DNA of 64,000 nucleotides from contig NC_013171.1 of assembly GCF_000024105.1 (NCBI RefSeq), forward strand, positions 1,484,501 to 1,548,500, read 5' to 3'. The DNA comes from Anaerococcus prevotii DSM 20548 (GTDB taxonomy: Bacteria; Bacillota; Clostridia; Tissierellales; Peptoniphilaceae). The translations under genes were made by a program, and so were the position numbers. A model generated the notes under the pieces. It did no database searches and had not been told where the DNA came from. It saw nothing but the letters and a program-made list of their open reading frames with translations. The first letter of the stretch is position 1, and every line of letters begins with the position of its first letter. This document shows positions 1-64,000 of the stretch, piece by piece.

Positions 1-859
1 CAAATCCATTGATATATGCGTGAATGAGACCAGCCGCAAAGGCATCTCCTCCACCAATCCTATCTACTATATCAAATTTGTATCTTTGTGACTTAATATA
101 TTCCTTACCATTATAAAGTCCTGCAGAAAGAGAATTGACTGAGGCTGAGTAGGAGTTTCTGATAGATGAGATGGTATATTTGATATTATACTTTTCATGA
201 ATATCCTTTAGCATCCTTGAAAGAACCTCATCATTGAAGTCTCCTGTAAAGTAATCGTGCCTTGTTGGAAGGACTCCAATAAGTATATCGACCATAGGAA
301 GGATTTCTTCGTAGAAGTCACAAGCCTCATCAAGAGTCCAAAGGCTTGACCTATAGTTTAGGTCAAAGACAATATCTAGCCCTCTCTTCTTGGCTTCTTT
401 TATAGAATATCTAACAAGGTCCCTTCCCTCTTTCGATATGGCTGCTGTAATTCCAGTGGCAAAGTAGAGAGACTTTCCTTCAAATATCCCATCCCAATCA
501 AACTCTTCTATCCTAGCCTTCGATATGGAGGAATTTTTCCTATCATAAATTACCTTAGGAGACCTAAGTCCTACTCCTTTTTCCGCATAGTAAATCCCTA
601 ACCTATCTCCTCCCCTAACTATGTAGTCGGTATTTATCCCAAATCTTCTTATATTATTAAAAGCCGCCTGGCCCATCTCGTTATCTACAAGTTTTGTTAC
701 ATAAGTCACATCATTACCCAAATTAGAAAGGGCTATGGCTACATTGGCTTCCGCCCCACCAAATATTACTTCAAAACTATCAGCCTGGACGAATCTTTCA
801 AAATCAAATGGAGATAGCCTAAGGGTTAGCTCTCCTAGTGTTACAACTTTAGCTTTCAT
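1..859 (-). CDS. kdgK: PfkB-family sugar kinase, probable 2-keto-3-deoxygluconate kinase (3' end outside window)
   Basis: Predicted to phosphorylate 2-keto-3-deoxygluconate, feeding a 2-keto-3-deoxy-6-phosphogluconate aldolase route in the cytoplasm. The reading frame opens with ATG at 859 behind an AAGGAGAGATT ribosome binding site and runs unbroken for 286 codons to the window edge. An early GGAEANVAIALSNLG stretch is the PfkB N-terminal signature. Near the visible end, DRIGGGDAFAAG matches the PfkB C-terminal signature, where the Asp is the catalytic base. A glycine replaces the more usual Ala in GAGD. It is the last visible gene after LacI regulator, DctP, DctQ and DctM, which supports a sugar-acid substrate. 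The PfkB assignment is firm. The exact substrate is inferred from context, and fructokinase or another ketoacid kinase is possible. Confidence 0.8.
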   Translation of the reverse strand, partial: MKAKVVTLGELTLRLSPFDFERFVQADSFEVIFGGAEANVAIALSNLGNDVTYVTKLVDNEMGQAAFNNIRRFGINTDYIVRGGDRLGIYYAEKGVGLRSPKVIYDRKNSSISKARIEEFDWDGIFEGKSLYFATGITAAISKEGRDLVRYSIKEAKKRGLDIVFDLNYRSSLWTLDEACDFYEEILPMVDILIGVLPTRHDYFTGDFNDEVLSRMLKDIHEKYNIKYTISSIRNSYSASVNSLSAGLYNGKEYIKSQRYKFDIVDRIGGGDAFAAGLIHAYINGF

Positions 860-959
860 AATCTCTCCTTTATATTGCTCTCAGAAATACCAATCCGAGT
901 ATTAAATGATAAAAATATAAGGGGAAATTTTACTCTCCCCCAATTTTACTTATTCTATC

Positions 960-2261
960 TTATATTAGTCCAGCCTTAAGTGGTAGAACTAGTGATGTCA
1001 TTGGAACATAAGTTACTAATAAGAGTCCTATAAGAATTGCTACATAGAATCTTAGCATGTAAGGCATAACCTTAGATAGGCTAGTATCTCCGACCTTGAT
1101 TGCAACGAAAAGTGTGTTACCAACTGGTGGTGTGATATTTCCAATACATAGGTTGTAGACGATCATTAGACCGAATTGTACTGGATGCATACCGAATTCT
1201 GTCGCTATAGGAAGAAATAGTGGTGTAAAGATCAAAATCGCTGGTGTCACGTCCATAAAGGTTCCTGATATAAGTAGGATTATGTTCATAATCAAAAAGA
1301 TTACATACTTGTTACTTGAAAGAGATAGCAAGGCATTGCCCACCATTTGTGGAATTCCTGTAAAGGCCATTACCCAAGAAAGGATGTTTGATACACCAAT
1401 TAGGAATACTACTATGGCACTCATCTTAGCTGATTCTACAATTATATTCCAAACCTTTTTTAGATTTAAGTTTTTGTAGATAAAGCCTAAGATTAAGGAA
1501 TAAAGTACAGATATGGCGGATCCTTCTGTAGCTGTAAATATTCCTGCTACGATTCCTCCAATAACTACTATGATTAATCCTAGTGAAGGGAGGGCTCTTA
1601 GGGTTGCTCTTCCAAGATTTGCGAAGGAAAACTTTCCTTCATTTGCCTTGTAACCCTTTTTCTTAGCTATAGCAATTGCAACTATGATACAAGCTACAGA
1701 CCAAATTAGTCCTGGTACATATCCTCCTAGGAAAAGTGCTGCAACAGATGTTCCTCCAGAAACTAAAGAATAGGTGATTAGAGCGTTTGATGGTGGGATT
1801 AAAAGTCCTGCTGGAGCTGAGGCACCATTTGCAGATGCTGATACCGCCTTATCATAGCCTTGTTTTTCTTCTCCGTCTTTTACCATAGATCCAACTGCTG
1901 CAGCCGCTGCTGAGGCAGATCCTGAGATTGCTCCAAACAAAGCATTGGCTCCGATATTTGTAACAAGTAAGGCTCCTGGAAGCTTTCCTAAGATTGCCAT
2001 TACAAAGTCAACTAATCTTTTGGCTATTCCTCCCTCATTCATCAGGTTTCCTGCTAGGATAAAGAAGGGAATCGCCGTTAAGGTGAAGGAGCTCATGCCG
2101 ACGAAGGTTCTTTGAGCTGCCGTTAGGGTTGCTACATCTGCTGGTACTGTCGTTAATATTGTGATGATTGAAGCTATACCTATGGAGAAGGCAATTGGCA
2201 CTCCAGTCGCTAAGAGTATAACTAAAGATAATAAGATTATGGCTAGAGCATTTGCACTCAT
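960..2261 (-). CDS. dctM: TRAP transporter large permease (DctM/SiaM/YiaN family)
   Basis: This is the large membrane subunit of a tripartite ATP-independent periplasmic-type transporter, which uses the sodium gradient to import an organic or sugar acid delivered by the DctP lipoprotein. At 433 residues it has the usual length of the family. It is almost wholly hydrophobic with about twelve membrane segments, includes the glycine/alanine-rich run GAISGSASAAAAAVGS around residues 110-125, and has the conserved TPPVGNTLF stretch near residue 380. Its start overlaps the end of dctQ by four bases (ATGA), so the two are probably translationally coupled. It sits in an operon with a LacI-type regulator and a ketodeoxygluconate-type kinase, so the cargo is likely a uronate or aldonate. 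The substrate itself cannot be read from the sequence. Confidence 0.92.
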   Translation of the reverse strand: MSANALAIILLSLVILLATGVPIAFSIGIASIITILTTVPADVATLTAAQRTFVGMSSFTLTAIPFFILAGNLMNEGGIAKRLVDFVMAILGKLPGALLVTNIGANALFGAISGSASAAAAAVGSMVKDGEEKQGYDKAVSASANGASAPAGLLIPPSNALITYSLVSGGTSVAALFLGGYVPGLIWSVACIIVAIAIAKKKGYKANEGKFSFANLGRATLRALPSLGLIIVVIGGIVAGIFTATEGSAISVLYSLILGFIYKNLNLKKVWNIIVESAKMSAIVVFLIGVSNILSWVMAFTGIPQMVGNALLSLSSNKYVIFLIMNIILLISGTFMDVTPAILIFTPLFLPIATEFGMHPVQFGLMIVYNLCIGNITPPVGNTLFVAIKVGDTSLSKVMPYMLRFYVAILIGLLLVTYVPMTSLVLPLKAGLI

Positions 2262-2809
2262 TTTTTACCTCCTTCATATTTGGCTACTTCTTCTGTTTCA
2301 TTGGCCATATTTGAAGCAATTTCTTCGGTTGATTTGGCCTTTACAAACTTTTCCTTGCCGGCAAGGATATCTTTAATGTTCATTATCGTATAGCAAATAT
2401 TAATAATTCCAGTAATAGGAAGTGGAATGTAGAAATATCCTACTGCTATAGTTAGGGATGAGGTCGTCTGACTTAGAGCAAGCTTAGTTATAGCGATTCC
2501 TCCCATGGTTAGAACTGTTAGGGAGAAAATCAAGATCATAAGCTCTCCAAAGATTTTAAGGACCTTTTGAGTCTTTGGCTCTCTTTTTTCTACTAGAACT
2601 GGTATATTCATATGACCTTTCTCGCTTACTACAAGACTTGCACCAAAGAGGGTTGACCATGCAAATAGATAAGCTACCAATTCTTCTGACCAGGTAGATG
2701 GATTATTTAGGACGTATCTTGTAAATACTTGCCATACTACGAGGATAAACATGATCAAAAGACTTGCCCCTGTTAGGACTTTCAATATATTGTCTAAGGT
2801 TTTTCTCAT
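2258..2809 (-). CDS. dctQ: TRAP transporter small permease (DctQ)
   Basis: This is the small four-helix membrane subunit that pairs with DctM. The ATG at 2809 is chosen because it follows AGGAGGG at good spacing and begins one base after the dctP stop codon. An in-frame ATG at 2857 lies inside dctP and has no comparable ribosome binding site. From the chosen start the protein has 183 residues with four hydrophobic segments. WQVFTRYVLNNPSTWSEEL near residue 30 is the characteristic DctQ signature (R-Y-x-x-N-x-x-x-W-x-E-E). The C-terminal tail of about 30 residues is charged and probably cytoplasmic. It is downstream of the solute-binding lipoprotein gene and overlaps the large permease gene, the standard P-Q-M order. 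Confidence 0.9.
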   Translation of the reverse strand: MRKTLDNILKVLTGASLLIMFILVVWQVFTRYVLNNPSTWSEELVAYLFAWSTLFGASLVVSEKGHMNIPVLVEKREPKTQKVLKIFGELMILIFSLTVLTMGGIAITKLALSQTTSSLTIAVGYFYIPLPITGIINICYTIMNIKDILAGKEKFVKAKSTEEIASNMANETEEVAKYEGGKK

Positions 2810-2810
2810 A

Positions 2811-3833
2811 TCAGCCCTCCTTTGCTGGGTATTCTTCGTTATATTTTTGGATAGCATCGTAGAAAGGAGCTAGCTTGTCATTTCTTTCTAGAACTTCCTT
2901 TGTAAGTGGTGCTACAGCGTCTACGAAAGGCTTTTGGTCAGGATAGATAAATTCTACTCCCATTTCGCTTGCTTTCTCCTTAGCCTTATCTACTGCTACT
3001 TTCCATTCTTTTCTTTGTACTTCGTTTAAAACTTTAAATCCCTCATCAAAGACTTTTCTATCTTCCTCTGGAAGGCCTTCTAACCAGCTGTAGTTTGCAA
3101 TTACAATATCTGGAACCATTTGGTGCATATCGTAAGAATAGTACTTGCACACTTCTCCGTGGCCATTATCTGTAAGACTCATCTCGTTATTTTCCGCTCC
3201 ATCGATAATACCTGATTGAAGAGCAGTATAAACTTCACCAAAGCCCATAGGTGATGCAGAAGATCCTAATAGATCCATCATCCTAACATTGGTTGGAGAT
3301 TGTTGAACTCTTATCTTTAATCCGCTAAGGTCCTCTGGAGAATTCACTGGTTTATCCTTGGTATAAAAGGACCTAGAACCTGCATCTAGCCAAGTTACTC
3401 CTTCAAATCCACCTTCTCTTGTAGATTCAAAAATAGGCTTAACAATTTCTGGATCGTCCATTACATGATGGTAGGCTTCGCTTGATGCGAAAAGATATGG
3501 GAGGTTAAAGATTTCCCAAACATCATTGAAGGTCTCAAGGATTGCGTTACTTGCAACACAGATATTGATCGCTCCAGTTTGGGTTAGCTGAACCATGTCG
3601 ATTTGCGATCCCAAAAGTTCTGATGGATAAACTTGTATATCATATTTGTCTCCAAGCTTGTCTTCTACATATTCCTCAAAAGCCAGAAGTCCCAAGTGAG
3701 TTGGGTGGTTTTGGGATTGGTTGTGGCCGACTCTTATAATTGTCTTTTGACTCTCGCTATCTGCCTTAGAACAGGCAGTAAATATAAGAGCAAAAATAAC
3801 AGCCATAAAAATAGTTTTAAATTTACTTTTCAT
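2811..3833 (-). CDS. dctP: TRAP transporter substrate-binding lipoprotein (DctP)
   Basis: This is the extracytoplasmic solute-binding component, anchored to the outer face of the membrane and delivering substrate to DctQ/DctM. The start at 3833 is preferred over the in-frame ATG at 3848 because GGAG sits seven bases upstream of it. The resulting 340-residue protein begins with a charged and hydrophobic signal segment ending in LIFTAC, a lipobox whose Cys (residue 21) would be lipidated. Conserved family features follow: an early RVGHNQSQNHPTHLG stretch, and LKIRVQQSPT near residue 175, which carries the Arg that binds substrate carboxylate in DctP proteins. It lies immediately after the LacI-type regulator gene. 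A carboxylated sugar is the likely ligand, but the sequence does not identify it. Confidence 0.92.
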   Translation of the reverse strand: MKSKFKTIFMAVIFALIFTACSKADSESQKTIIRVGHNQSQNHPTHLGLLAFEEYVEDKLGDKYDIQVYPSELLGSQIDMVQLTQTGAINICVASNAILETFNDVWEIFNLPYLFASSEAYHHVMDDPEIVKPIFESTREGGFEGVTWLDAGSRSFYTKDKPVNSPEDLSGLKIRVQQSPTNVRMMDLLGSSASPMGFGEVYTALQSGIIDGAENNEMSLTDNGHGEVCKYYSYDMHQMVPDIVIANYSWLEGLPEEDRKVFDEGFKVLNEVQRKEWKVAVDKAKEKASEMGVEFIYPDQKPFVDAVAPLTKEVLERNDKLAPFYDAIQKYNEEYPAKEG

Positions 3834-3850
3834 ACTTTCTCCTTTCATAA

Positions 3851-4849
3851 TTAAACAGTTTCCTTCTCTATTAGCTTCGCCTTGACCATGATGTTATTAC
3901 TAGCTTCTTCACCCTTCATAATTTTAAATAAATTGCTAAGAGCAAGGTCTACTTGCTTATCTATCCTCTGATCTATGGATGTGATAGTTTGATTGGTAAA
4001 GTTAGTCGCATCAATATTATCAAAACCTATTAGGCCAAGATCTTCTGGAACCTTGTGACCTGAGTTTACATAAAGCTTGTAAAATATAACAGCAAGACTA
4101 TCAAGCTCAAACTGAATACAATCGAAATCATTTTTAGATATAAAATCAATCAGACCATTAAACTCAGAGACTTCATGACTTGTAAGCTTATATTCTACAA
4201 AATTAGGCTTGTCATAATATCTGTAAAGAGCTTCAATAAATCCAGCCTTCTTGGCCACATATGAACGAGTAACAAAACCCCTATCCAAGGAAACATAGAG
4301 TGGCTTCTTGTAGCCTTTTTCCTCAAAAAGATTCACCGCCTGATCCATAGCATCAATTTCATCTATGTAGACATTAACAATCCTATCGCTATCTATATTA
4401 GAGCTAACATTTAGCATGGCCATTGGTATATCCTTACTTACTTCGACAAGGGTCTTGTAGAATTCTTCTTGCTCGTAAGTAGATCCAACTCCGATAATTG
4501 CCTCTACTTGATTTTCTAAAAGTAGATCAAGGTAAGATCTCTTCTTTGCCAGATCATCAGTAGTCACGCACAAAAGTGTAGAAAACCCTGAAGACTCTAA
4601 CTTTCTTTCAAGCTCATAGGCCGATTGTGACTCGAAATACTTCCTTATATCAGGAACCATAATTCCTATAAGCTCGCTGCTTTTCTTGGCAAGAGATCTT
4701 GCAATCCTATTGGGAGTATATCCGTTCTCTTTGATTACCTTCTCGATCTTCTCCTTAGCCTTCTTACTGACATTGTTTTGCTTGTTAATAACACGAGAAA
4801 CAGTGGCAGTTGAATAGCCCGAAGCTTTGGCTATATCATATATATCCAT
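3851..4849 (-). CDS. LacI-family transcriptional regulator of the uptake operon
   Basis: This is a DNA-binding regulator whose N-terminal residues 1-55 form the LacI helix-turn-helix (MDIYDIAKASGYSTATVSRV, then a hinge around YTPNRIARSLA). A periplasmic-binding-protein-like sensor domain follows (residues 60-330). Its 332 residues match the family. The gene is first in the operon, with its own promoter and an operator-like palindrome in the 5' untranslated region, so it probably represses itself and the TRAP/kinase genes until the sugar acid is present. The start follows AGGAGGTAAGTT. By context it resembles KdgR-type uronate regulators. The effector is unknown. Confidence 0.9.
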   Translation of the reverse strand: MDIYDIAKASGYSTATVSRVINKQNNVSKKAKEKIEKVIKENGYTPNRIARSLAKKSSELIGIMVPDIRKYFESQSAYELERKLESSGFSTLLCVTTDDLAKKRSYLDLLLENQVEAIIGVGSTYEQEEFYKTLVEVSKDIPMAMLNVSSNIDSDRIVNVYIDEIDAMDQAVNLFEEKGYKKPLYVSLDRGFVTRSYVAKKAGFIEALYRYYDKPNFVEYKLTSHEVSEFNGLIDFISKNDFDCIQFELDSLAVIFYKLYVNSGHKVPEDLGLIGFDNIDATNFTNQTITSIDQRIDKQVDLALSNLFKIMKGEEASNNIMVKAKLIEKETV

Positions 4850-4949
4850 AACTTACCTCCTATAAAACCCTTTCCCAAAGCTGAAATGAGAAATCTGTAA
4901 GCCTAATCTTAGTTTTATTTAGCAAAATCAATATCTTGCTGCTTTTATT

Positions 4950-4963
4950 GCAACCGCTTACAT
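4950..4963. promoter_or_regulatory. LacI-family / cre-like operator
   Basis: On the minus strand this reads TGTAAGCGGTTGCA, an imperfect palindrome centred on CG of the form TGnAAnCGnTTnCA. It lies about 6-20 bases after the predicted transcription start, where a bound repressor would block elongation. The pattern also fits the CcpA catabolite-responsive element at all but one position, so it could serve CcpA, the adjacent LacI-type regulator, or both. Confidence 0.6.
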
Positions 4964-4975
4964 ATTTATATTATT

Positions 4976-5004
4976 ATATTATCTCATTGTTTGTGAAATG
5001 TCAA
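4976..5004 (-). promoter_or_regulatory. Sigma-A promoter of the LacI-TRAP-kinase operon
   Basis: A consensus TTGACA (4999-5004) is separated by exactly 17 bases from TAATAT (4976-4981) on the minus strand. Transcription would start near 4969, placing the palindrome just downstream and the LacI gene about 120 bases further on. Confidence 0.8.
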
Positions 5005-5038
5005 ATGATTTTAAAATTTTTATAGTAAAATTTAGCAA

Positions 5039-5112
5039 AGAAAAAAGCCCTTGCATAATAAGAGTCTCAAAGATCTAATTAATCTAGATCACTCTTACTT
5101 TTGCAAAAGCTT
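5039..5112 (-). terminator. Possible terminator downstream of the glycosylase gene
   Basis: On the minus strand TTGCA and TAAGAGT arms pair with ACTCTTA and TGCAA across an AT-rich loop that itself contains TCTAGATTAATTAGA. A run of six T follows at 5046-5041. The stem is long and interrupted, so the call is moderate. Confidence 0.45.
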
Positions 5113-5115
5113 AAT

Positions 5116-6018
5116 TTATTTTCCGATTTTTTCTTCCCTTCCATAATAGAAAAGATATTGTTGGGCGTAGCCAGCGTTTTTGCCGAAATATTTTCTAGCA
5201 TAATCGTCAACTTGTTTCTTAGGGACTTCCTTTTTGATAAAAAGTGTCTCCATAACTCTTTTAATCCACACATCTACAGGGAAGGTCTCTCTCCTGTGGT
5301 AGGCAAAAAGCAATATGCAATCAGCGACCTTTGGTCCAACTCCAGGAAGTTCCATTAGCTTTTTCCTGAGGTCTTCTGTATCTAGCTTACTTGCTCCATC
5401 TAGCTGACCCTCATAAATCATCCTGCTTGCTTCTACTATCCTCTTATCCCTAAAACCTACTCGGGCATATTCTCTTAGGTCCTCAGGCTTAACCTTCATC
5501 AAGACTTCTGGCCTTGGGAAGGAATAATATTTTCTTCCCTTATATTCTCCTATATAATCCCCGTATCTTTCAGATATAATCCTTACAGCCTTTTTAATCC
5601 TAGGAATTTGGTTGTTGGCTGAGATTATAAAAGAAATTGTAGTCTCAAAGACTTCTTGGTTTAGGATTCTAATCCCGTAGCCATAGGCTGTAGCCTTTTC
5701 CATTACCGGGTCAATCGCCACTTCTTTCTTGATAGCATCATAATCAAGCCCTAAGTCGAAGTAGTCGTAAAAGATTTCATTAAAATCTTCTAGACTAATA
5801 TTTCTTATAAGACTTACTCCCTCATCAAGCTTTAGGACATTAATAATTTTTCCTAAAAATACTGCTGTGTATGACCCATCTTCTTCCTTGTGGAAGTTGA
5901 AACATTGGCCACATTCAAAAATATGACTCGGTTCAAAAGAGGCCTCCCTAAGGATTAGCCCCTTGTCAGTTTCTTCAATATTAATTTTTCTTTTTGAATC
6001 TGTCGTATATCTTTCCAC
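5116..6018 (-). CDS. ogg: 8-oxoguanine DNA glycosylase (OGG, HhH-GPD family)
   Basis: This is a base-excision-repair glycosylase/lyase that removes 8-oxoguanine opposite cytosine. The N-terminal region contains FECGQCFNF (residues ~35-43), the OGG N-domain hallmark. The helix-hairpin-helix is ELPGVGPKVADCILLFAYHR, starting near residue 222, with the catalytic Lys in GPKVADC. The catalytic Asp follows in FPVDVWIKRV (~residue 250). At 300 residues it is of usual length for bacterial OGG1-like enzymes. Its ATG overlaps the last base of the upstream sortase gene's stop codon, so the two are co-transcribed even though their functions look unrelated. AlkA-type 3-methyladenine glycosylase is less likely because of the Cys-containing FECGQCFNF and the KVADC motif. 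Confidence 0.9.
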   Translation of the reverse strand: MERYTTDSKRKINIEETDKGLILREASFEPSHIFECGQCFNFHKEEDGSYTAVFLGKIINVLKLDEGVSLIRNISLEDFNEIFYDYFDLGLDYDAIKKEVAIDPVMEKATAYGYGIRILNQEVFETTISFIISANNQIPRIKKAVRIISERYGDYIGEYKGRKYYSFPRPEVLMKVKPEDLREYARVGFRDKRIVEASRMIYEGQLDGASKLDTEDLRKKLMELPGVGPKVADCILLFAYHRRETFPVDVWIKRVMETLFIKKEVPKKQVDDYARKYFGKNAGYAQQYLFYYGREEKIGK

Positions 6019-6794
6019 TATCTTATCCTTACTGCATGTACTGCTAGTCTTTGATCCTCATAATCATATTGGCAGGTTGATAGGGTTACTATGGTATCAT
6101 CTTCGTTAAACTCTCTTGTATCAAGACTTACCTCAGACATATCCTTCAATTTATTAAAATATGGAATCTTGTCAGCATCGTACATAAATTCAAGAGTCCT
6201 ATAGTCATAGTCGGAAGGAGTACCATAAGCTGAGAATATCTCGTATTCACGAAGGCCTTCTTCTGTTGTTACATACATAACCCTGTGATTTTCAGCAAAT
6301 TCTTGCTCTCTATACTTATCAAGCGGAGTAAACATTGACTCAAGCTCTAGATGGTGACCGTAAATTACAGTATTGTCATCGTTTAAGTCGGTTGAATTGT
6401 TGGTATCCATAAAGATAGAACCTGCTATATCATATTCCTTGTTGAGTCCCTTCCTTAGATAGAAGCTGTTATCTTCCGCATGGAGGATTGGGTATTTGAT
6501 TGCTGTGTTAGGAATTTCGATAACTCCTACTACATCTGAGTTTTCTTCCTTGAACTTCTTTAGTAGATAGAGGTTTTGCTCCTCAAGCTTTTTGAACTTT
6601 TCTTCTTCTGTTAGTTCCTTATCATCATTTCCATTTTTAGCCTCGGTCTTACTTTCTTCTATAAGGCCTGCTATGTGTTTGTTATTTTTCATATTAGTCC
6701 AGTAGTCATAGCCTCTCTTGCCTAAGATCCCTATGCAAACAATTATGATGACTATTAGGATAAATCTAATAACAGATATTACTTTGTTTTTCAT
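6018..6794 (-). CDS. srtB: Class B sortase
   Basis: This is a membrane-anchored transpeptidase that attaches surface proteins to peptidoglycan or polymerises pili. Residues 8-27 form one hydrophobic anchor (VIRFILIVIIIVCIGIL), followed by a charged linker and the sortase fold. The catalytic His lies in VIYGHHLELESMF (~residue 140). The Cys is in TIVTLSTCQYDYEDQRLAVH near the C-terminus, and the Arg follows in that same segment. The TLSTC arrangement and 258-residue length fit class B. No substrate gene is adjacent. The only wall-anchored protein in the window (33578-39958) ends with an NVKTG-type signal 27 kb away, and whether this enzyme recognises it is unknown. The start follows AAAGGTGG. 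Confidence 0.88.
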   Translation of the reverse strand: MKNKVISVIRFILIVIIIVCIGILGKRGYDYWTNMKNNKHIAGLIEESKTEAKNGNDDKELTEEEKFKKLEEQNLYLLKKFKEENSDVVGVIEIPNTAIKYPILHAEDNSFYLRKGLNKEYDIAGSIFMDTNNSTDLNDDNTVIYGHHLELESMFTPLDKYREQEFAENHRVMYVTTEEGLREYEIFSAYGTPSDYDYRTLEFMYDADKIPYFNKLKDMSEVSLDTREFNEDDTIVTLSTCQYDYEDQRLAVHAVRIR

Positions 6795-6891
6795 CGAACC
6801 ACCTTTGTATAAACTTTAAAATATTCATATAATAAGTATAATATACCTTAATGAAGATATTATGAAAGTTTTTAAAAAATGAGGTGAAATA

Positions 6892-7125
6892 ATGAAAGAT
6901 TACAAACTATTCGTAGGAACTGTATGCCCATATTGTAAAAAAGTCGAAAACTTTATGAAAGAAGAAAATATAGAACTTGAAGTTGTAAATATAAATGAAG
7001 ATAGAGATGCCCTAAATGAACTAGTAGAAAAGGGAGGAAAAAGACAAATCCCTTGCCTCTACCATGACGGAGAATATCTCTACGAGTCAGACGACATCAT
7101 AGAGTTTTTGAAGGCAAATAAATAG
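6892..7125 (+). CDS. Glutaredoxin-like thioredoxin-fold protein
   Basis: This is a 77-residue single-domain glutaredoxin. The redox-active CPYC lies at residues 12-15 (GTVCPYCKKV). The cis-proline loop is KRQIPCLYHDGEYLYES (~50-66), followed by the usual helix with SDDIIEFL. It probably reduces disulfides or delivers reducing power to a partner enzyme. A TATAAT at 6837-6842 lies 50 bases upstream, and the ribosome binding site is GAGGTG. It is transcribed away from the sortase gene and is followed eight bases later by a HAD phosphatase gene, so the two form a small operon. The partner is not evident from the neighbours. Confidence 0.88.
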   Translation: MKDYKLFVGTVCPYCKKVENFMKEENIELEVVNINEDRDALNELVEKGGKRQIPCLYHDGEYLYESDDIIEFLKANK

Positions 7126-7133
7126 GATACCCT

Positions 7134-7937
7134 ATGATAAAATTAGTAGCATCAGATATTGATGAAACACTGGTAGATAATGATAAAAATGTACCAGAGA
7201 GAAATAGAATCGCCATCCAAAAGGCTCAAGAAAAAGGCATTATAGTGATGCTTGCCACAGGTCGTGGTACTTACGAGCTTTTCGATATACCTAAACAGGC
7301 TGGAGTAATCCACGATGATCGTTATGTGATCTGCTGTAATGGGGCGATTATTATGAATGTTAAGACCAAAGAGATTGTCCACTCCATGGGACTAAAGTAT
7401 GAATATGCCAAGACAATTTTTGATTATGCCTATGCTAACAATCAAACTTGCTATATTTACACCCTAGATCACAAGTATGGTCTCAATCTCGATCGTGATT
7501 CCTATGCGGAAGAACAAATCACCGAGCTTACTGACAATAACATTGATTTTATAAAAGATCAAATCATCCTAAAGGCCATCCTTAAAAACAAGGACATGAA
7601 CTACCTTCAAGGACTAGAAATCGACATAGCCTATCTTACCAACTATGATGTAGAGATAGCCTATTCCTCAGATATGTTCATGGAAATAAATGCCAAGGGT
7701 GTAAACAAGGCAAGGGCCTTGGAGAAGGTATGTGAACACTATGGTATTGGACTTGACGAAGTATTAGCTATTGGAGATAACTACAACGACGTAGCCATGC
7801 TAGGAGAGGCTGGCACTTCTGTCGCTGTAGCCAACGCCCACCTTCAGGTAAAAGAATCCGCAAACTTTGTAGCGGAAGCTACAAATGAAGAGGGTGCTGT
7901 AGGTGAAGCTATAGAAAGATTTGTTTTGAACAAATAA
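7134..7937 (+). CDS. HAD-superfamily Cof-type phosphatase
   Basis: This is a 267-residue cytoplasmic hydrolase of the Cof/YidA type (HAD subclass IIB), which typically dephosphorylates sugar phosphates or cofactor phosphates. Motif I is VASDIDETLVDN (Asp nucleophile and acid-base Asp at residues 8 and 10). Motif II Thr is in MLATGRG (~residue 43). Motif IV is AIGDNYNDVAMLGEAG (~residue 215). The C2B cap domain occupies the middle. It starts eight bases after the glutaredoxin gene and ends before a strong bidirectional terminator. A second, different member of the family lies at 23407. Substrates of these proteins cannot be assigned from sequence. Confidence 0.88.
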   Translation: MIKLVASDIDETLVDNDKNVPERNRIAIQKAQEKGIIVMLATGRGTYELFDIPKQAGVIHDDRYVICCNGAIIMNVKTKEIVHSMGLKYEYAKTIFDYAYANNQTCYIYTLDHKYGLNLDRDSYAEEQITELTDNNIDFIKDQIILKAILKNKDMNYLQGLEIDIAYLTNYDVEIAYSSDMFMEINAKGVNKARALEKVCEHYGIGLDEVLAIGDNYNDVAMLGEAGTSVAVANAHLQVKESANFVAEATNEEGAVGEAIERFVLNK

Positions 7938-7941
7938 AATA

Positions 7942-7980
7942 AGAGCCGTTGCAAGTAAAATGCAACAGCTCTATTTTTTT
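7942..7980. terminator. Bidirectional rho-independent terminator
   Basis: AGAGC and GTTGCA arms pair with TGCAAC and GCTCT across a short A-rich loop with one C/A mismatch, followed by T7 on the plus strand. It lies between two convergent genes, and on the minus strand A-rich sequence on the other side provides a weaker U tract. Confidence 0.8.
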
Positions 7981-8245
7981 ACCAAGTTTGATAATTTTCC
8001 TTATAGTACTTATATCCAAAATATCCAAGGCCTCCGACTACAAGTACTGGCAAAAGCTTAATTACAAGTCCTAAGAATCCTCCAATTACTGCTAGTGGCA
8101 AGGCCAATAGGATAACCACTAATAAAACAGGTAGGAATACTAGGGCCAATACAAGTCCAATTATTCCTAGACCCAACTTAAATATAAACTTAATCATTCC
8201 CCCTCCTAAAACTAGGAAAAGTATTAGCATTGCTATTGTTGCCAT
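7979..8245 (-). CDS. Small glycine-rich membrane protein of unknown function
   Basis: This gene is not assigned to a family. The ATG at 8245 is chosen because AAGGAGATAATT precedes it. An upstream in-frame ATG at 8284 has no ribosome binding site and would prepend a charged segment. The 88-residue product is almost entirely hydrophobic: MATIAMLILFLVLGGGMIKF, then a long valine/leucine/isoleucine block and a glycine-rich VVGGLGYFGYKYY tail, giving two or three membrane segments. The C-terminal YKYYKENYQTW is the only polar end. It is monocistronic, its stop codon lies inside the terminator shared with the HAD gene, and no neighbour suggests a role. Confidence 0.65.
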   Translation of the reverse strand: MATIAMLILFLVLGGGMIKFIFKLGLGIIGLVLALVFLPVLLVVILLALPLAVIGGFLGLVIKLLPVLVVGGLGYFGYKYYKENYQTW

Positions 8246-8337
8246 AATTATCTCCTTTATTCTTCTTAAGATAATTATACGCATTATTAAGTTATTTTCA
8301 AGTTATATCACTAATATTAATTTCGCAATTAATTATC

Positions 8338-9045
8338 TTAAATATCCTTGATCAAAATGTCAAATTCTTGAACGAAAGTTTTTCCCTCTTCGAGATAGAA
8401 AGGCTCTAACTTATCATCTAGGAAGCTTTTCCCATTGTAAGTAGGCTCAATACAGATATAATCATCCAAAAAGTCAGACCATAAGGTAAAAGTACCTACA
8501 TTTTTACTTCCCTTAATTTCCACTTTCATATCTGCCTTAGCAAATTCCATAGAAGAAGCCTCAATGAAAATAGAATCAGGAAGGTCTTTCTTTTCTATTT
8601 TATATTCCCTTAGACTCAAATCTTCGAAGCTTGTGGCAAAGTATGGGTGAAAGGCAGGAGCCAGAGGAAGGCTTTTCTCTCCCTTATTTTCTATAGTAAG
8701 CTTTGTCCTTAATCCATCTTCCAACAATTTATAGGAAATTTCAAAATAAACTTTATCATAAGAGCCGAGGCCTTTAAGTCCTAGCTTAAGATAATCCTTC
8801 CCATAATCTTTTACTTCCCATTTCTTATCTCTGCCGAATCCGTGGCTAGGAAGTTCATTTAACAGTTTATCATCAGAAAAATTAGGGGCGCACACATGCA
8901 TGCCACCCCTAATCTTGTAAGAATCGCCCAAAGGAAGGCTCTTTTTATCGAAAAACACATCCTTATCTTTGAAGGTAAAGCTTTCGACATAGGCCCCTTC
9001 CTCGTTGATATGGGCTCTTAGATTCTTATTATTTATAATTTTCAT
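8338..9045 (-). CDS. Aldose 1-epimerase (mutarotase) family protein
   Basis: This is a 235-residue protein of the galactose-mutarotase-like beta-sandwich superfamily, which interconverts anomers of aldoses or sugar phosphates. Recognisable elements are GGMHVCAPNFSDDKLLNELPSHG (~48-70), supplying a substrate Arg/His-type loop, LAPAFHPYFATSF (~143-155) with the conserved His-Pro-Tyr, and YICIEPTYNGKSFLDD (~195-210) with the catalytic Glu. It is shorter than classical GalM (about 340), as in the YeaD/LacX-like branch. It begins four bases after the ferritin stop codon with a weak ribosome binding site, so it is probably translated by reinitiation. Its sugar substrate is unknown. Confidence 0.8.
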   Translation of the reverse strand: MKIINNKNLRAHINEEGAYVESFTFKDKDVFFDKKSLPLGDSYKIRGGMHVCAPNFSDDKLLNELPSHGFGRDKKWEVKDYGKDYLKLGLKGLGSYDKVYFEISYKLLEDGLRTKLTIENKGEKSLPLAPAFHPYFATSFEDLSLREYKIEKKDLPDSIFIEASSMEFAKADMKVEIKGSKNVGTFTLWSDFLDDYICIEPTYNGKSFLDDKLEPFYLEEGKTFVQEFDILIKDI

Positions 9046-9048
9046 ATA

Positions 9049-9558
9049 TTACTCTGCAATAGCTGGTGTTGTTGGTTCTGGTCTTTGTCCTAGTTCATCA
9101 TCCATAATATAAACTGAGTGCCAGTCATCTCCAACTCTTTCAAGTCTTGTAACAAGCTTGTTGAATGTTTCTTCTTCTTCAACTTGTTCATCGATGTACC
9201 ATTGGATAAAGCTTCTTACCCTCTCATCAACCCCGTTTGCTTCTTTGGCGATATTTGTGATTCTTCTTGTAACTTCTTTTTCATGCTCTAGGGCAGATTT
9301 CATTACGTCAAGTACTGAATCATATTCTGCTCTTGGTTCAGGAATTGCTTTATAAACTGGTTTGTAACCAACAGATTGGAGGAAGTTTTTCATTCCTTCT
9401 CCGTGATTGATTTCTTCTGTTACTTGTTGTTCCATCCAATTTGTGAATCCTTCAAGGTCTAAATCATCAGTATATGCTGCCATAGCCTTGTAAATATAAG
9501 CTGACTCGAATTCAAAGTTCATTTGTTCATTGATTAAATCTAAAATTTTCTTATCCAT
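9049..9558 (-). CDS. ftnA: Ferritin (FtnA type)
   Basis: This is a non-haem iron-storage protein, 169 residues, forming a 24-mer shell that oxidises Fe(II) and stores it as mineral. Di-iron ferroxidase ligands are visible: Glu in NEQMNFEFESAYIYKAMAAY (helix A), Glu and His in EQQVTEEINHGEGM (helix B, ExxH), Glu in LEHEKEV (helix C) and Gln/Glu in IDEQVEEEETF (helix D). The start overlaps the stop of the preceding 100-residue gene as TAATG, so the two are translationally coupled. The C-terminus is slightly extended with a Pro/Thr-rich tail. Bacterioferritin is excluded by the lack of the haem Met context and by the FtnA-like sequence. Confidence 0.93.
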   Translation of the reverse strand: MDKKILDLINEQMNFEFESAYIYKAMAAYTDDLDLEGFTNWMEQQVTEEINHGEGMKNFLQSVGYKPVYKAIPEPRAEYDSVLDVMKSALEHEKEVTRRITNIAKEANGVDERVRSFIQWYIDEQVEEEETFNKLVTRLERVGDDWHSVYIMDDELGQRPEPTTPAIAE

Positions 9559-9860
9559 TATTTTAATTCTCCTTCTTCGATGTAATTATCATATAGGGTG
9601 TAGACCCCATATATGTACATACCCTTTTTTATAATTATATCTATCACTTCATTTATAGAAGTCGGGAGGATATCTACTGTGAAAGAGTGATCCTTGATAG
9701 TAAATCTCTTTGATTTAATGATTTTTTTCTCCATCAAATCATTAAAAATACCCACAGCAATAGACCTCTCGAATCTTTTATCCAAGTCGAAAGTTACAGG
9801 ATAAACTTCGTCTGCCTTATCTTTATCTAGTATTTTCTTAATAAGCATCAAATCTTTCAT
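9558..9860 (-). CDS. Hypothetical protein coupled to ferritin
   Basis: This gene is not recognised. The 100-residue product is soluble, rich in Lys, Asp and Ile, and has no Cys. It can be described as a compact alpha/beta domain (LIKKILDKDKADEVYPVTF, then ERSIAVGIFNDLMEKK and INEVIDIIIKKG). It starts behind AGGAGAGGATT. Its stop codon overlaps the ferritin ATG (TAATG), an arrangement that ties its translation to that of ferritin, so an accessory role in iron storage is possible but unproved. It is first in the hypothetical-ferritin-mutarotase transcription unit. Confidence 0.65.
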   Translation of the reverse strand: MKDLMLIKKILDKDKADEVYPVTFDLDKRFERSIAVGIFNDLMEKKIIKSKRFTIKDHSFTVDILPTSINEVIDIIIKKGMYIYGVYTLYDNYIEEGELK

Positions 9861-9997
9861 AATCCTCTCCTATAAGAATATTACCCAATAATCAAAAAAA
9901 CTAACTTCTTTTAGAAAATATTCCTCATAAGAGAATATAAGTTGTTATTTATAGATAAATTATATTCAAAACTATTTGCTAGCAGAGCATTAATCTC

Positions 9998-10627
9998 CTA
10001 TAAATTCTTATGCTTTTCTTCCATTTCCTTAAAGGAGAAAATACAACCGCAATAGTCTTGTCTGTAGAGCTCGTACTTGTTTGAAAGCTCTATGGATTTC
10101 TTGTAGCCATTTTTCTTCTTAAAGTCTGAATAAAGATATTTTACCCCATATTCCTTCTCCAAACTCTCCCCTATCTCATTAAGCCACTGGCTGTTTTTGT
10201 AAGGAGAAATCGAAAGAGTAGTAGAAAAGTAATCGTAGTAATTTTTTTGGGCAAACTTTGCCGTCTCTTCTAGCCTTAACCTATAACATTTATAGCAGGC
10301 CTCTCCCCCCTCATGGTCATCCCTCCTAAGCTTTGCAATCTCAGCAAAGTCAGATATGTCATTTGGAGGAAAGATTATCCTAGACTCTATGCCAAGAGCC
10401 TCCTTTAAGTTTCTTAGGGTATCCACCCTTTTTTCTAGCTCACTTGTAGGATAGATCATGGGATTATAATAGAAAAGATCAATCTCAAAATCCTCATATA
10501 TCCTCTCTATAACCGCAGTTGAGCAAGGAGCACAGCAGACCTGCATCAAAAGCCTTGGCCTTAGGCCCTTTTTCTTGTTTTCTTTTATAATCTCTTCCAT
10601 CTTGAGATTGTAGTTGATTTTTTGCAT
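9998..10627 (-). CDS. queH: Epoxyqueuosine reductase QueH
   Basis: This enzyme catalyses the last step of queuosine synthesis, reducing epoxyqueuosine in tRNA to queuosine, and is an alternative to QueG. The DUF208 signature is present: MQVCCAPCSTAVIERI at residues ~28-43 (paired Cys), YNPMIYPTSELEKRV, then GGEACYKCYRLRLEETA with a further CxxC, TTLSISPYKN, and YCGCIFS at the end. All the Cys expected to bind the iron-sulfur cluster and adjacent metal are present. The start at 10627 follows AAGGAGATAAAA, and an ATG 14 codons upstream has no ribosome binding site and lies next to the rpsI terminator. At 209 residues it is normal length. It is downstream of rplM-rpsI and may be reached by read-through. 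Confidence 0.92.
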   Translation of the reverse strand: MQKINYNLKMEEIIKENKKKGLRPRLLMQVCCAPCSTAVIERIYEDFEIDLFYYNPMIYPTSELEKRVDTLRNLKEALGIESRIIFPPNDISDFAEIAKLRRDDHEGGEACYKCYRLRLEETAKFAQKNYYDYFSTTLSISPYKNSQWLNEIGESLEKEYGVKYLYSDFKKKNGYKKSIELSNKYELYRQDYCGCIFSFKEMEEKHKNL

Positions 10628-10651
10628 TTTTATCTCCTTTAGAGAATTTTC

Positions 10652-10686
10652 GTAAAAAATAAACCGCAAGTCGTAACCTGCGGTTG
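10652..10686 (-). terminator. Terminator after rpsI
   Basis: On the minus strand AACCGCA pairs with TGCGGTT across a short loop, followed by TATTTTTTA. It separates the ribosomal protein operon from queH. Confidence 0.75.
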
Positions 10687-10697
10687 TAAGTCTTTGA

Positions 10698-11087
10698 TTA
10701 TCTCTTTGAGAATTGAGATGATTTTCTTGCCTTTTTGAAACCAGGTTTCTTTCTTTCTTTTTTACGAGAATCTCTTGTTAAGAATCCTGCTCTCTTAAGG
10801 GCTTGTCTATAGTCAGGGTTAGCAATTAGTAGCGCTCTTGCGATAGCGTGTCTGATTGCTCCTGCTTGTCCTGTATATCCTCCACCATTAACATTGATCT
10901 TGATATCGTAGTTGTTTAGGTTTTCTGTTAATTCAAGTGGTGATTTTGCTATTACTTTTAGTGTATCATAGTTGAAGTATTCGTCTAGGCTTCTTCCATT
11001 AACAAGGATTTCTCCCTTACCAGAAACCATAGTACATCTAGCTACAGATGTCTTTCTTCTTCCTGTTGATTGAATTATATCTGCCAT
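10698..11087 (-). CDS. rpsI: 30S ribosomal protein S9 (uS9)
   Basis: This is a small-subunit ribosomal protein whose C-terminal tail reaches the P-site tRNA. At 129 residues it is a typical bacterial S9. [20 protein letters not shown] (~7-26) and [19 protein letters not shown] (~68-86) are conserved family motifs, and the tail ends in the basic SSQFSKR. It follows rplM by eleven bases in the universal rplM-rpsI order and shares the leader-controlled promoter. Confidence 0.98.
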
Positions 11088-11098
11088 CTAAGCCCTCC

Positions 11099-11539
11099 TT
11101 AATTTAATTCCAAAACTTCAGGCATTTGGGATTCATGTCCGTGTTCGCTACCAGCGTAAACTCTAAGCTTCTTAGCCATAGCACGACCAAGCTTGTTGTG
11201 TGGAAGCATGCCCTCAATTGCATGTGTTACGATAAATTCAGGTTTTTTAGCTTTCATGTCCTTGAATTTAGTAATCTTTTGTCCACCGCTGTATCCTGAG
11301 TATCTTTGGTATTCTTTTTGGTCTTCTTTGTTACCAGTAAGAACGACTTTGTCAGCATTGATTACAATAACATAATCTCCAGTATCGTAGTGTGGAGTAA
11401 ATGTTGGTTTGTTCTTTCCTCTTAAGATTGCTGCAACTTGGCTAGCTAGTCTACCTAGAACCATTCCTTCTGCATCAACGACATACCATTTTCTGTCGAT
11501 TTGATCAGGAGTTGCAGTCCATGTTTTTTGATATTTCAT
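11099..11539 (-). CDS. rplM: 50S ribosomal protein L13 (uL13)
   Basis: This is an early-assembling large-subunit protein. From the ATG at 11539, behind AGGAGGAATTTT, it has 146 residues, the normal bacterial length. The in-frame ATG at 11581 would add fourteen residues and falls inside the structured leader, so it is rejected. Conserved motifs are [17 protein letters not shown] (N-terminal), [15 protein letters not shown], and [16 protein letters not shown] near residue 110. It heads the rplM-rpsI operon. L13 is the expected feedback regulator through the 5' leader. Confidence 0.98.
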
Positions 11540-11687
11540 AAAATTCCTCCTATAAATTTTTCGCCTACTATATTTAGACACCGCTTCTAGTAGGTGGCGG
11601 CTTTACTCGTCCTGACATTTGTTTATAATCGCATTCAGGATTTGCGATTTCAATCGAAAAGCTTCATAAAAGAAACCTTAAGTTGAC
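11540..11687 (-). ncRNA. Structured 5' leader of rplM-rpsI (L13-type ribosomal protein leader)
   Basis: About 148 bases lie between the predicted start of transcription and the rplM ATG. The RNA can form an AATCGCA/TGCGATT hairpin whose loop carries TCCTGA, and that loop can pair with TCAGGA about 20 bases downstream as a pseudoknot. A CCGC/GCGG hairpin and a competing CCTACTA/TAGTAGG pairing follow, next to the ribosome binding site. L13 autoregulatory leaders are known in Firmicutes. I infer membership from position and structure, without a covariance-model hit. Confidence 0.65.
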
Positions 11688-11693
11688 TCATAT

Positions 11694-11722
11694 ATAATAC
11701 TACTGAATCTAGATCTTGTCAA
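11694..11722 (-). promoter_or_regulatory. Promoter of rplM-rpsI
   Basis: TTGACA (11717-11722) is followed by a 17-base spacer and TATTAT (11694-11699) on the minus strand. This near-consensus pair fits a strong ribosomal-protein promoter. Confidence 0.85.
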
Positions 11723-11730
11723 TTATTTTA

Positions 11731-12888
11731 CTACTTTCTAGAGATTATTTTCCTTAAAATCAAAGTTACTATAATCGTTAAAATTACAGATAATATAGAA
11801 GCACCAATTGCAACATCTAACTTGAGTAAAATCCTATAGATTATAAAACCGAATACCCAACTTATAATATTTACTTTCTCATCTACTTTTGACTTTTCAT
11901 TCTTTAAGAAAAAATCTCCTATCTGAACTGCTATCATAGGGGCAAAAACAGATCCTATTAAATAGAGGAAGTTTGTAATATCATCCATCGGAAACACAAT
12001 AGCTAGGATAATGCCAACTACGCTTACTATTATTGCAACCTTCTTTCCATCTGCATTTTGCTTGATTGATTCAAATGAAATCCCTGCTGAATATGCGTCT
12101 AGGAAAGTTGTAGTTACAGTAGATAAGATTATTATGATTATAGCCAAAGATCCTATTCCTGAATAGGAAAATATTGCAGAAAGGGTTGATTCTCCAGTAG
12201 CCATCGCTCCCGTAAGTCCAATGATATACATCCACATGGATACTAGGGAATAGATTCCTACAGAAATCCAAGTCGCCTTCTCTGGCTTTTCAGCCTCTGA
12301 TGTGTAATCAGATATTAGAGGAAGCCAGCTCATAGGCATGGCTATAGCAAGTTCTACTGCTCCTCCAAAAGATAGGGCCTCGGAGCTTGCTTTTGTTATC
12401 AAACTACTTGTAAAAGCCTTTCTAGACATCAAAATCGTTAGGACAAAGAGGGCTACCATTGAAACTGTATTTATCTTGCCAAGATTGGTAATCCCTACGG
12501 CAATCCAGATTATTATAAGAATTCCAATAAGAAGAGCCCAAATATTATTTCCCCTTCCAAAAAGTTCGCCAGAAGAGATCGCTCCATCATAGATCATTAT
12601 AGCAGTCCAGCCTACTAGTTGGAGGAAATTTAGGATTGCAAAAAATATACCACCGAGTCTTCCAAAACTAAGCTTTGTCGCCTCCATTGCAGAAAGACCT
12701 GTTCTAGCACCAATAAGCCCTGACAAGCTCATTAGGATAAAGCCTGCTATATGACCTATAATAATAGCAAGGATAGCACTTTTAAAATCCATGGAGGCAT
12801 AATAAGTCCCTGTCAAAATCTCTGCTATTGAAACTCCTGCCCCAAACCAAATTAAACTATTTTCATATATACTTGTTTTCTTTTCCAT
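11731..12888 (-). CDS. cytX: Putative hydroxymethylpyrimidine transporter CytX
   Basis: This is an NCS1-family permease of the cytosine/purine transporter fold, 385 residues with about twelve membrane segments. The N-terminal WFGAGVSIAEILTGTYYASM (~14-33) and LSGLIGARTGLSAMEATKLSFGRLG segments are typical of the CytX branch. It lies six bases after thiD behind a TPP riboswitch. By family and context it imports hydroxymethylpyrimidine (or a related thiamin precursor), which the adjacent kinase phosphorylates. No other thiamin biosynthesis gene is present here, so the unit looks like precursor salvage. Its C-terminus is close to the divergent rplM promoter. Confidence 0.88.
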   Translation of the reverse strand: MEKKTSIYENSLIWFGAGVSIAEILTGTYYASMDFKSAILAIIIGHIAGFILMSLSGLIGARTGLSAMEATKLSFGRLGGIFFAILNFLQLVGWTAIMIYDGAISSGELFGRGNNIWALLIGILIIIWIAVGITNLGKINTVSMVALFVLTILMSRKAFTSSLITKASSEALSFGGAVELAIAMPMSWLPLISDYTSEAEKPEKATWISVGIYSLVSMWMYIIGLTGAMATGESTLSAIFSYSGIGSLAIIIIILSTVTTTFLDAYSAGISFESIKQNADGKKVAIIVSVVGIILAIVFPMDDITNFLYLIGSVFAPMIAVQIGDFFLKNEKSKVDEKVNIISWVFGFIIYRILLKLDVAIGASILSVILTIIVTLILRKIISRK

Positions 12889-12894
12889 AAATTC

Positions 12895-13692
12895 CTACTT
12901 CTTGTATTCATCCTTAATATCAAAGGCGTGATTCATTGGACCAGATCCCTTTCCTAGATTTAGGCCATCCTTTAGGCAGCCTTCCAAATATTTTTTCGCT
13001 TTTCTTATAGCTTCTTCTAGGTCATAGCCCTTGGCGATATTTGCTGCTATAGCTGAAGAAAGAGTACATCCTGTACCATGAGTGTTGGGATTGTCAATTC
13101 TTTCTCCCTTAATCCAAATCCCAGATCCATTTGCGTAAAGATAGTCATTGGCATCATTTATTCTATGGCCACCTTTAAGAAGGACGTTTACTCCATAATC
13201 TTCATAGATCTTCTCTGCTGCCTTTTCCATATCAGCTTCATCCTCTATCTTTAGAGAAGAAATTAATTCTGCCTCTGGGATATTTGGTGTTATGAGTAAA
13301 GCTTGCGGGAAAAGTTCTCCTTTTAAAGCTTCTATGGCATCGTCTTTCAAAAGCTTAGATCCTGAAGTTGCTACCATAACAGGATCAAGAACTATATTTT
13401 TTGCTCCATATTCCTTTAATTTAATAGCTATTGTCCTAATCAAGTCTTTATCAGAAACCATACCAATCTTAACAGCATCTGGGAAAATATCAGTAAAAAC
13501 CGCATCCATTTGTTTTGCTAGAAACTCACTAGTCACATCCATAATTCCACTTACCCCCCTAGTATTTTGAGCAGTAAGGGCAGTGATAACAGACTCAGCA
13601 AAGACCCCATTAAGACTCATAGCCTTAAGATCAGCTTGAATACCAGCTCCTCCAGAAGAATCAGAGCCAGCAATAGTAAGTGCTACTTTCAT
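12895..13692 (-). CDS. thiD: Hydroxymethylpyrimidine (phosphate) kinase ThiD
   Basis: This ribokinase-like enzyme phosphorylates HMP and HMP-phosphate to HMP-diphosphate for thiamin synthesis. The start at 13692 is chosen because GGAGG precedes it by six bases; the ATG at 13704 has no such site. The 265-residue product has ALTIAGSDSSGGAGIQADLK at its N-terminus, VLDPVMVATSGSKLL (~105-120), LLKGGHR and the catalytic THGTGCTLSSAIAAN (~205-219). It is the first gene after the TPP riboswitch and is co-transcribed with cytX. Pyridoxal kinase PdxK-type activity is possible in this family, but the riboswitch argues for thiamin. Confidence 0.95.
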   Translation of the reverse strand: MKVALTIAGSDSSGGAGIQADLKAMSLNGVFAESVITALTAQNTRGVSGIMDVTSEFLAKQMDAVFTDIFPDAVKIGMVSDKDLIRTIAIKLKEYGAKNIVLDPVMVATSGSKLLKDDAIEALKGELFPQALLITPNIPEAELISSLKIEDEADMEKAAEKIYEDYGVNVLLKGGHRINDANDYLYANGSGIWIKGERIDNPNTHGTGCTLSSAIAANIAKGYDLEEAIRKAKKYLEGCLKDGLNLGKGSGPMNHAFDIKDEYKK

Positions 13693-13730
13693 AAAAACCT
13701 CCATATTTTATTACAAGAAAAATTCTCAAA

Positions 13731-13768
13731 GAAAAAAGCGGAAGACAAAACAAAGTCATTCCGCTTAA
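13731..13768 (-). terminator. Riboswitch-controlled intrinsic terminator
   Basis: On the minus strand AAGCGGAA pairs with TTCCGCTT, and inner GAC pairs with GTC, followed directly by TTTTTT. It lies between the TPP aptamer and thiD, so control is by transcription attenuation. Confidence 0.88.
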
Positions 13769-13774
13769 TAAATC

Positions 13775-13849
13775 TCCCTACGTTGGCATTATCCAAATCA
13801 GGTAAGGTCGAGGGTTACACCCTCCTCTCAGATCCTAAAAGAACTCCCT
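13775..13849 (-). ncRNA. TPP (THI-element) riboswitch
   Basis: The minus strand contains the conserved thi-box segments in order: GGGAG, CTGAGAGGAGGG, ACCCTCGACCTTACCTGAT, GGATAATGCCAACG and TAGGGA closing the basal stem. The bulge CTGAGA and the GGATAATGCCA motif contact the pyrimidine and diphosphate of TPP. The element precedes thiD-cytX, and binding should favour the terminator that follows. Confidence 0.97.
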
Positions 13850-13872
13850 TGCTTTATTCTTTTTATATTTAA

Positions 13873-13901
13873 ATTGTAATATTAGAAAATAAGAAAGTCA
13901 A
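13873..13901 (-). promoter_or_regulatory. Promoter of the thiD-cytX unit
   Basis: TTGACT (13896-13901) and TACAAT (13873-13878) are separated by 17 bases on the minus strand, about 25 bases before the riboswitch aptamer. Confidence 0.75.
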
Positions 13902-13917
13902 ATGGGAAAGGTATTTT

Positions 13918-14806
13918 ATAAAATATCTTTGACAAAATATTTTTAGATATTAAGTTATCTTAATATTAGAATATATCTTGAAGTAAGGTTGGACCCTTCG
14001 AACCTCAGGGAGACAGCTAAGGGGGGGCGGCAGAGGCCCCCTCTACCTTTCTCCCTGAACCCTCTTTTCATTCACCCCCTCTGCTCCTTAAGCGGAGTGC
14101 GAAAAAGGTCGATTTGCTACGCAAATCTTTGTTGGTAGGGGGATCCCTTCATCTTAATTGTCCTTGAATTTAACAATGTCTAATCTCCGTCTCTCTAAAA
14201 ATCGATAACTCGCTAACGCTCAAACAAATCGATTTTCTCAACGAGAGACTTGATTAGACATTTCTACTCGTCCATTGAGTGAGGGAGGGGTAAGCTTTGC
14301 TTTCGCAAAGCGTATCATTTTTTATTCTTTATATTACATATTACTTTAAAAAATAATTCTGACCTAGCGAAGCTAGGAAGAATTTTTCAGTTTATTCAGA
14401 TATAGATACATAATATGCTTTAGCATATCTTACAAATACCTTTACCGAGTATCATGTATAATCAGAATGAGCGTTAAGAAAATTTATCTGTTTGAGCGAA
14501 GCGAGTTATAAATTTTTAGCGAATGATGATTAGGAATCCTAAGCTACTAAGCAAATTAAAACGAAGAGTTCTGCCTAATAAAAAAGATTGGCGTAAGCCA
14601 ATCAACAAATTCCGCACTCCGCTAAGGAGCAGAGGGGGTGAGGGGAAAAGGGGTCCTAGGGGAAAGACTGGAGGGGGCCTCTGCCGCCCCCTTAGGCTGT
14701 CCCCTAGAGAACGAAGGTATTAATTTTATTATAATAATAACTAGATTCTTCAGATAACTATATCAAAACATTTTTAGTCTCAGATATTTTGAAGAAAAAT
14801 ATCTCC
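13918..14806. repeat. Element A: ~0.9 kb noncoding structured repeat, first copy
   Basis: This gene-free stretch has a close relative at 24229-25212. Edges are AT-rich (AAATATCTTTGACA on the left, AGATATTTT and AAAATATCT on the right). Next come GC-rich end modules with long G and C runs (13987-14110 and 14600-14722) that are inverted and diverged versions of each other. A core (14110-14590) is packed with hairpins. The largest, 14177-14260, has TGTCTAATC/GATTAGACA, GTCTCTC/GAGAGAC and AAAATCGAT/ATCGATTTT arms nested in order. Others are GATTTGC/GCAAATC, GCTTTGC/GCAAAGC, CCTAGC/GCTAGG and GATTGGC/GCCAATC. The only open frame (14523-14723) is not conserved and crosses hairpins. It begins after the thiD promoter and ends two bases from the trkH stop. 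No transposase is present. Confidence 0.85.
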
Positions 14807-14807
14807 C

Positions 14808-16265
14808 CTACTTCCTAATATTCCTATAAGTCCCCGCCGAAAACAATAATATCATTGGATATAGTTCCAATCTTCCAAATAGCATGGCGAAGGTTAGGGT
14901 TAGTTTTGATAGTTTGCTCATTGCCTCAAAGCTTGTTACTGGGCCGAAGTCTATTAGTCCTGGACCTACGTTGTTGAAGGTGGTGGCTACTGCTGAGAAG
15001 GCTGATTCGAAGTTATTTGTCTCGAGCGTTATTACTAGCATAAATATTATAAATAAGAAGATATAAACCAAGATGTATCTGTTTATGGATTCTTCTACTT
15101 CCTTGTCTACCCTTTTGCCGTCCATCTTGTTTACACTTACTCTAAGTGGGTTTAGAGCTTTTCTTATTTGGTTTAGGGCTGATTTGAACAAAACTACAAA
15201 TCTAGAAACTTTTATTCCACCTGCAGTTGATCCTGCACAACCTCCGACAAACATCAAAAATATCAAGATATGTCTAGAAAAAAGTGGCCAGGCCCCATAG
15301 TCAAGGGATACGTATCCTGTCGTTGTTATAATTGAGGATACTGTAAATAGGGAAGTCACTCCAGTAAAAAACGAGCTATCGTACATACTTCTTATGTTAA
15401 AGAAGATAAGTAGGGCAGTCGTAGCTACTATGCCCAAGTACCAATAAAGCTCCTCACTTTTGAATGCTTGTCTAGCTGATCTTATGAGTGAAAAATAATA
15501 AATATTAAAGTTGATCCCGAAGGCTAGCATGGCTATAGATAAGACTATCTCAATATATCTTGAATTGTAATATCCGATAGATGCGGCCTTATTGGAAAAT
15601 CCTCCAGTTCCAGCTGTTCCCATGGCGTGAATTATTGCATCAAATAGATTCATTCCTCCAAAAAGGAGTAAGATTATTACAATTACAGTAAGGGCTATAT
15701 ACATTAGGTAAAGGACCCTTGCTGTTTGAGATAGTTTCGGAGTGATCTTGCCGAAAGTTGGCCCTGGTACTTCTGCCTGCATTAGGGAAGATGACTCCTT
15801 GTTGGCCTTTGGCATTATGGCAAGGGTAAATACTAAGATTCCCATTCCTCCAATAAAGTGGGAGAAAGATCTCCAGAAAATTATCGAATTAGGAAGAAGC
15901 TCCACGTTACTTGCAACTGAAGCTCCACAAGTTGTAAAACCACTCATCATCTCAAAAAAGGCATCGACGAAGCTTGGGTAGTTGCTTGCTGTTAGATAGA
16001 GGGGGATTGCCCCTATTATAGAAAATATTATCCAACAAGAGGCTGTGATAAACATGGCCTCTTTGGTGAAAATATGACCCTTGGCTGAGCCAGATCTCAT
16101 AAGTATAAAGCCTAAAAGAAAGGCTAAGACAATTGGTATTACAAAATTTCTTATATCTATTAAACTTTCCCTATAGATCAGACCTACAAGTAGGGGAATA
16201 AGCATAAGCATAGCCAAAACTTGCATTAGTCTTCCTATAGTATATTTAACTACTGATCCGTTCAT
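14808..16265 (-). CDS. trkH: Trk-type potassium uptake membrane protein TrkH/KtrB
   Basis: This is the ion-conducting membrane subunit for K+ uptake, 485 residues with repeated M1-P-M2 units. Selectivity-filter-like loops are MSGFTTCGASV (~107-117), TAGTGGFSNKAAS (~217-229), SIITTTGYVSLDYG (~313-326) and ATTFNNVGPGL (~428-438), each with the conserved glycine. Length and content match TrkH rather than the shorter KtrB. It is transcribed three bases after trkA, which encodes its regulatory subunit. The stop codon abuts the edge of element A, so the repeat may supply its transcript end. Confidence 0.93.
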   Translation of the reverse strand: MNGSVVKYTIGRLMQVLAMLMLIPLLVGLIYRESLIDIRNFVIPIVLAFLLGFILMRSGSAKGHIFTKEAMFITASCWIIFSIIGAIPLYLTASNYPSFVDAFFEMMSGFTTCGASVASNVELLPNSIIFWRSFSHFIGGMGILVFTLAIMPKANKESSSLMQAEVPGPTFGKITPKLSQTARVLYLMYIALTVIVIILLLFGGMNLFDAIIHAMGTAGTGGFSNKAASIGYYNSRYIEIVLSIAMLAFGINFNIYYFSLIRSARQAFKSEELYWYLGIVATTALLIFFNIRSMYDSSFFTGVTSLFTVSSIITTTGYVSLDYGAWPLFSRHILIFLMFVGGCAGSTAGGIKVSRFVVLFKSALNQIRKALNPLRVSVNKMDGKRVDKEVEESINRYILVYIFLFIIFMLVITLETNNFESAFSAVATTFNNVGPGLIDFGPVTSFEAMSKLSKLTLTFAMLFGRLELYPMILLFSAGTYRNIRK

Positions 16266-16267
16266 AT

Positions 16268-17635
16268 CTACTCCACTATATCATCTATGGTTTGGAAGCT
16301 GTGATTAGTTGTGATAACCAAAACCCTATCTCCCAAAGAAATCATAGAATCTCCGTTTGGTACTTCGATTGCCCCGTCTCTTTCTTCGTGCTTTATACAA
16401 GCTATCAAGGTATCTTCTCTGATGTTTAAGTCCTTTAACTTCTTGCCAAAGATTTCTGAATGCTCAATTGCAGCAAACTCAATTACCTCTACCTCATCAT
16501 CTTCTAATCTATATAAAGAAGTGATAGACGATCCACGGGCGTTCTCCTTGCTTCTTATAATCCTATTTATAACATCACTGGCAGCTCTTTTTGGGGTAAA
16601 GGTAGTATCGATATCTAAAATACCTGTCATCTTGATAAGCTTAATTCTATTTACCTTTGAGATTATCTTCTCGATTCCATATTTTTTGCCAAGTAATGAA
16701 ATCAAGATATTTTCCTCATCCATACCTGTAAGACAAACCATAGCATCGAAGGTGTTTACCCTTACTTCTTCGAGTACGTCAGGATCAGACCCATCAGCAT
16801 TTATAACTACAGCGTCAGAGTACTTTTCGCTGAAGGCTTCTGCCTTTTCCTTATCGATCTCTACAAGAGTTACATTAAAGCCTCTTTCCAATAATAAACC
16901 AGTCAAGTGAGCAGAAATTGAGCCTGCTCCAATGATTAGGACGTTTTTAATCTCGTATCTATCGAGAACTTCCTGCTTGTAGAACCTATCTACGCCTTCC
17001 TTCTCTCCAATAACGTAAATCTTCTCCCCCTTCTCAAGGACGTAGGATCCGTGAGGTATATAGATTTTACCATTATTATTTACAATTCCAATAAGGGTGT
17101 GGTAATTTGCAGAGTAAGCATTAAGGTCGGATATCCTAGACCCAGCAAGAGTCGAATCTTCCGATATAACTATCTCCATCATGATAGCCTGGTCTCTGAA
17201 AAATCCCTCTACGTTTAGGGCGTGTGAATACTTAAGGGCTCTTTGGATGTCCTTAGCAGCTATAGATTCTGGATTGACTATCCTTGTAGCTGATGTAATC
17301 TCCTCAACAAGCTCCTTTTGCTTCATGTATTGAGGATCTCTAAGTCTAATGATAATATTTTTAGCCCCTAGCTTTTTGGCCATGGTTGAAGCGATTAAGT
17401 TGACATCATCAGATAGGGTGATTGCAATAAATAAATCACAAGATCCTACATTAGCATCGATTAAGACCTCAGGATCTCTTCCATCTCCGACAATACCCAT
17501 AACATCGTTGGCAGCAAGGAGCCTATCAAGGACGTCCTTGTCGTGATCTATTACTAAAATATCGTGGCCTTCCTCAGCCAAATCGCTCGTAAGATACGAT
17601 CCTACCTTACCAGCTCCCAGTATTATAATATTCAT
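16268..17635 (-). CDS. trkA: Trk potassium system NAD-binding regulator TrkA
   Basis: This cytoplasmic regulatory subunit gates TrkH in response to nucleotides. The ATG at 17635 is used because GGAGGGAAT precedes it and it begins directly with MNIIILGAGKVGSYLTSDL. The upstream in-frame ATG at 17665 overlaps the promoter region. The 455-residue protein is a tandem duplication: RCK/TrkA-N Rossmann (GAGKVG, ~7-12) with TrkA-C (~130-220), then a second Rossmann (GAGSISAHLTGLLLERG, ~230) with a second TrkA-C ending at the C-terminus. This is the usual double-domain form paired with TrkH. Confidence 0.95.
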   Translation of the reverse strand: MNIIILGAGKVGSYLTSDLAEEGHDILVIDHDKDVLDRLLAANDVMGIVGDGRDPEVLIDANVGSCDLFIAITLSDDVNLIASTMAKKLGAKNIIIRLRDPQYMKQKELVEEITSATRIVNPESIAAKDIQRALKYSHALNVEGFFRDQAIMMEIVISEDSTLAGSRISDLNAYSANYHTLIGIVNNNGKIYIPHGSYVLEKGEKIYVIGEKEGVDRFYKQEVLDRYEIKNVLIIGAGSISAHLTGLLLERGFNVTLVEIDKEKAEAFSEKYSDAVVINADGSDPDVLEEVRVNTFDAMVCLTGMDEENILISLLGKKYGIEKIISKVNRIKLIKMTGILDIDTTFTPKRAASDVINRIIRSKENARGSSITSLYRLEDDEVEVIEFAAIEHSEIFGKKLKDLNIREDTLIACIKHEERDGAIEVPNGDSMISLGDRVLVITTNHSFQTIDDIVE

Positions 17636-17655
17636 ATTCCCTCCTAGATTACTTA

Positions 17656-17683
17656 AGTATAGCACTTATACATTTAAAATCAA
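17656..17683 (-). promoter_or_regulatory. Promoter of trkA-trkH
   Basis: TTGATT (17678-17683), a 16-base spacer and TATACT (17656-17661) lie on the minus strand, with the start of transcription some 15 bases before the trkA ribosome binding site. The rest of the 17684-17871 gap is AT-rich, with no feature I can support. Confidence 0.65.
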
Positions 17684-17871
17684 ATATAGTCTATATATAT
17701 TTTAATAAAAAATATTCAACTTTGATAATTTTAATAACAACTTTTACTCATATTTTATAACAAGTAGAAAATAATTCAATATCTTCCTTAAGAGTAAGTT
17801 CTGAAATAAAATTTATAATCCTAGTATATTTTAATTTATCTTGATAACTAATTATTATACGAAATTATATA

Positions 17872-17900
17872 TTGACAGATTTATCAATCTGATGTAGGAT
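17872..17900 (+). promoter_or_regulatory. Promoter of nhaC with a palindrome in its spacer
   Basis: TTGACA (17872-17877) is followed by 17 bases and TAGGAT (17895-17900). A perfect inverted repeat CAGATT-TATC-AATCTG (17876-17891) overlaps the -35 and spacer, the expected place for a repressor. No candidate regulator gene is adjacent. Confidence 0.65.
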
Positions 17901-17947
17901 ATACTTAGTTAATTTATCACGCTAATATGTTTTATGGAGGACTTATT

Positions 17948-19480
17948 ATGAAAAAAACTTATAGGCTGCCCTCTTTGTTTGAGGCGATTTTACCTATTAT
18001 TACTATGATATTTTTGATGATTTATGTCTTTGCCTTCGCCAAGGAAGGCGGAGAAAATATTTACGATGCTGCCCACCTTCCTCTTATTATAGGAATTATT
18101 GTAGCAAGCCTTGTAGGACTTGTTTGTGGGAGAAGTTTTAGGGAAATGGTCGATGGTATGATCGAGCGAATTAGAACAACTCTTGATGCGATTTTAATTC
18201 TTCTAACTGTTGGCCTTTTAATTTCTTCATTTATGATTTCAGGAACTATCCCTGCCCTTATCTATTATGGTTTGACCTTCCTTAGCCCTAAGCTCTTCCT
18301 TCCAATAGGTTGTATCATTACGGCCCTAGTTGGTCTTGCTTGTGGGTCTTCTTGGACTGCTACAGCGACTATTGGTATAGCCTTTATGACTATAGGTCAA
18401 GGCCTTGGCATTAGCCCTGCCATAACTGCAGGTATGGTAATCTCTGGTGCCTATATTGGAGATAAATTCTCTCCCCTATCAGATACCACAAACCTTGCTG
18501 CAGGAGTAGCAAAAACTGGGCTTTTCGACCACGTTACTGCTATGGTTTCTACAACAGGACCAGTCTTTTTGATAGCTCTCATCCTTTATAGTTTCATTTC
18601 TTTTAGGATTGATGTTACAAACTACGATCCAAATATTGCCGAAGGAATCAAGGCAGCACTCGCTAGCAATTTTAACTTAAATCCCCTAGTACTTTTGCCA
18701 ATCCTTTTGATAGTTCTTGTCTGTGTCCTAAGGATTGAAGGCCTTGCTGGTGTTATGATTTCTGTATTTGTTGGTCTAGTATTTTCTATGATCTTTCAAA
18801 AACAAAGAAGTCTCGCAGAAATTTTCGCCATTCTCCACTACGGACCAGACATAGAAACTGGCAATGAGTTCGTGGATATGGCCCTTTCCAAGGGTGGTAT
18901 GGATAATCAAATGTGGACGGTCAATCTCATCCTCCTTGCGGTATCCTTCGGTGGATCCTTGGAGCGAGCTGGGATTATCGAAAGACTATTCGCTCACCTT
19001 AAGGAGAAAATCAATTCAGTAGGAGGCCTTGTTTTTCTTACAATGCTTACATCAATTTTCTGTGATGCTACTATGTGCGATCAGTTCCTAGGAATTGGAG
19101 TCCCTGCTCCTTTGTATGAGGATAAATACGATGAGATAGGTCTTTCTCGTAATATGCTTTCAAGGACCCTTGAAGATGCAGGTACACTTTGGGCAGTTAT
19201 GTTTCCGTGGACGGCCTGTGGAGCCTATCAGATGAAGACTCTTGGAGTAAGCCCCCTAAGCTTTTTCCCTTTTGCCTTTGTCAATCTCCTAAACCCAATC
19301 TTTGCCCTAGTCACAGCCCTTCTTAAGAGAAATATCTTCTGGGCAGATGGGTCTTACACAAATATATTTGGCAAGACTAAGATGAAAAAAATGGCCAAGG
19401 CACCAAAGAAAGCTCAAGCCTTTGCCCTTAGCCAATTAGAAAAGTTAAGAAAAGAGGGAAAGACCCCTCAAATCAATTAA
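17948..19480 (+). CDS. nhaC: Na+/H+ antiporter NhaC family
   Basis: This 510-residue multi-pass antiporter exchanges sodium for protons, or in some relatives a carboxylate or amino acid pair. The ATG at 17948 has TGGAGG eight bases upstream, whereas the ATG at 17927 overlaps that site. The family signatures are present: ALVGLACGSSWTATATIGIAFM (read in two parts, ~135-157), AGMVISGAYIGDKFSPLSDTTNLAAG around residue 165-190, and a C-terminal SIFCDATMCDQFLGIGVPAP region. It is divergent from trkA, and together they suggest monovalent-cation homeostasis. NhaC-family members in anaerobes may instead be malate/lactate antiporters, so the substrate is uncertain. Confidence 0.85.
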   Translation: MKKTYRLPSLFEAILPIITMIFLMIYVFAFAKEGGENIYDAAHLPLIIGIIVASLVGLVCGRSFREMVDGMIERIRTTLDAILILLTVGLLISSFMISGTIPALIYYGLTFLSPKLFLPIGCIITALVGLACGSSWTATATIGIAFMTIGQGLGISPAITAGMVISGAYIGDKFSPLSDTTNLAAGVAKTGLFDHVTAMVSTTGPVFLIALILYSFISFRIDVTNYDPNIAEGIKAALASNFNLNPLVLLPILLIVLVCVLRIEGLAGVMISVFVGLVFSMIFQKQRSLAEIFAILHYGPDIETGNEFVDMALSKGGMDNQMWTVNLILLAVSFGGSLERAGIIERLFAHLKEKINSVGGLVFLTMLTSIFCDATMCDQFLGIGVPAPLYEDKYDEIGLSRNMLSRTLEDAGTLWAVMFPWTACGAYQMKTLGVSPLSFFPFAFVNLLNPIFALVTALLKRNIFWADGSYTNIFGKTKMKKMAKAPKKAQAFALSQLEKLRKEGKTPQIN

Positions 19481-19575
19481 ATATCCACAGTAAAAGAGGA
19501 GCTTATTAACTAGCCTTCTTGATTAGATTCCACTCTAACCTTGAGCCTAGTCATAACAGCTCGTCTTGTTACTTC

Positions 19576-20340
19576 TTAAATTTCGTTTTCTTCAACATAG
19601 TCCAGATAGTTATCAGATAATCTCGCAAGGACTATCGCTGTTGCAAATACTCCATAGACTACAGCTAGGAGGGATAGGATGCTTATAATAAGGATTTGTC
19701 CCATTCCAGCATCATTTCCACCCCATGTCATCATTAGTACTATAAGGACAATAACTATAACGATAGGAATTATGAAATATTTTAAATAAACCATGATAGT
19801 CTTTCCAAAAAGATCCTTACCAAGCTTAAATATATTTCTTATTGATGTCCCAAGACTTTCCTTTCTCTCACTTCCTACAAGCTTATCTGCAAGATAAAAG
19901 TTAGCGTAAGTTATAAGAATTGAAAAAATTAATGATGCGATAGCAACTAAGATAACAGTAAGTATCATTCCAAGGCTTTTTCCTATACCATTAGCTATTA
20001 TACTTTGGGCAAAGACTACTCCTCCGCCCAAAAGCCCAATGGTTATAGTAAACAAGCTAACTATAAGAGATACTATAATGTTTATTAGGATAATCCTTCC
20101 TGTAATGAGATTTACTTGATTAAGGTACTCTCCAACTGATCCCATCCTGTTTCTAATAAGACCACTAGCTATGGCAAATTGAAACAAAAGAGAAATTAGA
20201 GATGTAATAAGTCCTGCAATTATGCTCAAAACAGTTGAATCCTTGCTTATATAATCAAATAATGTGCTAGTTATAAGAGCAACTAGAATTCCTATAAATT
20301 GAATTATAACTATAGATGATAATTTGTATTCTCTTTTCAT
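19576..20340 (-). CDS. Multi-pass membrane protein of unknown function
   Basis: This gene is not confidently assigned. The 254-residue product starts behind AAAGGAGG, and its short basic N-terminus (MKREYKLSS) is followed by six or so membrane segments with serine/isoleucine-rich helices. A soluble-looking loop ADKLVGSERKESLGTSIRNI (~residues 150-170) precedes the last two segments, and a C-terminal acidic tail DYVEENEI is cytoplasmic. The pattern resembles uncharacterised integral membrane proteins of the DUF975-like type common in Firmicutes, but no diagnostic motif was found. The 95 bases between it and nhaC (19481-19575) hold no clear terminator. Confidence 0.6.
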   Translation of the reverse strand: MKREYKLSSIVIIQFIGILVALITSTLFDYISKDSTVLSIIAGLITSLISLLFQFAIASGLIRNRMGSVGEYLNQVNLITGRIILINIIVSLIVSLFTITIGLLGGGVVFAQSIIANGIGKSLGMILTVILVAIASLIFSILITYANFYLADKLVGSERKESLGTSIRNIFKLGKDLFGKTIMVYLKYFIIPIVIVIVLIVLMMTWGGNDAGMGQILIISILSLLAVVYGVFATAIVLARLSDNYLDYVEENEI

Positions 20341-20430
20341 AGAGCCTCCTTTTGTATAAATTATATCATTAATGGATACTTATCACAAAACTTTTCTACA
20401 ATATATAAGAAGACCCAGTAAAGAAATATA

Positions 20431-21030
20431 TTATCTTAAGCTCTTAACCAAATTTGAAATAAATTTAAAATGAGGATCCTTAGAGTCTCTTGCTATATCG
20501 AATAGGACCATCTCGGTGTTTACAAGGACTGCGCCCATTTGCCCGAGGCTTGTTAAGGCTGTAGCCTTAAGCTCTTCTGTAAAGGAAGATACTGCATCTT
20601 CTACTAAGAAGACTTCAAGACCCATATCGAGGAGGCTCCTTACAGTTTGGTAAATACAAACGTGTCCTTCTGCTCCAACTACAAGGACCTTCTTAATATC
20701 TTTCTTCTCAATAAAATCTACTACTTCTGGAATAGCCGCATCGAAAAGAGACTTGGCAAAGATCTTATCTTCTTCGATTAATTCCAAAAGCCTATCATCA
20801 CTCCTACCAAGTCCCTTTGGATATTGCTCTGTAGCTAGATAATTCATATCATATTCCTTAAAGGCCTTAAGGAGAGTTAAAGTGTTTGTTACAGTCTTCT
20901 CTCCATTTTCCATAGTCTTCATTAGCTTTGGTTGCTCGTCTACTACGAGTAGCAGAGTCTTTTGTCTATTTTGATAAATATCTTCTTCCAATGAGTTTAT
21001 ATAAAACTTGCTAGCTAATTTTCTTTCCAT
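20431..21030 (-). CDS. Isochorismatase-family cysteine hydrolase
   Basis: This 199-residue cytoplasmic amidohydrolase is of the nicotinamidase/isochorismatase (YcaC-like) fold. The catalytic triad can be placed as Asp in LLLVVDEQPKL (~residue 31), Lys in IFAKSLFDA (~91) and Cys in VGAEGHVCIYQTVRSLLD (~126), preceded by the usual cis-peptide segment. Its 5' end overlaps the end of the radical SAM gene by 16 bases, so the two are translated from one mRNA. Members hydrolyse small amides, ureido compounds or isochorismate. Nothing nearby identifies the substrate. Confidence 0.85.
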   Translation of the reverse strand: MERKLASKFYINSLEEDIYQNRQKTLLLVVDEQPKLMKTMENGEKTVTNTLTLLKAFKEYDMNYLATEQYPKGLGRSDDRLLELIEEDKIFAKSLFDAAIPEVVDFIEKKDIKKVLVVGAEGHVCIYQTVRSLLDMGLEVFLVEDAVSSFTEELKATALTSLGQMGAVLVNTEMVLFDIARDSKDPHFKFISNLVKSLR

Positions 21031-21944
21031 AAATCCCCCTGTCTATAATCTTTTACTTTCATCACTCTATCAATTGTAGCCAAAATCTTCGCCTTATTCT
21101 TAGACCATACCGGAAAGGCGATTTTTTCCCTAAGACCATCCCCTGTAAGTCTATTAATAACTACATCAGGATCAAGTCTTCTAAGCATAGCTACTACGAT
21201 TTCTACATATGAATCCTTATCCATCCTGTAGGCTATATTTTCCTTCTCGTAGAAATCTAAAAGCCTAGTCCCCTTTTCAATATAAAGATTGTGAATCTTG
21301 ACTCCCCAAATCTTTCTAGAATTAATATAGGAAATATCCGCCAGATAATCTCCCATAACCTCATAAGGAAGACCTACAATAATATGGACTAATATATTTA
21401 TGCCCAAATTCTTAAGTTTTAATAAACCTTTGTCAAATTCCTCGTGCCTATAGCCCCTATTTATTAGAGAAATCGTCTTTTCATTTACGCTTTGCATACC
21501 AAGCTCCACCACGAGAAAGGTATTTGCCTTTAGCTCATCCAAAAGCTCTAAAACCTCATCAGATAAGCAATCTGCTCTAGTAGCTATGAAAAGACCTACT
21601 ATGTCATCTTGAGAGATCACCTCATAAAACATCTCTCTCATCTTAGCCACATCCCCGTAAGTATTGGTGAAATTTTGAAAATAGGCTATATAGGCCTCAT
21701 CCCTACCAGGTTTTGCCAAAAGCTTTTTCTGATAGGAAATCTGACGAGATATACTTCCCTTTTCTCTAAAAGTCCACTCGCCAGATCCAGAATCCGAACA
21801 ATAAATACAGCCTAGGGAAGAAAGAGACCCGTCCCTATTAGGACAAGTAAATCCTCCATCCAAGGGAAGCTTAATCACTTTCTTATGAAACTTTCTCTTA
21901 AAAAAGGAATCCAGATCCTTATAACGCTTTTTATTTATTTCCAT
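21015..21944 (-). CDS. TIGR01212-type radical SAM protein (YhcC family)
   Basis: This 309-residue radical S-adenosylmethionine protein is of the YhcC/Elp3-like group, with unknown natural reaction. The cluster-binding Cys residues are in GGFTCPNRDGSLSSLGCIYC (Cys at ~29, ~39 and ~42), followed by the family-specific YFQNFTNTYG. TRADCLSDEVLELLDEL and VHIIVGLPYE lie further on in the barrel. The start at 21944 has no ribosome binding site; instead a TATAAT ends seven bases before the A of the ATG, so the mRNA is probably leaderless (see findings). It overlaps the following isochorismatase gene. Confidence 0.88.
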   Translation of the reverse strand: MEINKKRYKDLDSFFKRKFHKKVIKLPLDGGFTCPNRDGSLSSLGCIYCSDSGSGEWTFREKGSISRQISYQKKLLAKPGRDEAYIAYFQNFTNTYGDVAKMREMFYEVISQDDIVGLFIATRADCLSDEVLELLDELKANTFLVVELGMQSVNEKTISLINRGYRHEEFDKGLLKLKNLGINILVHIIVGLPYEVMGDYLADISYINSRKIWGVKIHNLYIEKGTRLLDFYEKENIAYRMDKDSYVEIVVAMLRRLDPDVVINRLTGDGLREKIAFPVWSKNKAKILATIDRVMKVKDYRQGDLWKEN

Positions 21945-21950
21945 ATAGCT

Positions 21951-21956
21951 ATTATA
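21951..21956 (-). promoter_or_regulatory. -10 element giving a probable leaderless mRNA
   Basis: TATAAT is followed by AGCTAT and then the ATG of the radical SAM gene at 21944. A start seven bases after the hexamer is the A of that ATG. The -35 region is not convincing. Confidence 0.55.
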
Positions 21957-22061
21957 CTAGTGTGATGAAAAATTTTTAGAAAAATCTTTCCTACAAATTT
22001 CTATATCAAAATAGAAAACTATAATTTTACAATAAAATATCCATTCTAATTTTTGGCATAT

Positions 22062-22096
22062 AAAAAGGGGACTAGCACTCTAAGCACTAGCTCCCT
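22062..22096 (-). terminator. Terminator downstream of ald
   Basis: On the minus strand GGGAGCTAGTGC and GTGCTAGTCCCC form a 12-pair stem with one mismatch and several G-U pairs around TTAGA, followed by TTTTTA. The G-U pairs make it a better stem in the minus-strand transcript than in the plus-strand one. Confidence 0.75.
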
Positions 22097-22210
22097 TGAC
22101 TCTCTCCTTAGCTTTTGAAGAGATAAAAGCATATTCTATTTATCTGATATAATAATTATTTAATATTATATAAATTTAGTTTCAGATATCAAGAAAATAT
22201 ATCCTTAATC

Positions 22211-23323
22211 TTATTCAATATTAAGCTCTACATATTCCTTATCGTTAGCCTCAGCTACAGGTTCGTATGTTACTTTACCCTCATAGGTGTTGATTCCCTT
22301 AATTAGCTCTGGGAATCTCTCACATGCTCCCTTTAATCCAAGATCTGCTAGGGCCTTTGCATATTTTGTAGTTGCGTTTGATAGGGCGTAGGTTGATGTC
22401 ATCGCTACTGCACCTGGGATGTTGGCAACTGCGTAGTGGATTACGCCGTGTTCAATAAATGTTGGATTAGTGTGGCTTGTTGGTCTGCCCTTTGTTAGGT
22501 CAGTTGAACCACCTTGGTCTATTGCAACGTCCACTATTACAGATCCTTCCTTCATTTGTTTAACCATATCTTCTTTGATTAGTTGTGGCGCACGAGCACC
22601 TGGGATTAGGACTGTTGAAATTACAAGGTCTGCGTTTTTAACTGCATCTTCGATATTTAGTGGGTTAGAATAGAGTGTTTCAATCTTATCTGGGAAGATA
22701 TTGTGTAGTTGAGTTAGGGCTTCGATATTTACATCTAGAACTGTAACTCTTGCTCCCATACCTACTGCTATTCTTGTTGCAGCTGTTCCTACAGTACCAG
22801 CACCTACGATTACAACGTTGGCAGGTCTAACTCCTGGCACACCTTGAAGTAGGATTCCACGTCCACCTTTTGGTTTTGTAAGATATTGCGCTCCCTCTTG
22901 AACTGCCATTCTTCCTGCGATTTCTGACATTGGGCGTAGAAGAGGTAGCTTTCCGTCAAGTTGAACAGTCTCGAAACCAATTCCTGTAACCTTGTTTTCT
23001 ATAAGAGCGTCTGTTAGCTCTGGGTTACTAGCAAGGTGAAGGTAGGTATAGATAATAAGACCTTCTCTAAAGTACTTGTATTCTTCCTTTAGTGGTTCTT
23101 TAACCTTATAGATAATATCTGCATTTTCCCAAACTTCTGCTGCAGTTTCTACGATTTCTGCTCCAGCTTCTTTATAATCTTCATCGCTAATTCCAGACGC
23201 AAGTCCTGCTCCAGATTCTATAATAACTTTATTTCCTGATTTAGTTAGTTCTGTACAAGCTCCAGGAATGATTGCCACTCTGGATTCTTGATCTTTTAAT
23301 TCTTTAGGTATTCCAATAATCAA
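22211..23323 (-). CDS. ald: Alanine dehydrogenase
   Basis: This enzyme interconverts L-alanine and pyruvate plus ammonium with NAD+. The start is a TTG at 23323, six bases after AAAGGAGGAATTA, which gives a 370-residue protein beginning (M)IIGIPKELKDQESRVAI and matches the canonical length. Starting at the upstream in-frame ATG (23374) would put the ribosome binding site inside the gene. Substrate-binding IPGACTELTKSGN, catalytic HLASNPELTDALI (His) and NAD-binding VVIVGAGTVGTAATRIAVGM (~residues 170-190) are present. It is transcribed alone, divergent from the HAD gene at 23407, and ends at a terminator about 115 bases downstream. Confidence 0.95.
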   Translation of the reverse strand: MIIGIPKELKDQESRVAIIPGACTELTKSGNKVIIESGAGLASGISDEDYKEAGAEIVETAAEVWENADIIYKVKEPLKEEYKYFREGLIIYTYLHLASNPELTDALIENKVTGIGFETVQLDGKLPLLRPMSEIAGRMAVQEGAQYLTKPKGGRGILLQGVPGVRPANVVIVGAGTVGTAATRIAVGMGARVTVLDVNIEALTQLHNIFPDKIETLYSNPLNIEDAVKNADLVISTVLIPGARAPQLIKEDMVKQMKEGSVIVDVAIDQGGSTDLTKGRPTSHTNPTFIEHGVIHYAVANIPGAVAMTSTYALSNATTKYAKALADLGLKGACERFPELIKGINTYEGKVTYEPVAEANDKEYVELNIE

Positions 23324-23394
23324 AATAATTCCTCCTTTTGTCTTTCCATAATAATATATACCCAAAATGAGCAAAATTAATAATTTTTATAGAG

Positions 23395-23400
23395 TATAAT
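23395..23400 (+). promoter_or_regulatory. -10 element giving a probable leaderless mRNA
   Basis: TATAAT is followed by AATTTT and then the ATG at 23407. The expected start of transcription is the A of the ATG. No ribosome binding site lies upstream of this gene. Confidence 0.55.
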
Positions 23401-23406
23401 AATTTT

Positions 23407-24234
23407 ATGATTAAATTAATAACAATAGATGTGGACGGAACTTTAGTAACTCCACTTAAAAGATTAACAAAGAAGAATAAAGAAGCGATCAAAAAAGCAA
23501 AGAAGGAAGGCATTCACATTGCCCTAGTTAGCGGCAGACCCTTCCATAGCATGATTCATCTTATAGAAGAATTAGACCTAGCCCAAAAGGGGCATTTTAC
23601 AATCTGCCAAAACGGATCTTACATCTATGATAACTTCACAAGAAAGCCAATGTTTGGGACCCACCAAAGCCCAAAAGACCTCTTTATAGTAGATAGGATG
23701 CTTGAAGGCTTTAAGCTTGAATTATCTAGTATGGATGACGAGGGTTTTTACACCAGACACAAAAACCCAAACTTCTATACAAAAATGGACGCAAGAATAA
23801 ACAAGCTTCCAATAAAGACAGTAGCCTACAAGGATTGGCCAGAAGATAAGGATTTTGGGAGATTTCTTATCCTAGGATCCGCAAGCGAGATAAGCCGCTT
23901 TATCAAAAATATGCCAAAAGCCTTAAAAGAAAACTACTACCCAGTCCAAACTGCACCTTTTCTAATAGAGGTGATGAACAAAAACACCAACAAGGGCTAC
24001 GCCATAGGACAAATGATAGAAAGACTGGGCCTCGATATGAGTGAAGTCATGGCAATAGGAAACGAAAAAAACGACATCCCCATGCTAGAAAAAGCAGGCT
24101 TTGCCGTAGCTATGGGTAATGCCGTTGAAGAACTCAAAGTCCACGCTGACTTCATAACAAAATCCAACTTAAACTCTGGGGTTGGCTATGCGATTGAGAA
24201 GTTACTGGACAATGGGAAGGAGAGATATTTTTAA
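23407..24234 (+). CDS. HAD-superfamily Cof-type phosphatase
   Basis: This 275-residue class IIB HAD hydrolase has motif I in LITIDVDGTLVTP (Asp at ~8 and ~10), motif II in ALVSGRPFHSM (Ser/Arg, ~43), motif III Lys in NTNKGYAIGQM (~196), and motif IV in MAIGNEKNDIPMLEKAG (~215). Asn replaces the first Asp of the usual GDxxND, which may alter metal binding. The cap domain lies between motifs II and III. The gene seems to be read from a leaderless mRNA. Its last codons overlap the left edge of element B, so the repeat begins at its 3' end. Confidence 0.87.
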   Translation: MIKLITIDVDGTLVTPLKRLTKKNKEAIKKAKKEGIHIALVSGRPFHSMIHLIEELDLAQKGHFTICQNGSYIYDNFTRKPMFGTHQSPKDLFIVDRMLEGFKLELSSMDDEGFYTRHKNPNFYTKMDARINKLPIKTVAYKDWPEDKDFGRFLILGSASEISRFIKNMPKALKENYYPVQTAPFLIEVMNKNTNKGYAIGQMIERLGLDMSEVMAIGNEKNDIPMLEKAGFAVAMGNAVEELKVHADFITKSNLNSGVGYAIEKLLDNGKERYF

Positions 24235-25212
24235 AAATATCTTTGACTAAAATATTTTAGATTAGTATTTCTATATATTAGAAAATTTCTTTATGCAGGG
24301 TTGGACCCTTCGAAACTCAAGGAATAAATGGATATATTTAAAAAATTTAATAAAGATTGCGATATGAGTATTTCTTTTTATTAAAGTGTTTTTCTTAATT
24401 AAGATATCATCTTCGTTCCCTAGGGGACAGCCTAAGGGGGCGGCAGAGACCCCCTCCAGTCTTTCCCCTAGAACCCCTTTTCCCCTCACCCCCTCTGCTC
24501 CTTGAGCGGAGTGCGGAAAAGGTCGATTTGCTCCGCAAATCTTTGTTGGTAGGGGGATCCCTTCATCTTAATTGTCCTTGAATTTAACAATGTCTAATCT
24601 CCGTCTCTCTAAAAATCGATAACTCGCTACGCTCAAACAAATCGATTTTCTTAACGAGAGACTTGATTAGACATTTCTACTCGTCCATTGAGTGAGGGAT
24701 GGGGTAAGCTTTGCTTTTGCAAAGCTTATCTTTTTTTATATCTTATTTTAATTTTGTATAATTCTGATCTAGCGTAGCTAGAAAGAATTTTCCCTATTTA
24801 TTTAGATAAAGATACAATATATTCTTTAGTATATCTTACAAATAACCTTACCGGGCAGCATGTATAATCAGAGTGAGCGTTAAGAAAATTTATCTGTTTG
24901 AGCGAAGCGAGTTATAAATTTTTAGCGAATGATGATTAGGAATCCCCAGCTGCTAAATAAACTAAAACGAAGAAGTTCTACCTACTAAAAAAAGATTGGC
25001 GTTAGCCAATCATCTGGTTTCGCACTCCGCTAAGGAGCAGAGGGGGTGAATGAAAAGAGGGTTCAGGGAGAAAGGTAGAGGGGGCCTCTGCCGCCCCCTT
25101 AGCTGTCTCCCTGAAGTTCGAAGGGTTCAACCCTGCTCGAATGTATATTCCAATACTCAGATATCTTAATACTAAATATTCTTAGTACCAGATATTTGAA
25201 ATAAAATATCTT
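24229..25212. repeat. Element B: ~0.98 kb noncoding structured repeat, second copy
   Basis: This is homologous to element A. The core (24515-25020) is in the same orientation and carries the same hairpins, including the large nested one at 24591-24673. The GC-rich end modules are swapped relative to A: the left end here matches the reverse complement of A's right end (CCTAGGGGACAGCC type), and the right end here matches the reverse complement of A's left end (CAGGGAGACAGCT type). The left side also holds a decayed second tip (GCAGGGTTGGACCCTTCGAA, 24296-24315) and about 100 extra bases not present in A. It fills the gap between the convergent HAD and uvrA genes exactly. No gene or transposase is visible inside. 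Confidence 0.85.
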
Positions 25213-28020
25213 CTATAATATCTTTTTAAGATACTGCCCAGTATAGGACTTTTTGTTTTTTGCTATCTCTTCTGGAGTACCGCTCGCTACTAGAGTACCT
25301 CCCCCGTCTCCTCCTTCTGGACCTAGGTCTATTAGGTTGTCGGAGACTTTTATTACGTCTAGGTTGTGCTCAATTACAACTACTGTATTATCCTGATCTA
25401 CTAGTCTGTTTAGAACTTCTATTAGCTTGTGGACGTCTGCCATGTGAAGGCCTGTTGTTGGTTCGTCTAGGATGTAGAGGGTTTTTCCTGTGGAGACTTT
25501 AGCAAGTTCTGTTGCTAGTTTCACCCTTTGAGCCTCTCCTCCAGATAGCTCTGTGGATGGTTGGCCTATTTTAATATAGCCTAGGCCTACATCGTAGAGA
25601 GTTTGGAGCTTTCTTACTATGCTAGGATGGTTTTGGAAAAATTCTATTCCTTCTTCTACAGTCATATCTAGGACGTCTGATATATCTTTGCCCTTGTATT
25701 TAACTTCAAGGGTTTCCCTGTTGTATCTTTTGCCGTGGCAGACTTCGCATGGAACGTATACATCTGGCAAGAACATCATATCCACCTTGATTGTTCCATC
25801 TCCCTTGCAGGCCTCGCACCTTCCTCCCTTAACGTTAAAGGAAAATCTCCCCTTATCATAGCCTTTCATCTTGGCCTCATTGGTCATGGCGAAGACATCC
25901 CTTATGGCATCGAAGACCTTGGTGTAGGTAGCTGGGTTTGACCTTGGAGTTCTTCCAATTGGGGATTGGTCTATGGCTATTACCTTATCAATCTTATCAA
26001 GACCTAGGATTTCCTTGTGCTTACCAGCTCTTATCTTGGTCTTGTTAATCTTCTTTGTAGCTTGCTTATAGAGAATTTCATTTACTAGGGAAGACTTCCC
26101 TGATCCTGATACTCCAGTTACAGTTGTAAGGACTCCTAGGGGGATTTTGACGTCAATGTTTTTGAGGTTGTTTACCGCAGCCCCCTTTATTTCTATATAT
26201 TCATCGCTTGTTCTTCTTTCCTTAGGAACTGGGATTTTTTTCCTTCCAGCTAGATAGTCTCCTGTGATTGACTTTTTGGAATTCATTATATCACGAAGAC
26301 TTCCCTTGGCGACAATCTCTCCACCGTGAACTCCTGCCTTTGGTCCAATATCAACTATATAGTCAGCTTCCTTCATAGTATCTTCGTCGTGTTCTACTAT
26401 GATTAGGGTGTTTCCAATATCTGTGAGATTTCTTAGGGCTGCTATGAGCTTATCGTTATCTCTCTGGTGAAGTCCTATGGAAGGCTCATCAAGGACATAG
26501 CAAACTCCTACAAGACCAGATCCTATTTGAGTAGCTAGTCTGATTCTCTGGCTTTCTCCACCGGATAAGGTCGCTGCCGCCCTATTTAAGGTCAAATAGG
26601 TAAGTCCCACGTCATTTAGGAAGGAGAGCCTCGCCTTAATTTCCTTTACTATAAGGTCTGCAATCTTCGCCTTCATTGGAGAAAGTTCGAGTTTAGCGAA
26701 AAAGTCTACGGACTTTTCTACGGAAAGTCTTGTAAGCTCTGAAATATTTACTCCTCCGACCTTGATAGCGAGGACTTCTGGCTTAAGTCTATCTCCATGG
26801 CAGGTGTCACATTCTTCTTCCGACATATATTCTCTAAACTTTTTCTTTTGAGCATCAGATCCTGTCCTTTGATAGCGGTCGTAGATATTTTTGATTGCTC
26901 CTTCAAAGGGTCCGGTGTATCTTTTCCTACCAGAAAAATGACTATCGAAGACAAAACTTAGGTCGTAATTTGTACCATGGAGTATATCTTCGATCATTTT
27001 CTTAGGAGCCTTTTTTATTGGATCATCATGGGAGAACTTGTAATGATCTGCTATAGCTCTTATCATCTCATAATAATAGCTCTCCTTGGTGGAAGTTGCA
27101 TAAGGGTCAATAGCCCCCTCGTTTATAGATAGGTCGTAGTCTGGTATAACAAGGTCCCTGTCGACTTGAAGGTGAAAACCAAGTCCATTACAGTCGGGAC
27201 ACATCCCTATTGGGGCGTTGAAGGAGAACATATTTGGTGTAATCTCTGGGAGGGATACGTGGCCTTCTGGACAGGCGAGCTTAGAAGATAGGAGTATCTC
27301 ATCTTCTCCTATCACATCTATGATAACTAGGCCATCTGCAAGTCCTAGGGCTGTCTCTATGGAATCTGTAAGTCTCGCATCGATTCCATCCTTGATCACA
27401 ATCCTATCTACAACGACAGAAATATCGTGCTTTTTGGTCTTGGATAGGTCGATATCTTCTGCCAAGTCGTACTTTTCTCCATCGATTACGACCCTTACAT
27501 ATCCATCCTTCTGGATATTTTCTAGGGCTCTTTTGTGAGCCCCCTTTTTTCCTCTGATTACTGGGGCAAGAATTTGGATTCTCGTTCTTTCAGGAAGTTC
27601 CTTTACCCTATCGACCATCTGGTCTATACTTTGGGCTTCTATCGGTCTACCACAGACTGGACAATAGGCATCTCCTACTCTTGCGTAAAGGAGCCTATAA
27701 TAATCGTAGATTTCTGTAACCGTTGCTACTGTAGATCTTGGGTTCCTGTTAGTTGTCTTCTGGTCGATTGATATGGATGGGGAAAGTCCCTCAATGGAGT
27801 CCACATCCGGCTTATCTACATTGCCCAAAAACTGCCTAGCATAGGAAGATAAGCTTTCGACATAACGCCTTTGTCCTTCCGCATAGATGGTATCAAAGGC
27901 AAGAGTAGACTTGCCAGAGCCTGAAAGGCCTGTAAATACAATCATCTTATCTCTTGGAAGATTGATATCTACGTTTTTGAGATTGTTGGTTCTTGCTCCT
28001 TTTATCTTAATTTCTGTCAA
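25213..28020 (-). CDS. uvrA: Excinuclease ABC subunit A
   Basis: This is the damage-recognition ATPase of nucleotide excision repair, which loads UvrB at lesions. At 935 residues it is full length. Two ABC ATPase modules are seen: Walker [14 protein letters not shown] (~32) and [13 protein letters not shown] (~640), each with its signature LSGGESQR (~490) and LSGGEAQR (~830). Zinc modules are CPVCGRP...CPEGH...CPDCNG and CEACKGDG...CEVCHGKR. Its ATG overlaps the uvrB stop (ATGA), the normal uvrB-uvrA coupling in this group. The stop codon lies one base beyond element B. Confidence 0.99.
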
Positions 28021-29987
28021 TTAATCACTCCTGTAAAATTATCTTTCATAGACTTAATCTGATCACGGAGGGCTGCGGCACGCTCGAAGTCAAGCTCCTC
28101 TGCTGCCTTATACATCTCAGCCTCCAGATTAATTAGTATTGTTTCTATATCGTCTTTGCTGAATTCTTCAATCTCCTCTTCTTCCTTCTTCTTGGTGATT
28201 TGGATGATTTCAGCTATATTTTTCTTGATTGTAGTTGGCACTATGCCGTGCTTTTCATTAAATTCTTCTTGTATGGTCCTACGGCGTTCTGTCTCATCAA
28301 TCGCCCTTCTCATAGATCCAGTTATGGTATCGGCATACATGATTACCCTACCCTCGGAGTTTCTCGCTGCCCTTCCGATAGTCTGGATAAGGGAAGTTTC
28401 AGAGCGGAGGAAGCCTTCCTTGTCAGCATCGAGGATTGTTATAAGTGAAACTTCTGGTATATCGAGTCCCTCACGGAGGAGGTTGATTCCTACAAGAACA
28501 TCAAACTCTCCTAGACGGAGCTCTCTAATAATCTCACTTCTCTCTATAGTTTTAATATCTGAGTGAAGGTATCTTACCTTGATTCCATTTTCCGTAAGGA
28601 AGGTCGTAAGGTCTTCTGCCATCTTCTTGGTAAGAGTAGTAACGAGTACCCTTTCCTTCTTGGCAATGGTCGCATGGACTTCTTCTATGAGGTCGTCTAT
28701 CTGATTTGCTGTTGGCCTTACCTCTATCAATGGATCTAAAAGCCCAGTTGGTCTTATGATTTGATCGACCATCTTGCCATGGGTTTTCTCCTTCTCATAA
28801 GGGCCTGGAGTTGCTGAAACATAAACTGCCTGGTTGATTAGTTTCTCGAACTCGTCGAACTTAAGCGGCCTGTTATCTAGGGCAGAAGGAAGCCTAAAGC
28901 CGTAGTCAACCAAGTTTTGCTTACGGGACCTATCTCCCTCATACATTCCTCCAACCTGGGGAATAGAAACGTGGGACTCGTCCACCATTAGGACGAAGTC
29001 TTCTGGAAAATAGTCGATTAGGGTATAAGGCCTAGACCCTGCTGGTCTCTGGCTTAAGTGTCTAGAGTAATTCTCAATTCCAGAACAGAAACCAATCTCC
29101 CTGAGCATCTCTATATCGTATTTGGTCCTTTGCTCGAGCCTTTGGGCTTCAAGGAGCTTATTTTCCGAATTAAGCTCGGCCAATCTTTCCTCAAGTTCTT
29201 CTTCTATAGTAATGATGGCCTTTTCTGTCTTCTCACTTGATGTCGCATAGTGGCTGGCAGGATAAATATAAGCGTGGCTAATCCTTGCAGTAACCTTACC
29301 TGTCAATGAATCAAACTCCGAAATCTCGTCGATTTCATCTCCGAAAAACTCAAATCTAATAGCCTTTTGGTCAAAACCTGCTGGGAAAACATCTAAGATA
29401 TCTCCCCTACGTCTGAAAGTCCCTCGGCTAAACTCCACATCATTTCTCACATATTGGACATCAATTAGCTTTCTCATAACATCTTCCGGGCTAATCTCCT
29501 GACCTGGACGGAGGGATACTACAAGCTTTTGATACTCGATAGGATCTCCCAAGCCGTAAATACAAGAAACACTAGCCACAATTATAACATCACGCCTCTC
29601 AAAAAGAGCCATGGTCGCAGAGTGCCTCATCTTGTCTATCTCGTCATTAATAGAAGAGTCCTTGGCAATATATGTATCTGTAGCAGCCACATAGGCTTCT
29701 GGTTGGTAATAATCATAGTAGGAAACGAAATACTCGACAGCATTGTCCGGGAAAAATTCCTTAAACTCCGTAAAAAGCTGGTAGGCCAAAGTCTTGTTGT
29801 GGGCAAGAACTAGGGTAGGTCTTTGGACATTTTGGATAATATTAGCCATGGTAAAGGTCTTACCAGAACCTGTTACACCACGGAGAATCTGATGATGGTC
29901 TCCCGCCTCGATTCCCTTTGATAATTTATCTATAGCATAAGGCTGATCGCCTCTAGGTTTATAATCCGATTTTAAATTAAACTTCAT
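28017..29987 (-). CDS. uvrB: Excinuclease ABC subunit B
   Basis: This is the helicase-like damage verification subunit. The ATG at 29987 ([19 protein letters not shown]) follows AAAGGAAGATTT and yields 656 residues, as expected. The open frame continues upstream for 117 codons, but that extension runs through palindromic repeats and is rejected. Helicase motifs are [13 protein letters not shown] (Walker A), a beta-hairpin region [29 protein letters not shown] and [11 protein letters not shown]-terminal UVR domain ([19 protein letters not shown]) binds UvrC/UvrA. A possible promoter was not located, as upstream sequence is repetitive. Confidence 0.98.
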
Positions 29988-30028
29988 AAATCTTCCTTTA
30001 TATATAACAAAAATTAATAAAATGGTAG

Positions 30029-30125
30029 AGTGCCGGACAGTCGGGCTTCGATTTTTGTAAAAAATCGAATAAGTGGGACTTATTTGAAAAATAAGTTCCA
30101 AGAACTCGAAGAGTTCAAAAGAGAG
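30029..30125 (+). repeat. R1 palindromic repeat, copy 1
   Basis: This 97-base repeat consists of consecutive hairpins: a GTGCCGGACAGTCGGGC arm, CGATTTTT/AAAAATCG, GGACTTATTT/AAATAAGTTC and GAACTC/GAGTTC. It differs from copy 2 (30421-30517) by a single base near the right end, in the last hairpin. Confidence 0.85.
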
Positions 30126-30420
30126 ATTGTAAGTAGCCTTGAGACTTCTACACTTCCCCCTTATCTCTAATGGTTCTGGCCACAGCGAACAGAGTGAGCT
30201 GATGGCAGACCTTAATCGAGGCTTGGCGAGGTGAAGGTCTTTAGACCTAAGCCCGCAAGCTACCGTCGAGCGCAGTCGAGAGATCTCAGAGACTTCTCCA
30301 CAAGGTCGAAGTAAGGGTAATGGTGTATCTAAGCACAACCCTTATCCCGAGGCTTCTCCACTTTCATCCCCCTTATCCCTAATGGATTTGGCCACAATGA
30401 ACGAAGTGAATTGATGGCAG

Positions 30421-30517
30421 AGTGCCGGACAGTCGGGCTTCGATTTTTGTAAAAAATCGAATAAGTGGGACTTATTTGAAAAATAAGTTCCAAGAACTCG
30501 AAGGGTTCAAAAGAGAG
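30421..30517 (+). repeat. R1 palindromic repeat, copy 2
   Basis: This is a direct repeat of 30029-30125, 392 bases downstream. A third copy lies inverted at 44446-44538 with several changes. Confidence 0.85.
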
Positions 30518-30882
30518 CTAGTAAATATCCATGAGACTTCTCCACTTCCCCTTATCTCGAGCGTAGTCGAGAGATCTCAGAGGCTTCTCCACTTCGGTCG
30601 AAGCAAGGGTGTGGTTTCGGCTTTATCGTAAGGCGAAGTAAGGGCCAGATGGTTTCGGCTTTAGCCTTAGTAGAAATTAGTGTAATCCCATATCTCACAT
30701 TTGCTCTAACAATATAGCTCCATAGAGTATTATTAGTATAATTTCTATATCTCTCCCCATTTATATTAATTTAATTCTTTCTTAAATATCTTAAAAATAA
30801 TTCTATTCTCGTTATATAAATATACTAAATTTCTCCTAAAATTCAATCCCTATAGAAAGAGTCGGATTTTATAAAAATTCTA

Positions 30883-30910
30883 TTGACATCGCTATCATAT
30901 ATGTTATAAT
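30883..30910 (+). promoter_or_regulatory. Promoter of the metal-efflux operon
   Basis: TTGACA (30883-30888), a 16-base spacer and TATAAT (30905-30910) form an all-consensus promoter. Transcription would start inside the adjacent palindrome. Confidence 0.85.
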
Positions 30911-30914
30911 ATTC

Positions 30915-30934
30915 ATATGAACATATACTCATAT
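30915..30934. promoter_or_regulatory. ArsR/SmtB-type operator
   Basis: ATATGA and TCATAT flank an 8-base centre in perfect inverted symmetry, directly downstream of the -10 hexamer and upstream of the ArsR ribosome binding site. This is the usual geometry for metal-responsive ArsR/CadC repressors, which release DNA on binding metal. Confidence 0.75.
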
Positions 30935-30946
30935 GAAAGGAGCCAC

Positions 30947-31249
30947 ATGAATGATTCGTTAAAAAATATTGATGATACTACCCTAATTGATTTGGCAGAT
31001 CTCTTCAAGGTCTTTGCCGACTCGACTAGGATGAGGATAATGTATAGGTTACTTGCTGGAAGGATGAACGTCGGTGACATAGCCCAGGCTCTCGATATGA
31101 GCCAATCCGCTATCTCCCACCAGCTCAAATACCTTAAAGAAGTTAATTTAGTTAAAAGCAAGAGGGATGGCAAGTCTATGCTTTACTATCTCTCAGATGA
31201 CCACGTTAAGACAATTATACAAACAGGATTAGAACATATAGAGGAGTAA
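30947..31249 (+). CDS. ArsR/SmtB-family metal-responsive repressor
   Basis: This 100-residue winged-helix repressor is expected to sense Zn(II), Cd(II) or a similar ion and to release its own operator. The ATG at 30947 is used because AAAGGAG precedes it; the ATG at 30917 lies in the operator. LADLFKVFADSTRMRIMYRL is the N-terminal helix pair, DIAQALDMSQSAISHQLKYL the recognition helix, and YYLSDDHVKTIIQTGLEHIEE the C-terminal helix. It carries DDH and H residues like the alpha-5 sensory site of SmtB/CzrA and has no alpha-3 CxC motif. That pattern points to Zn/Co rather than arsenic. It is the first gene of the operon with an HMA protein and a P-type ATPase. Confidence 0.92.
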   Translation: MNDSLKNIDDTTLIDLADLFKVFADSTRMRIMYRLLAGRMNVGDIAQALDMSQSAISHQLKYLKEVNLVKSKRDGKSMLYYLSDDHVKTIIQTGLEHIEE

Positions 31250-31251
31250 TT

Positions 31252-31476
31252 ATGAAAAAGAAATTTAAAATTCAAGGACTACAATGTGCAAACTGCGGCA
31301 ACAAGATCGAAGGAGAAATCAAAAAGCTAGATGGAGTAATAGATGCTAATGTATCCTTCCTTACAGAAAAGGCCAAAATCGAACTAGAAGATGACGCCAA
31401 TGTGGACGAGATTTTAGAAAAGGCAAACGAGATTGCTGGAAGAATCGAGCCAGGTTGCCAATTTATAGCTAAATAG
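31252..31476 (+). CDS. Heavy-metal-associated (HMA) domain protein
   Basis: This 74-residue free-standing ferredoxin-like metal-binding domain starts three bases after the repressor gene. The metal site is GLQCANCGNKI (CxxC at ~12-15). A further Cys lies near the C-terminus (PGCQFIAK), as seen in Zn/Cd-associated HMA domains. In many CadA-type exporters this domain is fused to the N-terminus of the ATPase. Here it is encoded separately, immediately before an ATPase that lacks it. It probably delivers metal to the pump. Confidence 0.88.
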   Translation: MKKKFKIQGLQCANCGNKIEGEIKKLDGVIDANVSFLTEKAKIELEDDANVDEILEKANEIAGRIEPGCQFIAK

Positions 31477-31478
31477 TC

Positions 31479-33320
31479 ATGTTTAAGAATATTACAAAAG
31501 AACACAGAGACAGATTAAACGAGCTCATAATCCTTGCTCTTTTGGGAGCCTTCCTACAGCTTATGAGTATGTTTTTCTACCTGGGCTCTTTCAGAAAATG
31601 GGCCTTCCTGATTCTTTACATCCTATCAGCCAAGGAAGTACTCCTTAAGGCCTTTAAGGGGATAAGACGAGGATCTGCCCTGGATGAGAACTTCCTCATG
31701 GCCCTTGCTACAATCACAGCCTTTATCATAGGCGAATACGTAGAGGCAGTAGCTGTTATGCTTTTCTATTCCTTCGGAGAACTATTCGAAGACATTGCCA
31801 CCCAAAGATCAAGAGATAATATCAAAGACCTCCTAGACCTTGTTCCAGATGTGGCAAATAGGATAAATGAAGATGGCAGCACGGAAGAAGTCGACCTAGA
31901 TGATATAGAAGTAGGAGATATAATCCTCGTCCGTGATGGAGAAAAAATCGGAGTAGACGGCAAGGTCATTGAAGGGACGGCAAGTCTTGATACATCTTCT
32001 GTTACAGGAGAGTCCATGCCAGTTTCTGTAGATATAGGAGATGAAGTAATTTCCTCATCCCTTGTTACAGATGGGATAATCAAAATCGAAGCTACGACAG
32101 AATTCGACGACTCTGTTGCAGCACGAATCATGGAACTAATCGAAGATTCCGCAGCAAGTAAGTCTGACAGCGAGAAGTTTATCTCTCGATTTGCAAGAAT
32201 CTACACACCAATAGTCGTAGCCCTTGCCCTAGCTCTTGCCATCATACCACCCGTATTTATGGGAGGAGCATGGTCTGATTACCTCCTTCGTGCGGCGACC
32301 TTCCTAGTCCTTTCCTGCCCATGTGCCCTAGTTTTATCCGTTCCCCTATCCTTTATGTCAGGGCTGGGGCTTGCGAGCAAAAACGGAATCCTAATTAAGG
32401 GTAGCCAATATTTTGAAATCCTCGATAAGGCAGAAGTCCTTCTTACAGACAAGACTGGAACCCTAACTACAGGAGATTTCAAGATCAAGGATATAAAGAT
32501 CGAAGAAGGCTTTGACCGTGAAGAAATCTTAAACTATCTCTTCAATATAGAAAACATGACCACCCATCCTATTGGAAGGGCTATAAGTAAAGAGCTTGAT
32601 AGAGAAGAGAAAGACCTCTTTGAAGAGATCAAAAACGAGAAGGGCCTTGGTGTAAAGGCAAAAAGCAAAGATGGAAAAATTATCAAAGTTGGCTCTCCAA
32701 AATACCTCAAGATAGATGACAAAAAAGAAAGAGCCATTTATCTGTCAGTAGACGAGAAGCTTGCAGCAAGTGTCTATATAGAAGATGACATCAAGGAAAA
32801 ATCCCAAGAAACAATTGCGAAACTTAAGGATAAATTTAAAGAAATAGCCATAGTATCAGGTGATAATCTCGCTGCAGTCAAGGATACAGCGGATAAGCTT
32901 AAGCTTGACAGTTACTACGCCCAAGTCATGCCTGATGAGAAGCTTAAAATAATGAAGACCTACCAGGAAAAGGGAGAAAAGACAGTCTTCGTAGGCGACG
33001 GTATAAATGATGCCCCAGTTCTCAAAAACGCCGATGTGGGAATATCTATGGGAGAAACTGCATCTGACCTTGCTATCGAATCCTCCGACATCCTCATAAC
33101 CAACGGAGAGTTTTCACAAATAGGAAAGCTAGTCAATATTGCAGGACTTACCAACACAACAGTAAAACAAAATGTAACATTTATAATGCTTGTGAAAATC
33201 GCAATCCTAATCCTAGGCCTATTCGGCCACGCCAACATGTGGATGGCAATTTTCGGCGACGTAGGAGTTTCAATCATATCCATCCTTTGGGCAATGAGAA
33301 TATTAAAAAAGAAAATATAA
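31479..33320 (+). CDS. cadA: P1B-type Zn/Cd/Pb-translocating ATPase
   Basis: This 613-residue heavy-metal exporter in the plasma membrane is driven by ATP. SCPCALVLSVPLSFMSG (~280) is the membrane metal site (CPC), DKTGTLTTG the phosphorylation site (Asp ~328), THPIGRA the nucleotide-binding His-Pro motif, GDGINDAPVLKNADVGISMG the hinge, and SSDILI precedes the last helices. TGESMPV is the actuator loop. There is no N-terminal metal-binding domain, since that is the preceding gene. The start is two bases after the HMA stop and has no strong ribosome binding site, so coupling is likely. CPC with the ArsR regulator suggests Zn/Cd rather than copper. Confidence 0.93.
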   Translation: MFKNITKEHRDRLNELIILALLGAFLQLMSMFFYLGSFRKWAFLILYILSAKEVLLKAFKGIRRGSALDENFLMALATITAFIIGEYVEAVAVMLFYSFGELFEDIATQRSRDNIKDLLDLVPDVANRINEDGSTEEVDLDDIEVGDIILVRDGEKIGVDGKVIEGTASLDTSSVTGESMPVSVDIGDEVISSSLVTDGIIKIEATTEFDDSVAARIMELIEDSAASKSDSEKFISRFARIYTPIVVALALALAIIPPVFMGGAWSDYLLRAATFLVLSCPCALVLSVPLSFMSGLGLASKNGILIKGSQYFEILDKAEVLLTDKTGTLTTGDFKIKDIKIEEGFDREEILNYLFNIENMTTHPIGRAISKELDREEKDLFEEIKNEKGLGVKAKSKDGKIIKVGSPKYLKIDDKKERAIYLSVDEKLAASVYIEDDIKEKSQETIAKLKDKFKEIAIVSGDNLAAVKDTADKLKLDSYYAQVMPDEKLKIMKTYQEKGEKTVFVGDGINDAPVLKNADVGISMGETASDLAIESSDILITNGEFSQIGKLVNIAGLTNTTVKQNVTFIMLVKIAILILGLFGHANMWMAIFGDVGVSIISILWAMRILKKKI

Positions 33321-33333
33321 AACCGACGTATTT

Positions 33334-33361
33334 CCGACGCAAAATTTGCGTCGGTTTTTTG
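33334..33361 (+). terminator. Terminator of the metal-efflux operon
   Basis: CCGACGCAAA pairs with TTTGCGTCGG almost without a loop, followed by TTTTTTG. A wider pairing AAACCGACGTA with TACGTCGGTTT (33320-33378) encloses it, so two alternative hairpins are possible. Confidence 0.9.
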
Positions 33362-33518
33362 TTTGTTTACGTCGGTTTTAAATCTCTAATTAAATTATTA
33401 TAGGAAACAAGAAAAACTAAAGCCTTCAATAGTATTTTCTCAAAAATCATATAAGAGAGGGCCCTAAGGCTCATCATTTTATTATTTTCTTTTCCTAGTC
33501 TAATCTCTAATTTTCTCC

Positions 33519-33548
33519 AAAACAAAAACCCCAAGCCTAAGCCTGAGG
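33519..33548 (-). terminator. Terminator of the surface-protein gene
   Basis: On the minus strand CCTCAGGC pairs with GCTTGGGG across TTAG, including G-U pairs, and TTTTTGTTTT follows. It lies 30 bases beyond the stop codon. Confidence 0.75.
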
Positions 33549-33577
33549 TCTCTGTGCTTATAATATTTTCTCAAATA

Positions 33578-36500
33578 TTATCTATCATCGTCTTTTCTTT
33601 TTTTGCTTACGAACAATCCACCTACTGCTGTAGCTAGTGTTGCCATTACTCCTGTTAATGACTCTACTCCTGTCTTAACATTTGTATTAGCAGCCTTGCC
33701 TGTCTTGTTTGTTGTTTGAACAGTTTTATCTGCTACAAGTCCCTTAGCTTTTTCGTAGATTAATTCGCTTGCTGGGATGAAGTTTCTTGATCCATCTGGA
33801 TATACTAATGTTGCCTTTCCTTGTGCATCAACGATTACTTCTTTTGCATTTGGATTAGCTTTCTTCACATTATCAGCTATTTCTCTTCTTTCAGCATCTG
33901 TTAAGTTACCCTTATCGGCTACTCCAAGCTTTTTGCTTGGTGCAACTGCTAAGTTACCTTCAGCATCTGTTTTATCTTTTATAGATTTTTCTTTTTCGCT
34001 TACTGTCTTGTCAGAAGAGATATAATTCTTTGATCCATCTGGGTAAATTAGAGTTGCATTACCCTTGTTATCAACGTCAACGTCTTTAGCCTTAGGGTTT
34101 GCCTTCTTAACTTCTTCCTTAACCTTACCCTTTTCCTCTTCAGTTAAGTTGTCTTTATCTTCTACTTCTGTTTTTCCTGGAAGATTTGGACTAATATTAT
34201 CAGAAACGTCACTAGCTTTACCATTTAGTGCTTTTTCCGCTTCTTCTAGCGCTTTCTTAGCTTTGTTAACATCGTCTTGACTTGCATTTGGATCTTGTAG
34301 TACTTTTTCGGCATCTGCTAATGCTTTGTTGTATGCATCCTTTTTGTCTTGGTCTGCATTTGTATACTTATCTGATGCTTTTGTTGTGTCTTTTTTAGCT
34401 GCTTCAGCTTCTAGTGCTTTTTTATCTACTGATGTTGATTCACCATTTAGTGCTTTTTCTGCATCTTCTAGCGCTTTCTTAGCTTTATTGACATCGTCTT
34501 GACTTGCATTTGGATCTTGTAGTACTTTTTCGGCATCTGCTAATGCTTTGTTGTATGCATCCTTTTTGTCTTGGTCTGCATTTGTGTACTTATCTGATGC
34601 TTTTGTTGTGTCTTTTTTAGCTGCTTCAGCTTCTAGTGCTTTTTTATCTACTGATGTTGATTCACCGTTTAGTGCTTTTTCTGCATCTTCTAGTGCTTGC
34701 TTAGCTTTGTTGACATCGTCTTGACTTGCATTTGGATCTTTTAGTACTTTTTCGGCATCTGCTAGTGCTTTGTTGTATGCATCCTTTTTGTCTTGGTCTG
34801 CATTCTTGTACTTGTCTGTATCCTTAGTAGTATTTTCTTTGTCTACTTCTTTTTGAAGTGCTGATTTATCTACTTCTGGAGTTTTTTCTCCATTTAATGC
34901 TTCTTCTGCTGCTGTTAAAGCGTCTTTAGCTTTGTTGACATCTTCTTGGCTTGCATTTGGATTTTCAAGGACTTTCTTAGCATCTTCTAGTGCTTTGTCG
35001 TATGCATCCTTTTTATTTTGGTCTGCATTTTTGTACTTGTCTGTATCCTTAGTAGTATTTTCTTTGGCTACTTCTTTTTGAAGTGCTGATTTATCTACTT
35101 CTGGAGTTTTTTTGCCGTTTAAAGCTTCTTCTGCTGATGTTAAAGCGTCTTTAGCTTTGTTGACATCTTCTTGGCTTGCATTTGGATCTTCAAGTACTTT
35201 CTTAGCATCTTCTAGTGCTTTGTCGTATGCATCCTTTTTATCTTGGTCTGCATTCTTATACTTGTCTGATGCTTTTGTATCATCTTTTTTATCTACTTCA
35301 TTTTGAAGTGGTCTCTTATCAACATCTGTTTTTGCTTTTTCAGTTACTGTCTTGTCTGCTGGAATTTCATTTGTTGTTCCGTCTTCGTAAGTTAATGTTG
35401 CATTACCCTTATCATCAACTGTTACGTCTTTAGCTTCTGGGTTTGCTTTCTTAACTTCTTCAACTACTTTAGCTTTTTCGTCTTCAGTTAACTTATCTTT
35501 GTTTGCAACTTCTGTCTTAGTTGGATCAACTGCTGGGTTCTTTTCAGCATCTGTTTTTGCTTTTTCAGTTACTGTCTTTTCTCCAGGAATTTCATTTGTT
35601 GTTCCGTCTTCGTAAGTTAATGTTGCATTACCCTTATCATCAACTGTTACGTCTTTAGCTTCTGGGTTTGCTTTCTTAACTTCTTCAACTACTTTAGCTT
35701 TTTCGTCTTCAGTTAACTTATCTTTGTTTGCAACTTCTGTCTTAGTTGGATCAACTGCTGGGTTCTTTTCAGCATCTGTTTTTGCTTTTTCAGTTACTGT
35801 CTTTTCTCCAGGAATTTCATTTGTTGTTCCATCTTCGTAAGTTAATGTTGCATTACCCTTATCATCAACTGTTACGTCTTTAGCTTCTGGGTTTGCTTTC
35901 TTAACTTCTTCAACTACTTTAGCTTTTTCGTCTTCAGTTAACTTATCTTTGTTTGCAACTTCTGTCTTAGTTGGATCAACTGCTGGGTTCTTTTCAGCAT
36001 CTGTTTTTGCTTTTTCAGTTACTGTCTTTTCTCCAGGAATTTCATTTGTTGTTCCATCTTCGTAAGTTAATGTTGCATTACCCTTATCATCAACTGTTAC
36101 GTCTTTAGCTTCTGGGTTTGCTTTCTTAACTTCTTCAACTACTTTAGCTTTTTCGTCTTCAGTTAACTTATCTTTGTTTGCAACTTCTGTCTTAGTTGGA
36201 TCAACTGCTGGATTCTTTTGTGCATCTGTTTGAGTCTTAGCGTCTTTCCAAACAGCATAAACAGTTTGTCCTTCTGTTACTTTATCTAAGATTCCTGCTT
36301 CAGCTTCTATTGCATCAGGTTTGCTTGCCCAACCTACGAATTCTTTTCCTTCTTGAGTTGGTGTTGGTGCTTGAACTCCGTCAGTTATATCATCTGTCTT
36401 TGTAGTTGAATTATCGTCAAACTTACCGCCATTAGCATCAAATGTTACTAATTTTTCATCTGAGTAAATTGCATATACAACTTGGTGAGTAGTTATTGGA

Positions 36501-39500
36501 GTTTCTGATGTGAATTTTTTATCTGCTGATAATTTATTGAAGGCATCTGATTTAACAGTTGTTGCTCCTAGTTCAGCTTTACCTGCTTCAGTTACCCAAC
36601 CTAGGAATGTCTTGCCTTCTGCTGTTGGATTTTCAGCAAATTTATCTCCTGTACCTTCTGCTACATTTGCACCTGTAAATCCGTTTGCTGTATATCCTGC
36701 ATCCTCAAGATATTTCACGTTATCTGGAGCAATTCTTACTGATCTTGTGCTAGCATCAGCAAACTTTCCATCTGTTGTATCGAATAATACTCTTGTTCTT
36801 ACTCTTGATTCAACTAACTCAGTTGGTAGGGAAGATCCGTCTGATGCATTGAAATAGAGCTTCATATCTTTTTTAAGAACTAGCTTGTTATTTCCTTCTG
36901 CATCAACATCTCTAGCTGATGTTCCAGCTTTTGAAATTTCTCCTAGTTTATTAAGATCGATATCATATCTATAAACCCTATATTCTTTTTCTCCATTAGC
37001 TCCTTTTAATGTAAGCTTAGAACTATTGTCTGTTGTGACATTTCCATCTTTATCATATTCATTAGCTAGGGCTTGAGTTTTACCTAAAAGTGCTATATCA
37101 TCTAAAAGCTCTGTACGCATTCTGATTAATCCGCCGTCATATTTTGTATAACCTTGAATCTTATCAGTAGTTTTCATAAATTCAGTGTTATCAGATGGTA
37201 AAGCCTTAGGGTCTTTGTAGAAATCATCAGTTCCTTCTGCATAGTCATTTGTAAAGATAACTTGGTATGGTTTATATAATGATTTTCTCATTGAAACTTC
37301 TGATAATGTGTCTGTAGAATCAACCCAAGCTATATTAGTATATCTCTCTGGGCTTTTTTCTAGCTCCTTATAAATAATATAAGATTCCAGACTATCTACT
37401 TTTTTTCCACTAGCATCATAATGTTCTACAAGTATTTTTGTACCAGGCTCTAACTTTGATTTAGTTATCCAAGCTTTTCCTAAGCCTTCTAAGATATTAT
37501 CAGGATCATTTGGCTTTTCCCAACCTACTAGCTTCTTTTTGTATACAATTTCACTTTGTTCTGTTTCACCTTTAAGAGTGTACTTTAATTTGATATCTCC
37601 ATTGGCAGAATTATTAAGTTTAACCTTAATATTTCCTGAATTTGATTCTACTTTGAGTTCGGTTCCACCATCTGCATTATGTTGATTTACAAAACTTACT
37701 GGTGAAGTATGATCAGGAGTGTCAGGTAAGAGAACTCTAATTCCTTCACCCTTCTTTATTGTGGCACCTTCTCTTAATGTGAATTCATAGGTTCCAGGGC
37801 TAGTTTCATCGACTGAATCAACCCCTTGTTTCCAGAAAGAAACTGTACTGTTATAATAACCCTGCTTATTTCTTAGTATTGCCTGATTTTTATCCCCAAC
37901 TTGAATTATAACTTGACCGCCTTCAGGAACGTTTGTTGTGTTGATAGTATACTTTTCCCCTTTAGGTACAACAAAATCCTCGTCAAATGTTTTTTCAAAA
38001 ATTGTCCATCCCTTTGTGTTTGGTTCTACCCAACCAGCAGCCATTGAAAAGTCTGTTTTTCTTTTGCCTGGTGTAAACTCTTCGTTCAACTTTGTCTTAT
38101 CAATTAAATAATCTATAGATGAAAAATATATACCAGATTGATTGATATACTGGTCAAGAGTAGGAACGCCAACAGCCTTTATTTCATTATTTTTGAATGC
38201 ATTTACGGAATCATTTCTGGCAATAACTACATATGCTAGACCATCTTTTATTGTAATATCAGCTTTTTTAATTCCTATTTTCTTTACCCAGGATCCTTGT
38301 TTTCTATCGTTAGTAAGGACATTTGTATAGGCTACATTACCATTAGTATCTTCTTTTAAATAATCAACTAGTTTTGCATCAAATACTTGTGCAAATCCAA
38401 TCGGCTTACCGTCTACATCTTTAATGTTTTCACCAATAGATCCACCTCTTTTTCCTAGATATTCTGTTCTTAAAATACCTATTTGAGTAGAGTCATCATA
38501 TTCTTTTGGATTTGCTATAAATTCTGACATGTAAGACCTTTGGATGGCAATCCTTTCGCCTTTTTCTTGCTTTGGTCCTTCTAACACTGTTGAACTAATG
38601 TTATCTGATAAGTCCACAGAAGTTACCTTTGTATAGGATGAGTAGTCAACAGAAGTTCCCTTAGGTGCATAGGTATAAATTTCTGTTCCTTCTGCAACAT
38701 TTGGTCTTGCTTTGTTTACTAACCTTAACTGTACTATATAATTTTCCTTTGGAATCTCATTAATAGATTTGCCATCCTTTAGAACAATATTCATAGGGAA
38801 ATTGACTCTTTTGCCTGCCCTAGGTCCACTATATAATTTGGTAATATCTAGACGCTTTTCACCATTAACATCATAGAATTTTTCTGTTGTTTTTCCATCT
38901 TCACCAACAACATAAGATTTTTCAAAATCAATTTTATCTGTCAAATCACCAAAGTTAACTACAATTCTATGCCAGACTCCGGAACCAACTCCATTTAATT
39001 CATTATATATAAATCTTAAATTTGTGTTACCTTCTGCATCAGCAAAAGTTCCATCATAATTAATATCATATATACTTACTGGGTCACTAGCTGAAACTCT
39101 TCTAAACCTTTGGCCTTCAGCTAATTTCCAATAACCTTTGTCTTTTAGTTCTTGATCCCAATTTTCTTTTGCTTTTGCTTCTGTAAACTCTTTTTCATCA
39201 GGATTAGATTCTTTTAAGGCTTGTGGTTCTGTCTTTTCACTTATTTGAATACCAGCATTTAATAACGGAGCAAAATCAATATCTTTATATTTATCTGCTG
39301 CTTCTTCAAGAATAGCATCTATTTCTTCTTGATTTGTAGATTTTTCTATCCTTGTTAGGTAGTTAGCTAGGTCTTGTTTTCTTTGTTCTTCTGTTGGAAC
39401 TTCTTTTTTGTCGGCTCCGTCATTGCTTTTTTCAAGTTTTTCCTCAGCCTTTACATCAACTGTGATTTTAAGATCTTTTTCAGATCCATCAGCAAATGTA

Positions 39501-39958
39501 ATTGTAGCTTCAACAGTCTTTTCTCCTGCTTCTTTGGTGTCTGCTGGAGCTTTTACTGTAAGTTTAGCGTCTTCTGGTAGGTTTTTGATTGCTTTTTTGT
39601 AGTCAATTGAGCTATCTCCTACCTTTGCAGTAAGCTTTTCAAGCTCTGCATTGAAATTATCAGCTTCTGTTATAACTTCTTCATCTGGTTCCGGGGTAGC
39701 TACTGGAACTTCAACCTTAGCTTCTCCTTCATCAGGAGTTTCTACTTCTTCTATATCTCCTCTTTCTACTACTTCAGTTTTTGCATTTGCGTTTCCTTCA
39801 GTAGCTTCAACAGATGTTGGAGAAACTAGTAAAGCGTAACCTAGCATGCATGAAACTAAGCCTATAGAAAGCTTTCTGGTTGCATACTTTGGTTTTCTGA
39901 TAGATCCTTTGAGTTTCTTGTACTCAATAATCTTCACTAATTTGTCATTAGTATCCAT
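33578..39958 (-). CDS. Giant repetitive cell-wall-anchored surface protein (YSIRK signal, Rib-like and FIVAR repeats)
   Basis: This predicted adhesin or matrix protein has 2126 residues. Residues 24-56 form a YSIRK-type signal (YATRKLSIGLVSCMLG then a hydrophobic stretch). A Rib-like domain lies at about 105-170, followed by ~850 residues of non-repetitive ligand-binding-like sequence. Two Listeria-Bacteroides-type repeats (FDANGGKF, ending FVGWASKP and YAVWK) lie at about 1090-1240. Four 75-residue Rib-like units (KTEVANKDKLTEDEKAKVV) lie at 1247-1547. Five FIVAR units (KDAYDKALEDAKKVL) lie at about 1549-1915, and two more Rib-like units at 1920-2070. The end is NVKTGVESLTG, a hydrophobic stretch and KKRKDDD, a wall-sorting signal with NVKTG in place of LPxTG. 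The start has AAGAAAGG upstream. Binding partner unknown. Confidence 0.9.
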   Translation of the reverse strand: MDTNDKLVKIIEYKKLKGSIRKPKYATRKLSIGLVSCMLGYALLVSPTSVEATEGNANAKTEVVERGDIEEVETPDEGEAKVEVPVATPEPDEEVITEADNFNAELEKLTAKVGDSSIDYKKAIKNLPEDAKLTVKAPADTKEAGEKTVEATITFADGSEKDLKITVDVKAEEKLEKSNDGADKKEVPTEEQRKQDLANYLTRIEKSTNQEEIDAILEEAADKYKDIDFAPLLNAGIQISEKTEPQALKESNPDEKEFTEAKAKENWDQELKDKGYWKLAEGQRFRRVSASDPVSIYDINYDGTFADAEGNTNLRFIYNELNGVGSGVWHRIVVNFGDLTDKIDFEKSYVVGEDGKTTEKFYDVNGEKRLDITKLYSGPRAGKRVNFPMNIVLKDGKSINEIPKENYIVQLRLVNKARPNVAEGTEIYTYAPKGTSVDYSSYTKVTSVDLSDNISSTVLEGPKQEKGERIAIQRSYMSEFIANPKEYDDSTQIGILRTEYLGKRGGSIGENIKDVDGKPIGFAQVFDAKLVDYLKEDTNGNVAYTNVLTNDRKQGSWVKKIGIKKADITIKDGLAYVVIARNDSVNAFKNNEIKAVGVPTLDQYINQSGIYFSSIDYLIDKTKLNEEFTPGKRKTDFSMAAGWVEPNTKGWTIFEKTFDEDFVVPKGEKYTINTTNVPEGGQVIIQVGDKNQAILRNKQGYYNSTVSFWKQGVDSVDETSPGTYEFTLREGATIKKGEGIRVLLPDTPDHTSPVSFVNQHNADGGTELKVESNSGNIKVKLNNSANGDIKLKYTLKGETEQSEIVYKKKLVGWEKPNDPDNILEGLGKAWITKSKLEPGTKILVEHYDASGKKVDSLESYIIYKELEKSPERYTNIAWVDSTDTLSEVSMRKSLYKPYQVIFTNDYAEGTDDFYKDPKALPSDNTEFMKTTDKIQGYTKYDGGLIRMRTELLDDIALLGKTQALANEYDKDGNVTTDNSSKLTLKGANGEKEYRVYRYDIDLNKLGEISKAGTSARDVDAEGNNKLVLKKDMKLYFNASDGSSLPTELVESRVRTRVLFDTTDGKFADASTRSVRIAPDNVKYLEDAGYTANGFTGANVAEGTGDKFAENPTAEGKTFLGWVTEAGKAELGATTVKSDAFNKLSADKKFTSETPITTHQVVYAIYSDEKLVTFDANGGKFDDNSTTKTDDITDGVQAPTPTQEGKEFVGWASKPDAIEAEAGILDKVTEGQTVYAVWKDAKTQTDAQKNPAVDPTKTEVANKDKLTEDEKAKVVEEVKKANPEAKDVTVDDKGNATLTYEDGTTNEIPGEKTVTEKAKTDAEKNPAVDPTKTEVANKDKLTEDEKAKVVEEVKKANPEAKDVTVDDKGNATLTYEDGTTNEIPGEKTVTEKAKTDAEKNPAVDPTKTEVANKDKLTEDEKAKVVEEVKKANPEAKDVTVDDKGNATLTYEDGTTNEIPGEKTVTEKAKTDAEKNPAVDPTKTEVANKDKLTEDEKAKVVEEVKKANPEAKDVTVDDKGNATLTYEDGTTNEIPADKTVTEKAKTDVDKRPLQNEVDKKDDTKASDKYKNADQDKKDAYDKALEDAKKVLEDPNASQEDVNKAKDALTSAEEALNGKKTPEVDKSALQKEVAKENTTKDTDKYKNADQNKKDAYDKALEDAKKVLENPNASQEDVNKAKDALTAAEEALNGEKTPEVDKSALQKEVDKENTTKDTDKYKNADQDKKDAYNKALADAEKVLKDPNASQDDVNKAKQALEDAEKALNGESTSVDKKALEAEAAKKDTTKASDKYTNADQDKKDAYNKALADAEKVLQDPNASQDDVNKAKKALEDAEKALNGESTSVDKKALEAEAAKKDTTKASDKYTNADQDKKDAYNKALADAEKVLQDPNASQDDVNKAKKALEEAEKALNGKASDVSDNISPNLPGKTEVEDKDNLTEEEKGKVKEEVKKANPKAKDVDVDNKGNATLIYPDGSKNYISSDKTVSEKEKSIKDKTDAEGNLAVAPSKKLGVADKGNLTDAERREIADNVKKANPNAKEVIVDAQGKATLVYPDGSRNFIPASELIYEKAKGLVADKTVQTTNKTGKAANTNVKTGVESLTGVMATLATAVGGLFVSKKRKDDDR
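34213..35313 (-). repeat. Five FIVAR-coding tandem repeats
   Basis: Five units of about 220 bases each encode the three-helix FIVAR domain. The two C-terminal units (roughly 34213-34430 and 34440-34655) are nearly identical at the base level, while the others have diverged, pointing to recent duplication at the C-terminal side. Confidence 0.85.
35318..36217 (-). repeat. Four near-identical 225-bp tandem repeats
   Basis: Four units of exactly 225 bases (75 codons) encode Rib-like modules with the PTKTEVANKDKLTEDEK start and YEDGTTNEIPGEKTV end. Only a few scattered bases differ, apart from the last codons of the final unit (IPADK rather than IPGEK). Such identity makes copy-number change by recombination or slippage likely. 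Confidence 0.88.
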
Positions 39959-39961
39959 ATT

Positions 39962-40036
39962 TTAATCCTTTCTTAAGTACATTTTGGCCCTTCCTTCTGT
40001 CTTGTATCTTGTTAAAGTACAGGCCCGAAATAACAT
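39962..40036 (-). CDS. Possible 24-residue leader ORF upstream of the surface-protein gene
   Basis: An ATG at 40036 has AAAGGGGAG at good spacing and opens a 24-codon frame (begins MLFRACTLTRYK, ends MYLRKD) ending in TAA at 39964-39962. The stop codon lies three bases before the surface-protein ATG, and the last codons overlap that gene's ribosome binding site (AAGAAAGG). It lies wholly inside the mRNA leader predicted from the promoter at 40063-40090. The peptide is basic and has no recognised family. It could be a regulatory leader peptide or simply an untranslated leader with chance codons; the placement of its own ribosome binding site favours the former. The rest of the 40091-40469 gap is AT-rich and holds nothing else I can support. 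Confidence 0.4.
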   Translation of the reverse strand: MLFRACTLTRYKTEGRAKMYLRKD

Positions 40037-40062
40037 AATTTGACTCCCCTTTCAGAAAATCA

Positions 40063-40090
40063 ATTGTATAATATTAGAAATAATTTGCAA
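40063..40090 (-). promoter_or_regulatory. Promoter of the surface-protein gene
   Basis: TTGCAA (40085-40090), a 16-base spacer and TACAAT (40063-40068) lie on the minus strand and would give a leader of about 100 bases that contains the small ORF. Confidence 0.55.
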
Positions 40091-40469
40091 GCGAAACTAG
40101 GCTATTTTTACCCGAAAAATTAAAAAACCAATATATATATAAATTCCCAATATATTACAAATTACCCCTCCGAATTTGCGGGGTTTAATCTTGAATAGGT
40201 AACTTTGATTATAATTATTTATTATTTTACTTGACTTATCTTTCTGATATTTTTTACCGTATAGTTAATATTTGTTAATATTATCTTTTACAAGAGGACT
40301 TAAGATTCTTATTTATCAAGATAGGATTTTGAATTTATTTTTATTAATAGAATTTTCTCTTCTATATACTATATAGTAAGAAGCTTAGAATTACCTTTGA
40401 TAAAAAGCTCGTAGTGAGTATAATACTAATTAATTATTAAAAATTTTGTTTAATTATAAGGAGAAACTT

Positions 40470-41795
40470 TTGAATAAGAGAAAAAAAGATATTTTAGTCA
40501 GCGGACTTGCGCTTTTTGCTATATTTTTCGGGGCAGGAAATTTGATATTTCCTCCATATCTGGGCGTAAGTGCTGGCAGCGGTTGGTTTAGGACTATGTT
40601 AGGTTTCCTTCTTGCCGACCCTGTTATACCAATTTTAACTGTATTTATAACTGCCTTTGCAGGCGGGAGAGCTGTCGATATTGGAAAGCGTGTTGGTTCT
40701 GGATTTTCCAAGGTCCTAACCCTTGCTGCAATAATCTGTATAGGACCTGCCTTTGCGATTCCTAGGACAGCTGCAACTACATATGAGGTGGGCTTTGCCC
40801 CATTTTTCCCTAACCTTCCGATTTGGGCCCTTACTTTTGTATTTTTCGCTATTACCCTCTTGCTCTCTTTTAAGGAGAGTAATGTGGTAAATATTATCGG
40901 CAAATATATTACACCTGCCTTGCTTTTCTTCCTTTTGGTTTTGATAGTAAAGGCTATAGTAAGTCCTATTGGTACTCCTATAGAAAATACTAAGGATGGT
41001 GGATTTTTCGTAAATGGTTTCTACGAAGGTTATCAGACTCTGGACGCTTTTGCATCTCCCCTATTTACCGGTATTGTGGTGACAGATATCCTTAGGAAAG
41101 GCTATGGACAAGGCTCTAGGAAAGATAGAAGGTCCTTTATCATCTGGGTGGGACTAGTAGCTTCCATATTTCTAGCTATAGTTTACGGTGGTCTAACCTA
41201 CCTTGGAGCTAGTGCGAGCAAGGTCTTTAGTGCAGATGATTCTCGTGTAGATATTTTAGTAAATCTTGTCTATATGCTTTTAGGTAATTTCGGCAAGTTT
41301 GCCCTAAGCATAGCGGTAACTCTAGCCTGTCTTACTACAGCGATTGGTCTTACTTCATCAGCTGGAAACTTCATCGAAGAGCTTAGTGGAGGTAAGATTA
41401 AGTATAGTGTGACAGTAGTTGTTGTCACTGTGATTAGTTATTTGCTTTCAAGCCTAGGCGTAGATGCTATAATAAATCTAGCTGTACCAGTCCTAACTGT
41501 GGGTTATCCTATAATAATTGCCCTAGTCTTCTATATGATTTTCGAAAAGAAGATTCCTTACAATATGGCCTATATATTGATGGTAGTCGGGGTATTAATT
41601 ACAGCCCTTATAGAAACTTTCGGAAAGAAATTCGGATTAATTTCCCTACTTGATACGATAAAATCACTTCCTCTAGCACAGTTCGGCTTCACTTGGTTTA
41701 TCCCATCTCTAGTATGCTTTGTGATAGGCTATATCCTAGGCATGATGGGTCTTGGCAAAAGGCGAGAAGAGGATGTTAAGGAAAGTATGTTTTAG
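40470..41795 (+). CDS. brnQ: Branched-chain amino acid transporter BrnQ (LIVCS family)
   Basis: This is a sodium- or proton-coupled importer for Leu, Ile and Val. The start is a TTG at 40470, six bases after AAGGAG, giving 441 residues beginning (M)NKRKKDILVSG. The reading frame extends upstream to another TTG at 40446, but the ribosome binding site would then be inside the gene. LALFAIFFGAGNLIFPPYLG near the N-terminus is the family signature. Twelve hydrophobic segments follow, with AFASPLFTGIVVTDILRKG near residue 195. It is monocistronic with a strong terminator just after the stop codon, and divergent from the surface-protein gene. Confidence 0.94.
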   Translation: MNKRKKDILVSGLALFAIFFGAGNLIFPPYLGVSAGSGWFRTMLGFLLADPVIPILTVFITAFAGGRAVDIGKRVGSGFSKVLTLAAIICIGPAFAIPRTAATTYEVGFAPFFPNLPIWALTFVFFAITLLLSFKESNVVNIIGKYITPALLFFLLVLIVKAIVSPIGTPIENTKDGGFFVNGFYEGYQTLDAFASPLFTGIVVTDILRKGYGQGSRKDRRSFIIWVGLVASIFLAIVYGGLTYLGASASKVFSADDSRVDILVNLVYMLLGNFGKFALSIAVTLACLTTAIGLTSSAGNFIEELSGGKIKYSVTVVVVTVISYLLSSLGVDAIINLAVPVLTVGYPIIIALVFYMIFEKKIPYNMAYILMVVGVLITALIETFGKKFGLISLLDTIKSLPLAQFGFTWFIPSLVCFVIGYILGMMGLGKRREEDVKESMF

Positions 41796-41805
41796 AAATA
41801 AAAAT

Positions 41806-41829
41806 ACGGGCTTTGGGGCCCGTTTTTTG
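41806..41829 (+). terminator. Terminator of brnQ
   Basis: ACGGGC pairs with GCCCGT across TTTGGG, followed by TTTTTT. It lies ten bases beyond the stop codon. Confidence 0.88.
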
Positions 41830-41934
41830 GTGGTTATTTATTGGATTTATTTTTTATCGTTAGTAATATTTATTATTAATTAATATACTAGTTTAAACTG
41901 CTACGGATATTTTTGATATATCAACTAATATATA

Positions 41935-41962
41935 TTGATTTTTTAAAAATCAGCAGTATGAT
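41935..41962 (+). promoter_or_regulatory. Promoter of the putative antitoxin RNA
   Basis: TTGATT (41935-41940), a 16-base spacer and TATGAT (41957-41962) would start transcription near 41969. The inverted repeat TGATTTTT/AAAAATCA spans the -35 and spacer. The stretch between the brnQ terminator and this promoter is AT-rich and empty. Confidence 0.55.
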
Positions 41963-41968
41963 AGGATT

Positions 41969-42040
41969 AACCATGATTTCTAGAATCAAAGCATGGTCCG
42001 ACCAAACAAAAAGCGAGCCCCAAGCTCGCTTTTTGTTTTG
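41969..42040 (+). ncRNA. Putative antitoxin RNA (RNA II-like) of a type I toxin-antitoxin locus
   Basis: This short RNA of about 70 bases runs from the predicted start to the terminator at 42004-42038. Its 5' part folds as CCATG...CATGG around ATGATTTCTAGAATC (41973-41987). The same 15 bases occur at 42171-42185 within the toxin gene, which is read from the opposite strand, so this RNA can pair with toxin codons 4-8. A second, weaker match (GGTCC...AAAC, 41995-42007 and 42091-42100) lies near the toxin stop codon. Size, convergence and shared terminator match RNA II of the enterococcal par locus. Expression is inferred. Confidence 0.55.
42004..42038. terminator. Shared bidirectional terminator between toxin mRNA and antitoxin RNA
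   Basis: AAACAAAAAGCGAGC pairs perfectly with GCTCGCTTTTTGTTT across CCCAA. Poly-T lies on both strands, so it can end both the plus-strand small RNA and the minus-strand toxin transcript. Confidence 0.9.
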
Positions 42041-42094
42041 CTAATCGTCATCCTTATTCAGCTTAAGCTTCGCTTAACCACTCCGTGTAGGGTC

Positions 42095-42193
42095 CTAAAC
42101 TAGCCGGACGGGCTTGCTCTCTAGCAATATGCAGATTAAGTGACCAACTATCTCTGCTACGATTGTAGCTATGATTTCTAGAATCGTACGCAC
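42095..42193 (-). CDS. Putative Fst-like type I toxin peptide (32 residues)
   Basis: This tiny gene starts with GTG at 42193 behind GGGAGGTGAGACT and ends at TAG (42095). The 32-residue peptide is mostly one membrane helix: residues 3-24 run TILEIIATIVAEIVGHLICI and on to LLE, and the end is basic (SKPVR). This matches the plan of Fst/Ldr and holin-like toxins, which are about 30 residues with one helix and a charged tail, although it is not a close Fst match in sequence. The mRNA leader folds CCTTCA/TGAAGG (42205-42221) next to the ribosome binding site, and CACCT upstream can pair with its AGGTG, so translation is probably restrained. A convergent small RNA can pair with codons 4-8. It lies just downstream of recQ. 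Confidence 0.65.
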   Translation of the reverse strand: MRTILEIIATIVAEIVGHLICILLESKPVRLV

Positions 42194-42250
42194 AGTCTCA
42201 CCTCCCTTCATGCTATGAAGGTGGATAACGACGTTATTACTATACCTTAT

Positions 42251-42280
42251 ATTATATATTATTTACATAAACATAGTTAA
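42251..42280 (-). promoter_or_regulatory. Promoter of the toxin mRNA
   Basis: TTAACT (42275-42280), an 18-base spacer and TATAAT (42251-42256) lie on the minus strand, starting an mRNA near 42244 with a leader of about 50 bases. The leader begins with a small TAACG/CGTTA hairpin, like the 5' stabilising hairpin of par RNA I. Confidence 0.6.
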
Positions 42281-42300
42281 AAACTTTGTCTAAAATACTC

Positions 42301-44085
42301 TTATCTCTCAAATTCCCTAATCTCCGCCAGAAATATATCCCCATATTGGAGGAGTTTTTTGTCTCCTACTCCCTTGATCATTAGCATTTCGTCTTCTGTT
42401 CTTGGTTTTTTCTGGGACATTTCTTTAAGACTTGCGTCGGAAAATATTATGAAGGGTGGGATATTTCTCATTCTTGCCATATCTAACCTCACTTCTTTCA
42501 GGTGTTTGAAGAGCTTTTCGTCATAGCTTAACTTATCATCGAAGCCGTCTTTCCTGACTCTTTCTTCTTCCTTTCTGATATTGACTAGGACTTTGACCTC
42601 TCCGAAAAGGACGTCCTTGGATTTTTCTGTAAGCTTAAGGATAGGGTAAGTTGTGCCTGAGACCTTGATATATCCATCTGCTGTGAGAGTTCCTATCAAG
42701 TCTTTGATGTAGGTCTTGGATTTATCTTTCATAATCCCATAGGTTGAGATCTTGTTTAGTTCTTTCTCCCTAGCGTTTTTATTCTTTGATCCCATCAGGC
42801 AATCGACTACAGTAGATGTTCCATATCTTTGGTCTAGGCGGTAGATGCAGGATAAGATTTTCTGGCTATCTACTGTTGCATCTTCCTTTTCTATCTCTGA
42901 TAGGCAATTGGTGCAGGCTCCACACTCATCCGCCGCATCTTGGCCAAAATAATTGAGTATATATTGTCTTAGACAGGCTGTGGTATTTACATAATTGATT
43001 ATAGTCTGGAGCTTTTCTAGCTGGATTCTCTTGTATACTCGGTTAGTTCCCATATTTATGAGGTGCTTGTTTATGATTATATCCTGACCTGAGTAAAGGA
43101 GGATACAAGTAGCCTCCTCTCCATCACGGCCTGCCCTTCCTGCTTCTTGGTAGTAGGATTCCATGTCCTTGGGCATATTGTAGTGGATGACATATCTTAC
43201 GTTAGACTTATCAATCCCCATACCAAAGGCATTAGTCGCAACAATTATCTTATCCTCATCATAGATAAAGGCATCCTGGCTCTTTTTCCTCTCGCTTTCA
43301 GTCATTCCAGCATGATATTTCCCGCAAGCATAGCCCATGGACTTAAGCTTCTTGTGGATAGCGTCGACTTTCTTCCTAGTCGAGGCATAGATAATACCTG
43401 AGTCTTCTTCGTGGTTACTTAAGAAGTCCTTGAGGTAGTTTATTTTCTTCTTTGGTTTTTCTACTAGAAAGAGGAGATTCTTCCTATCAAATCCTGTAAC
43501 TTTGACAAAAGGATCTTCCAATTCCAAGTTTTCTATTATATCATCCCTTACTTCCTTGGTTGCAGTGGCAGTAAAAGCTGTGATTTGAACCTTGTCGAAA
43601 GTCTCGTAAAGCTTGGGGATTAGCTTGTAGGAAGGCCTAAAGTCATGGCCCCATTGAGAAATACAGTGGGCTTCATCTACTGCTACAAATGAGACCTTAA
43701 AGTCTTTTAGAAAGTCTATGAAAAAGTCATTTTCGAGTCTTTCTGGTGATATGTAGACAAGCTTAACAGCACCTGACCTTATCTCAGATAGACTTTTCTT
43801 GTAATCTTCAAGGCTTAGGGAAGAATTGATAAGACTCGCGGCGATCCCATTTTCCCTAAGGGCATCCACCTGGTCTTTCATTAGAGAAATCAAGGGAGAT
43901 ATGACAAGGCTGATTCCATCCATCATAAGGGCAGGAAGCTGGTAGCAAATAGACTTACCCCCACCAGTAGGAAGGACGCCGAGCACATCCCTACCAGCGA
44001 GGATCTCCTTTATAATCTCCTCCTGGCCCTCCCTAAAAGAATCATAGCCAAAATATTTCTTCAAATTTCTAATCTCTTCTGTCAT
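42301..44085 (-). CDS. recQ: ATP-dependent DNA helicase RecQ
   Basis: This 3'-5' helicase acts in recombination and replication repair and has 594 residues. Helicase motifs are FREGQEEII (motif 0), GVLPTGGGKSICYQLPAL (Walker A), VDEAHCISQWGHDFRPSY (DEAH box and aromatic loop), IIYASTRKKVD, and YYQEAGRAGRDG (motif VI). Zinc ligands are in CLRQYILNYFG and CGACTNCLS (~360-385). A winged-helix RQC domain follows and the C-terminal HRDC domain (IPPFIIFSDASLKEM) ends the protein, so the full RecQ plan is present. Start behind GAGGAGATT. The stop codon is close to the toxin promoter, and read-through from recQ into the toxin gene is possible as no terminator intervenes. Confidence 0.97.
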   Translation of the reverse strand: MTEEIRNLKKYFGYDSFREGQEEIIKEILAGRDVLGVLPTGGGKSICYQLPALMMDGISLVISPLISLMKDQVDALRENGIAASLINSSLSLEDYKKSLSEIRSGAVKLVYISPERLENDFFIDFLKDFKVSFVAVDEAHCISQWGHDFRPSYKLIPKLYETFDKVQITAFTATATKEVRDDIIENLELEDPFVKVTGFDRKNLLFLVEKPKKKINYLKDFLSNHEEDSGIIYASTRKKVDAIHKKLKSMGYACGKYHAGMTESERKKSQDAFIYDEDKIIVATNAFGMGIDKSNVRYVIHYNMPKDMESYYQEAGRAGRDGEEATCILLYSGQDIIINKHLINMGTNRVYKRIQLEKLQTIINYVNTTACLRQYILNYFGQDAADECGACTNCLSEIEKEDATVDSQKILSCIYRLDQRYGTSTVVDCLMGSKNKNAREKELNKISTYGIMKDKSKTYIKDLIGTLTADGYIKVSGTTYPILKLTEKSKDVLFGEVKVLVNIRKEEERVRKDGFDDKLSYDEKLFKHLKEVRLDMARMRNIPPFIIFSDASLKEMSQKKPRTEDEMLMIKGVGDKKLLQYGDIFLAEIREFER

Positions 44086-44269
44086 AATCTCCTCTGTTTC
44101 TTTTCTTTTGATACTTATTTGATAAATATAAATACGACAAGATAATGCCTAGTTAACGATGATTTTAAAATAGCTTTGTAATTTTATCTCAATTGACTAT
44201 AGTTTTAAGTAATTTATTGAATTCCTACTTTGCCTTCTCATATCCTTTGTATTCGCATCCTGAATTTTC

Positions 44270-44595
44270 CTAAAGAGATCCCTCCACTCCGGTCGACGGT
44301 AGCTTGCGGGCTCAGGTCCAAAGACCTTCACCTTATTAACTCTGAACGATAGTCATCGTTCTTTTATCCTTTGTTATTTCTTAACAAAGGATACTGCACT
44401 GTTTTGCTTTGCAAAACAGTGGCCCATGACGAGAGCTCCCTCGATTTTGAACTCTTCGAGTTCTTGGAACTTGTTTTTCAAATAAGTCCCACTTATTCGA
44501 TTTTTTACAAAAATCGAAGCCCGACCGTCCGGCACTCTGCCATCAGCTCACTCTATTCGCTGTGTCCAGAACCATTAGGGACTAGGGTGGGGAAG
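44270..44595. repeat. Mosaic of palindromic repeats upstream of recQ
   Basis: This region is largely the inverted equivalent of 30020-30320. It contains R1 copy 3 at 44446-44538 (minus orientation) with the flanking TGCCATCAGCTCACT module (44537-44590), and a GGTCGACGGTAGCTTGCGGG/GGTCCAAAGACC segment (44291-44333). It also holds strong private hairpins ACGATAGTCATCGT, CCTTTGTT/AACAAAGG and CACTGTTTTGC/GCAAAACAGTG (44346-44412). An open frame (44371-44652) translates repeat sequence only. The 44086-44269 part is AT-rich with nothing I can support. Confidence 0.8.
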
Positions 44596-44630
44596 CTGAA
44601 TCTTCTAATGAATTTAAGTAATATTTCTGT

Positions 44631-44664
44631 AAAAAAAATAATTAAGCCCTAAGCCTAATTATTT
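44631..44664 (-). terminator. Terminator at the end of the eight-gene operon
   Basis: On the minus strand AATAATTAGGC pairs with GCTTAATTATT (with one bulge) across TTAGG, followed by T8. The left arm overlaps the last codons of the 44655 gene. Confidence 0.8.
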
Positions 44665-45779
44665 TCTTCTTCTGTATCAACGCCTTCGTCATCCGAGCTT
44701 TCTTCATCTTCGGAAGTTTCAGTATCTTCTGTATCAGAATCACTTGTTTCTTCTTTTTCTGATTCTTCTTCCGATTCTTCGCGAGTTTCTTTTTTATTTT
44801 CTTCTTCCTCTTCTGTAGAAGATTTGCTCTTGTTGGTGATGTATTCTTCCTTATCTACAGTCGCTCCCTCGCCTCTGTTAAAGATTATATCTCCTATTTT
44901 TGTTCTCATGGAGATCTTGTATTTGCCGTCGTTTTCGCTGGAGTAGCCGTCTTTGATATTTCTGTAGGAAATATTTCCTAGGATGAAGTTACCTACTGAT
45001 AGCTTGGCGTTTACATTGTAGTTATCGATTGTCTTATCGGCTTCTACTATTATGTCCCCTGTTTGGGTGATGAAGTCTAGTCTATTTCCAAGTGTTGAGT
45101 CTACTATGTTGATATTTCCTGTAGTTGTTTCAAGCTTGGTATTATTAATCTCAGCCTTGTTTAGGTTGATTGAACCTGATCCGTTTGAGATTGCTCCTTG
45201 GAAGTAGGCATTATCTACACTTACATTTCCGCTATCCAGTCTTAGGTCGAAGTTTTTGACTTCAAGGTCTGTGATTTTGACATCACCTGCAGTAATTTTC
45301 CCCTTGATCTCATCTAGACCGCCTTCCATTGGTAGGAAGATTCTAACTATAGGAATTTTATCCTTCATGTAGAGTTCCTTGCCAACAACCTTATTCTTAA
45401 GCTTTAGCTCTCCTTCATTGAAGCTTACCTCCATATCGTAGGAGTTTTCCTCTCCCCTGTAGAGGACTGTATATTCGACATAAGGATTGGTGTTAGATCT
45501 TTGGATTCTCACATCACATGTACCTAGGTCAAAGTTTATGGTCTTAATCTTGTTTAAATCTACACGCATAATCCTAGATTGGTTGTAGGAATTGTCGTCG
45601 ATTTCTGTAGTTGTAGCTAGCTTGTTTGAGATAGGGTTTCTCCTACTTGTGCCAAAATATATGGCAAGGGCAAGGATTATCACTAGTCCAACTATAGCTA
45701 TTATTTTCTTTTTAGAAAATCCCAGAATATTTTTTATTTTATTGTCAGTTTTTTTCGTATTTTTTCTATTCTTTCCCAT
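44655..45779 (-). CDS. Membrane-anchored DUF4097-like protein with acidic tail
   Basis: The 374-residue product has a basic N-terminus (MGKNRKNTKKTDNKIKN), one membrane helix (~25-44, IIAIVGLVIILALAIYFG) and an extracellular domain. From ~60 to 300 the outer domain is a series of short beta repeats (GDVKITDLEVKNFDLRLDSG, then GNINIVDSTLGN) typical of the DUF4097/putative-adhesin beta-helix. The last 65 residues are extremely rich in Ser and Glu. DUF4097 proteins are often linked to envelope stress regulation, but no regulator is nearby. It is last in the operon and overlaps the previous gene by 14 bases. Confidence 0.75.
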   Translation of the reverse strand: MGKNRKNTKKTDNKIKNILGFSKKKIIAIVGLVIILALAIYFGTSRRNPISNKLATTTEIDDNSYNQSRIMRVDLNKIKTINFDLGTCDVRIQRSNTNPYVEYTVLYRGEENSYDMEVSFNEGELKLKNKVVGKELYMKDKIPIVRIFLPMEGGLDEIKGKITAGDVKITDLEVKNFDLRLDSGNVSVDNAYFQGAISNGSGSINLNKAEINNTKLETTTGNINIVDSTLGNRLDFITQTGDIIVEADKTIDNYNVNAKLSVGNFILGNISYRNIKDGYSSENDGKYKISMRTKIGDIIFNRGEGATVDKEEYITNKSKSSTEEEEENKKETREESEEESEKEETSDSDTEDTETSEDEESSDDEGVDTEEENN

Positions 45780-46152
45780 TATTAGCTCCGATAATGTTCT
45801 GTTTTATAATAAGTCCAGTTGTAAATATTAGGATAAGCCCCACGAAGTATACCTCATTTGCTCCCAAGAAGGGCTTAAGAAGTGCTAGAAATATATCATC
45901 GAGCTTATCTCCTCTTATATATTGTATCATAAAGGCCAGACTAATTACATTATAAATCGCAAGTAGTAAGTAGAATATGTGTTTGGACACAAATAAGCCT
46001 TCCTTATTTATGAAGATAGAATCCAGATATACAAAAAGGATTGTAACTATAAGATAGTATATTTCCATTCCTTCTCTTAGGTAATATCCGCATCCTATAA
46101 GGAAAGCGAAAAGACTTATGGCCTTTATTTCATTTAAAGTTTTTTCTTTCAA
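45766..46152 (-). CDS. Four-helix membrane protein of unknown function
   Basis: This gene is not recognised. The 128-residue product has four predicted membrane segments: AISLFAFLIGCGYYLREG, IYYLIVTILFVYLDSIFI, IFYLLLAIYNVISLAFMI and VYFVGLILIFTTGLII. Short polar loops include RGDKLDDIFLALLKPF. It overlaps truA by four bases (ATGA) upstream and the DUF4097-like gene downstream, so it is an internal member of the operon. A partnership with the beta-helix membrane protein that follows is plausible from this close packing but unproved. Confidence 0.65.
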   Translation of the reverse strand: MKEKTLNEIKAISLFAFLIGCGYYLREGMEIYYLIVTILFVYLDSIFINKEGLFVSKHIFYLLLAIYNVISLAFMIQYIRGDKLDDIFLALLKPFLGANEVYFVGLILIFTTGLIIKQNIIGANNGKE

Positions 46153-46889
46153 AATTCTACCCTCCGCAAGTATAGGCCCTGGGCTCCCAAGGCGGGATTT
46201 GCTCTTTTATTATTGTCCTTATCGAAAAACTTCCTGTAATCATCTAGGCTAAGCCTTCCTCGGCTAAGCTCTATAAGAGATCCTACCATGATCCTTACCT
46301 GGTTATGGAGGAAAGATTCCCCCTTAAAATAAATAGCAAGGTCATCTCCTTCTTCCTCGAAGTAGGCCTCGTCGATCTTCCTTACTGTATTTATCTTAAG
46401 CTTTTTATCCTCTCTCATAAATAGCCTAAAGTCATGCTCGCCCTCTAGGATCTTAAGACCCTGATCCAATCTTTTTAGGTCTAGGGGGTAGGATATTTCT
46501 TCCTTGTAGTTCCTAAAGACTGGATACATGAGCCTTCCCCTGTAGATCACATACTTATAAAGCTTGGACTTACAGGAAAATCTCGCATGAAAGTCTAGGC
46601 TAACTTCCTTCGAAGAAAGGGCCAATATATCATCTGGTAAGTGGGGCTGGATATGGAAGCTAAAGGCCTTGGGACTTATATTAGATGCTGTAAGGAAGTT
46701 TACGAAGTGGCTTCTGGCGTGAACTCCACTGTCGGTCCTCCCGCAGGATACAATCCTATTATCCTCTCCCGTAACCTTTCTTATAGCATTTCTTAACTCT
46801 TCTTCTACGCTTCTTTCGTCCTTTTGGTATTGAAAGCCTGCAAAGTTCGTCCCATCGTAGGCTGTTTCTAGAAGTACATTTCTAATCAT
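46149..46889 (-). CDS. truA: tRNA pseudouridine(38-40) synthase TruA
   Basis: This enzyme isomerises uridines 38-40 in the anticodon stem. The ATG at 46889 is used since MIRNVLLETAYDGTNFAGFQ is the standard TruA N-terminus and it overlaps the ecfT stop (ATGA). The in-frame ATG at 46949 would lie inside ecfT. The catalytic Asp is in CGRTDSGVHARSHFVNF (~residues 48-64). KLYKYVIYRG and FLHNQVRIMVGSLIELSRGR are also conserved. At 246 residues it is normal length. Pairing of ecfA1-A2-T with truA is common in Firmicutes, where it follows the ribosomal protein genes. Confidence 0.97.
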   Translation of the reverse strand: MIRNVLLETAYDGTNFAGFQYQKDERSVEEELRNAIRKVTGEDNRIVSCGRTDSGVHARSHFVNFLTASNISPKAFSFHIQPHLPDDILALSSKEVSLDFHARFSCKSKLYKYVIYRGRLMYPVFRNYKEEISYPLDLKRLDQGLKILEGEHDFRLFMREDKKLKINTVRKIDEAYFEEEGDDLAIYFKGESFLHNQVRIMVGSLIELSRGRLSLDDYRKFFDKDNNKRANPALGAQGLYLRRVEF

Positions 46890-47680
46890 AGGAAGTGAAG
46901 GACTATTACTATTGTGCAGAATATGGTAAAGAGGGAAATGACTAGCCAATCCACCCTTCCCATATTAATCTCGTTAAGCTTAGTCCTCTCATGTCCTATC
47001 CTATACATCCTCGCTTCCATGGCTGTGGCGAGATCGTCACTTCTTTTGAAGGAGTTAATAAATAGTGGGACTAGAAGAGGAATCATGCTCACGGCTCTAT
47101 TGATAATATTTCCAGATTCGAAGTCCGCTCCTCTTGCCATTTGGGCCATCCTTATCTTTTGCGCCTCATCAAATAGGGTTGGGATAAATCGAAGGGATAT
47201 GGAAATCATCATAGCAAGCTCCCCTGCTGGAAAACCAAATTTCTTGAGGGGTGAGAAGAGCTTTTCGAGTCCATAGGTTAGCTCCATCGGACTTGTGGTG
47301 TAGGTTAGAACAGAGGTCGATAGGATTATTAGGATAAGTCTTAGGACTGTAAAGGCTGTCCTGTGGATTCCTTCTGCTGTTACTGTGACAGGTCCAAGTT
47401 CAAAGACTGCCCTACCAGGTGTTGTAATTAGGTTAATAAGTCCTGTAATAATTATGATAAATATCACGGGCTTTAGGGACTTAAGGACGCTCTTTATTGG
47501 AATCTTCGCTACTGCTAGCATAGCGATTAATAAAATTACAAAGGGTATATAGCCATAAAAGTCATCTACAAAAAATATTGTTATTATATACAAAAATACT
47601 CCCACGATCTTTACTCTAGGATCTAGCCTGTGGATAAAGGTATCAAAAGGAAGGTATTGTCCTATGCTAATGTTTGCCAT
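46886..47680 (-). CDS. ecfT: Energy-coupling factor transporter transmembrane protein EcfT
   Basis: This is the membrane coupling subunit that joins the two EcfA ATPases to interchangeable substrate-binding S components for vitamins or metal ions. It has 264 residues and about five to six membrane segments. The two cytoplasmic coupling helices carry the Ala-Arg-Gly/Ala-Met-Glu-type motifs: MAQMARGADFESG (~160) and ATAMEARMYRIGHER (~212). It overlaps ecfA2 by 14 bases and truA by four. No S component gene is found in the window, so the module is group II type, with S components encoded elsewhere. Confidence 0.96.
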   Translation of the reverse strand: MANISIGQYLPFDTFIHRLDPRVKIVGVFLYIITIFFVDDFYGYIPFVILLIAMLAVAKIPIKSVLKSLKPVIFIIIITGLINLITTPGRAVFELGPVTVTAEGIHRTAFTVLRLILIILSTSVLTYTTSPMELTYGLEKLFSPLKKFGFPAGELAMMISISLRFIPTLFDEAQKIRMAQMARGADFESGNIINRAVSMIPLLVPLFINSFKRSDDLATAMEARMYRIGHERTKLNEINMGRVDWLVISLFTIFCTIVIVLHFL

Positions 47681-48530
47681 CTTTTCCTCCTAGAACTCTC
47701 TTAAGCTCAGAAATGGCATCGTCTACTGTGTAGATATCATCTCTTACTTGTGGATTTTTCTCCTTGTAGGCCCTCATAAACTTTGTAATCTGTGGCACGT
47801 CAAGACCAATACTATTAAGCTCAGCCTGGGTGAAGGTATCGTAGGTTGACTTATCTGAGTAGACTTCTCCCTTATTCATCACGATTACCCTATCTACATA
47901 CTCTGCCACATCCTCCATGGAGTGACTTACAAGTACAATAGAAAGCTCTGGATCGGCCTCGTAGAGGGAGATGATCTCTTCAAATATCTCATCACGGCCG
48001 ACTGGGTCAAGGCCTGCTGTAAGTTCGTCTAGGACAAGGACCTTGGGATTCATAGAAAGAATTCCCGCAACAGCTACCCTTCTTTGTTGACCTCCAGAAA
48101 GCTCGAAGGGAGACTTATCCTTATAGGTCTCATAGTCTAGGCCAACTTTTGCCATAGCAGCCCTTACACGCCCGTCTATTTCTTCTTCACTTAGGCCCAT
48201 GTTCTTGGGACCAAAGGCAATATCCTTGGCTATGGTCTCTTCGAAGAGTTGGTTTTCCGGATATTGGAAGACTAAACCTACCTTAAATCTCGCATCTTTT
48301 CTTTTTTTCTTATCTTTTGAGTTGATTCCATCTATAAGGCAATCGCCATTAGTAGGAATGAGTAGGCCGTTTAGGAGTTGGACTAGGGTAGACTTACCAG
48401 AGCCCGTTTGGCCAATAAGGCCTACAATTTCGTGAGAGTTGATCTCTAGATTGATATCCTTAAGGGCGTAGACTTCTGAAGGAAGGCCTGCATTGTAGAT
48501 GTAATCAACATTTTTTAGTTCAATTTTCAT
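47667..48530 (-). CDS. ecfA2: Energy-coupling factor ATPase EcfA2
   Basis: This is the second ABC ATPase of the ECF module, 287 residues. Walker A is GLIGQTGSGKSTLVQLLNG (~37-55), the Q-loop is VFQYPENQLFEETIAKDIAFG, the signature is ELSGGQQRRVAVAG (~145) and Walker B is VLVLDELTAGLDPVGRDEI. Leu replaces Pro in the usual DEPTAGLD, a conservative oddity. The C-terminal extension typical of EcfA proteins (~230-287) is present. Overlaps with ecfA1 upstream and ecfT downstream show tight co-translation. Confidence 0.95.
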   Translation of the reverse strand: MKIELKNVDYIYNAGLPSEVYALKDINLEINSHEIVGLIGQTGSGKSTLVQLLNGLLIPTNGDCLIDGINSKDKKKRKDARFKVGLVFQYPENQLFEETIAKDIAFGPKNMGLSEEEIDGRVRAAMAKVGLDYETYKDKSPFELSGGQQRRVAVAGILSMNPKVLVLDELTAGLDPVGRDEIFEEIISLYEADPELSIVLVSHSMEDVAEYVDRVIVMNKGEVYSDKSTYDTFTQAELNSIGLDVPQITKFMRAYKEKNPQVRDDIYTVDDAISELKRVLGGKDGKH

Positions 48531-49348
48531 ATAAGTTCTAAAAACTCCTCGATATTTAGGGGAAGCTCATCCATTTCGATTCCTGAATTTCTAAGGGCGA
48601 AGGCAACTTCCGTAACTTGGGGAACAGCAAGGCCCAGCTTTTTCATCTGACCTACCTTGGAGAAGACTTCTCTGGCAGTCCCTTCAAGGGCCTTCTTGCC
48701 GCTATCTAGGACTACGATCTTATCTGCAAGGACTGCTTCTTCCATATAGTGGGTGATGTAGATTATGGTCTTGCCATAGTTTTTGTTAAGGTCCTTTACA
48801 AGATTTATAACATCCTTCCTTCCCTTGGGATCTAGCATGGCTGTTGGCTCATCAAAGATTATATAATCTGATAACATGGCTATAACTCCTGCTATAGATA
48901 CTCTTTGCTTTTGCCCTCCAGAAAGATTGGAAGGATTTCTCCTCTTATAGTCAGTCATGCCCACAAGGTCAATTGCCGAATCAACCCTCTCCCTAAGTTC
49001 TGGATTAGGAACAGCTAGATTTTCTGGACCGAAGGCAACTTCTTCTTCTACAGTGGTGGCGACCATTTGATTGTCAGGATTTTGGAAGACCATGGAGCAT
49101 TTCTCCCTGATATCCCAAATCCTATCTTCGTCCTTACTATTTAAATCATCCACCCAAATATCTCCTGAGCTAGGAAATATCTGAGCATTTAAGAGCTTGC
49201 CTAGGGTAGACTTACCTGACCCATTGTGGCCGAGGATAGCTACGAAGTCTCCCTTTTCAATTTCTATAGACACATTATCGAGTGCCTTCTTCTCTTCTTC
49301 GTCTTCTCCTGTCGGATAGACATAGGTTAAATTCTCTATCTTTATCAT
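48527..49348 (-). CDS. ecfA1: Energy-coupling factor ATPase EcfA1
   Basis: This is the first ABC ATPase of the ECF vitamin/metal importer, 273 residues. Walker A is AILGHNGSGKSTLGKLLNAQ (~34-53), the Q-loop is VFQNPDNQMVATTVEEEVAFG, the signature is LSGGQKQRVSIAG (~143) and Walker B is YIIFDEPTAMLDPKGRKDV. The QNPDNQ motif is diagnostic for EcfA1. It begins nine bases after the L,D-transpeptidase gene and overlaps ecfA2 by four bases. The ADP-binding and coupling surfaces look intact. Confidence 0.95.
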   Translation of the reverse strand: MIKIENLTYVYPTGEDEEEKKALDNVSIEIEKGDFVAILGHNGSGKSTLGKLLNAQIFPSSGDIWVDDLNSKDEDRIWDIREKCSMVFQNPDNQMVATTVEEEVAFGPENLAVPNPELRERVDSAIDLVGMTDYKRRNPSNLSGGQKQRVSIAGVIAMLSDYIIFDEPTAMLDPKGRKDVINLVKDLNKNYGKTIIYITHYMEEAVLADKIVVLDSGKKALEGTAREVFSKVGQMKKLGLAVPQVTEVAFALRNSGIEMDELPLNIEEFLELI

Positions 49349-49356
49349 TTTTCTTC

Positions 49357-50766
49357 CTAGTAAGCCATAGCTGGTGAGTTGTTGGTGCTTGACTCATATA
49401 CTATGACTGGTGTGTGGATTTCTGCGTTTTCATATATTACTTGGGCTACATAAGGTGGGAGGTTTAAACAACCGTGACTTCCGTTTGAGAAGTATATTCC
49501 TCCACCAAAGGCTCCTCCCCTCCATGGGGCATCGTGGAAGCCTTCGCCGTCCCAGCCTATTGGCATCCAATAATCAACTGGTGTCTTGTAGGACTCTCCT
49601 GTAAAGTCAACTCCTTCTAGCTTGGCATTAGTAGATTTGGATAGGATTGATCCTACTCCGACATTAGTCTCCCAACCAGGAGAAACTAGGCCTGTGACAA
49701 GTGGGCTTTCTATTACAAGCTCGCCATTTTTGTAAAACCAGAGATATTGGCGGGAGATGTCTACTTCTATATAGGTATTTCCTATATCAGTACCATTAGC
49801 TGTTCTCTCGTAGCCGTATCTTTCATAAACTGGCTCAACTTCTCCACTTTTTCTCTCATTGAAAAGCTTAAGGACTTCATCAGCAGTTGCTGTTTGGTCA
49901 AGTACATAACCGTAAACACCAGGATTTACTGTAATCTCTCCAACTCCTGTCGCATTAAACTTTCTTTCAGTTCCGTAAGTGTCAGTCTTATCAGCAACAT
50001 CTTTCATAAAGGCAAGAAGCTTATCATAATCAAGCTCGAAGACCTTGCCCTTTTGGACTAGCATTTCTACAAGCTTATCTCCCTTAAGGCCTATATCGAA
50101 ACCGTTGAAGTTAAACTTGATATTCATAGCTTCGATCTTTTTGGCATCTTCCTTAAGGTCATTAAGCTCCTTAGAATCTGAAAGGACTTCCGGATTCTTA
50201 TAGTCTTCATCTGTAAGTTCAATATCCTCATGGTCAGAATTAATTGCCTTAACTATTTGATCTTTAACCTTGGCATATTCGAGTTTGTTACCCATTACTG
50301 CATCTTTTACGTCAAATGATCCATCATGAAATACAAGACTTGCATCTTCTGGTTCTGTCACATTGGTAAAGAGTGGAGATTCCTTTAAGAGCTCATCAAG
50401 CTTTCCCTCATCATATTTTATATTATAATCAAATTTAAGATCATCCTTCTTGCCATTTACAAGATAGATTGGCCAAGCAAAGGGATTTTGGTCGATAGAT
50501 GCGTTTTGTGGAATCTTCGCATCGTAGCCTATATCCTTAGAATTTAGGACAAAATTTCTATCATCTCTTCCCTTAACTTCTAGCTTAAAATCATCTCCGA
50601 CAGCTTCTAGGGCGGACTCCCTTGAAGCAAATGAAACATCATTTCCATTTATATAAGTATTTGGTAGGGTTATAAAAGAAAATATAACAGTCACTATCAA
50701 ATAAATACCTATTATTCCTAGTAAAACAAGAGGCCAAGTCTTGTTGTTTTTCTTATTGTCTGTAAT
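49357..50766 (-). CDS. L,D-transpeptidase (YkuD) with peptidoglycan-binding-like N-domain, probable ATT start
   Basis: This membrane-anchored enzyme makes 3-3 peptidoglycan cross-links or attaches proteins to the wall. AGGAGG lies five bases before an ATT at 50766, and no ATG, GTG or TTG is available near it. From there the 469-residue product has a Lys/Asn-rich cytoplasmic tail, then a membrane helix (LVLLGIIGIYLIVTVIF), an exported domain, and the YkuD catalytic domain (~330-460). The latter has the GGIYFSNGSHGCLNLP motif with catalytic Cys. Beginning instead at TTG 50700 would cut the membrane helix and leave no ribosome binding site. It is ten bases after the methyltransferase stop. A central domain (~200-310) resembles YkuD-linked PG-binding domains. 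Confidence 0.87.
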   Translation of the reverse strand: MTDNKKNNKTWPLVLLGIIGIYLIVTVIFSFITLPNTYINGNDVSFASRESALEAVGDDFKLEVKGRDDRNFVLNSKDIGYDAKIPQNASIDQNPFAWPIYLVNGKKDDLKFDYNIKYDEGKLDELLKESPLFTNVTEPEDASLVFHDGSFDVKDAVMGNKLEYAKVKDQIVKAINSDHEDIELTDEDYKNPEVLSDSKELNDLKEDAKKIEAMNIKFNFNGFDIGLKGDKLVEMLVQKGKVFELDYDKLLAFMKDVADKTDTYGTERKFNATGVGEITVNPGVYGYVLDQTATADEVLKLFNERKSGEVEPVYERYGYERTANGTDIGNTYIEVDISRQYLWFYKNGELVIESPLVTGLVSPGWETNVGVGSILSKSTNAKLEGVDFTGESYKTPVDYWMPIGWDGEGFHDAPWRGGAFGGGIYFSNGSHGCLNLPPYVAQVIYENAEIHTPVIVYESSTNNSPAMAY

Positions 50767-50775
50767 AATATCCTC

Positions 50776-51903
50776 CTAATTCTTTGGCCTTGGGCCAAAA
50801 TACTGGTAGTAATCTACCTTCTCACCGCCGTTGTAGAGCTTTCTCTTCTTGGAAAGCTTCCTTTTAAAGTTTCTATCGAATTTCTCATCAGCTGTTACAA
50901 AATACAAGGACCAGGTGTCAAGCTTCATAAACTTATTATTTATCTTCTTATAAATTTCTCCCAAATCCATATCTGATAATCTCAGACCGTAGGGAGGATT
51001 TGCTATCAATACACCGTAGTCGTCCCTTGATACGGCAACAGAACCTATATCTCTTTTGACAAAGGCTATGTCTTCCTCAACACCAGCGTTTAGGGCGTTG
51101 TTCTTGGCAAGGCTTATGGCCCTACCAGATATATCAGAGCCTAGGATATGAAGCTTAGTAGAATAATCTATCCTTCCCAAAGCTTCTTTCTTTTCATTCT
51201 CGTAGATAGATTTGTCCATAAAGACGAAGTGCCTAAAGTCGAAGTCCCTATCAATACCTGGTGCTATGTTACGAGCCTTCCTCGCTGCCTCGATTAGGAT
51301 TGTCCCCGACCCGCAGAAGGGATCAAGGAGGAACCTATCAGGATTATAGAAAGAAAGATCTACTAGGGCTGCCGCAAGATTTTCCCTAAGGGGAGCCTTG
51401 ACAGAATCCTCCCTATAGCCTCTCTTGTGAAGGCCATCACCTGATGTATCGATTGTAACTGTAGCAATATTTCTATTGACCATGACTTCAATTCCTACCC
51501 TCTCCCCTGATTTAGGGAAGGTCGAAATCTTAAATTTTTTCCTCAAAGAATCGATAATTGCCTTTTCTGTGATAGATTGGATTGACCTTAGGGCGAAAAG
51601 CTTGGACTTATAGGTCCTGGCGTTTACTATAAAGTTACTTTCCTTTCGCAGATAATCAGTCCAGTTGATCCTTTTAATATTTTCAAAAAGCTCATCAAAA
51701 GAAGTCGCCTTAAACTCATCTAGGACAAGATAGACCCTATCTGCACATCTAAGATTAATATTTAGTTTTCCTATGTCAGAAAGTTCGCCTGAAAGAGTAA
51801 TCATCCCGTCGCTTACAGAAAAATCCTCGAAGCCTAAATCAATAAGCTCCCTCTTGACTAGAGCCTCCAAGCCAAAACTTGTTGTAATTATAATTTTTTC
51901 CAT
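50776..51903 (-). CDS. RlmL-like THUMP-domain RNA methyltransferase (YpsC family)
   Basis: This 375-residue S-adenosylmethionine-dependent RNA methyltransferase is related to RlmL/RlmK (23S rRNA m2G) and YpsC. The N-terminal THUMP domain (~1-160) recognises RNA. The catalytic domain has the SAM motif LLDPFCGSGTILIEAARKA (~190) and VLIANPPYGLRL (~290, the N-P-P-Y motif). It is first in a probable eight-gene operon whose TATAAT lies exactly six bases before its ATG, implying a leaderless message (see findings). No ribosome binding site is seen upstream. The exact rRNA target is inferred from the family. Confidence 0.88.
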   Translation of the reverse strand: MEKIIITTSFGLEALVKRELIDLGFEDFSVSDGMITLSGELSDIGKLNINLRCADRVYLVLDEFKATSFDELFENIKRINWTDYLRKESNFIVNARTYKSKLFALRSIQSITEKAIIDSLRKKFKISTFPKSGERVGIEVMVNRNIATVTIDTSGDGLHKRGYREDSVKAPLRENLAAALVDLSFYNPDRFLLDPFCGSGTILIEAARKARNIAPGIDRDFDFRHFVFMDKSIYENEKKEALGRIDYSTKLHILGSDISGRAISLAKNNALNAGVEEDIAFVKRDIGSVAVSRDDYGVLIANPPYGLRLSDMDLGEIYKKINNKFMKLDTWSLYFVTADEKFDRNFKRKLSKKRKLYNGGEKVDYYQYFGPRPKN

Positions 51904-51909
51904 GCTTAT

Positions 51910-51915
51910 ATTATA
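51910..51915 (-). promoter_or_regulatory. -10 element giving a probable leaderless mRNA
   Basis: TATAAT, then ATAAGC, then the ATG at 51903. A start seven bases after the hexamer falls on the A of the ATG. No good -35 is visible. Confidence 0.55.
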
Positions 51916-52099
51916 ACTGATTTTATCTATTTTTCATCTTTATTATAATCTTTTATAGAAAATATAAAATCTATTATTTCTTTTGATAAAGAGGGGTTTG
52001 ATAGACCTTGATAAAAATTGAAATTTCCTATATAAATGGAAATTACCTAGCCAAAGAATAGACGTGTAAGAAAGACATATTACTCATTCTAGATATTTA

Positions 52100-52340
52100 A
52101 GAGATGTCTCGACTAACGCTCGACATAAGGGAAGTTGTATCTCAACATAAGGGACGTGGACTTCGCTCGACGGTAAGTATAATTAATAGATCTCTCGACA
52201 AGCTCGAGATGCCACCTTCGGTGTCAGTTTTCGGATTCAGAACAAGCCCGTCCGGCTCATGGAGAACAAGCCCGTCCGGCACATTTCATCAGTTCGCTAC
52301 GCTCACTGCGACAATTCCATTACACATAAGTGGGATGGTC
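52100..52340. repeat. Repeat-rich intergenic region upstream of the methyltransferase operon
   Basis: This gene-free block contains several partial copies of the repeat modules. CAAGCCCGTCCGGC occurs twice 24 bases apart (52243-52256 and 52267-52280), followed by TCATCAGTTCGCTACGCTCACTGCG (in two parts), which resembles the module next to R1. GATCTCTCGACAAGCTCGAGAT is an R2-like palindrome. CATAAGGGA occurs at 52122 and again at 52146. The rest of the 51904-52509 gap is AT-rich and empty apart from the promoter element and the terminator. Confidence 0.7.
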
Positions 52341-52458
52341 TGTAAGCAAGGTTTATATGAGTCAATTAGGCGACTCTTCTATATAATATAAATCTTATCT
52401 AGTAATGAAGAGAGTAAATGTTTATACTTCTCTTAACCTTCTCCTCAAATATTTCCAC

Positions 52459-52500
52459 AAAAAAGGCGGTGGTAGAATTTAATCTACTTCATCGCCTAAG
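52459..52500 (-). terminator. Terminator of the xanthine dehydrogenase operon
   Basis: On the minus strand TAGGCG and GTAGA pair with TCTAC and CGCCT with two internal mismatches, followed by TTTTTTG. It begins ten bases after the last gene. Confidence 0.8.
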
Positions 52501-52509
52501 TTTTTATAT

Positions 52510-53130
52510 TTAGTCCTTGATCATTGGGTCGTGGCCTGTGTTGTCTGGATCTACTGCAAGGTCTGTCTCGTAGTCTTCTGCCCTTCCCTTAATTTCTATT
52601 TCTATGGCTTCTTCCACAGCTCTTAGGATATTTTCGTAGCCTGTGCACCTGCACATATTTCCCGCAAGAAGTCTCCTTAGCTCAGCTCTCTCGTATCTTT
52701 TTCCCCTTGATACGATTTCTGTAGCGGTAATTATAAATCCTGGTGTACAAAAACCGCATTGGACTGCCGCTTGGTCGATGAAGGCTTGTTGGATGATTGA
52801 AATCGAACCGTCATCTGCTACCAGACCTTCTGTTGTCCAGATATCTTTTCCTTCAGCCCAGATTGCAAGATAAAGACAAGAGTCCACGCTTTCTCCGTCT
52901 ATTAGGACAGAACATGCTCCACATTCTCCTACTTCACAGCCCTTTTTTACAGAAGTAAGACCGAAGTCGTTTCTTAGAAAGTCTGTTAAGCTTGCCCTTA
53001 CATCTACCATTTTTTCTACAGGGATGCCATTAATAGTGCATTTTACCCTCTTGTAGTTAGGCTTTTGATAGCTTAGTTTGACTCTTTGTGGAGCAAATGG
53101 ACCGTATTCTCTAGAGTGTTTAGTCTTCAT
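52510..53130 (-). CDS. xdhC: Xanthine dehydrogenase-type iron-sulfur subunit (XdhC)
   Basis: This is the small subunit with two [2Fe-2S] clusters, 206 residues, passing electrons from molybdenum to FAD. The first cluster, plant-ferredoxin type, uses Cys in GCEVGECGACSVLIDGE (~70-86) and SCLYL. The second uses CGFCTPGFIITATEIV (~130) and CRCTGYENI (~170). The N-terminus (~1-30) is longer than usual, and the C-terminus has an extra acidic stretch of about 20 residues. Its start overlaps xdhB by eleven bases. The order is xdhA-xdhB-xdhC. Nomenclature follows E. coli. Confidence 0.94.
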   Translation of the reverse strand: MKTKHSREYGPFAPQRVKLSYQKPNYKRVKCTINGIPVEKMVDVRASLTDFLRNDFGLTSVKKGCEVGECGACSVLIDGESVDSCLYLAIWAEGKDIWTTEGLVADDGSISIIQQAFIDQAAVQCGFCTPGFIITATEIVSRGKRYERAELRRLLAGNMCRCTGYENILRAVEEAIEIEIKGRAEDYETDLAVDPDNTGHDPMIKD

Positions 53131-54007
53131 CGTCTTCTCCTTTGTATTCTTCTAGGCTTTCTTTTAGATTTCTCCTACATATTTCGTAAAGGATTTGGGT
53201 ACGGAGGGCCTTGCTCGCTCTCCAAGAGTTTCTTGGGGAAAGCTCTTCTAGGGCAAGTTTGGCAAAGGCTGTGATATTTTCATCATCTAATTTTTTTCCT
53301 ATAAATTCTTCCTCAGCCTTGTAGACTCTTACAGGAACTGTAGATGCTACCCCGTAGCAGGCCTTGATTTTTTCGATTTTTCCCTCATCGTCGACCTTAA
53401 CCATAGTCGCACAAGAGCTTGTCGCTATATCCATAGCGTTTCTCATGGCGTACTTGAAGTATTTTCCAGAATAGCCCTCGTAGTTTTCCTTCTTTATAGT
53501 AAAGCTTTTGACAAATTCATTTGGCTTTAGGTCAACTTGGCCCAGACCTATATAAAAGTCTGTAATTGGCATTGTTCTTTCGCCTTCTGCACTTACTATA
53601 TTTACTAAGGCGTCTAGGCAAAATAACATAGGGGCGGAGTCAGCTGAAGGAGCAGCATTACATACATTTCCCCCGATTGTCGCAGCATTTCTAAGCTGTG
53701 GGCCTCCTGCTGTAAGGACGGCCTTTCCTAGTTGGTATATGTTTTCTTTTATAATTGGGTTATCTGCTATGTGGGTGAAGGTCGCCATAGCTCCGATTTC
53801 TATAGAGCCTTCTTCATCTATTGATATTTGACTTAATTCATCTATTAGATGGATTGATAAGAGTTTTGGTGATTCGATCGATCCTTCTCTTAGCTTGACT
53901 AAGACATCTGTCCCACCTGCTATGATTTTAAGCTCAGGATCTTCATTTAATAACTTTGCCGCTTCTTCTACGGAGTAGGCCTCTTTTATTTCTTTGATAT
54001 CGTACAT
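53120..54007 (-). CDS. xdhB: Xanthine dehydrogenase-type FAD-binding subunit (XdhB)
   Basis: This is the flavin subunit that transfers electrons to NAD+ or another acceptor, 295 residues. FAD-binding signatures are LKIIAGGTDVLVKLREG (~25-41) and AATIGGNVCNAAPSADSAPML (~108-128). A C-terminal CO-dehydrogenase flavoprotein domain follows. It is between xdhA (ten-base gap) and xdhC (overlap) in the expected order for a heterotrimeric molybdenum hydroxylase. The acceptor cannot be read from sequence. Confidence 0.93.
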   Translation of the reverse strand: MYDIKEIKEAYSVEEAAKLLNEDPELKIIAGGTDVLVKLREGSIESPKLLSIHLIDELSQISIDEEGSIEIGAMATFTHIADNPIIKENIYQLGKAVLTAGGPQLRNAATIGGNVCNAAPSADSAPMLFCLDALVNIVSAEGERTMPITDFYIGLGQVDLKPNEFVKSFTIKKENYEGYSGKYFKYAMRNAMDIATSSCATMVKVDDEGKIEKIKACYGVASTVPVRVYKAEEEFIGKKLDDENITAFAKLALEELSPRNSWRASKALRTQILYEICRRNLKESLEEYKGEDDED

Positions 54008-54017
54008 TTATCCCTCC

Positions 54018-56312
54018 TTATAAATCATTGTCTATGAGTCCATTTTCCTTAAATAATGGGAAGAGTACGTGTGGGGTCATAGGAATCTTGTTTACTGAAA
54101 TTCCAGTCGCATTTAGGACCGCATTTCTTATAGCTGGCGCTGGGGAGCATGTTGGTGGCTCACCCAGAGACTTGGTGTGGTAAGGAGAAGTTGGTTCTGG
54201 GTTTTCTATAAAGTAAACTTCAAACTCTGGCGTATCCGCAATCGTACCTAGCTTGTAGTCTAGGAGGTTGTTGTTTAGGATTCTTCCCTTATCATTGTAT
54301 TTCATCTCCTCCGTTAGGGCGTAGCCTACTGCCATACTCATTCCTCCGTGGGCCTGGGCCTCGGCAAGTTGTGGATTGATTATATTTCCAGCATCGTGGA
54401 CATTAATAAGCTTAACTACTTCAACCTTTGCAAGATCTATGTCGACTTTGACTTCGGCAAAGCTTGCCCCAAAGGAGAAGGCATTGGTCCTGATTGTGTG
54501 GGTTGTCTCTGCTGTGATGTGTTGGTTTTCAGTCTTTAGGGTGTAGAGAGACTCTGTAGCGAGCTCTTCCATAGTAAGAAGCTTCCTGCCGTCAGTTTTC
54601 CTAACTATAGTTGAATCTACTATATCGAGATTGTTTGGTGTAATTCTCGTCTGTAGATAGGCTTGGTCTAGGATTTTTTCCTTTAATTCCTTGGCAGTTT
54701 TTGTAATAGAAAAGCTTGCCATGTATGTTTGACGAGAGGCATAAGCTCCAAGACCGAATGGAGATACGTCCGTATCTTGAGTTGATATGATATGGATATC
54801 CTCTATCCTCATGCCAAGTGAATCTGCTGCCATTTGGGTAAAGGCAGTATCAGCTCCCTGGCCAATTTCTGTTTCAGGTAGTTGGATTTGAACAGACCCA
54901 TCCTCATTAACTATCATCCTACAAGAGGAAGACTCTAGGGAAATTGGGAATACTCCAGTGTTATACCAATAGACAGCACAACCTATTCCGTATCTGATAT
55001 TTCCTGTTTGGTTTTTGTATTTTTCCTTCTTAGCGTAGTAGTCAATGGCTTCTGCTCCCTTTTCTAGGCAGTCTCTGAAGGAATCGTAATAGTTTTCATT
55101 GTGAGAGAAAGGATCTACGTAGCCTTTTGGCATGACATTTCTAAGCTTAAGCTCTAGTGGATCCATGCCTAGGGCCTTGGCCACATCGTCGTGGTGGGCT
55201 TCGTAGGCAAACATGGCTTGAGGGATACCGTAACCTCTCATAGCCCCTCCTGCTGGAAGGTTGGTATAGATTGAGTAGGCATCTCCCTTGATATTCTCAC
55301 AAGGATAGAGTTGGTGGAAGCAGTTTAATCCCTTAGCGGCTATAGAGTGACCGTGGGATGCGTAGGCTCCTCCATTGGAGTAAGTTTCTACTCTTCTTGC
55401 TACATAATCACCGTTTTTTCTGACGTAAGATTCTATGTGAATTTTCATAGCGTGTCTTGTTCTAGTTGAAACGAAAGTCTCTTCTCTTGATGGGAGAAGC
55501 TTAACAGGATGACCTCCAACTTGGGTTGTGAGGAAGGCACAAAGTGGCTCGTACAAGGCATCTTGCTTGTTGCCGAATCCTCCCCCTATGTATGGTTTGA
55601 TAACTCTAATCTTTCCCCAACCAAGCCCTAGGGCTTGGCCGACAACTCTTCTTATAATGTGAGGGATTTGGGTTGAGGCAACTACTACAATCTTGCCTGA
55701 TTTTTCATAGGCATATACATCTGGATTTTCCAAATGGGCGTGGGATATTATAGGTGTTTCATAATCTCCAACTACCTTGATAAGTCCTTCTTCCTTGATA
55801 GCTTCTTCGAAGTCTCCCCTGTTATTTGTAGTATGTTTTAGGATATTGTCAGGGCTTTCCTCATGGATTGGAACCTTAACATCCTTGATTGAATCGAGGG
55901 CGTCAAAGTTTGCAGGATATTCCTCATACTCGACTACAATTTTCTTTAGGGCCTGTTTGCAAGCTACTTCATCACGGGCGATTACAACCGCCACATCGTC
56001 TCCGTAATATCTAACATGCTCATTGAGTAGGAGCCTGTCAGCTACGTCTTGGTGGTCCTTTTCGGTAGACCAAGGGTGACCTGCTGTTGGGAATTGAATC
56101 TTTGGCACGTCAAAACAAGTTACTATCTTGACAACACCTGGAACCTTCATGGCTTCTTTTGTATCTATACTTAAAACCTTGCCGTGTGCTATAGTTGAAT
56201 GGTAGATCTTCGCTGTGTATGCGTCCTTTGGAACGAGGTCTTCGGTAAACTTTGCCCTACCTGTAACCTTGTCAAAAGCATCTACTCTCTTGATTTTTTT
56301 GCCTACGTACAT
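54018..56312 (-). CDS. xdhA: Xanthine dehydrogenase-type molybdenum-binding subunit (XdhA)
   Basis: This is the catalytic molybdopterin subunit, 764 residues. The N-terminal a/b hammerhead domain begins RVDAFDKVTGRAKFTEDLVP. Molybdenum-cofactor contact loops are GGGFGNKQDALYEP (~245), GGAMRGYGIPQAMFAYE (~355) and PETEIGQGADTAFTQMAADS (~475). The catalytic Glu is in KSLGEPPTCSPAPAIRNA near the C-terminus (~725). It starts behind AAGGAAAG and is first in the xdhABC unit. With adjacent NCS2 permeases, SsnA and YgfK, the substrate is probably a purine (hypoxanthine, xanthine or a dioxopurine). It could be a selenium-labile hydroxylase, which the sequence alone cannot show. Confidence 0.93.
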   Translation of the reverse strand: MYVGKKIKRVDAFDKVTGRAKFTEDLVPKDAYTAKIYHSTIAHGKVLSIDTKEAMKVPGVVKIVTCFDVPKIQFPTAGHPWSTEKDHQDVADRLLLNEHVRYYGDDVAVVIARDEVACKQALKKIVVEYEEYPANFDALDSIKDVKVPIHEESPDNILKHTTNNRGDFEEAIKEEGLIKVVGDYETPIISHAHLENPDVYAYEKSGKIVVVASTQIPHIIRRVVGQALGLGWGKIRVIKPYIGGGFGNKQDALYEPLCAFLTTQVGGHPVKLLPSREETFVSTRTRHAMKIHIESYVRKNGDYVARRVETYSNGGAYASHGHSIAAKGLNCFHQLYPCENIKGDAYSIYTNLPAGGAMRGYGIPQAMFAYEAHHDDVAKALGMDPLELKLRNVMPKGYVDPFSHNENYYDSFRDCLEKGAEAIDYYAKKEKYKNQTGNIRYGIGCAVYWYNTGVFPISLESSSCRMIVNEDGSVQIQLPETEIGQGADTAFTQMAADSLGMRIEDIHIISTQDTDVSPFGLGAYASRQTYMASFSITKTAKELKEKILDQAYLQTRITPNNLDIVDSTIVRKTDGRKLLTMEELATESLYTLKTENQHITAETTHTIRTNAFSFGASFAEVKVDIDLAKVEVVKLINVHDAGNIINPQLAEAQAHGGMSMAVGYALTEEMKYNDKGRILNNNLLDYKLGTIADTPEFEVYFIENPEPTSPYHTKSLGEPPTCSPAPAIRNAVLNATGISVNKIPMTPHVLFPLFKENGLIDNDL

Positions 56313-56389
56313 ATTCTTTCCTTTCTATTACTTACGACTATTTACAAATAATATATCATATTTTAGGATAAATTAATAGTTTAGGCCAC

Positions 56390-56426
56390 AAAAATACTCC
56401 CAAACCATATATGATTTGGAAGTATA
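56390..56426 (-). terminator. Terminator after the first NCS2 permease gene
   Basis: On the minus strand ATACTTCCAAAT pairs with GTTTGGGAGTAT around CATATATG, followed by TTTTTG. It lies between the permease and xdhA, separating the two units. Confidence 0.85.
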
Positions 56427-56430
56427 TAGA

Positions 56431-57780
56431 TTAATTTTCTTTTTGCTTTTCTTCCCTTTCCTTTGGAAGGACAAGACTCATTACTATAGCTATAACAAAT
56501 ACGTTAGCTACTGGGTTTGATGAGAAAATATCTCTAAAGAGAGCTGGAAGTTGTTGGTAGATTTCTGGAATTTGGGTAAAACCAATTCCAATACTCAAGG
56601 ATAGGGCTGCTATGGTAGTATTTCTTTGGCTAAAGCCGCAATCAGCGATCATTCCTATACCGCTTACCACGATTGAACCAAACATCATTATAGTACATCC
56701 TCCAAGAACTGGTTCTGGTAGAGTTGCAAATAGAGCACCGATTTTAGGGAAAAGTCCCGCAAGGATTAAGGTAAGAGCACCAAACATTATAGTAAATCTG
56801 TTGACTACCTTAGTCATTGCTACAAGGCCAACGTTTTGGCTAAAGGATGTGATTGGAGCACAGCCAAAAAGACCAGAAACGGCACTTAGGAAACCATCAC
56901 AAGCAAGAGATCCTTGGATTTCTCTTTCAGTAATATCACGACCCAGACCACCAGCACAAACTGCAGTGGTATCTCCAATAGTTTCTGCCGCAGATACCAA
57001 AAATACAACAACCATGGAGATAATCGCGCTTAGGTTAAATTGTGGTTTGAAAGGCATAAACTTAGGTATGGAGAAGAAACTTGCCTCGGCAATTGGAGAG
57101 AAATCAACCATGCCCATAAAGACTGCTATTATGTAACCAACTATAAGACCAAATAGAACAGAAAGTTGTTTCCAAAAGCCCTTAGCTAAAGAATTAAAGG
57201 ATAAACAAGAAATTAAAGTAATAGTTCCAAGAAGAAGATTCCTAGTAGAACCAAAATCACTAGCCCCATTGCCACCACCAAAAGATGCTGCACCGACGCT
57301 TAATAGAGAAAAACCAATCGCTGTAACAATACAAGCTGAAACAATTGGCGCTATAAACTTCCTCCAGTATTTTGCAAGAAGACCCAAGGTCCCTTCTATA
57401 ATACCGCCGACAATGATTGCTCCAATCATAGTTTCGTAGTTAAAATTAGTAGAAACATAAATTAATGATGCCAAAAAAGTAAAACTTACCCCCATGATAA
57501 CTGGAAGTCTAGAACCAATTTTCCATACTGGGTAAAGCTGAATAAGAGATCCAAGACCTGCTATGAACATAGCATTTTGGATAAGAGATGCTAGGTCAAT
57601 ATCAAGATCAGGATTTGCCGCTGTTGCTGCCCCTACGACAATAATAATTGGCGCAAGATTTGCAACAAACATAGCCAAGACATGCTGGATACCAAAAGGA
57701 ATTGCCTTGGCTATAGGAACCTTGCCATCAAGTTGGTAAATATTGTCAATACTTACACTAGAATTTGTATCAGATTTCAT
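56431..57780 (-). CDS. NCS2-family purine permease (uracil-xanthine permease)
   Basis: This 449-residue proton or sodium symporter with fourteen membrane segments belongs to the nucleobase-ascorbate transporter family. Signatures include FGIQHVLAMFVANLAPIIIV (~29-48), AETIGDTTAVCAGGLGRDIT (~266-285, with the substrate Glu), GCAPITSFSQNVGLVAMTKV (~310-329) and TTIAALSLSIGIGF near the C-terminus. These fit xanthine/urate permeases (PbuX/UacT type) rather than uracil-only UraA. The start follows GGGAGG. It shares about half its positions by eye with the paralogue at 58147. It lies next to xdhA, pointing to import of the enzyme's substrate. Confidence 0.9.
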   Translation of the reverse strand: MKSDTNSSVSIDNIYQLDGKVPIAKAIPFGIQHVLAMFVANLAPIIIVVGAATAANPDLDIDLASLIQNAMFIAGLGSLIQLYPVWKIGSRLPVIMGVSFTFLASLIYVSTNFNYETMIGAIIVGGIIEGTLGLLAKYWRKFIAPIVSACIVTAIGFSLLSVGAASFGGGNGASDFGSTRNLLLGTITLISCLSFNSLAKGFWKQLSVLFGLIVGYIIAVFMGMVDFSPIAEASFFSIPKFMPFKPQFNLSAIISMVVVFLVSAAETIGDTTAVCAGGLGRDITEREIQGSLACDGFLSAVSGLFGCAPITSFSQNVGLVAMTKVVNRFTIMFGALTLILAGLFPKIGALFATLPEPVLGGCTIMMFGSIVVSGIGMIADCGFSQRNTTIAALSLSIGIGFTQIPEIYQQLPALFRDIFSSNPVANVFVIAIVMSLVLPKEREEKQKEN

Positions 57781-57939
57781 AGAATCCTCCCTTTCGTTTT
57801 CTATATGAATAATTGTATCACAAAATATTTTACTGTAAAATATTTATTCTATTAAAAATCAAAAGGAAGAAGCCTCGTATAATTTTAGGCTAATTTAGAT
57901 TATAAAAATAATATTCGCTCTTAAAAATAAGCAAAGAAA

Positions 57940-58138
57940 AACGCCACTTTCATGGCGCTAGAGTGTAGACAAAGCAACTTCAATCGTAATTTATTTTATC
58001 GTTAAGTTACCCTTATCTCGACTAAGAGAGTGAAACGAACGCATGGAGAGATCTCACTAGATTTCTCCGCTCACTCCGTTCGGTCGAAATAAGGGTTATT
58101 TTGATTTTGTCTACAGTCTGAACGCCACTTTCATGGCG
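57940..58138. mobile_element. Palindromic insertion splitting a duplicated terminator stem
   Basis: A 163-base element (57958-58120) is bounded by 18-base direct repeats AACGCCACTTTCATGGCG (57940-57957 and 58121-58138). Its ends carry inverted TGTAGACAAA (57964-57973) and TTTGTCTACA (58106-58115). Inside is an R2-type palindrome ACCCTTATCTCGAC/GGTCGAAATAAGGGT (58009-58022 and 58082-58096). On the minus strand the left direct repeat followed by TTTTTC looks like the original terminator of the 58147 gene; the right copy lacks the T run. The rest of 57781-57939 is AT-rich with no other feature. Confidence 0.6.
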
Positions 58139-58146
58139 ATTTTCTA

Positions 58147-59526
58147 TTATTCCTTATCCATCATTTCTCTTTCACGTTCTTCTTCTTCGATAGTCTTCTT
58201 TGGAAGAATTATATTTAGGAAGAAAACTACAAGAGTTGAAAGAACTACAGGTGAAGAGATAAATATCATTCTAAACCATTCTGGGAATTGTTCGATTGCT
58301 ACTGGGTTTACCTGGGTGATTCCCATACCTAGTGCGATTGCAAGTCCTGTTATTGTTACATTTCTCACACTCATCTCATCAGATGTGATAAGTCTCATTC
58401 CACTCATAGTGATTTGGGCAAATACTGTTACTGTCGCTCCACCTATTACAGCTTGAGGTACAGAAAGCATTAGAGCACCAAACTTTGGAATAAATCCTGC
58501 TATAAGTATCATAGTAGCAGTAATCTTAAGCACGTGTCTTGAAACAACCTTTGTTAGGGACACTATACCAACGTTTTGTGAATAAGATGCTGTAGGAAGT
58601 CCTCCAAAGAAGGCTGATACCATATTTGTAAGACCGTAGCCCTTGATTCCGCCCTCAAGTTCCTTCTCTGTTGGTTGTCTATCAAGTCCACCTGTTGTGG
58701 TAGAAGAGAAGTCTCCTACTGCCTGGATGGAGTTTACTGTAAACATAACCGCCATTGTGATACAAGCATCTAGGTGGAAGTCTAGGCTAAATGGCATAAC
58801 TTTTGGGATTGTAAGCCAAGCTGCATCAGATAGCTTAGAGAAATCCACTATACCAAAGGCAAGAGATGCAATGTAGCCTGCTACGATTCCTATAAGGATT
58901 GCAGAAAGCTTTACAAGACCCTTACCAAACATATTACAAATAAGAACAACTGCAAGAGTGATGAAGGCTACTATCCAATAGACCATAGCTCCTTGGTTAG
59001 GGTTTCCATTTCCTCCTGCCATGTAGTTTAGGGCAACTGAGTAGAGAGAAAGACCTATTGTAAGAACAACTGTTCCCGATACCATTGGTGGGAAGTATTT
59101 GTAGAGTCTTTTGATATTCATTCCAACAAGGAAGGCTATTACACCACCTACTATCTGGGAGGCAAAGACTGCTCCTATACCGTATTTGACTGCAACTGAG
59201 TTAATTACAGGTATATAGGCAAAGGATACTCCCATTACCATAGGAAGCCTTGATCCAAGTCCAAGTTTAACTATTGGGTAAAGTTGAAGGAAGGTAGCAA
59301 GGGCTGCTACAAACATTCCTGCTTGGATAAGATAAATTGACTCTGCCGCTGTTAGGGCATGCTCAGTATTAGCCAAAGTATTTGTCAAAACGATTGCAGG
59401 CAGGGTATTTCCTACGATCATTGCCAACAAATGCTGAAGGGCTATGGGGAAGGCCTTCTTAAATTCAGGCTTGCCATCAAGGTCAAACAATGACTTTGAG
59501 ACAGCTTGATTAGTATTTTTTTCCAT
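58147..59526 (-). CDS. NCS2-family purine permease, second paralogue
   Basis: This 459-residue fourteen-helix nucleobase permease is related to the one at 56431. Conserved elements are FPIALQHLLAMIVGNTLPAIV (in two parts, ~26-46), IQAVGDFSSTTTGGLDRQPT (~270-289), PTASYSQNVGIVSLTKVVSR (~318-337) and a hydrophilic C-terminus (EEEERERE). It begins behind AAGGAGAAATT and probably transports xanthine, urate or a related purine. Two permeases in one cluster suggest different substrates or directions, such as uptake and exchange. It is downstream of ssnA (38-base gap) and may be transcribed with ssnA and ygfK. Confidence 0.9.
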   Translation of the reverse strand: MEKNTNQAVSKSLFDLDGKPEFKKAFPIALQHLLAMIVGNTLPAIVLTNTLANTEHALTAAESIYLIQAGMFVAALATFLQLYPIVKLGLGSRLPMVMGVSFAYIPVINSVAVKYGIGAVFASQIVGGVIAFLVGMNIKRLYKYFPPMVSGTVVLTIGLSLYSVALNYMAGGNGNPNQGAMVYWIVAFITLAVVLICNMFGKGLVKLSAILIGIVAGYIASLAFGIVDFSKLSDAAWLTIPKVMPFSLDFHLDACITMAVMFTVNSIQAVGDFSSTTTGGLDRQPTEKELEGGIKGYGLTNMVSAFFGGLPTASYSQNVGIVSLTKVVSRHVLKITATMILIAGFIPKFGALMLSVPQAVIGGATVTVFAQITMSGMRLITSDEMSVRNVTITGLAIALGMGITQVNPVAIEQFPEWFRMIFISSPVVLSTLVVFFLNIILPKKTIEEEEREREMMDKE

Positions 59527-59564
59527 AATTTCTCCTTAAGTATATTATGTATTTCCAATCCAGC

Positions 59565-60884
59565 CTAAAGTTTAGGCCAGATTGCTTTTGCTCTTTGTCT
59601 TGATTTTTCGTGGATTGCTTTTTGATCGACTGTCTTAATTTTCCTATCAGCCATTACTACTTTGCCGTTTATTATAGAATCTGTTACACATTTTCCACTT
59701 AGGCCGAAAAGGACGTGGCCTGGCCAGTTTTCTTTTTCTAAAGGAGTTATCGGATCATAGTCTAGGGCTATGATATCAGCGTAGGCTCCTTCTTCGATTC
59801 TTCCTACTGGCCTTTTGAGGTATCTTTCCATAATCTTTGGATTGTTCTCAAATTGCATCTTGATAGCTTCGGCAAAGCCCTTGGTTGGGTCATGGTTTTC
59901 GTGAGTGATGAAAACCTTGGCCACCTTCATTGACTCAAACATGTCGTTGGTGTAGGCATCTGTCCCAAGACCTAAAAGTATTTCCTTCTCAAGCATCCTT
60001 ACAGTTGGAGGAGCTCCCACGGCATTATTCATATTGCTTTCCGGATTGAATACTGCCATGGTATTTTTCTCTTTTAGGATATCCATCTCTCTTTCGTTGA
60101 TGTGGACGTTGTGAATAGAAAGAGTCTTGTCGTTAAAGATTCCGTAGGCATCGAGCCTATCTACGATTCTCTTCCCACTCATCTTTACTGTTTCCCACTC
60201 ATCTTCTATGCCTTCGGCTATGTGAACATGGTAGCCAGAATTGACCTCTTCCATGGCCTTTTGGCATTTTGCTAGGGTCTCATCTGATAGGGTGAAGGAA
60301 GCGTGGAGGCCAAAGAGAGCACTTAGCATATCGTCTCTTTTTTCTGCTTCCTTAATCCAGTTTATGTTTTCAGCAATTCCTAGGTCTCTTTTGTCCATCC
60401 CGTCCCTGTCGGATACTTCATAGCAGAGGCTTGCTCTAATTCCAAGATCTGTCGCAGCATCTGCCATAGTAGATAGAGATCCTTCTATAGCATTTGGTCC
60501 TGAGTGGTGGTCTATAATAGTTGTCACCCCGTTTTGAACTGACTCCATAAAGGTAGTTAGGGCATTTAGCTTCACATCTTCTAGGGTAAGTTCCTTATCT
60601 AGGGCCCACCAGAGGTTTTCTAAGACGTTAAAGAAGTTATCAGTTGGCTTTGATACGCTCATCCCTCTCGCATAGGCAGAATAGGCGTGGGAGTGAGCAC
60701 ATATTAGGCCTGGCATAACAAGCTTATCAGAAAAATCTAGGACCTCTTCGTCTGGATTTTCTCCCTTTATCTTATCAAAATCTCCTATTTCCTTTATGAT
60801 ATTTTCCTCTATAAGGATTGCCGCATCCTCGTAGAAGTTGTTAGCCTTATCGTTGGTAATAATGGTCTTTGCCTTAATTATCAT
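59565..60884 (-). CDS. ssnA: Putative aminohydrolase SsnA
   Basis: This metal-dependent amidohydrolase of the TIM-barrel superfamily has 439 residues. Metal ligands are HSH in CAHSHAYSAYARGMS (~63-77), His in SGYHVHIAEGIEDEW (~215), His in LSIHNVHI (~250) and Asp in LGLGTDAYTNDMFES (~300). SsnA lies in purine-degradation clusters of E. coli and gut anaerobes and is thought to deaminate or hydrolyse a purine intermediate; its exact reaction is not settled in my knowledge. It follows ygfK by nine bases and precedes an NCS2 permease, as in those clusters. The start follows AAGGAGAAATT. Confidence 0.92.
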   Translation of the reverse strand: MIIKAKTIITNDKANNFYEDAAILIEENIIKEIGDFDKIKGENPDEEVLDFSDKLVMPGLICAHSHAYSAYARGMSVSKPTDNFFNVLENLWWALDKELTLEDVKLNALTTFMESVQNGVTTIIDHHSGPNAIEGSLSTMADAATDLGIRASLCYEVSDRDGMDKRDLGIAENINWIKEAEKRDDMLSALFGLHASFTLSDETLAKCQKAMEEVNSGYHVHIAEGIEDEWETVKMSGKRIVDRLDAYGIFNDKTLSIHNVHINEREMDILKEKNTMAVFNPESNMNNAVGAPPTVRMLEKEILLGLGTDAYTNDMFESMKVAKVFITHENHDPTKGFAEAIKMQFENNPKIMERYLKRPVGRIEEGAYADIIALDYDPITPLEKENWPGHVLFGLSGKCVTDSIINGKVVMADRKIKTVDQKAIHEKSRQRAKAIWPKL

Positions 60885-60893
60885 AATTTCTCC

Positions 60894-63458
60894 TTATAGG
60901 TAGTAGCTGTATCTTTCTTCTAGGGCCTTGATTAGTTTCTTGTAGGCTTCGCTGATTCTTTCATCAGAAGGGTCTGCCTCGATAACGTTTTTGTTTTCAA
61001 GTCTAATCTTATAATTGCCCGAACCTGTCCTAAATATTCCACTTTGCTCAGACATATCGAAGTCGTCTTCTCTTATGAAAACTGTAAATTTATCCTTGTA
61101 AGGAGCACCATCATGTGGGCAGAAGCTTTCGCAGTTTCCACATTCGTTGCAGAGTCCGTCAAGGTGGATGGTCTGTCTTTTATTCCTAAAGCCTTCGACA
61201 ACTATAGCGACATTGGCCCTATTTGGACAAACTTCGGTACATATCTCACAAATCTTATCGCAAGATAAGCATCTTGATGCGTCTTTGTCCTTGGCTGGCT
61301 CAAGGTAACCACGTCTTTCGATTATCGAATCAAGTGATTTTTCATAGGAGACTTCTATAAAGTCATTTTCGAGATTTTCTTTTCTTAGAATATCCTTGGC
61401 TATAACTTTTGCATCCCCTATTGCATTTACAATTGACTTTCTTCCCTTAGTGATATCTCCTGCAAGGTAGACGTTTTCAATATTGGTCTCATTTGTAGGA
61501 AGAAGGTGGACTTTCTTGTCGACCTTTATACCAGATGCCTTGAGTTTCTCGTAATCTGTCTTACTTCCTGTAGCTATTATAATATATTGGTAGGTCTTTT
61601 TTAGCTCTTCCAGGTCAAGGTCTAGGTCTGTGTTAAGCTCATAGTCTAGTCCTATTTTTTCGGCAAGTCTTATATCTTTTTCTATAGCTTCATCTGAGAC
61701 AAGCTCATTTGCGTAGCCATATAGTCTGTCGGACTTTTCGATAACTTTAGCTTCTAGGCCGTTTCTTCTAAGGAAGATTCCTGCTGCAAGTCCTCCAGGT
61801 CCTCCTCCTATGATTAGGGCCTTGGCGGAAGTCTTGATTGGACTTACTTCGATTTCTTCTATATATTTATCGTAGTAAGTATCTGTTACTTCTTTTTTGA
61901 CATCTCTAATATTTACACCAGCTTCATAGTCAACCCTGGTACAAGTTTTCTTGCAATATTCATAGCAGGTCTCTGATAATATCGCAGGAGCAGTATTATC
62001 TATTGCTATAACTTCCATGGCCTTCTTGTAATCGCCAACTTCTGCAAAATGAAGGTAGGCTGGAACTTGTTGGCCTATAGGACAGGCCGAATCCTTACAA
62101 GGTGCACTATAGCAATCTGTCATAGGAAGGTCACTCGCCCATTTTCTAGTCCTTAGTCTAAGCTTAGGGTTTTTGGCATAAAGGTCATTAGACTTAAGAC
62201 TTGATACAAGATTTCTTAATTTTTCGTTATCTATTCCATCATAAGCTCTTCCCAGAAGTCCCTCGCATTTTTGGGCAAGATCTTTCATCCTATAGTAGCC
62301 ACCTGGCTTGAGTAGGGTTGTGGAAACTGTGATTGGCTGGTTAAAAATTTCAAATATTTCTTCTATATTTAGTCCATCAGCTCCACCGCAGTAGCTCATA
62401 GGAAGCTTTCCATCAAAGGCTTCTGATAATTTCAAGGCTGCAGATATAGTTAATGGAAGAAGGGACCTTCCTGACATGTACATGTCTTCACTAGGCAGTT
62501 CTCCCCTTTTTTGTATAACTGGGAAGGTATTTGATAGCTTACAACCAAAGACTAGGTCATTTTCCTTAGCAAGGTCTAAAAGCCTTGTAAATATTTCTAT
62601 GGATTCATCAAAACCAAGGTCATAATCAAACTGTGCCTTGTCAAAGTCTATGTACTTGTAGCCCAATTCATCTAGGATATTTCTAGCATAGTCATAGCCA
62701 ACTAGGGTTGGATTACACTTCACAAAGGTATTGAGTCCCTTTTCCTCAATCAGATAGGCAGCAATCTCTTCGATTTCTCCTGCTGGAGTTCCGTGCATGG
62801 TAGAAAGAGTCATAGAATTACAGATCTTACCGTCTATTTTTTCTATATCTTCTATACTAACGTTTTCAAACTTGTCTATATTATCCTTAAGATATTTGAT
62901 CGAATCCTTAAAGACTTCCGTATCACTCGCATCCATCAAGGAATTGATAAATCCGTCTACCTTTTCTGACTTGATTCCTTCAAGATTATATCCTACTGAC
63001 ATATTAAGGACAAAGTCCTTATCATCAGACAAGCCAAACTCCTTGGCGAGAACCCTTATAGCAAGTTCTGCCTTTATGTACTCACTTGCTGCATCTTCTA
63101 TCTTAAGCTCTGTGGACCACTCGCAATTGTAGGCCTCATCTTCTGAATTGATACATGGTTTTGGAATAGCTGCCATTAGCTCTTCCCCATCCATGATCTG
63201 GCAGGTCTTAAGCTCCATATATCTTCCGCCTACTAGATAGGAAGCTATGAGATTTTGGGCAAGCTGAGTGTGAGGTCCCGCAGCAGGTCCTACAGCAGAT
63301 CCAAGCTCATCGCCAAAAACTGTCCTTAGGCTTTTATTAGTTTTATTTTTATAAAATTTCTCTTTGGCAATAGAAAATACACTTCCCTCATTCTTGTATT
63401 CCGCAAGGGCCCATTCTATAAGCTTCGGAAATTCTATCGCTCTCATATATTCACTCAT
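60894..63458 (-). CDS. ygfK: YgfK-type putative selenate reductase subunit, short form
   Basis: This is a multidomain flavo-iron-sulfur protein of anaerobic purine degradation. The ATG at 63458 has GGAAGG seven bases upstream; a TTG two codons earlier is the alternative. Residues ~1-430 are dihydroorotate-dehydrogenase-like. A Cys-rich GltD-type cluster region follows (CYSAPCKDSACPIG, then CYEYCKKTC; ~455-500). An FAD-binding GGGPGGLAAG is near 548, with IIIATGSK at ~628 and NVYLAGDITKG at ~661. A two-cluster ferredoxin lies at ~723-783 (CLSCDKICEICTEVCP, CNECGNCESFCP). Only about 30 residues separate the ATG and GD motifs, so the NAD(P)H-binding Rossmann insert of this fold is missing. At 854 residues it is shorter than the ~1000 usual for YgfK. 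Confidence 0.92.
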   Translation of the reverse strand: MSEYMRAIEFPKLIEWALAEYKNEGSVFSIAKEKFYKNKTNKSLRTVFGDELGSAVGPAAGPHTQLAQNLIASYLVGGRYMELKTCQIMDGEELMAAIPKPCINSEDEAYNCEWSTELKIEDAASEYIKAELAIRVLAKEFGLSDDKDFVLNMSVGYNLEGIKSEKVDGFINSLMDASDTEVFKDSIKYLKDNIDKFENVSIEDIEKIDGKICNSMTLSTMHGTPAGEIEEIAAYLIEEKGLNTFVKCNPTLVGYDYARNILDELGYKYIDFDKAQFDYDLGFDESIEIFTRLLDLAKENDLVFGCKLSNTFPVIQKRGELPSEDMYMSGRSLLPLTISAALKLSEAFDGKLPMSYCGGADGLNIEEIFEIFNQPITVSTTLLKPGGYYRMKDLAQKCEGLLGRAYDGIDNEKLRNLVSSLKSNDLYAKNPKLRLRTRKWASDLPMTDCYSAPCKDSACPIGQQVPAYLHFAEVGDYKKAMEVIAIDNTAPAILSETCYEYCKKTCTRVDYEAGVNIRDVKKEVTDTYYDKYIEEIEVSPIKTSAKALIIGGGPGGLAAGIFLRRNGLEAKVIEKSDRLYGYANELVSDEAIEKDIRLAEKIGLDYELNTDLDLDLEELKKTYQYIIIATGSKTDYEKLKASGIKVDKKVHLLPTNETNIENVYLAGDITKGRKSIVNAIGDAKVIAKDILRKENLENDFIEVSYEKSLDSIIERRGYLEPAKDKDASRCLSCDKICEICTEVCPNRANVAIVVEGFRNKRQTIHLDGLCNECGNCESFCPHDGAPYKDKFTVFIREDDFDMSEQSGIFRTGSGNYKIRLENKNVIEADPSDERISEAYKKLIKALEERYSYYL

Positions 63459-63477
63459 ACTCAATCCTTCCTATAAA

Positions 63478-63511
63478 GAAAAACCCATACAATTCTTTCA
63501 ATCATATGGGT
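63478..63511 (-). terminator. Terminator after the carbamate kinase gene
   Basis: On the minus strand ACCCATA pairs with TATGGGT across a 15-base loop, followed by TTTTTC. It lies between arcC and ygfK. Confidence 0.75.
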
Positions 63512-63518
63512 TTGTCCT

Positions 63519-64000
63519 CTATCCGATCCAAGTTCCAGTCGCACCATTTAGGGCGTCTTTTGCATTTTCTAGACTTGTTATTACTGCTTCTCTTCCCTGT
63601 TTACTAGTTACAAACTCCAAGGCTGCTTCTACCTTTGGTAGCATAGAGCCCTTGGCAAATTGTCCTTCTGCTATATATTTTTCTGCTTCTTCGACAGATA
63701 AGCTATCGAGGTCCTCTTGGTTTTCCTTACCGAAATTAATGGCAACTTTTTCTACTGCAGTAAGAATTACCAAGACATCACAATCAACAAGCTCTGCGAG
63801 TTTAGCTGATGAGAAGTCCTTATCTATAACAGCATCGACACCGACATACTCGTCATTTTGTCTGATAACTGGAATACCTCCACCGCCTGCTGCTATTACC
63901 ACACAACCTGCATCACTTAGGGTTGTGATGGCTCTTTTTTCTACTATATCGACAGGCTTAGGACTTGCAACAACACGTCTATATCCTCTTCCTGCATCTT
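63519..64000 (-). CDS. arcC: Carbamate kinase ArcC (5' end outside window)
   Basis: This enzyme transfers phosphate from carbamoyl phosphate to ADP, yielding ATP, ammonium and CO2. The frame is open from the window edge to the stop codon and shows the C-terminal 160 residues. Visible motifs are RGYRRVVASPKPVDIVEKRA, VVIAAGGGGIPVIRQ (glycine-rich loop), GVDAVIDKDFSSAKLAELV (with catalytic Asp/Lys) and GQFAKGSMLPKVEAALEFV, all typical of ArcC. In purine-fermenting clusters it follows a carbamoyltransferase and supplies ATP from the final carbamoyl phosphate. Arginine deiminase genes are not seen here, and the upstream neighbour lies outside the window. Confidence 0.95.
   Translation of the reverse strand, partial: DAGRGYRRVVASPKPVDIVEKRAITTLSDAGCVVIAAGGGGIPVIRQNDEYVGVDAVIDKDFSSAKLAELVDCDVLVILTAVEKVAINFGKENQEDLDSLSVEEAEKYIAEGQFAKGSMLPKVEAALEFVTSKQGREAVITSLENAKDALNGATGTWIG

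Follow-up and report, generated by a model that had tools for sequence, protein, structure and literature searches.

Prokaryotic MITEs are noncoding, intergenic and multicopy sequences with terminal inverted repeats, and their orthologous sites can be found empty (reviewed in PMC10969869). REPINs and REPs with their RAYTs (PMC3116915, PMC3733652, PMC6006769) have mirrored conserved hairpins with compensatory stems and conserved unpaired bases at the foot. The CGTC-tagged REPs have stems of 8–9 bp, loops of 4–5 bases and a CCA tail, and no dedicated transposase is known for them (PMC3733652). The pneumococcal BOX, RUP and SPRITE repeats are modular and strongly folded, with nested insertions and a bias to convergent genes; BOX reaches 637 bp (PMC3049150). 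Ultra-stable DNA mini-hairpins, d(GCGNAGC) and d(GCGNNAGC), combine a GNA or GNNA loop with at least two G-C pairs and are extraordinarily stable (GCGAAGC has a Tm of 78 °C), but they are chemical fragments and parts of aptamers rather than mobile elements (PMC4686876).

Here we describe a 0.9-kb element that occurs twice, as A and B, in the window, that is, the whole 64,000-nt stretch of DNA analysed. In its working it most resembles a REPIN, its inventory is MITE-like, and BOX, RUP and SPRITE are nearest in habit. It has all the MITE characters named above, including terminal inverted repeats (GGGGAGATATTT..) at both ends of the copies. It differs from MITEs in its length of 0.9 kb, in inverted homology over its full length, in a structured core common to several phyla, in that no parental transposase was found, and in that no target duplication of fixed length was seen: none is visible for the 0.9-kb form at the sites compared, and those of the short form described below measure 15–22 bp. 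The initial annotation, made from the sequence of the window, had set the element apart from ordinary MITEs, which is partly right, as its length is unusual and it has neither a transposase nor a recurrent neighbour gene. As in REPINs, two inverted hairpin sequences, here cores on opposite strands, form one hairpin. The core of ~83 nt instead of 20–40 nt, a unit of 195 to 900 bp, the absence of a GTAG/GTGG foot tetranucleotide and the lack of a linked Y1 gene in 30 loci distinguish it from REPINs and REPs. The foot begins CGTT/CGTC as in CGTC-tagged REPs, from which the core differs by its long stems, its pair of conserved internal loops and its GNA/GNNA tip; this tip obeys the mini-hairpin rule. 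BOX, RUP and SPRITE differ in being confined to a few streptococci and in having no common core, and the accessible part of PMC3049150 reports no duplication of terminator hairpins.

Architecture and insertion of the 0.9-kb elements

The source genome is that of an Anaerococcus close to A. marasmi. No ORF of at least 80 aa lies within 13872–14808 or 24234–25213, the regions of A and B. A is flanked by trkH, whose stop codon abuts its right end, and on the other side by thiD with its upstream TPP riboswitch (RF00059, 64.1 bits, 13758–13860, minus strand), which adjoins the element. B lies between the convergent 3' ends of a HAD hydrolase gene and uvrA, and its terminal repeat is the source of the hydrolase stop codon. 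In each element one boundary coincides with a gene end (trkH for A, HAD hydrolase for B). The following features were located:

13907–14806, no strand: element A, whole giant palindrome, self-inverted at 67% over ~870 bp, with empty and filled orthologous sites compared
24222–25213, no strand: element B, whole; middle 84% identical to A, orthologous site filled in G007
13907–13945, plus strand: left terminal inverted repeat of A, AT-rich hairpin, family consensus GGGGAGATATTTTTTCTAAAATATCTTTTACTAAAAAT
14766–14806, minus strand: right terminal inverted repeat of A
14005–14058, plus strand: left GC-rich hairpin module of A, CAGGGAGA/TCTCCCTG version
14656–14707, plus strand: right GC-rich hairpin module of A, CTAGGGGA/TCCCCTAG version
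24420–24471, plus strand: left GC-rich hairpin module of B, CTAGGGGA version
25062–25115, plus strand: right GC-rich hairpin module of B, CAGGGAGA version
14111–14127, minus strand: satellite hairpin of A, left arm, tip GC-GTA-GC on the minus strand
14294–14311, minus strand: satellite hairpin of A, left arm, tip GC-GAAA-GC on the minus strand
14363–14377, plus strand: satellite hairpin of A, right arm, CCTAGC-GAA-GCTAGG; paired change and GTA tip in B
14586–14603, plus strand: satellite hairpin of A, right arm, tip GC-GTAA-GC

Comparison of A with its own minus strand reveals one imperfect foldback palindrome, and B follows the same plan with 68% over 715 bp plus end pieces. Each is built from two ~420-bp arms with an inverted-repeat identity of 67–68%. 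Folded with RNA parameters, A forms one long hairpin of −369 kcal/mol compared with −217 ± 8 in 20 shuffles (z = −18). The initial annotation was correct in describing both elements as noncoding and rich in hairpins, but overlooked that these hairpins are nested inside one element-long inverted repeat and that the genome holds six copies.

From the centre outward, each arm carries a small hairpin, a core hairpin, another small hairpin, a GC-rich hairpin and the AT-rich terminal repeat. Several satellite hairpins of A and B have GNA/GNNA-type tips, those of the left arm on the minus and those of the right arm on the plus strand. The GC-rich end modules are exchanged between A and B relative to the middle, with CAGGGAGA.. 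left in A and right in B and the reverse for CTAGGGGA.., an arrangement that recombination between the arms, inverting the middle, would produce. The two versions of the outer stem noticed in the initial annotation both exist, yet they are left and right end modules within each element and not A and B alleles of one stem. The paired substitution that it reported is a true difference between the elements, since the hairpin at 14363–14377 of A reads TCTAGC-GTA-GCTAGA in B (24768–24782).

Six copies are present in genome G000 (2.0 Mb), and 26 of 31 genus genomes yielded matches to the element, mostly to its inner part. The orthologous sites of copies A, B and C are filled in G007, and that of C also in G025. 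Between trkH and the TPP riboswitch, three other Anaerococcus species (G008, G011, G030) have no element while the two close species G007 and G017 do, and these empty orthologous sites identify A as an insertion. The gene context of the element was convergent in 30 cases and divergent in 10.

The filled A sites are themselves altered. G017 carries a 0.28-kb derivative from which the core is deleted; at orthologous sites in G017 (L205) and G025 (L206), derivatives of ~0.28 kb without core keep both ends, as if deleted between hairpins. In G007 (A. marasmi; L063, 2233–10800) two truncated element halves surround a cargo of ~7.5 kb, whose ORFs suggest a PTS sugar operon that includes a PRD-type regulator and a beta-galactosidase. 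Elsewhere in G007 (L062, 3965–4756) the terminal repeat and the adjacent gene terminator occur twice, on either side of a gene whose product is secreted and rich in repeats. In several Anaerococcus species (L055, L057, L058, L060), core-bearing elements adjoin genes for signal-peptide proteins that share KLAAGALALALGLGAVAP.

The core hairpin and its folded strand

Each 0.9-kb element contains two cores in mirror orientation on opposite strands:

14177–14259, minus strand: core 1 of A, left arm, tip GC-GTTA-GC on the minus strand; model R1 95.8 bits, DNA fold z = −5.6
14456–14536, plus strand: core 2 of A, right arm, tip GC-GAA-GC on the plus strand; R1 73.6 bits
24591–24672, minus strand: core 1 of B; R1 95.9 bits
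24862–24942, plus strand: core 2 of B; R1 72.8 bits

Core 1 of A corresponds to the nested hairpin (14177–14260) singled out in the initial annotation, which proved to be a real and strongly constrained motif according to its covariance-model score. The single-sequence DNA fold of core 2 of A is no better than that of shuffles. The ~83-nt plan consists of a stem P1, an internal loop GTTAA/A, a stem P2, an internal loop TGTTTGA/GAGTT and a stem P3, with CGTTAAG at the foot; the loops are fixed and the stems variable yet complementary. In an alignment of 43 sequences this structure is 81.8% paired, compared with 64% in shuffles and 31–52% in slid controls, and 230 cells are doubly changed as opposed to 93 in shuffles. 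P2 is 96% paired with both sides changed at 7 of 9 pairs, and in Anaerococcus it has almost no single-sided changes. The covariance model matched 87 of the 249 genomes searched from the order and 32 of the 391 from the class.

We searched GTDB genomes with the loop-only pattern CGTTAAG N5-12 TGTTTGAGCGNNGCGAGTT, which leaves the stem free, and found the core in at least six phyla. The matches listed include Bacteroides, Flavobacterium, Flammeovirga, Alkalitalea, Desulfobacula, Arcobacter, Sulfurimonas, Calditrichaeota, Alkanindiges, Clostridium and others. Although the pattern makes no demand on the stem, P2 is complementary in 94 of 96 cores among these listed matches. A set of 120 pattern-selected cores from across phyla contains 63 different P2 stems, in which 1047 of 1099 pairs (95%) are Watson-Crick, and keeps the G.T pair at the P2 foot in 105 cases.

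Similar cores occur in viral contigs, some of which, judged by their neighbouring ORFs, look like Mu-like prophages. In four IMG/VR contigs (L220, L228, L241, L289) the core has phage genes on both sides and is embedded in a larger palindrome, GCCCCGTNTAAATCGCC..GCGATTTAGTCGGGG, after which comes the hairpin TTCTTTCTTGCACAAGCAAGAAAGAA. In Bacteroidota-like contigs (L239, L248, L287, L296) the core is followed by CTTGAATTTTTGTTTCTTTTGTTTCAAGACAAAAGAAA, and pairing of this sequence with the upstream CTTGA could give a pseudoknot. Records of phages and plasmids gave no match to the element, and an Aureibacter plasmid matches its inner part over a short stretch (52 bp, 85%). No paper in the collection searched, which includes only a minority of subscription journals, contains any of six core strings of 15 to 16 bases, and general literature searches on the element returned work on MITEs, REPs and BOX only. 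The core, which occurs in many bacterial phyla, has no name as far as found.

If one RNA strand were under selection, that strand should carry more G.U than A.C mispairs. In the arms of 13 copies, G.T and A.C mispairs are equally common (217 and 212, p = 0.85), which lends no support to a functional RNA of 0.9 kb. Among the listed cross-phylum matches the core behaves differently, with 18 G.T vs 3 A.C mispairs in P2 (p = 0.0015) and 41 vs 14 in P1 (p = 0.0004); here as in the other core counts related sequences are treated as independent, and the p-values for strand bias are therefore optimistic. This bias makes the folded strand visible and leaves single-stranded DNA or RNA as its nature. The selection on pairing claimed in the initial annotation is thus demonstrable in the core and not over the whole 0.9 kb, whose arms are ~75–83% paired with mispairs showing no strand preference.

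The tips of the core bear on this choice. In 100 cores fetched without fixing the tip, 93 end in GNA or GNNA: GNA accounts for 47 of 51 triloops and GNNA for 46 of 49 tetraloops, with only 6 GNRA among the latter. Most of these loops are closed by at least two G-C pairs (GCGTTAGC, GCGAAGC, GCGTAGC and longer), and a minority have A-T among the closing pairs. The tip rule holds in 103/103 and in 17/17 pattern-selected loci with stems; in the former set the free third loop base is always A and the second is A, T, C or G. As the tips follow the rule of DNA mini-hairpins, single-stranded DNA is favoured over RNA. This suggests that DNA would be the active form of the core, although tips and strand bias alone are compatible with RNA too. 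Apart from the TPP riboswitch outside it, Rfam yielded no match on the element at gathering thresholds and only weak chance matches at E ≤ 10, in agreement with the initial annotation, which recognised no named large RNA; 12 loci of other phyla gave one tRNA only. Between the large structured RNA and the DNA hairpin element which that annotation had offered, the latter is the better half, and a large RNA is unsupported for the whole element.

Short relatives, flanking hairpins and candidate partners

The core also occurs in a palindrome of 195–198 bp at eight sites in several Anaerococcus. Four pairs of filled and empty sites are available, in which the empty site has one terminator hairpin and the filled site has the same hairpin on both sides of the short element. 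The duplicated hairpins form direct repeats of 15 bp (TGCCCTTTCAGGGCT), 22 bp (ACCAAAGCTTTAAACTTTGGTT), 21 bp (AGAAAAAGTAAAACTTTTTCT) and about 20 bp. In these 195-bp relatives, the length of the duplication tracks the target hairpin and not a fixed stagger. Flanking direct repeats were detected at 15 of 219 cores compared with 5 of 388 null pairs. Duplication of a terminator hairpin as a rule for all cores was rejected, as it is clear only in the short elements of Anaerococcus. It may be a property of this short subfamily; L121, from another Clostridia genome, is a possible further case.

No dedicated transposase or mobilising enzyme was found in or beside the element, and the 387 ORFs around 96 cores include no convincing recurrent neighbour protein. 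We searched six genomes with the terminal-repeat pattern for an autonomous transposon with the same ends and obtained element ends and control-level matches. Y1 (RAYT/IS200) as a necessary partner was rejected, since its presence neither correlates with cores nor flanks them. Seven genomes (G006, G008, G012, G027–G030) hold between 2 and 18 cores but give no Y1_Tnp match; conversely, Y1 is present and the core absent in G013, G014, G019 and others. In other groups, 4 of 12 core-bearing genomes lack a Y1 match, and the flanks examined of 30 Y1 loci, from 8 core-bearing genomes, contain no core.

Proposed mobility, alternatives and implications

A and B are probably copies of a non-autonomous, hairpin-recognised mobile DNA element, a 0.9-kb foldback with the core as its working part. 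The evidence for this is the palindromy, the copy number, the insertion of A and the conservation and covariation of the core across phyla, together with the strand bias of its mispairs, its GNA/GNNA tips and the hairpin-length target duplications of the short relatives. One strand would become single, as lagging strand or by displacement, and fold into P1, the GTTAA/A loop, P2 with its G.T foot, the TGTTTGA/GAGTT loop and P3 with its GNA/GNNA tip. A structure-recognising DNA enzyme, encoded neither in nor next to the element, would then read the loops and move the element. The 195-bp relatives would land at the feet of terminator hairpins and thereby become flanked by two hairpin copies, for which staggered cuts at both hairpin feet or a polymerase template switch there would be needed. 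The agent could be a structure-specific nuclease or recombinase acting in trans, or a DNA polymerase switching template at the hairpin feet, and we infer a common route of movement for the 0.9-kb and 195-bp forms. Only tentatively, and with somewhat less than even confidence, do we extend this to a cross-phylum class of mobile DNA labelled by a single-stranded GNA/GNNA-tipped hairpin, moved in trans by a putative structure-specific enzyme or by polymerase template switching, which would insert at hairpin feet and duplicate target hairpins of any length in full.

A large structured RNA, or a bidirectional terminator or stabiliser of mRNA 3' ends with constraint on RNA pairing, would account for the position downstream of genes, the enrichment between convergent genes, the A-runs and T-runs flanking internal hairpins, and the conserved G.T/G.U pair and strand-biased wobbles of the core. 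We consider it unlikely, as the arms of the whole element lack a wobble bias, the tips obey the DNA rule instead of GNRA, no Rfam family matches, the two cores of each element lie on opposite strands, and copy number and presence or absence between species follow the pattern of a mobile element. It is similarly doubtful that the core serves a TnpA-Y1 transposase (RAYT or IS200-like) as its REP hairpin in a REPIN/REPtron system. REPINs are not known to duplicate a target hairpin, and the distribution of Y1, its core-free flanks and the lack of GTAG at the core foot also argue against this relationship. The plan is nevertheless that of a REPIN, in which each unit carries two inverted hairpins that combine into a single long one and show compensatory changes (PMC3116915), and unpaired bases at the hairpin foot are conserved; the 'atypical secondary structures' of Bacteroidetes subclass 2.6 TnpA genes (PMC6006769) could be related.

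Compensatory changes could also arise by DNA template switching between the arms of a quasi-palindrome, that is, without selection. The near absence of single-sided changes from P2 in Anaerococcus, the strand symmetry of arm-level mispairs and the swapped ends, which indicate that arms recombine, are consistent with such a process. It would homogenise the loops too, however, and fixed loops with free stems across phyla, biased mispairs and the G.T foot need selection or the reuse of one recognition structure, so that we regard template switching as the sole cause as very improbable.

For the element as a mobile, hairpin-recognised DNA, the results carry a general caution: compensatory change alone is no proof of RNA function and here more likely marks DNA. 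If the proposed reading is true, one small DNA structure, with neither a name nor a known enzyme, would be common to interspersed elements in at least six phyla, and the GNA/GNNA mini-hairpin would have a natural use. There would also be a class of mobile elements whose target duplication is set by the secondary structure of the target and not by a fixed stagger, which would make the cutting or copying of hairpins in vivo a testable question.
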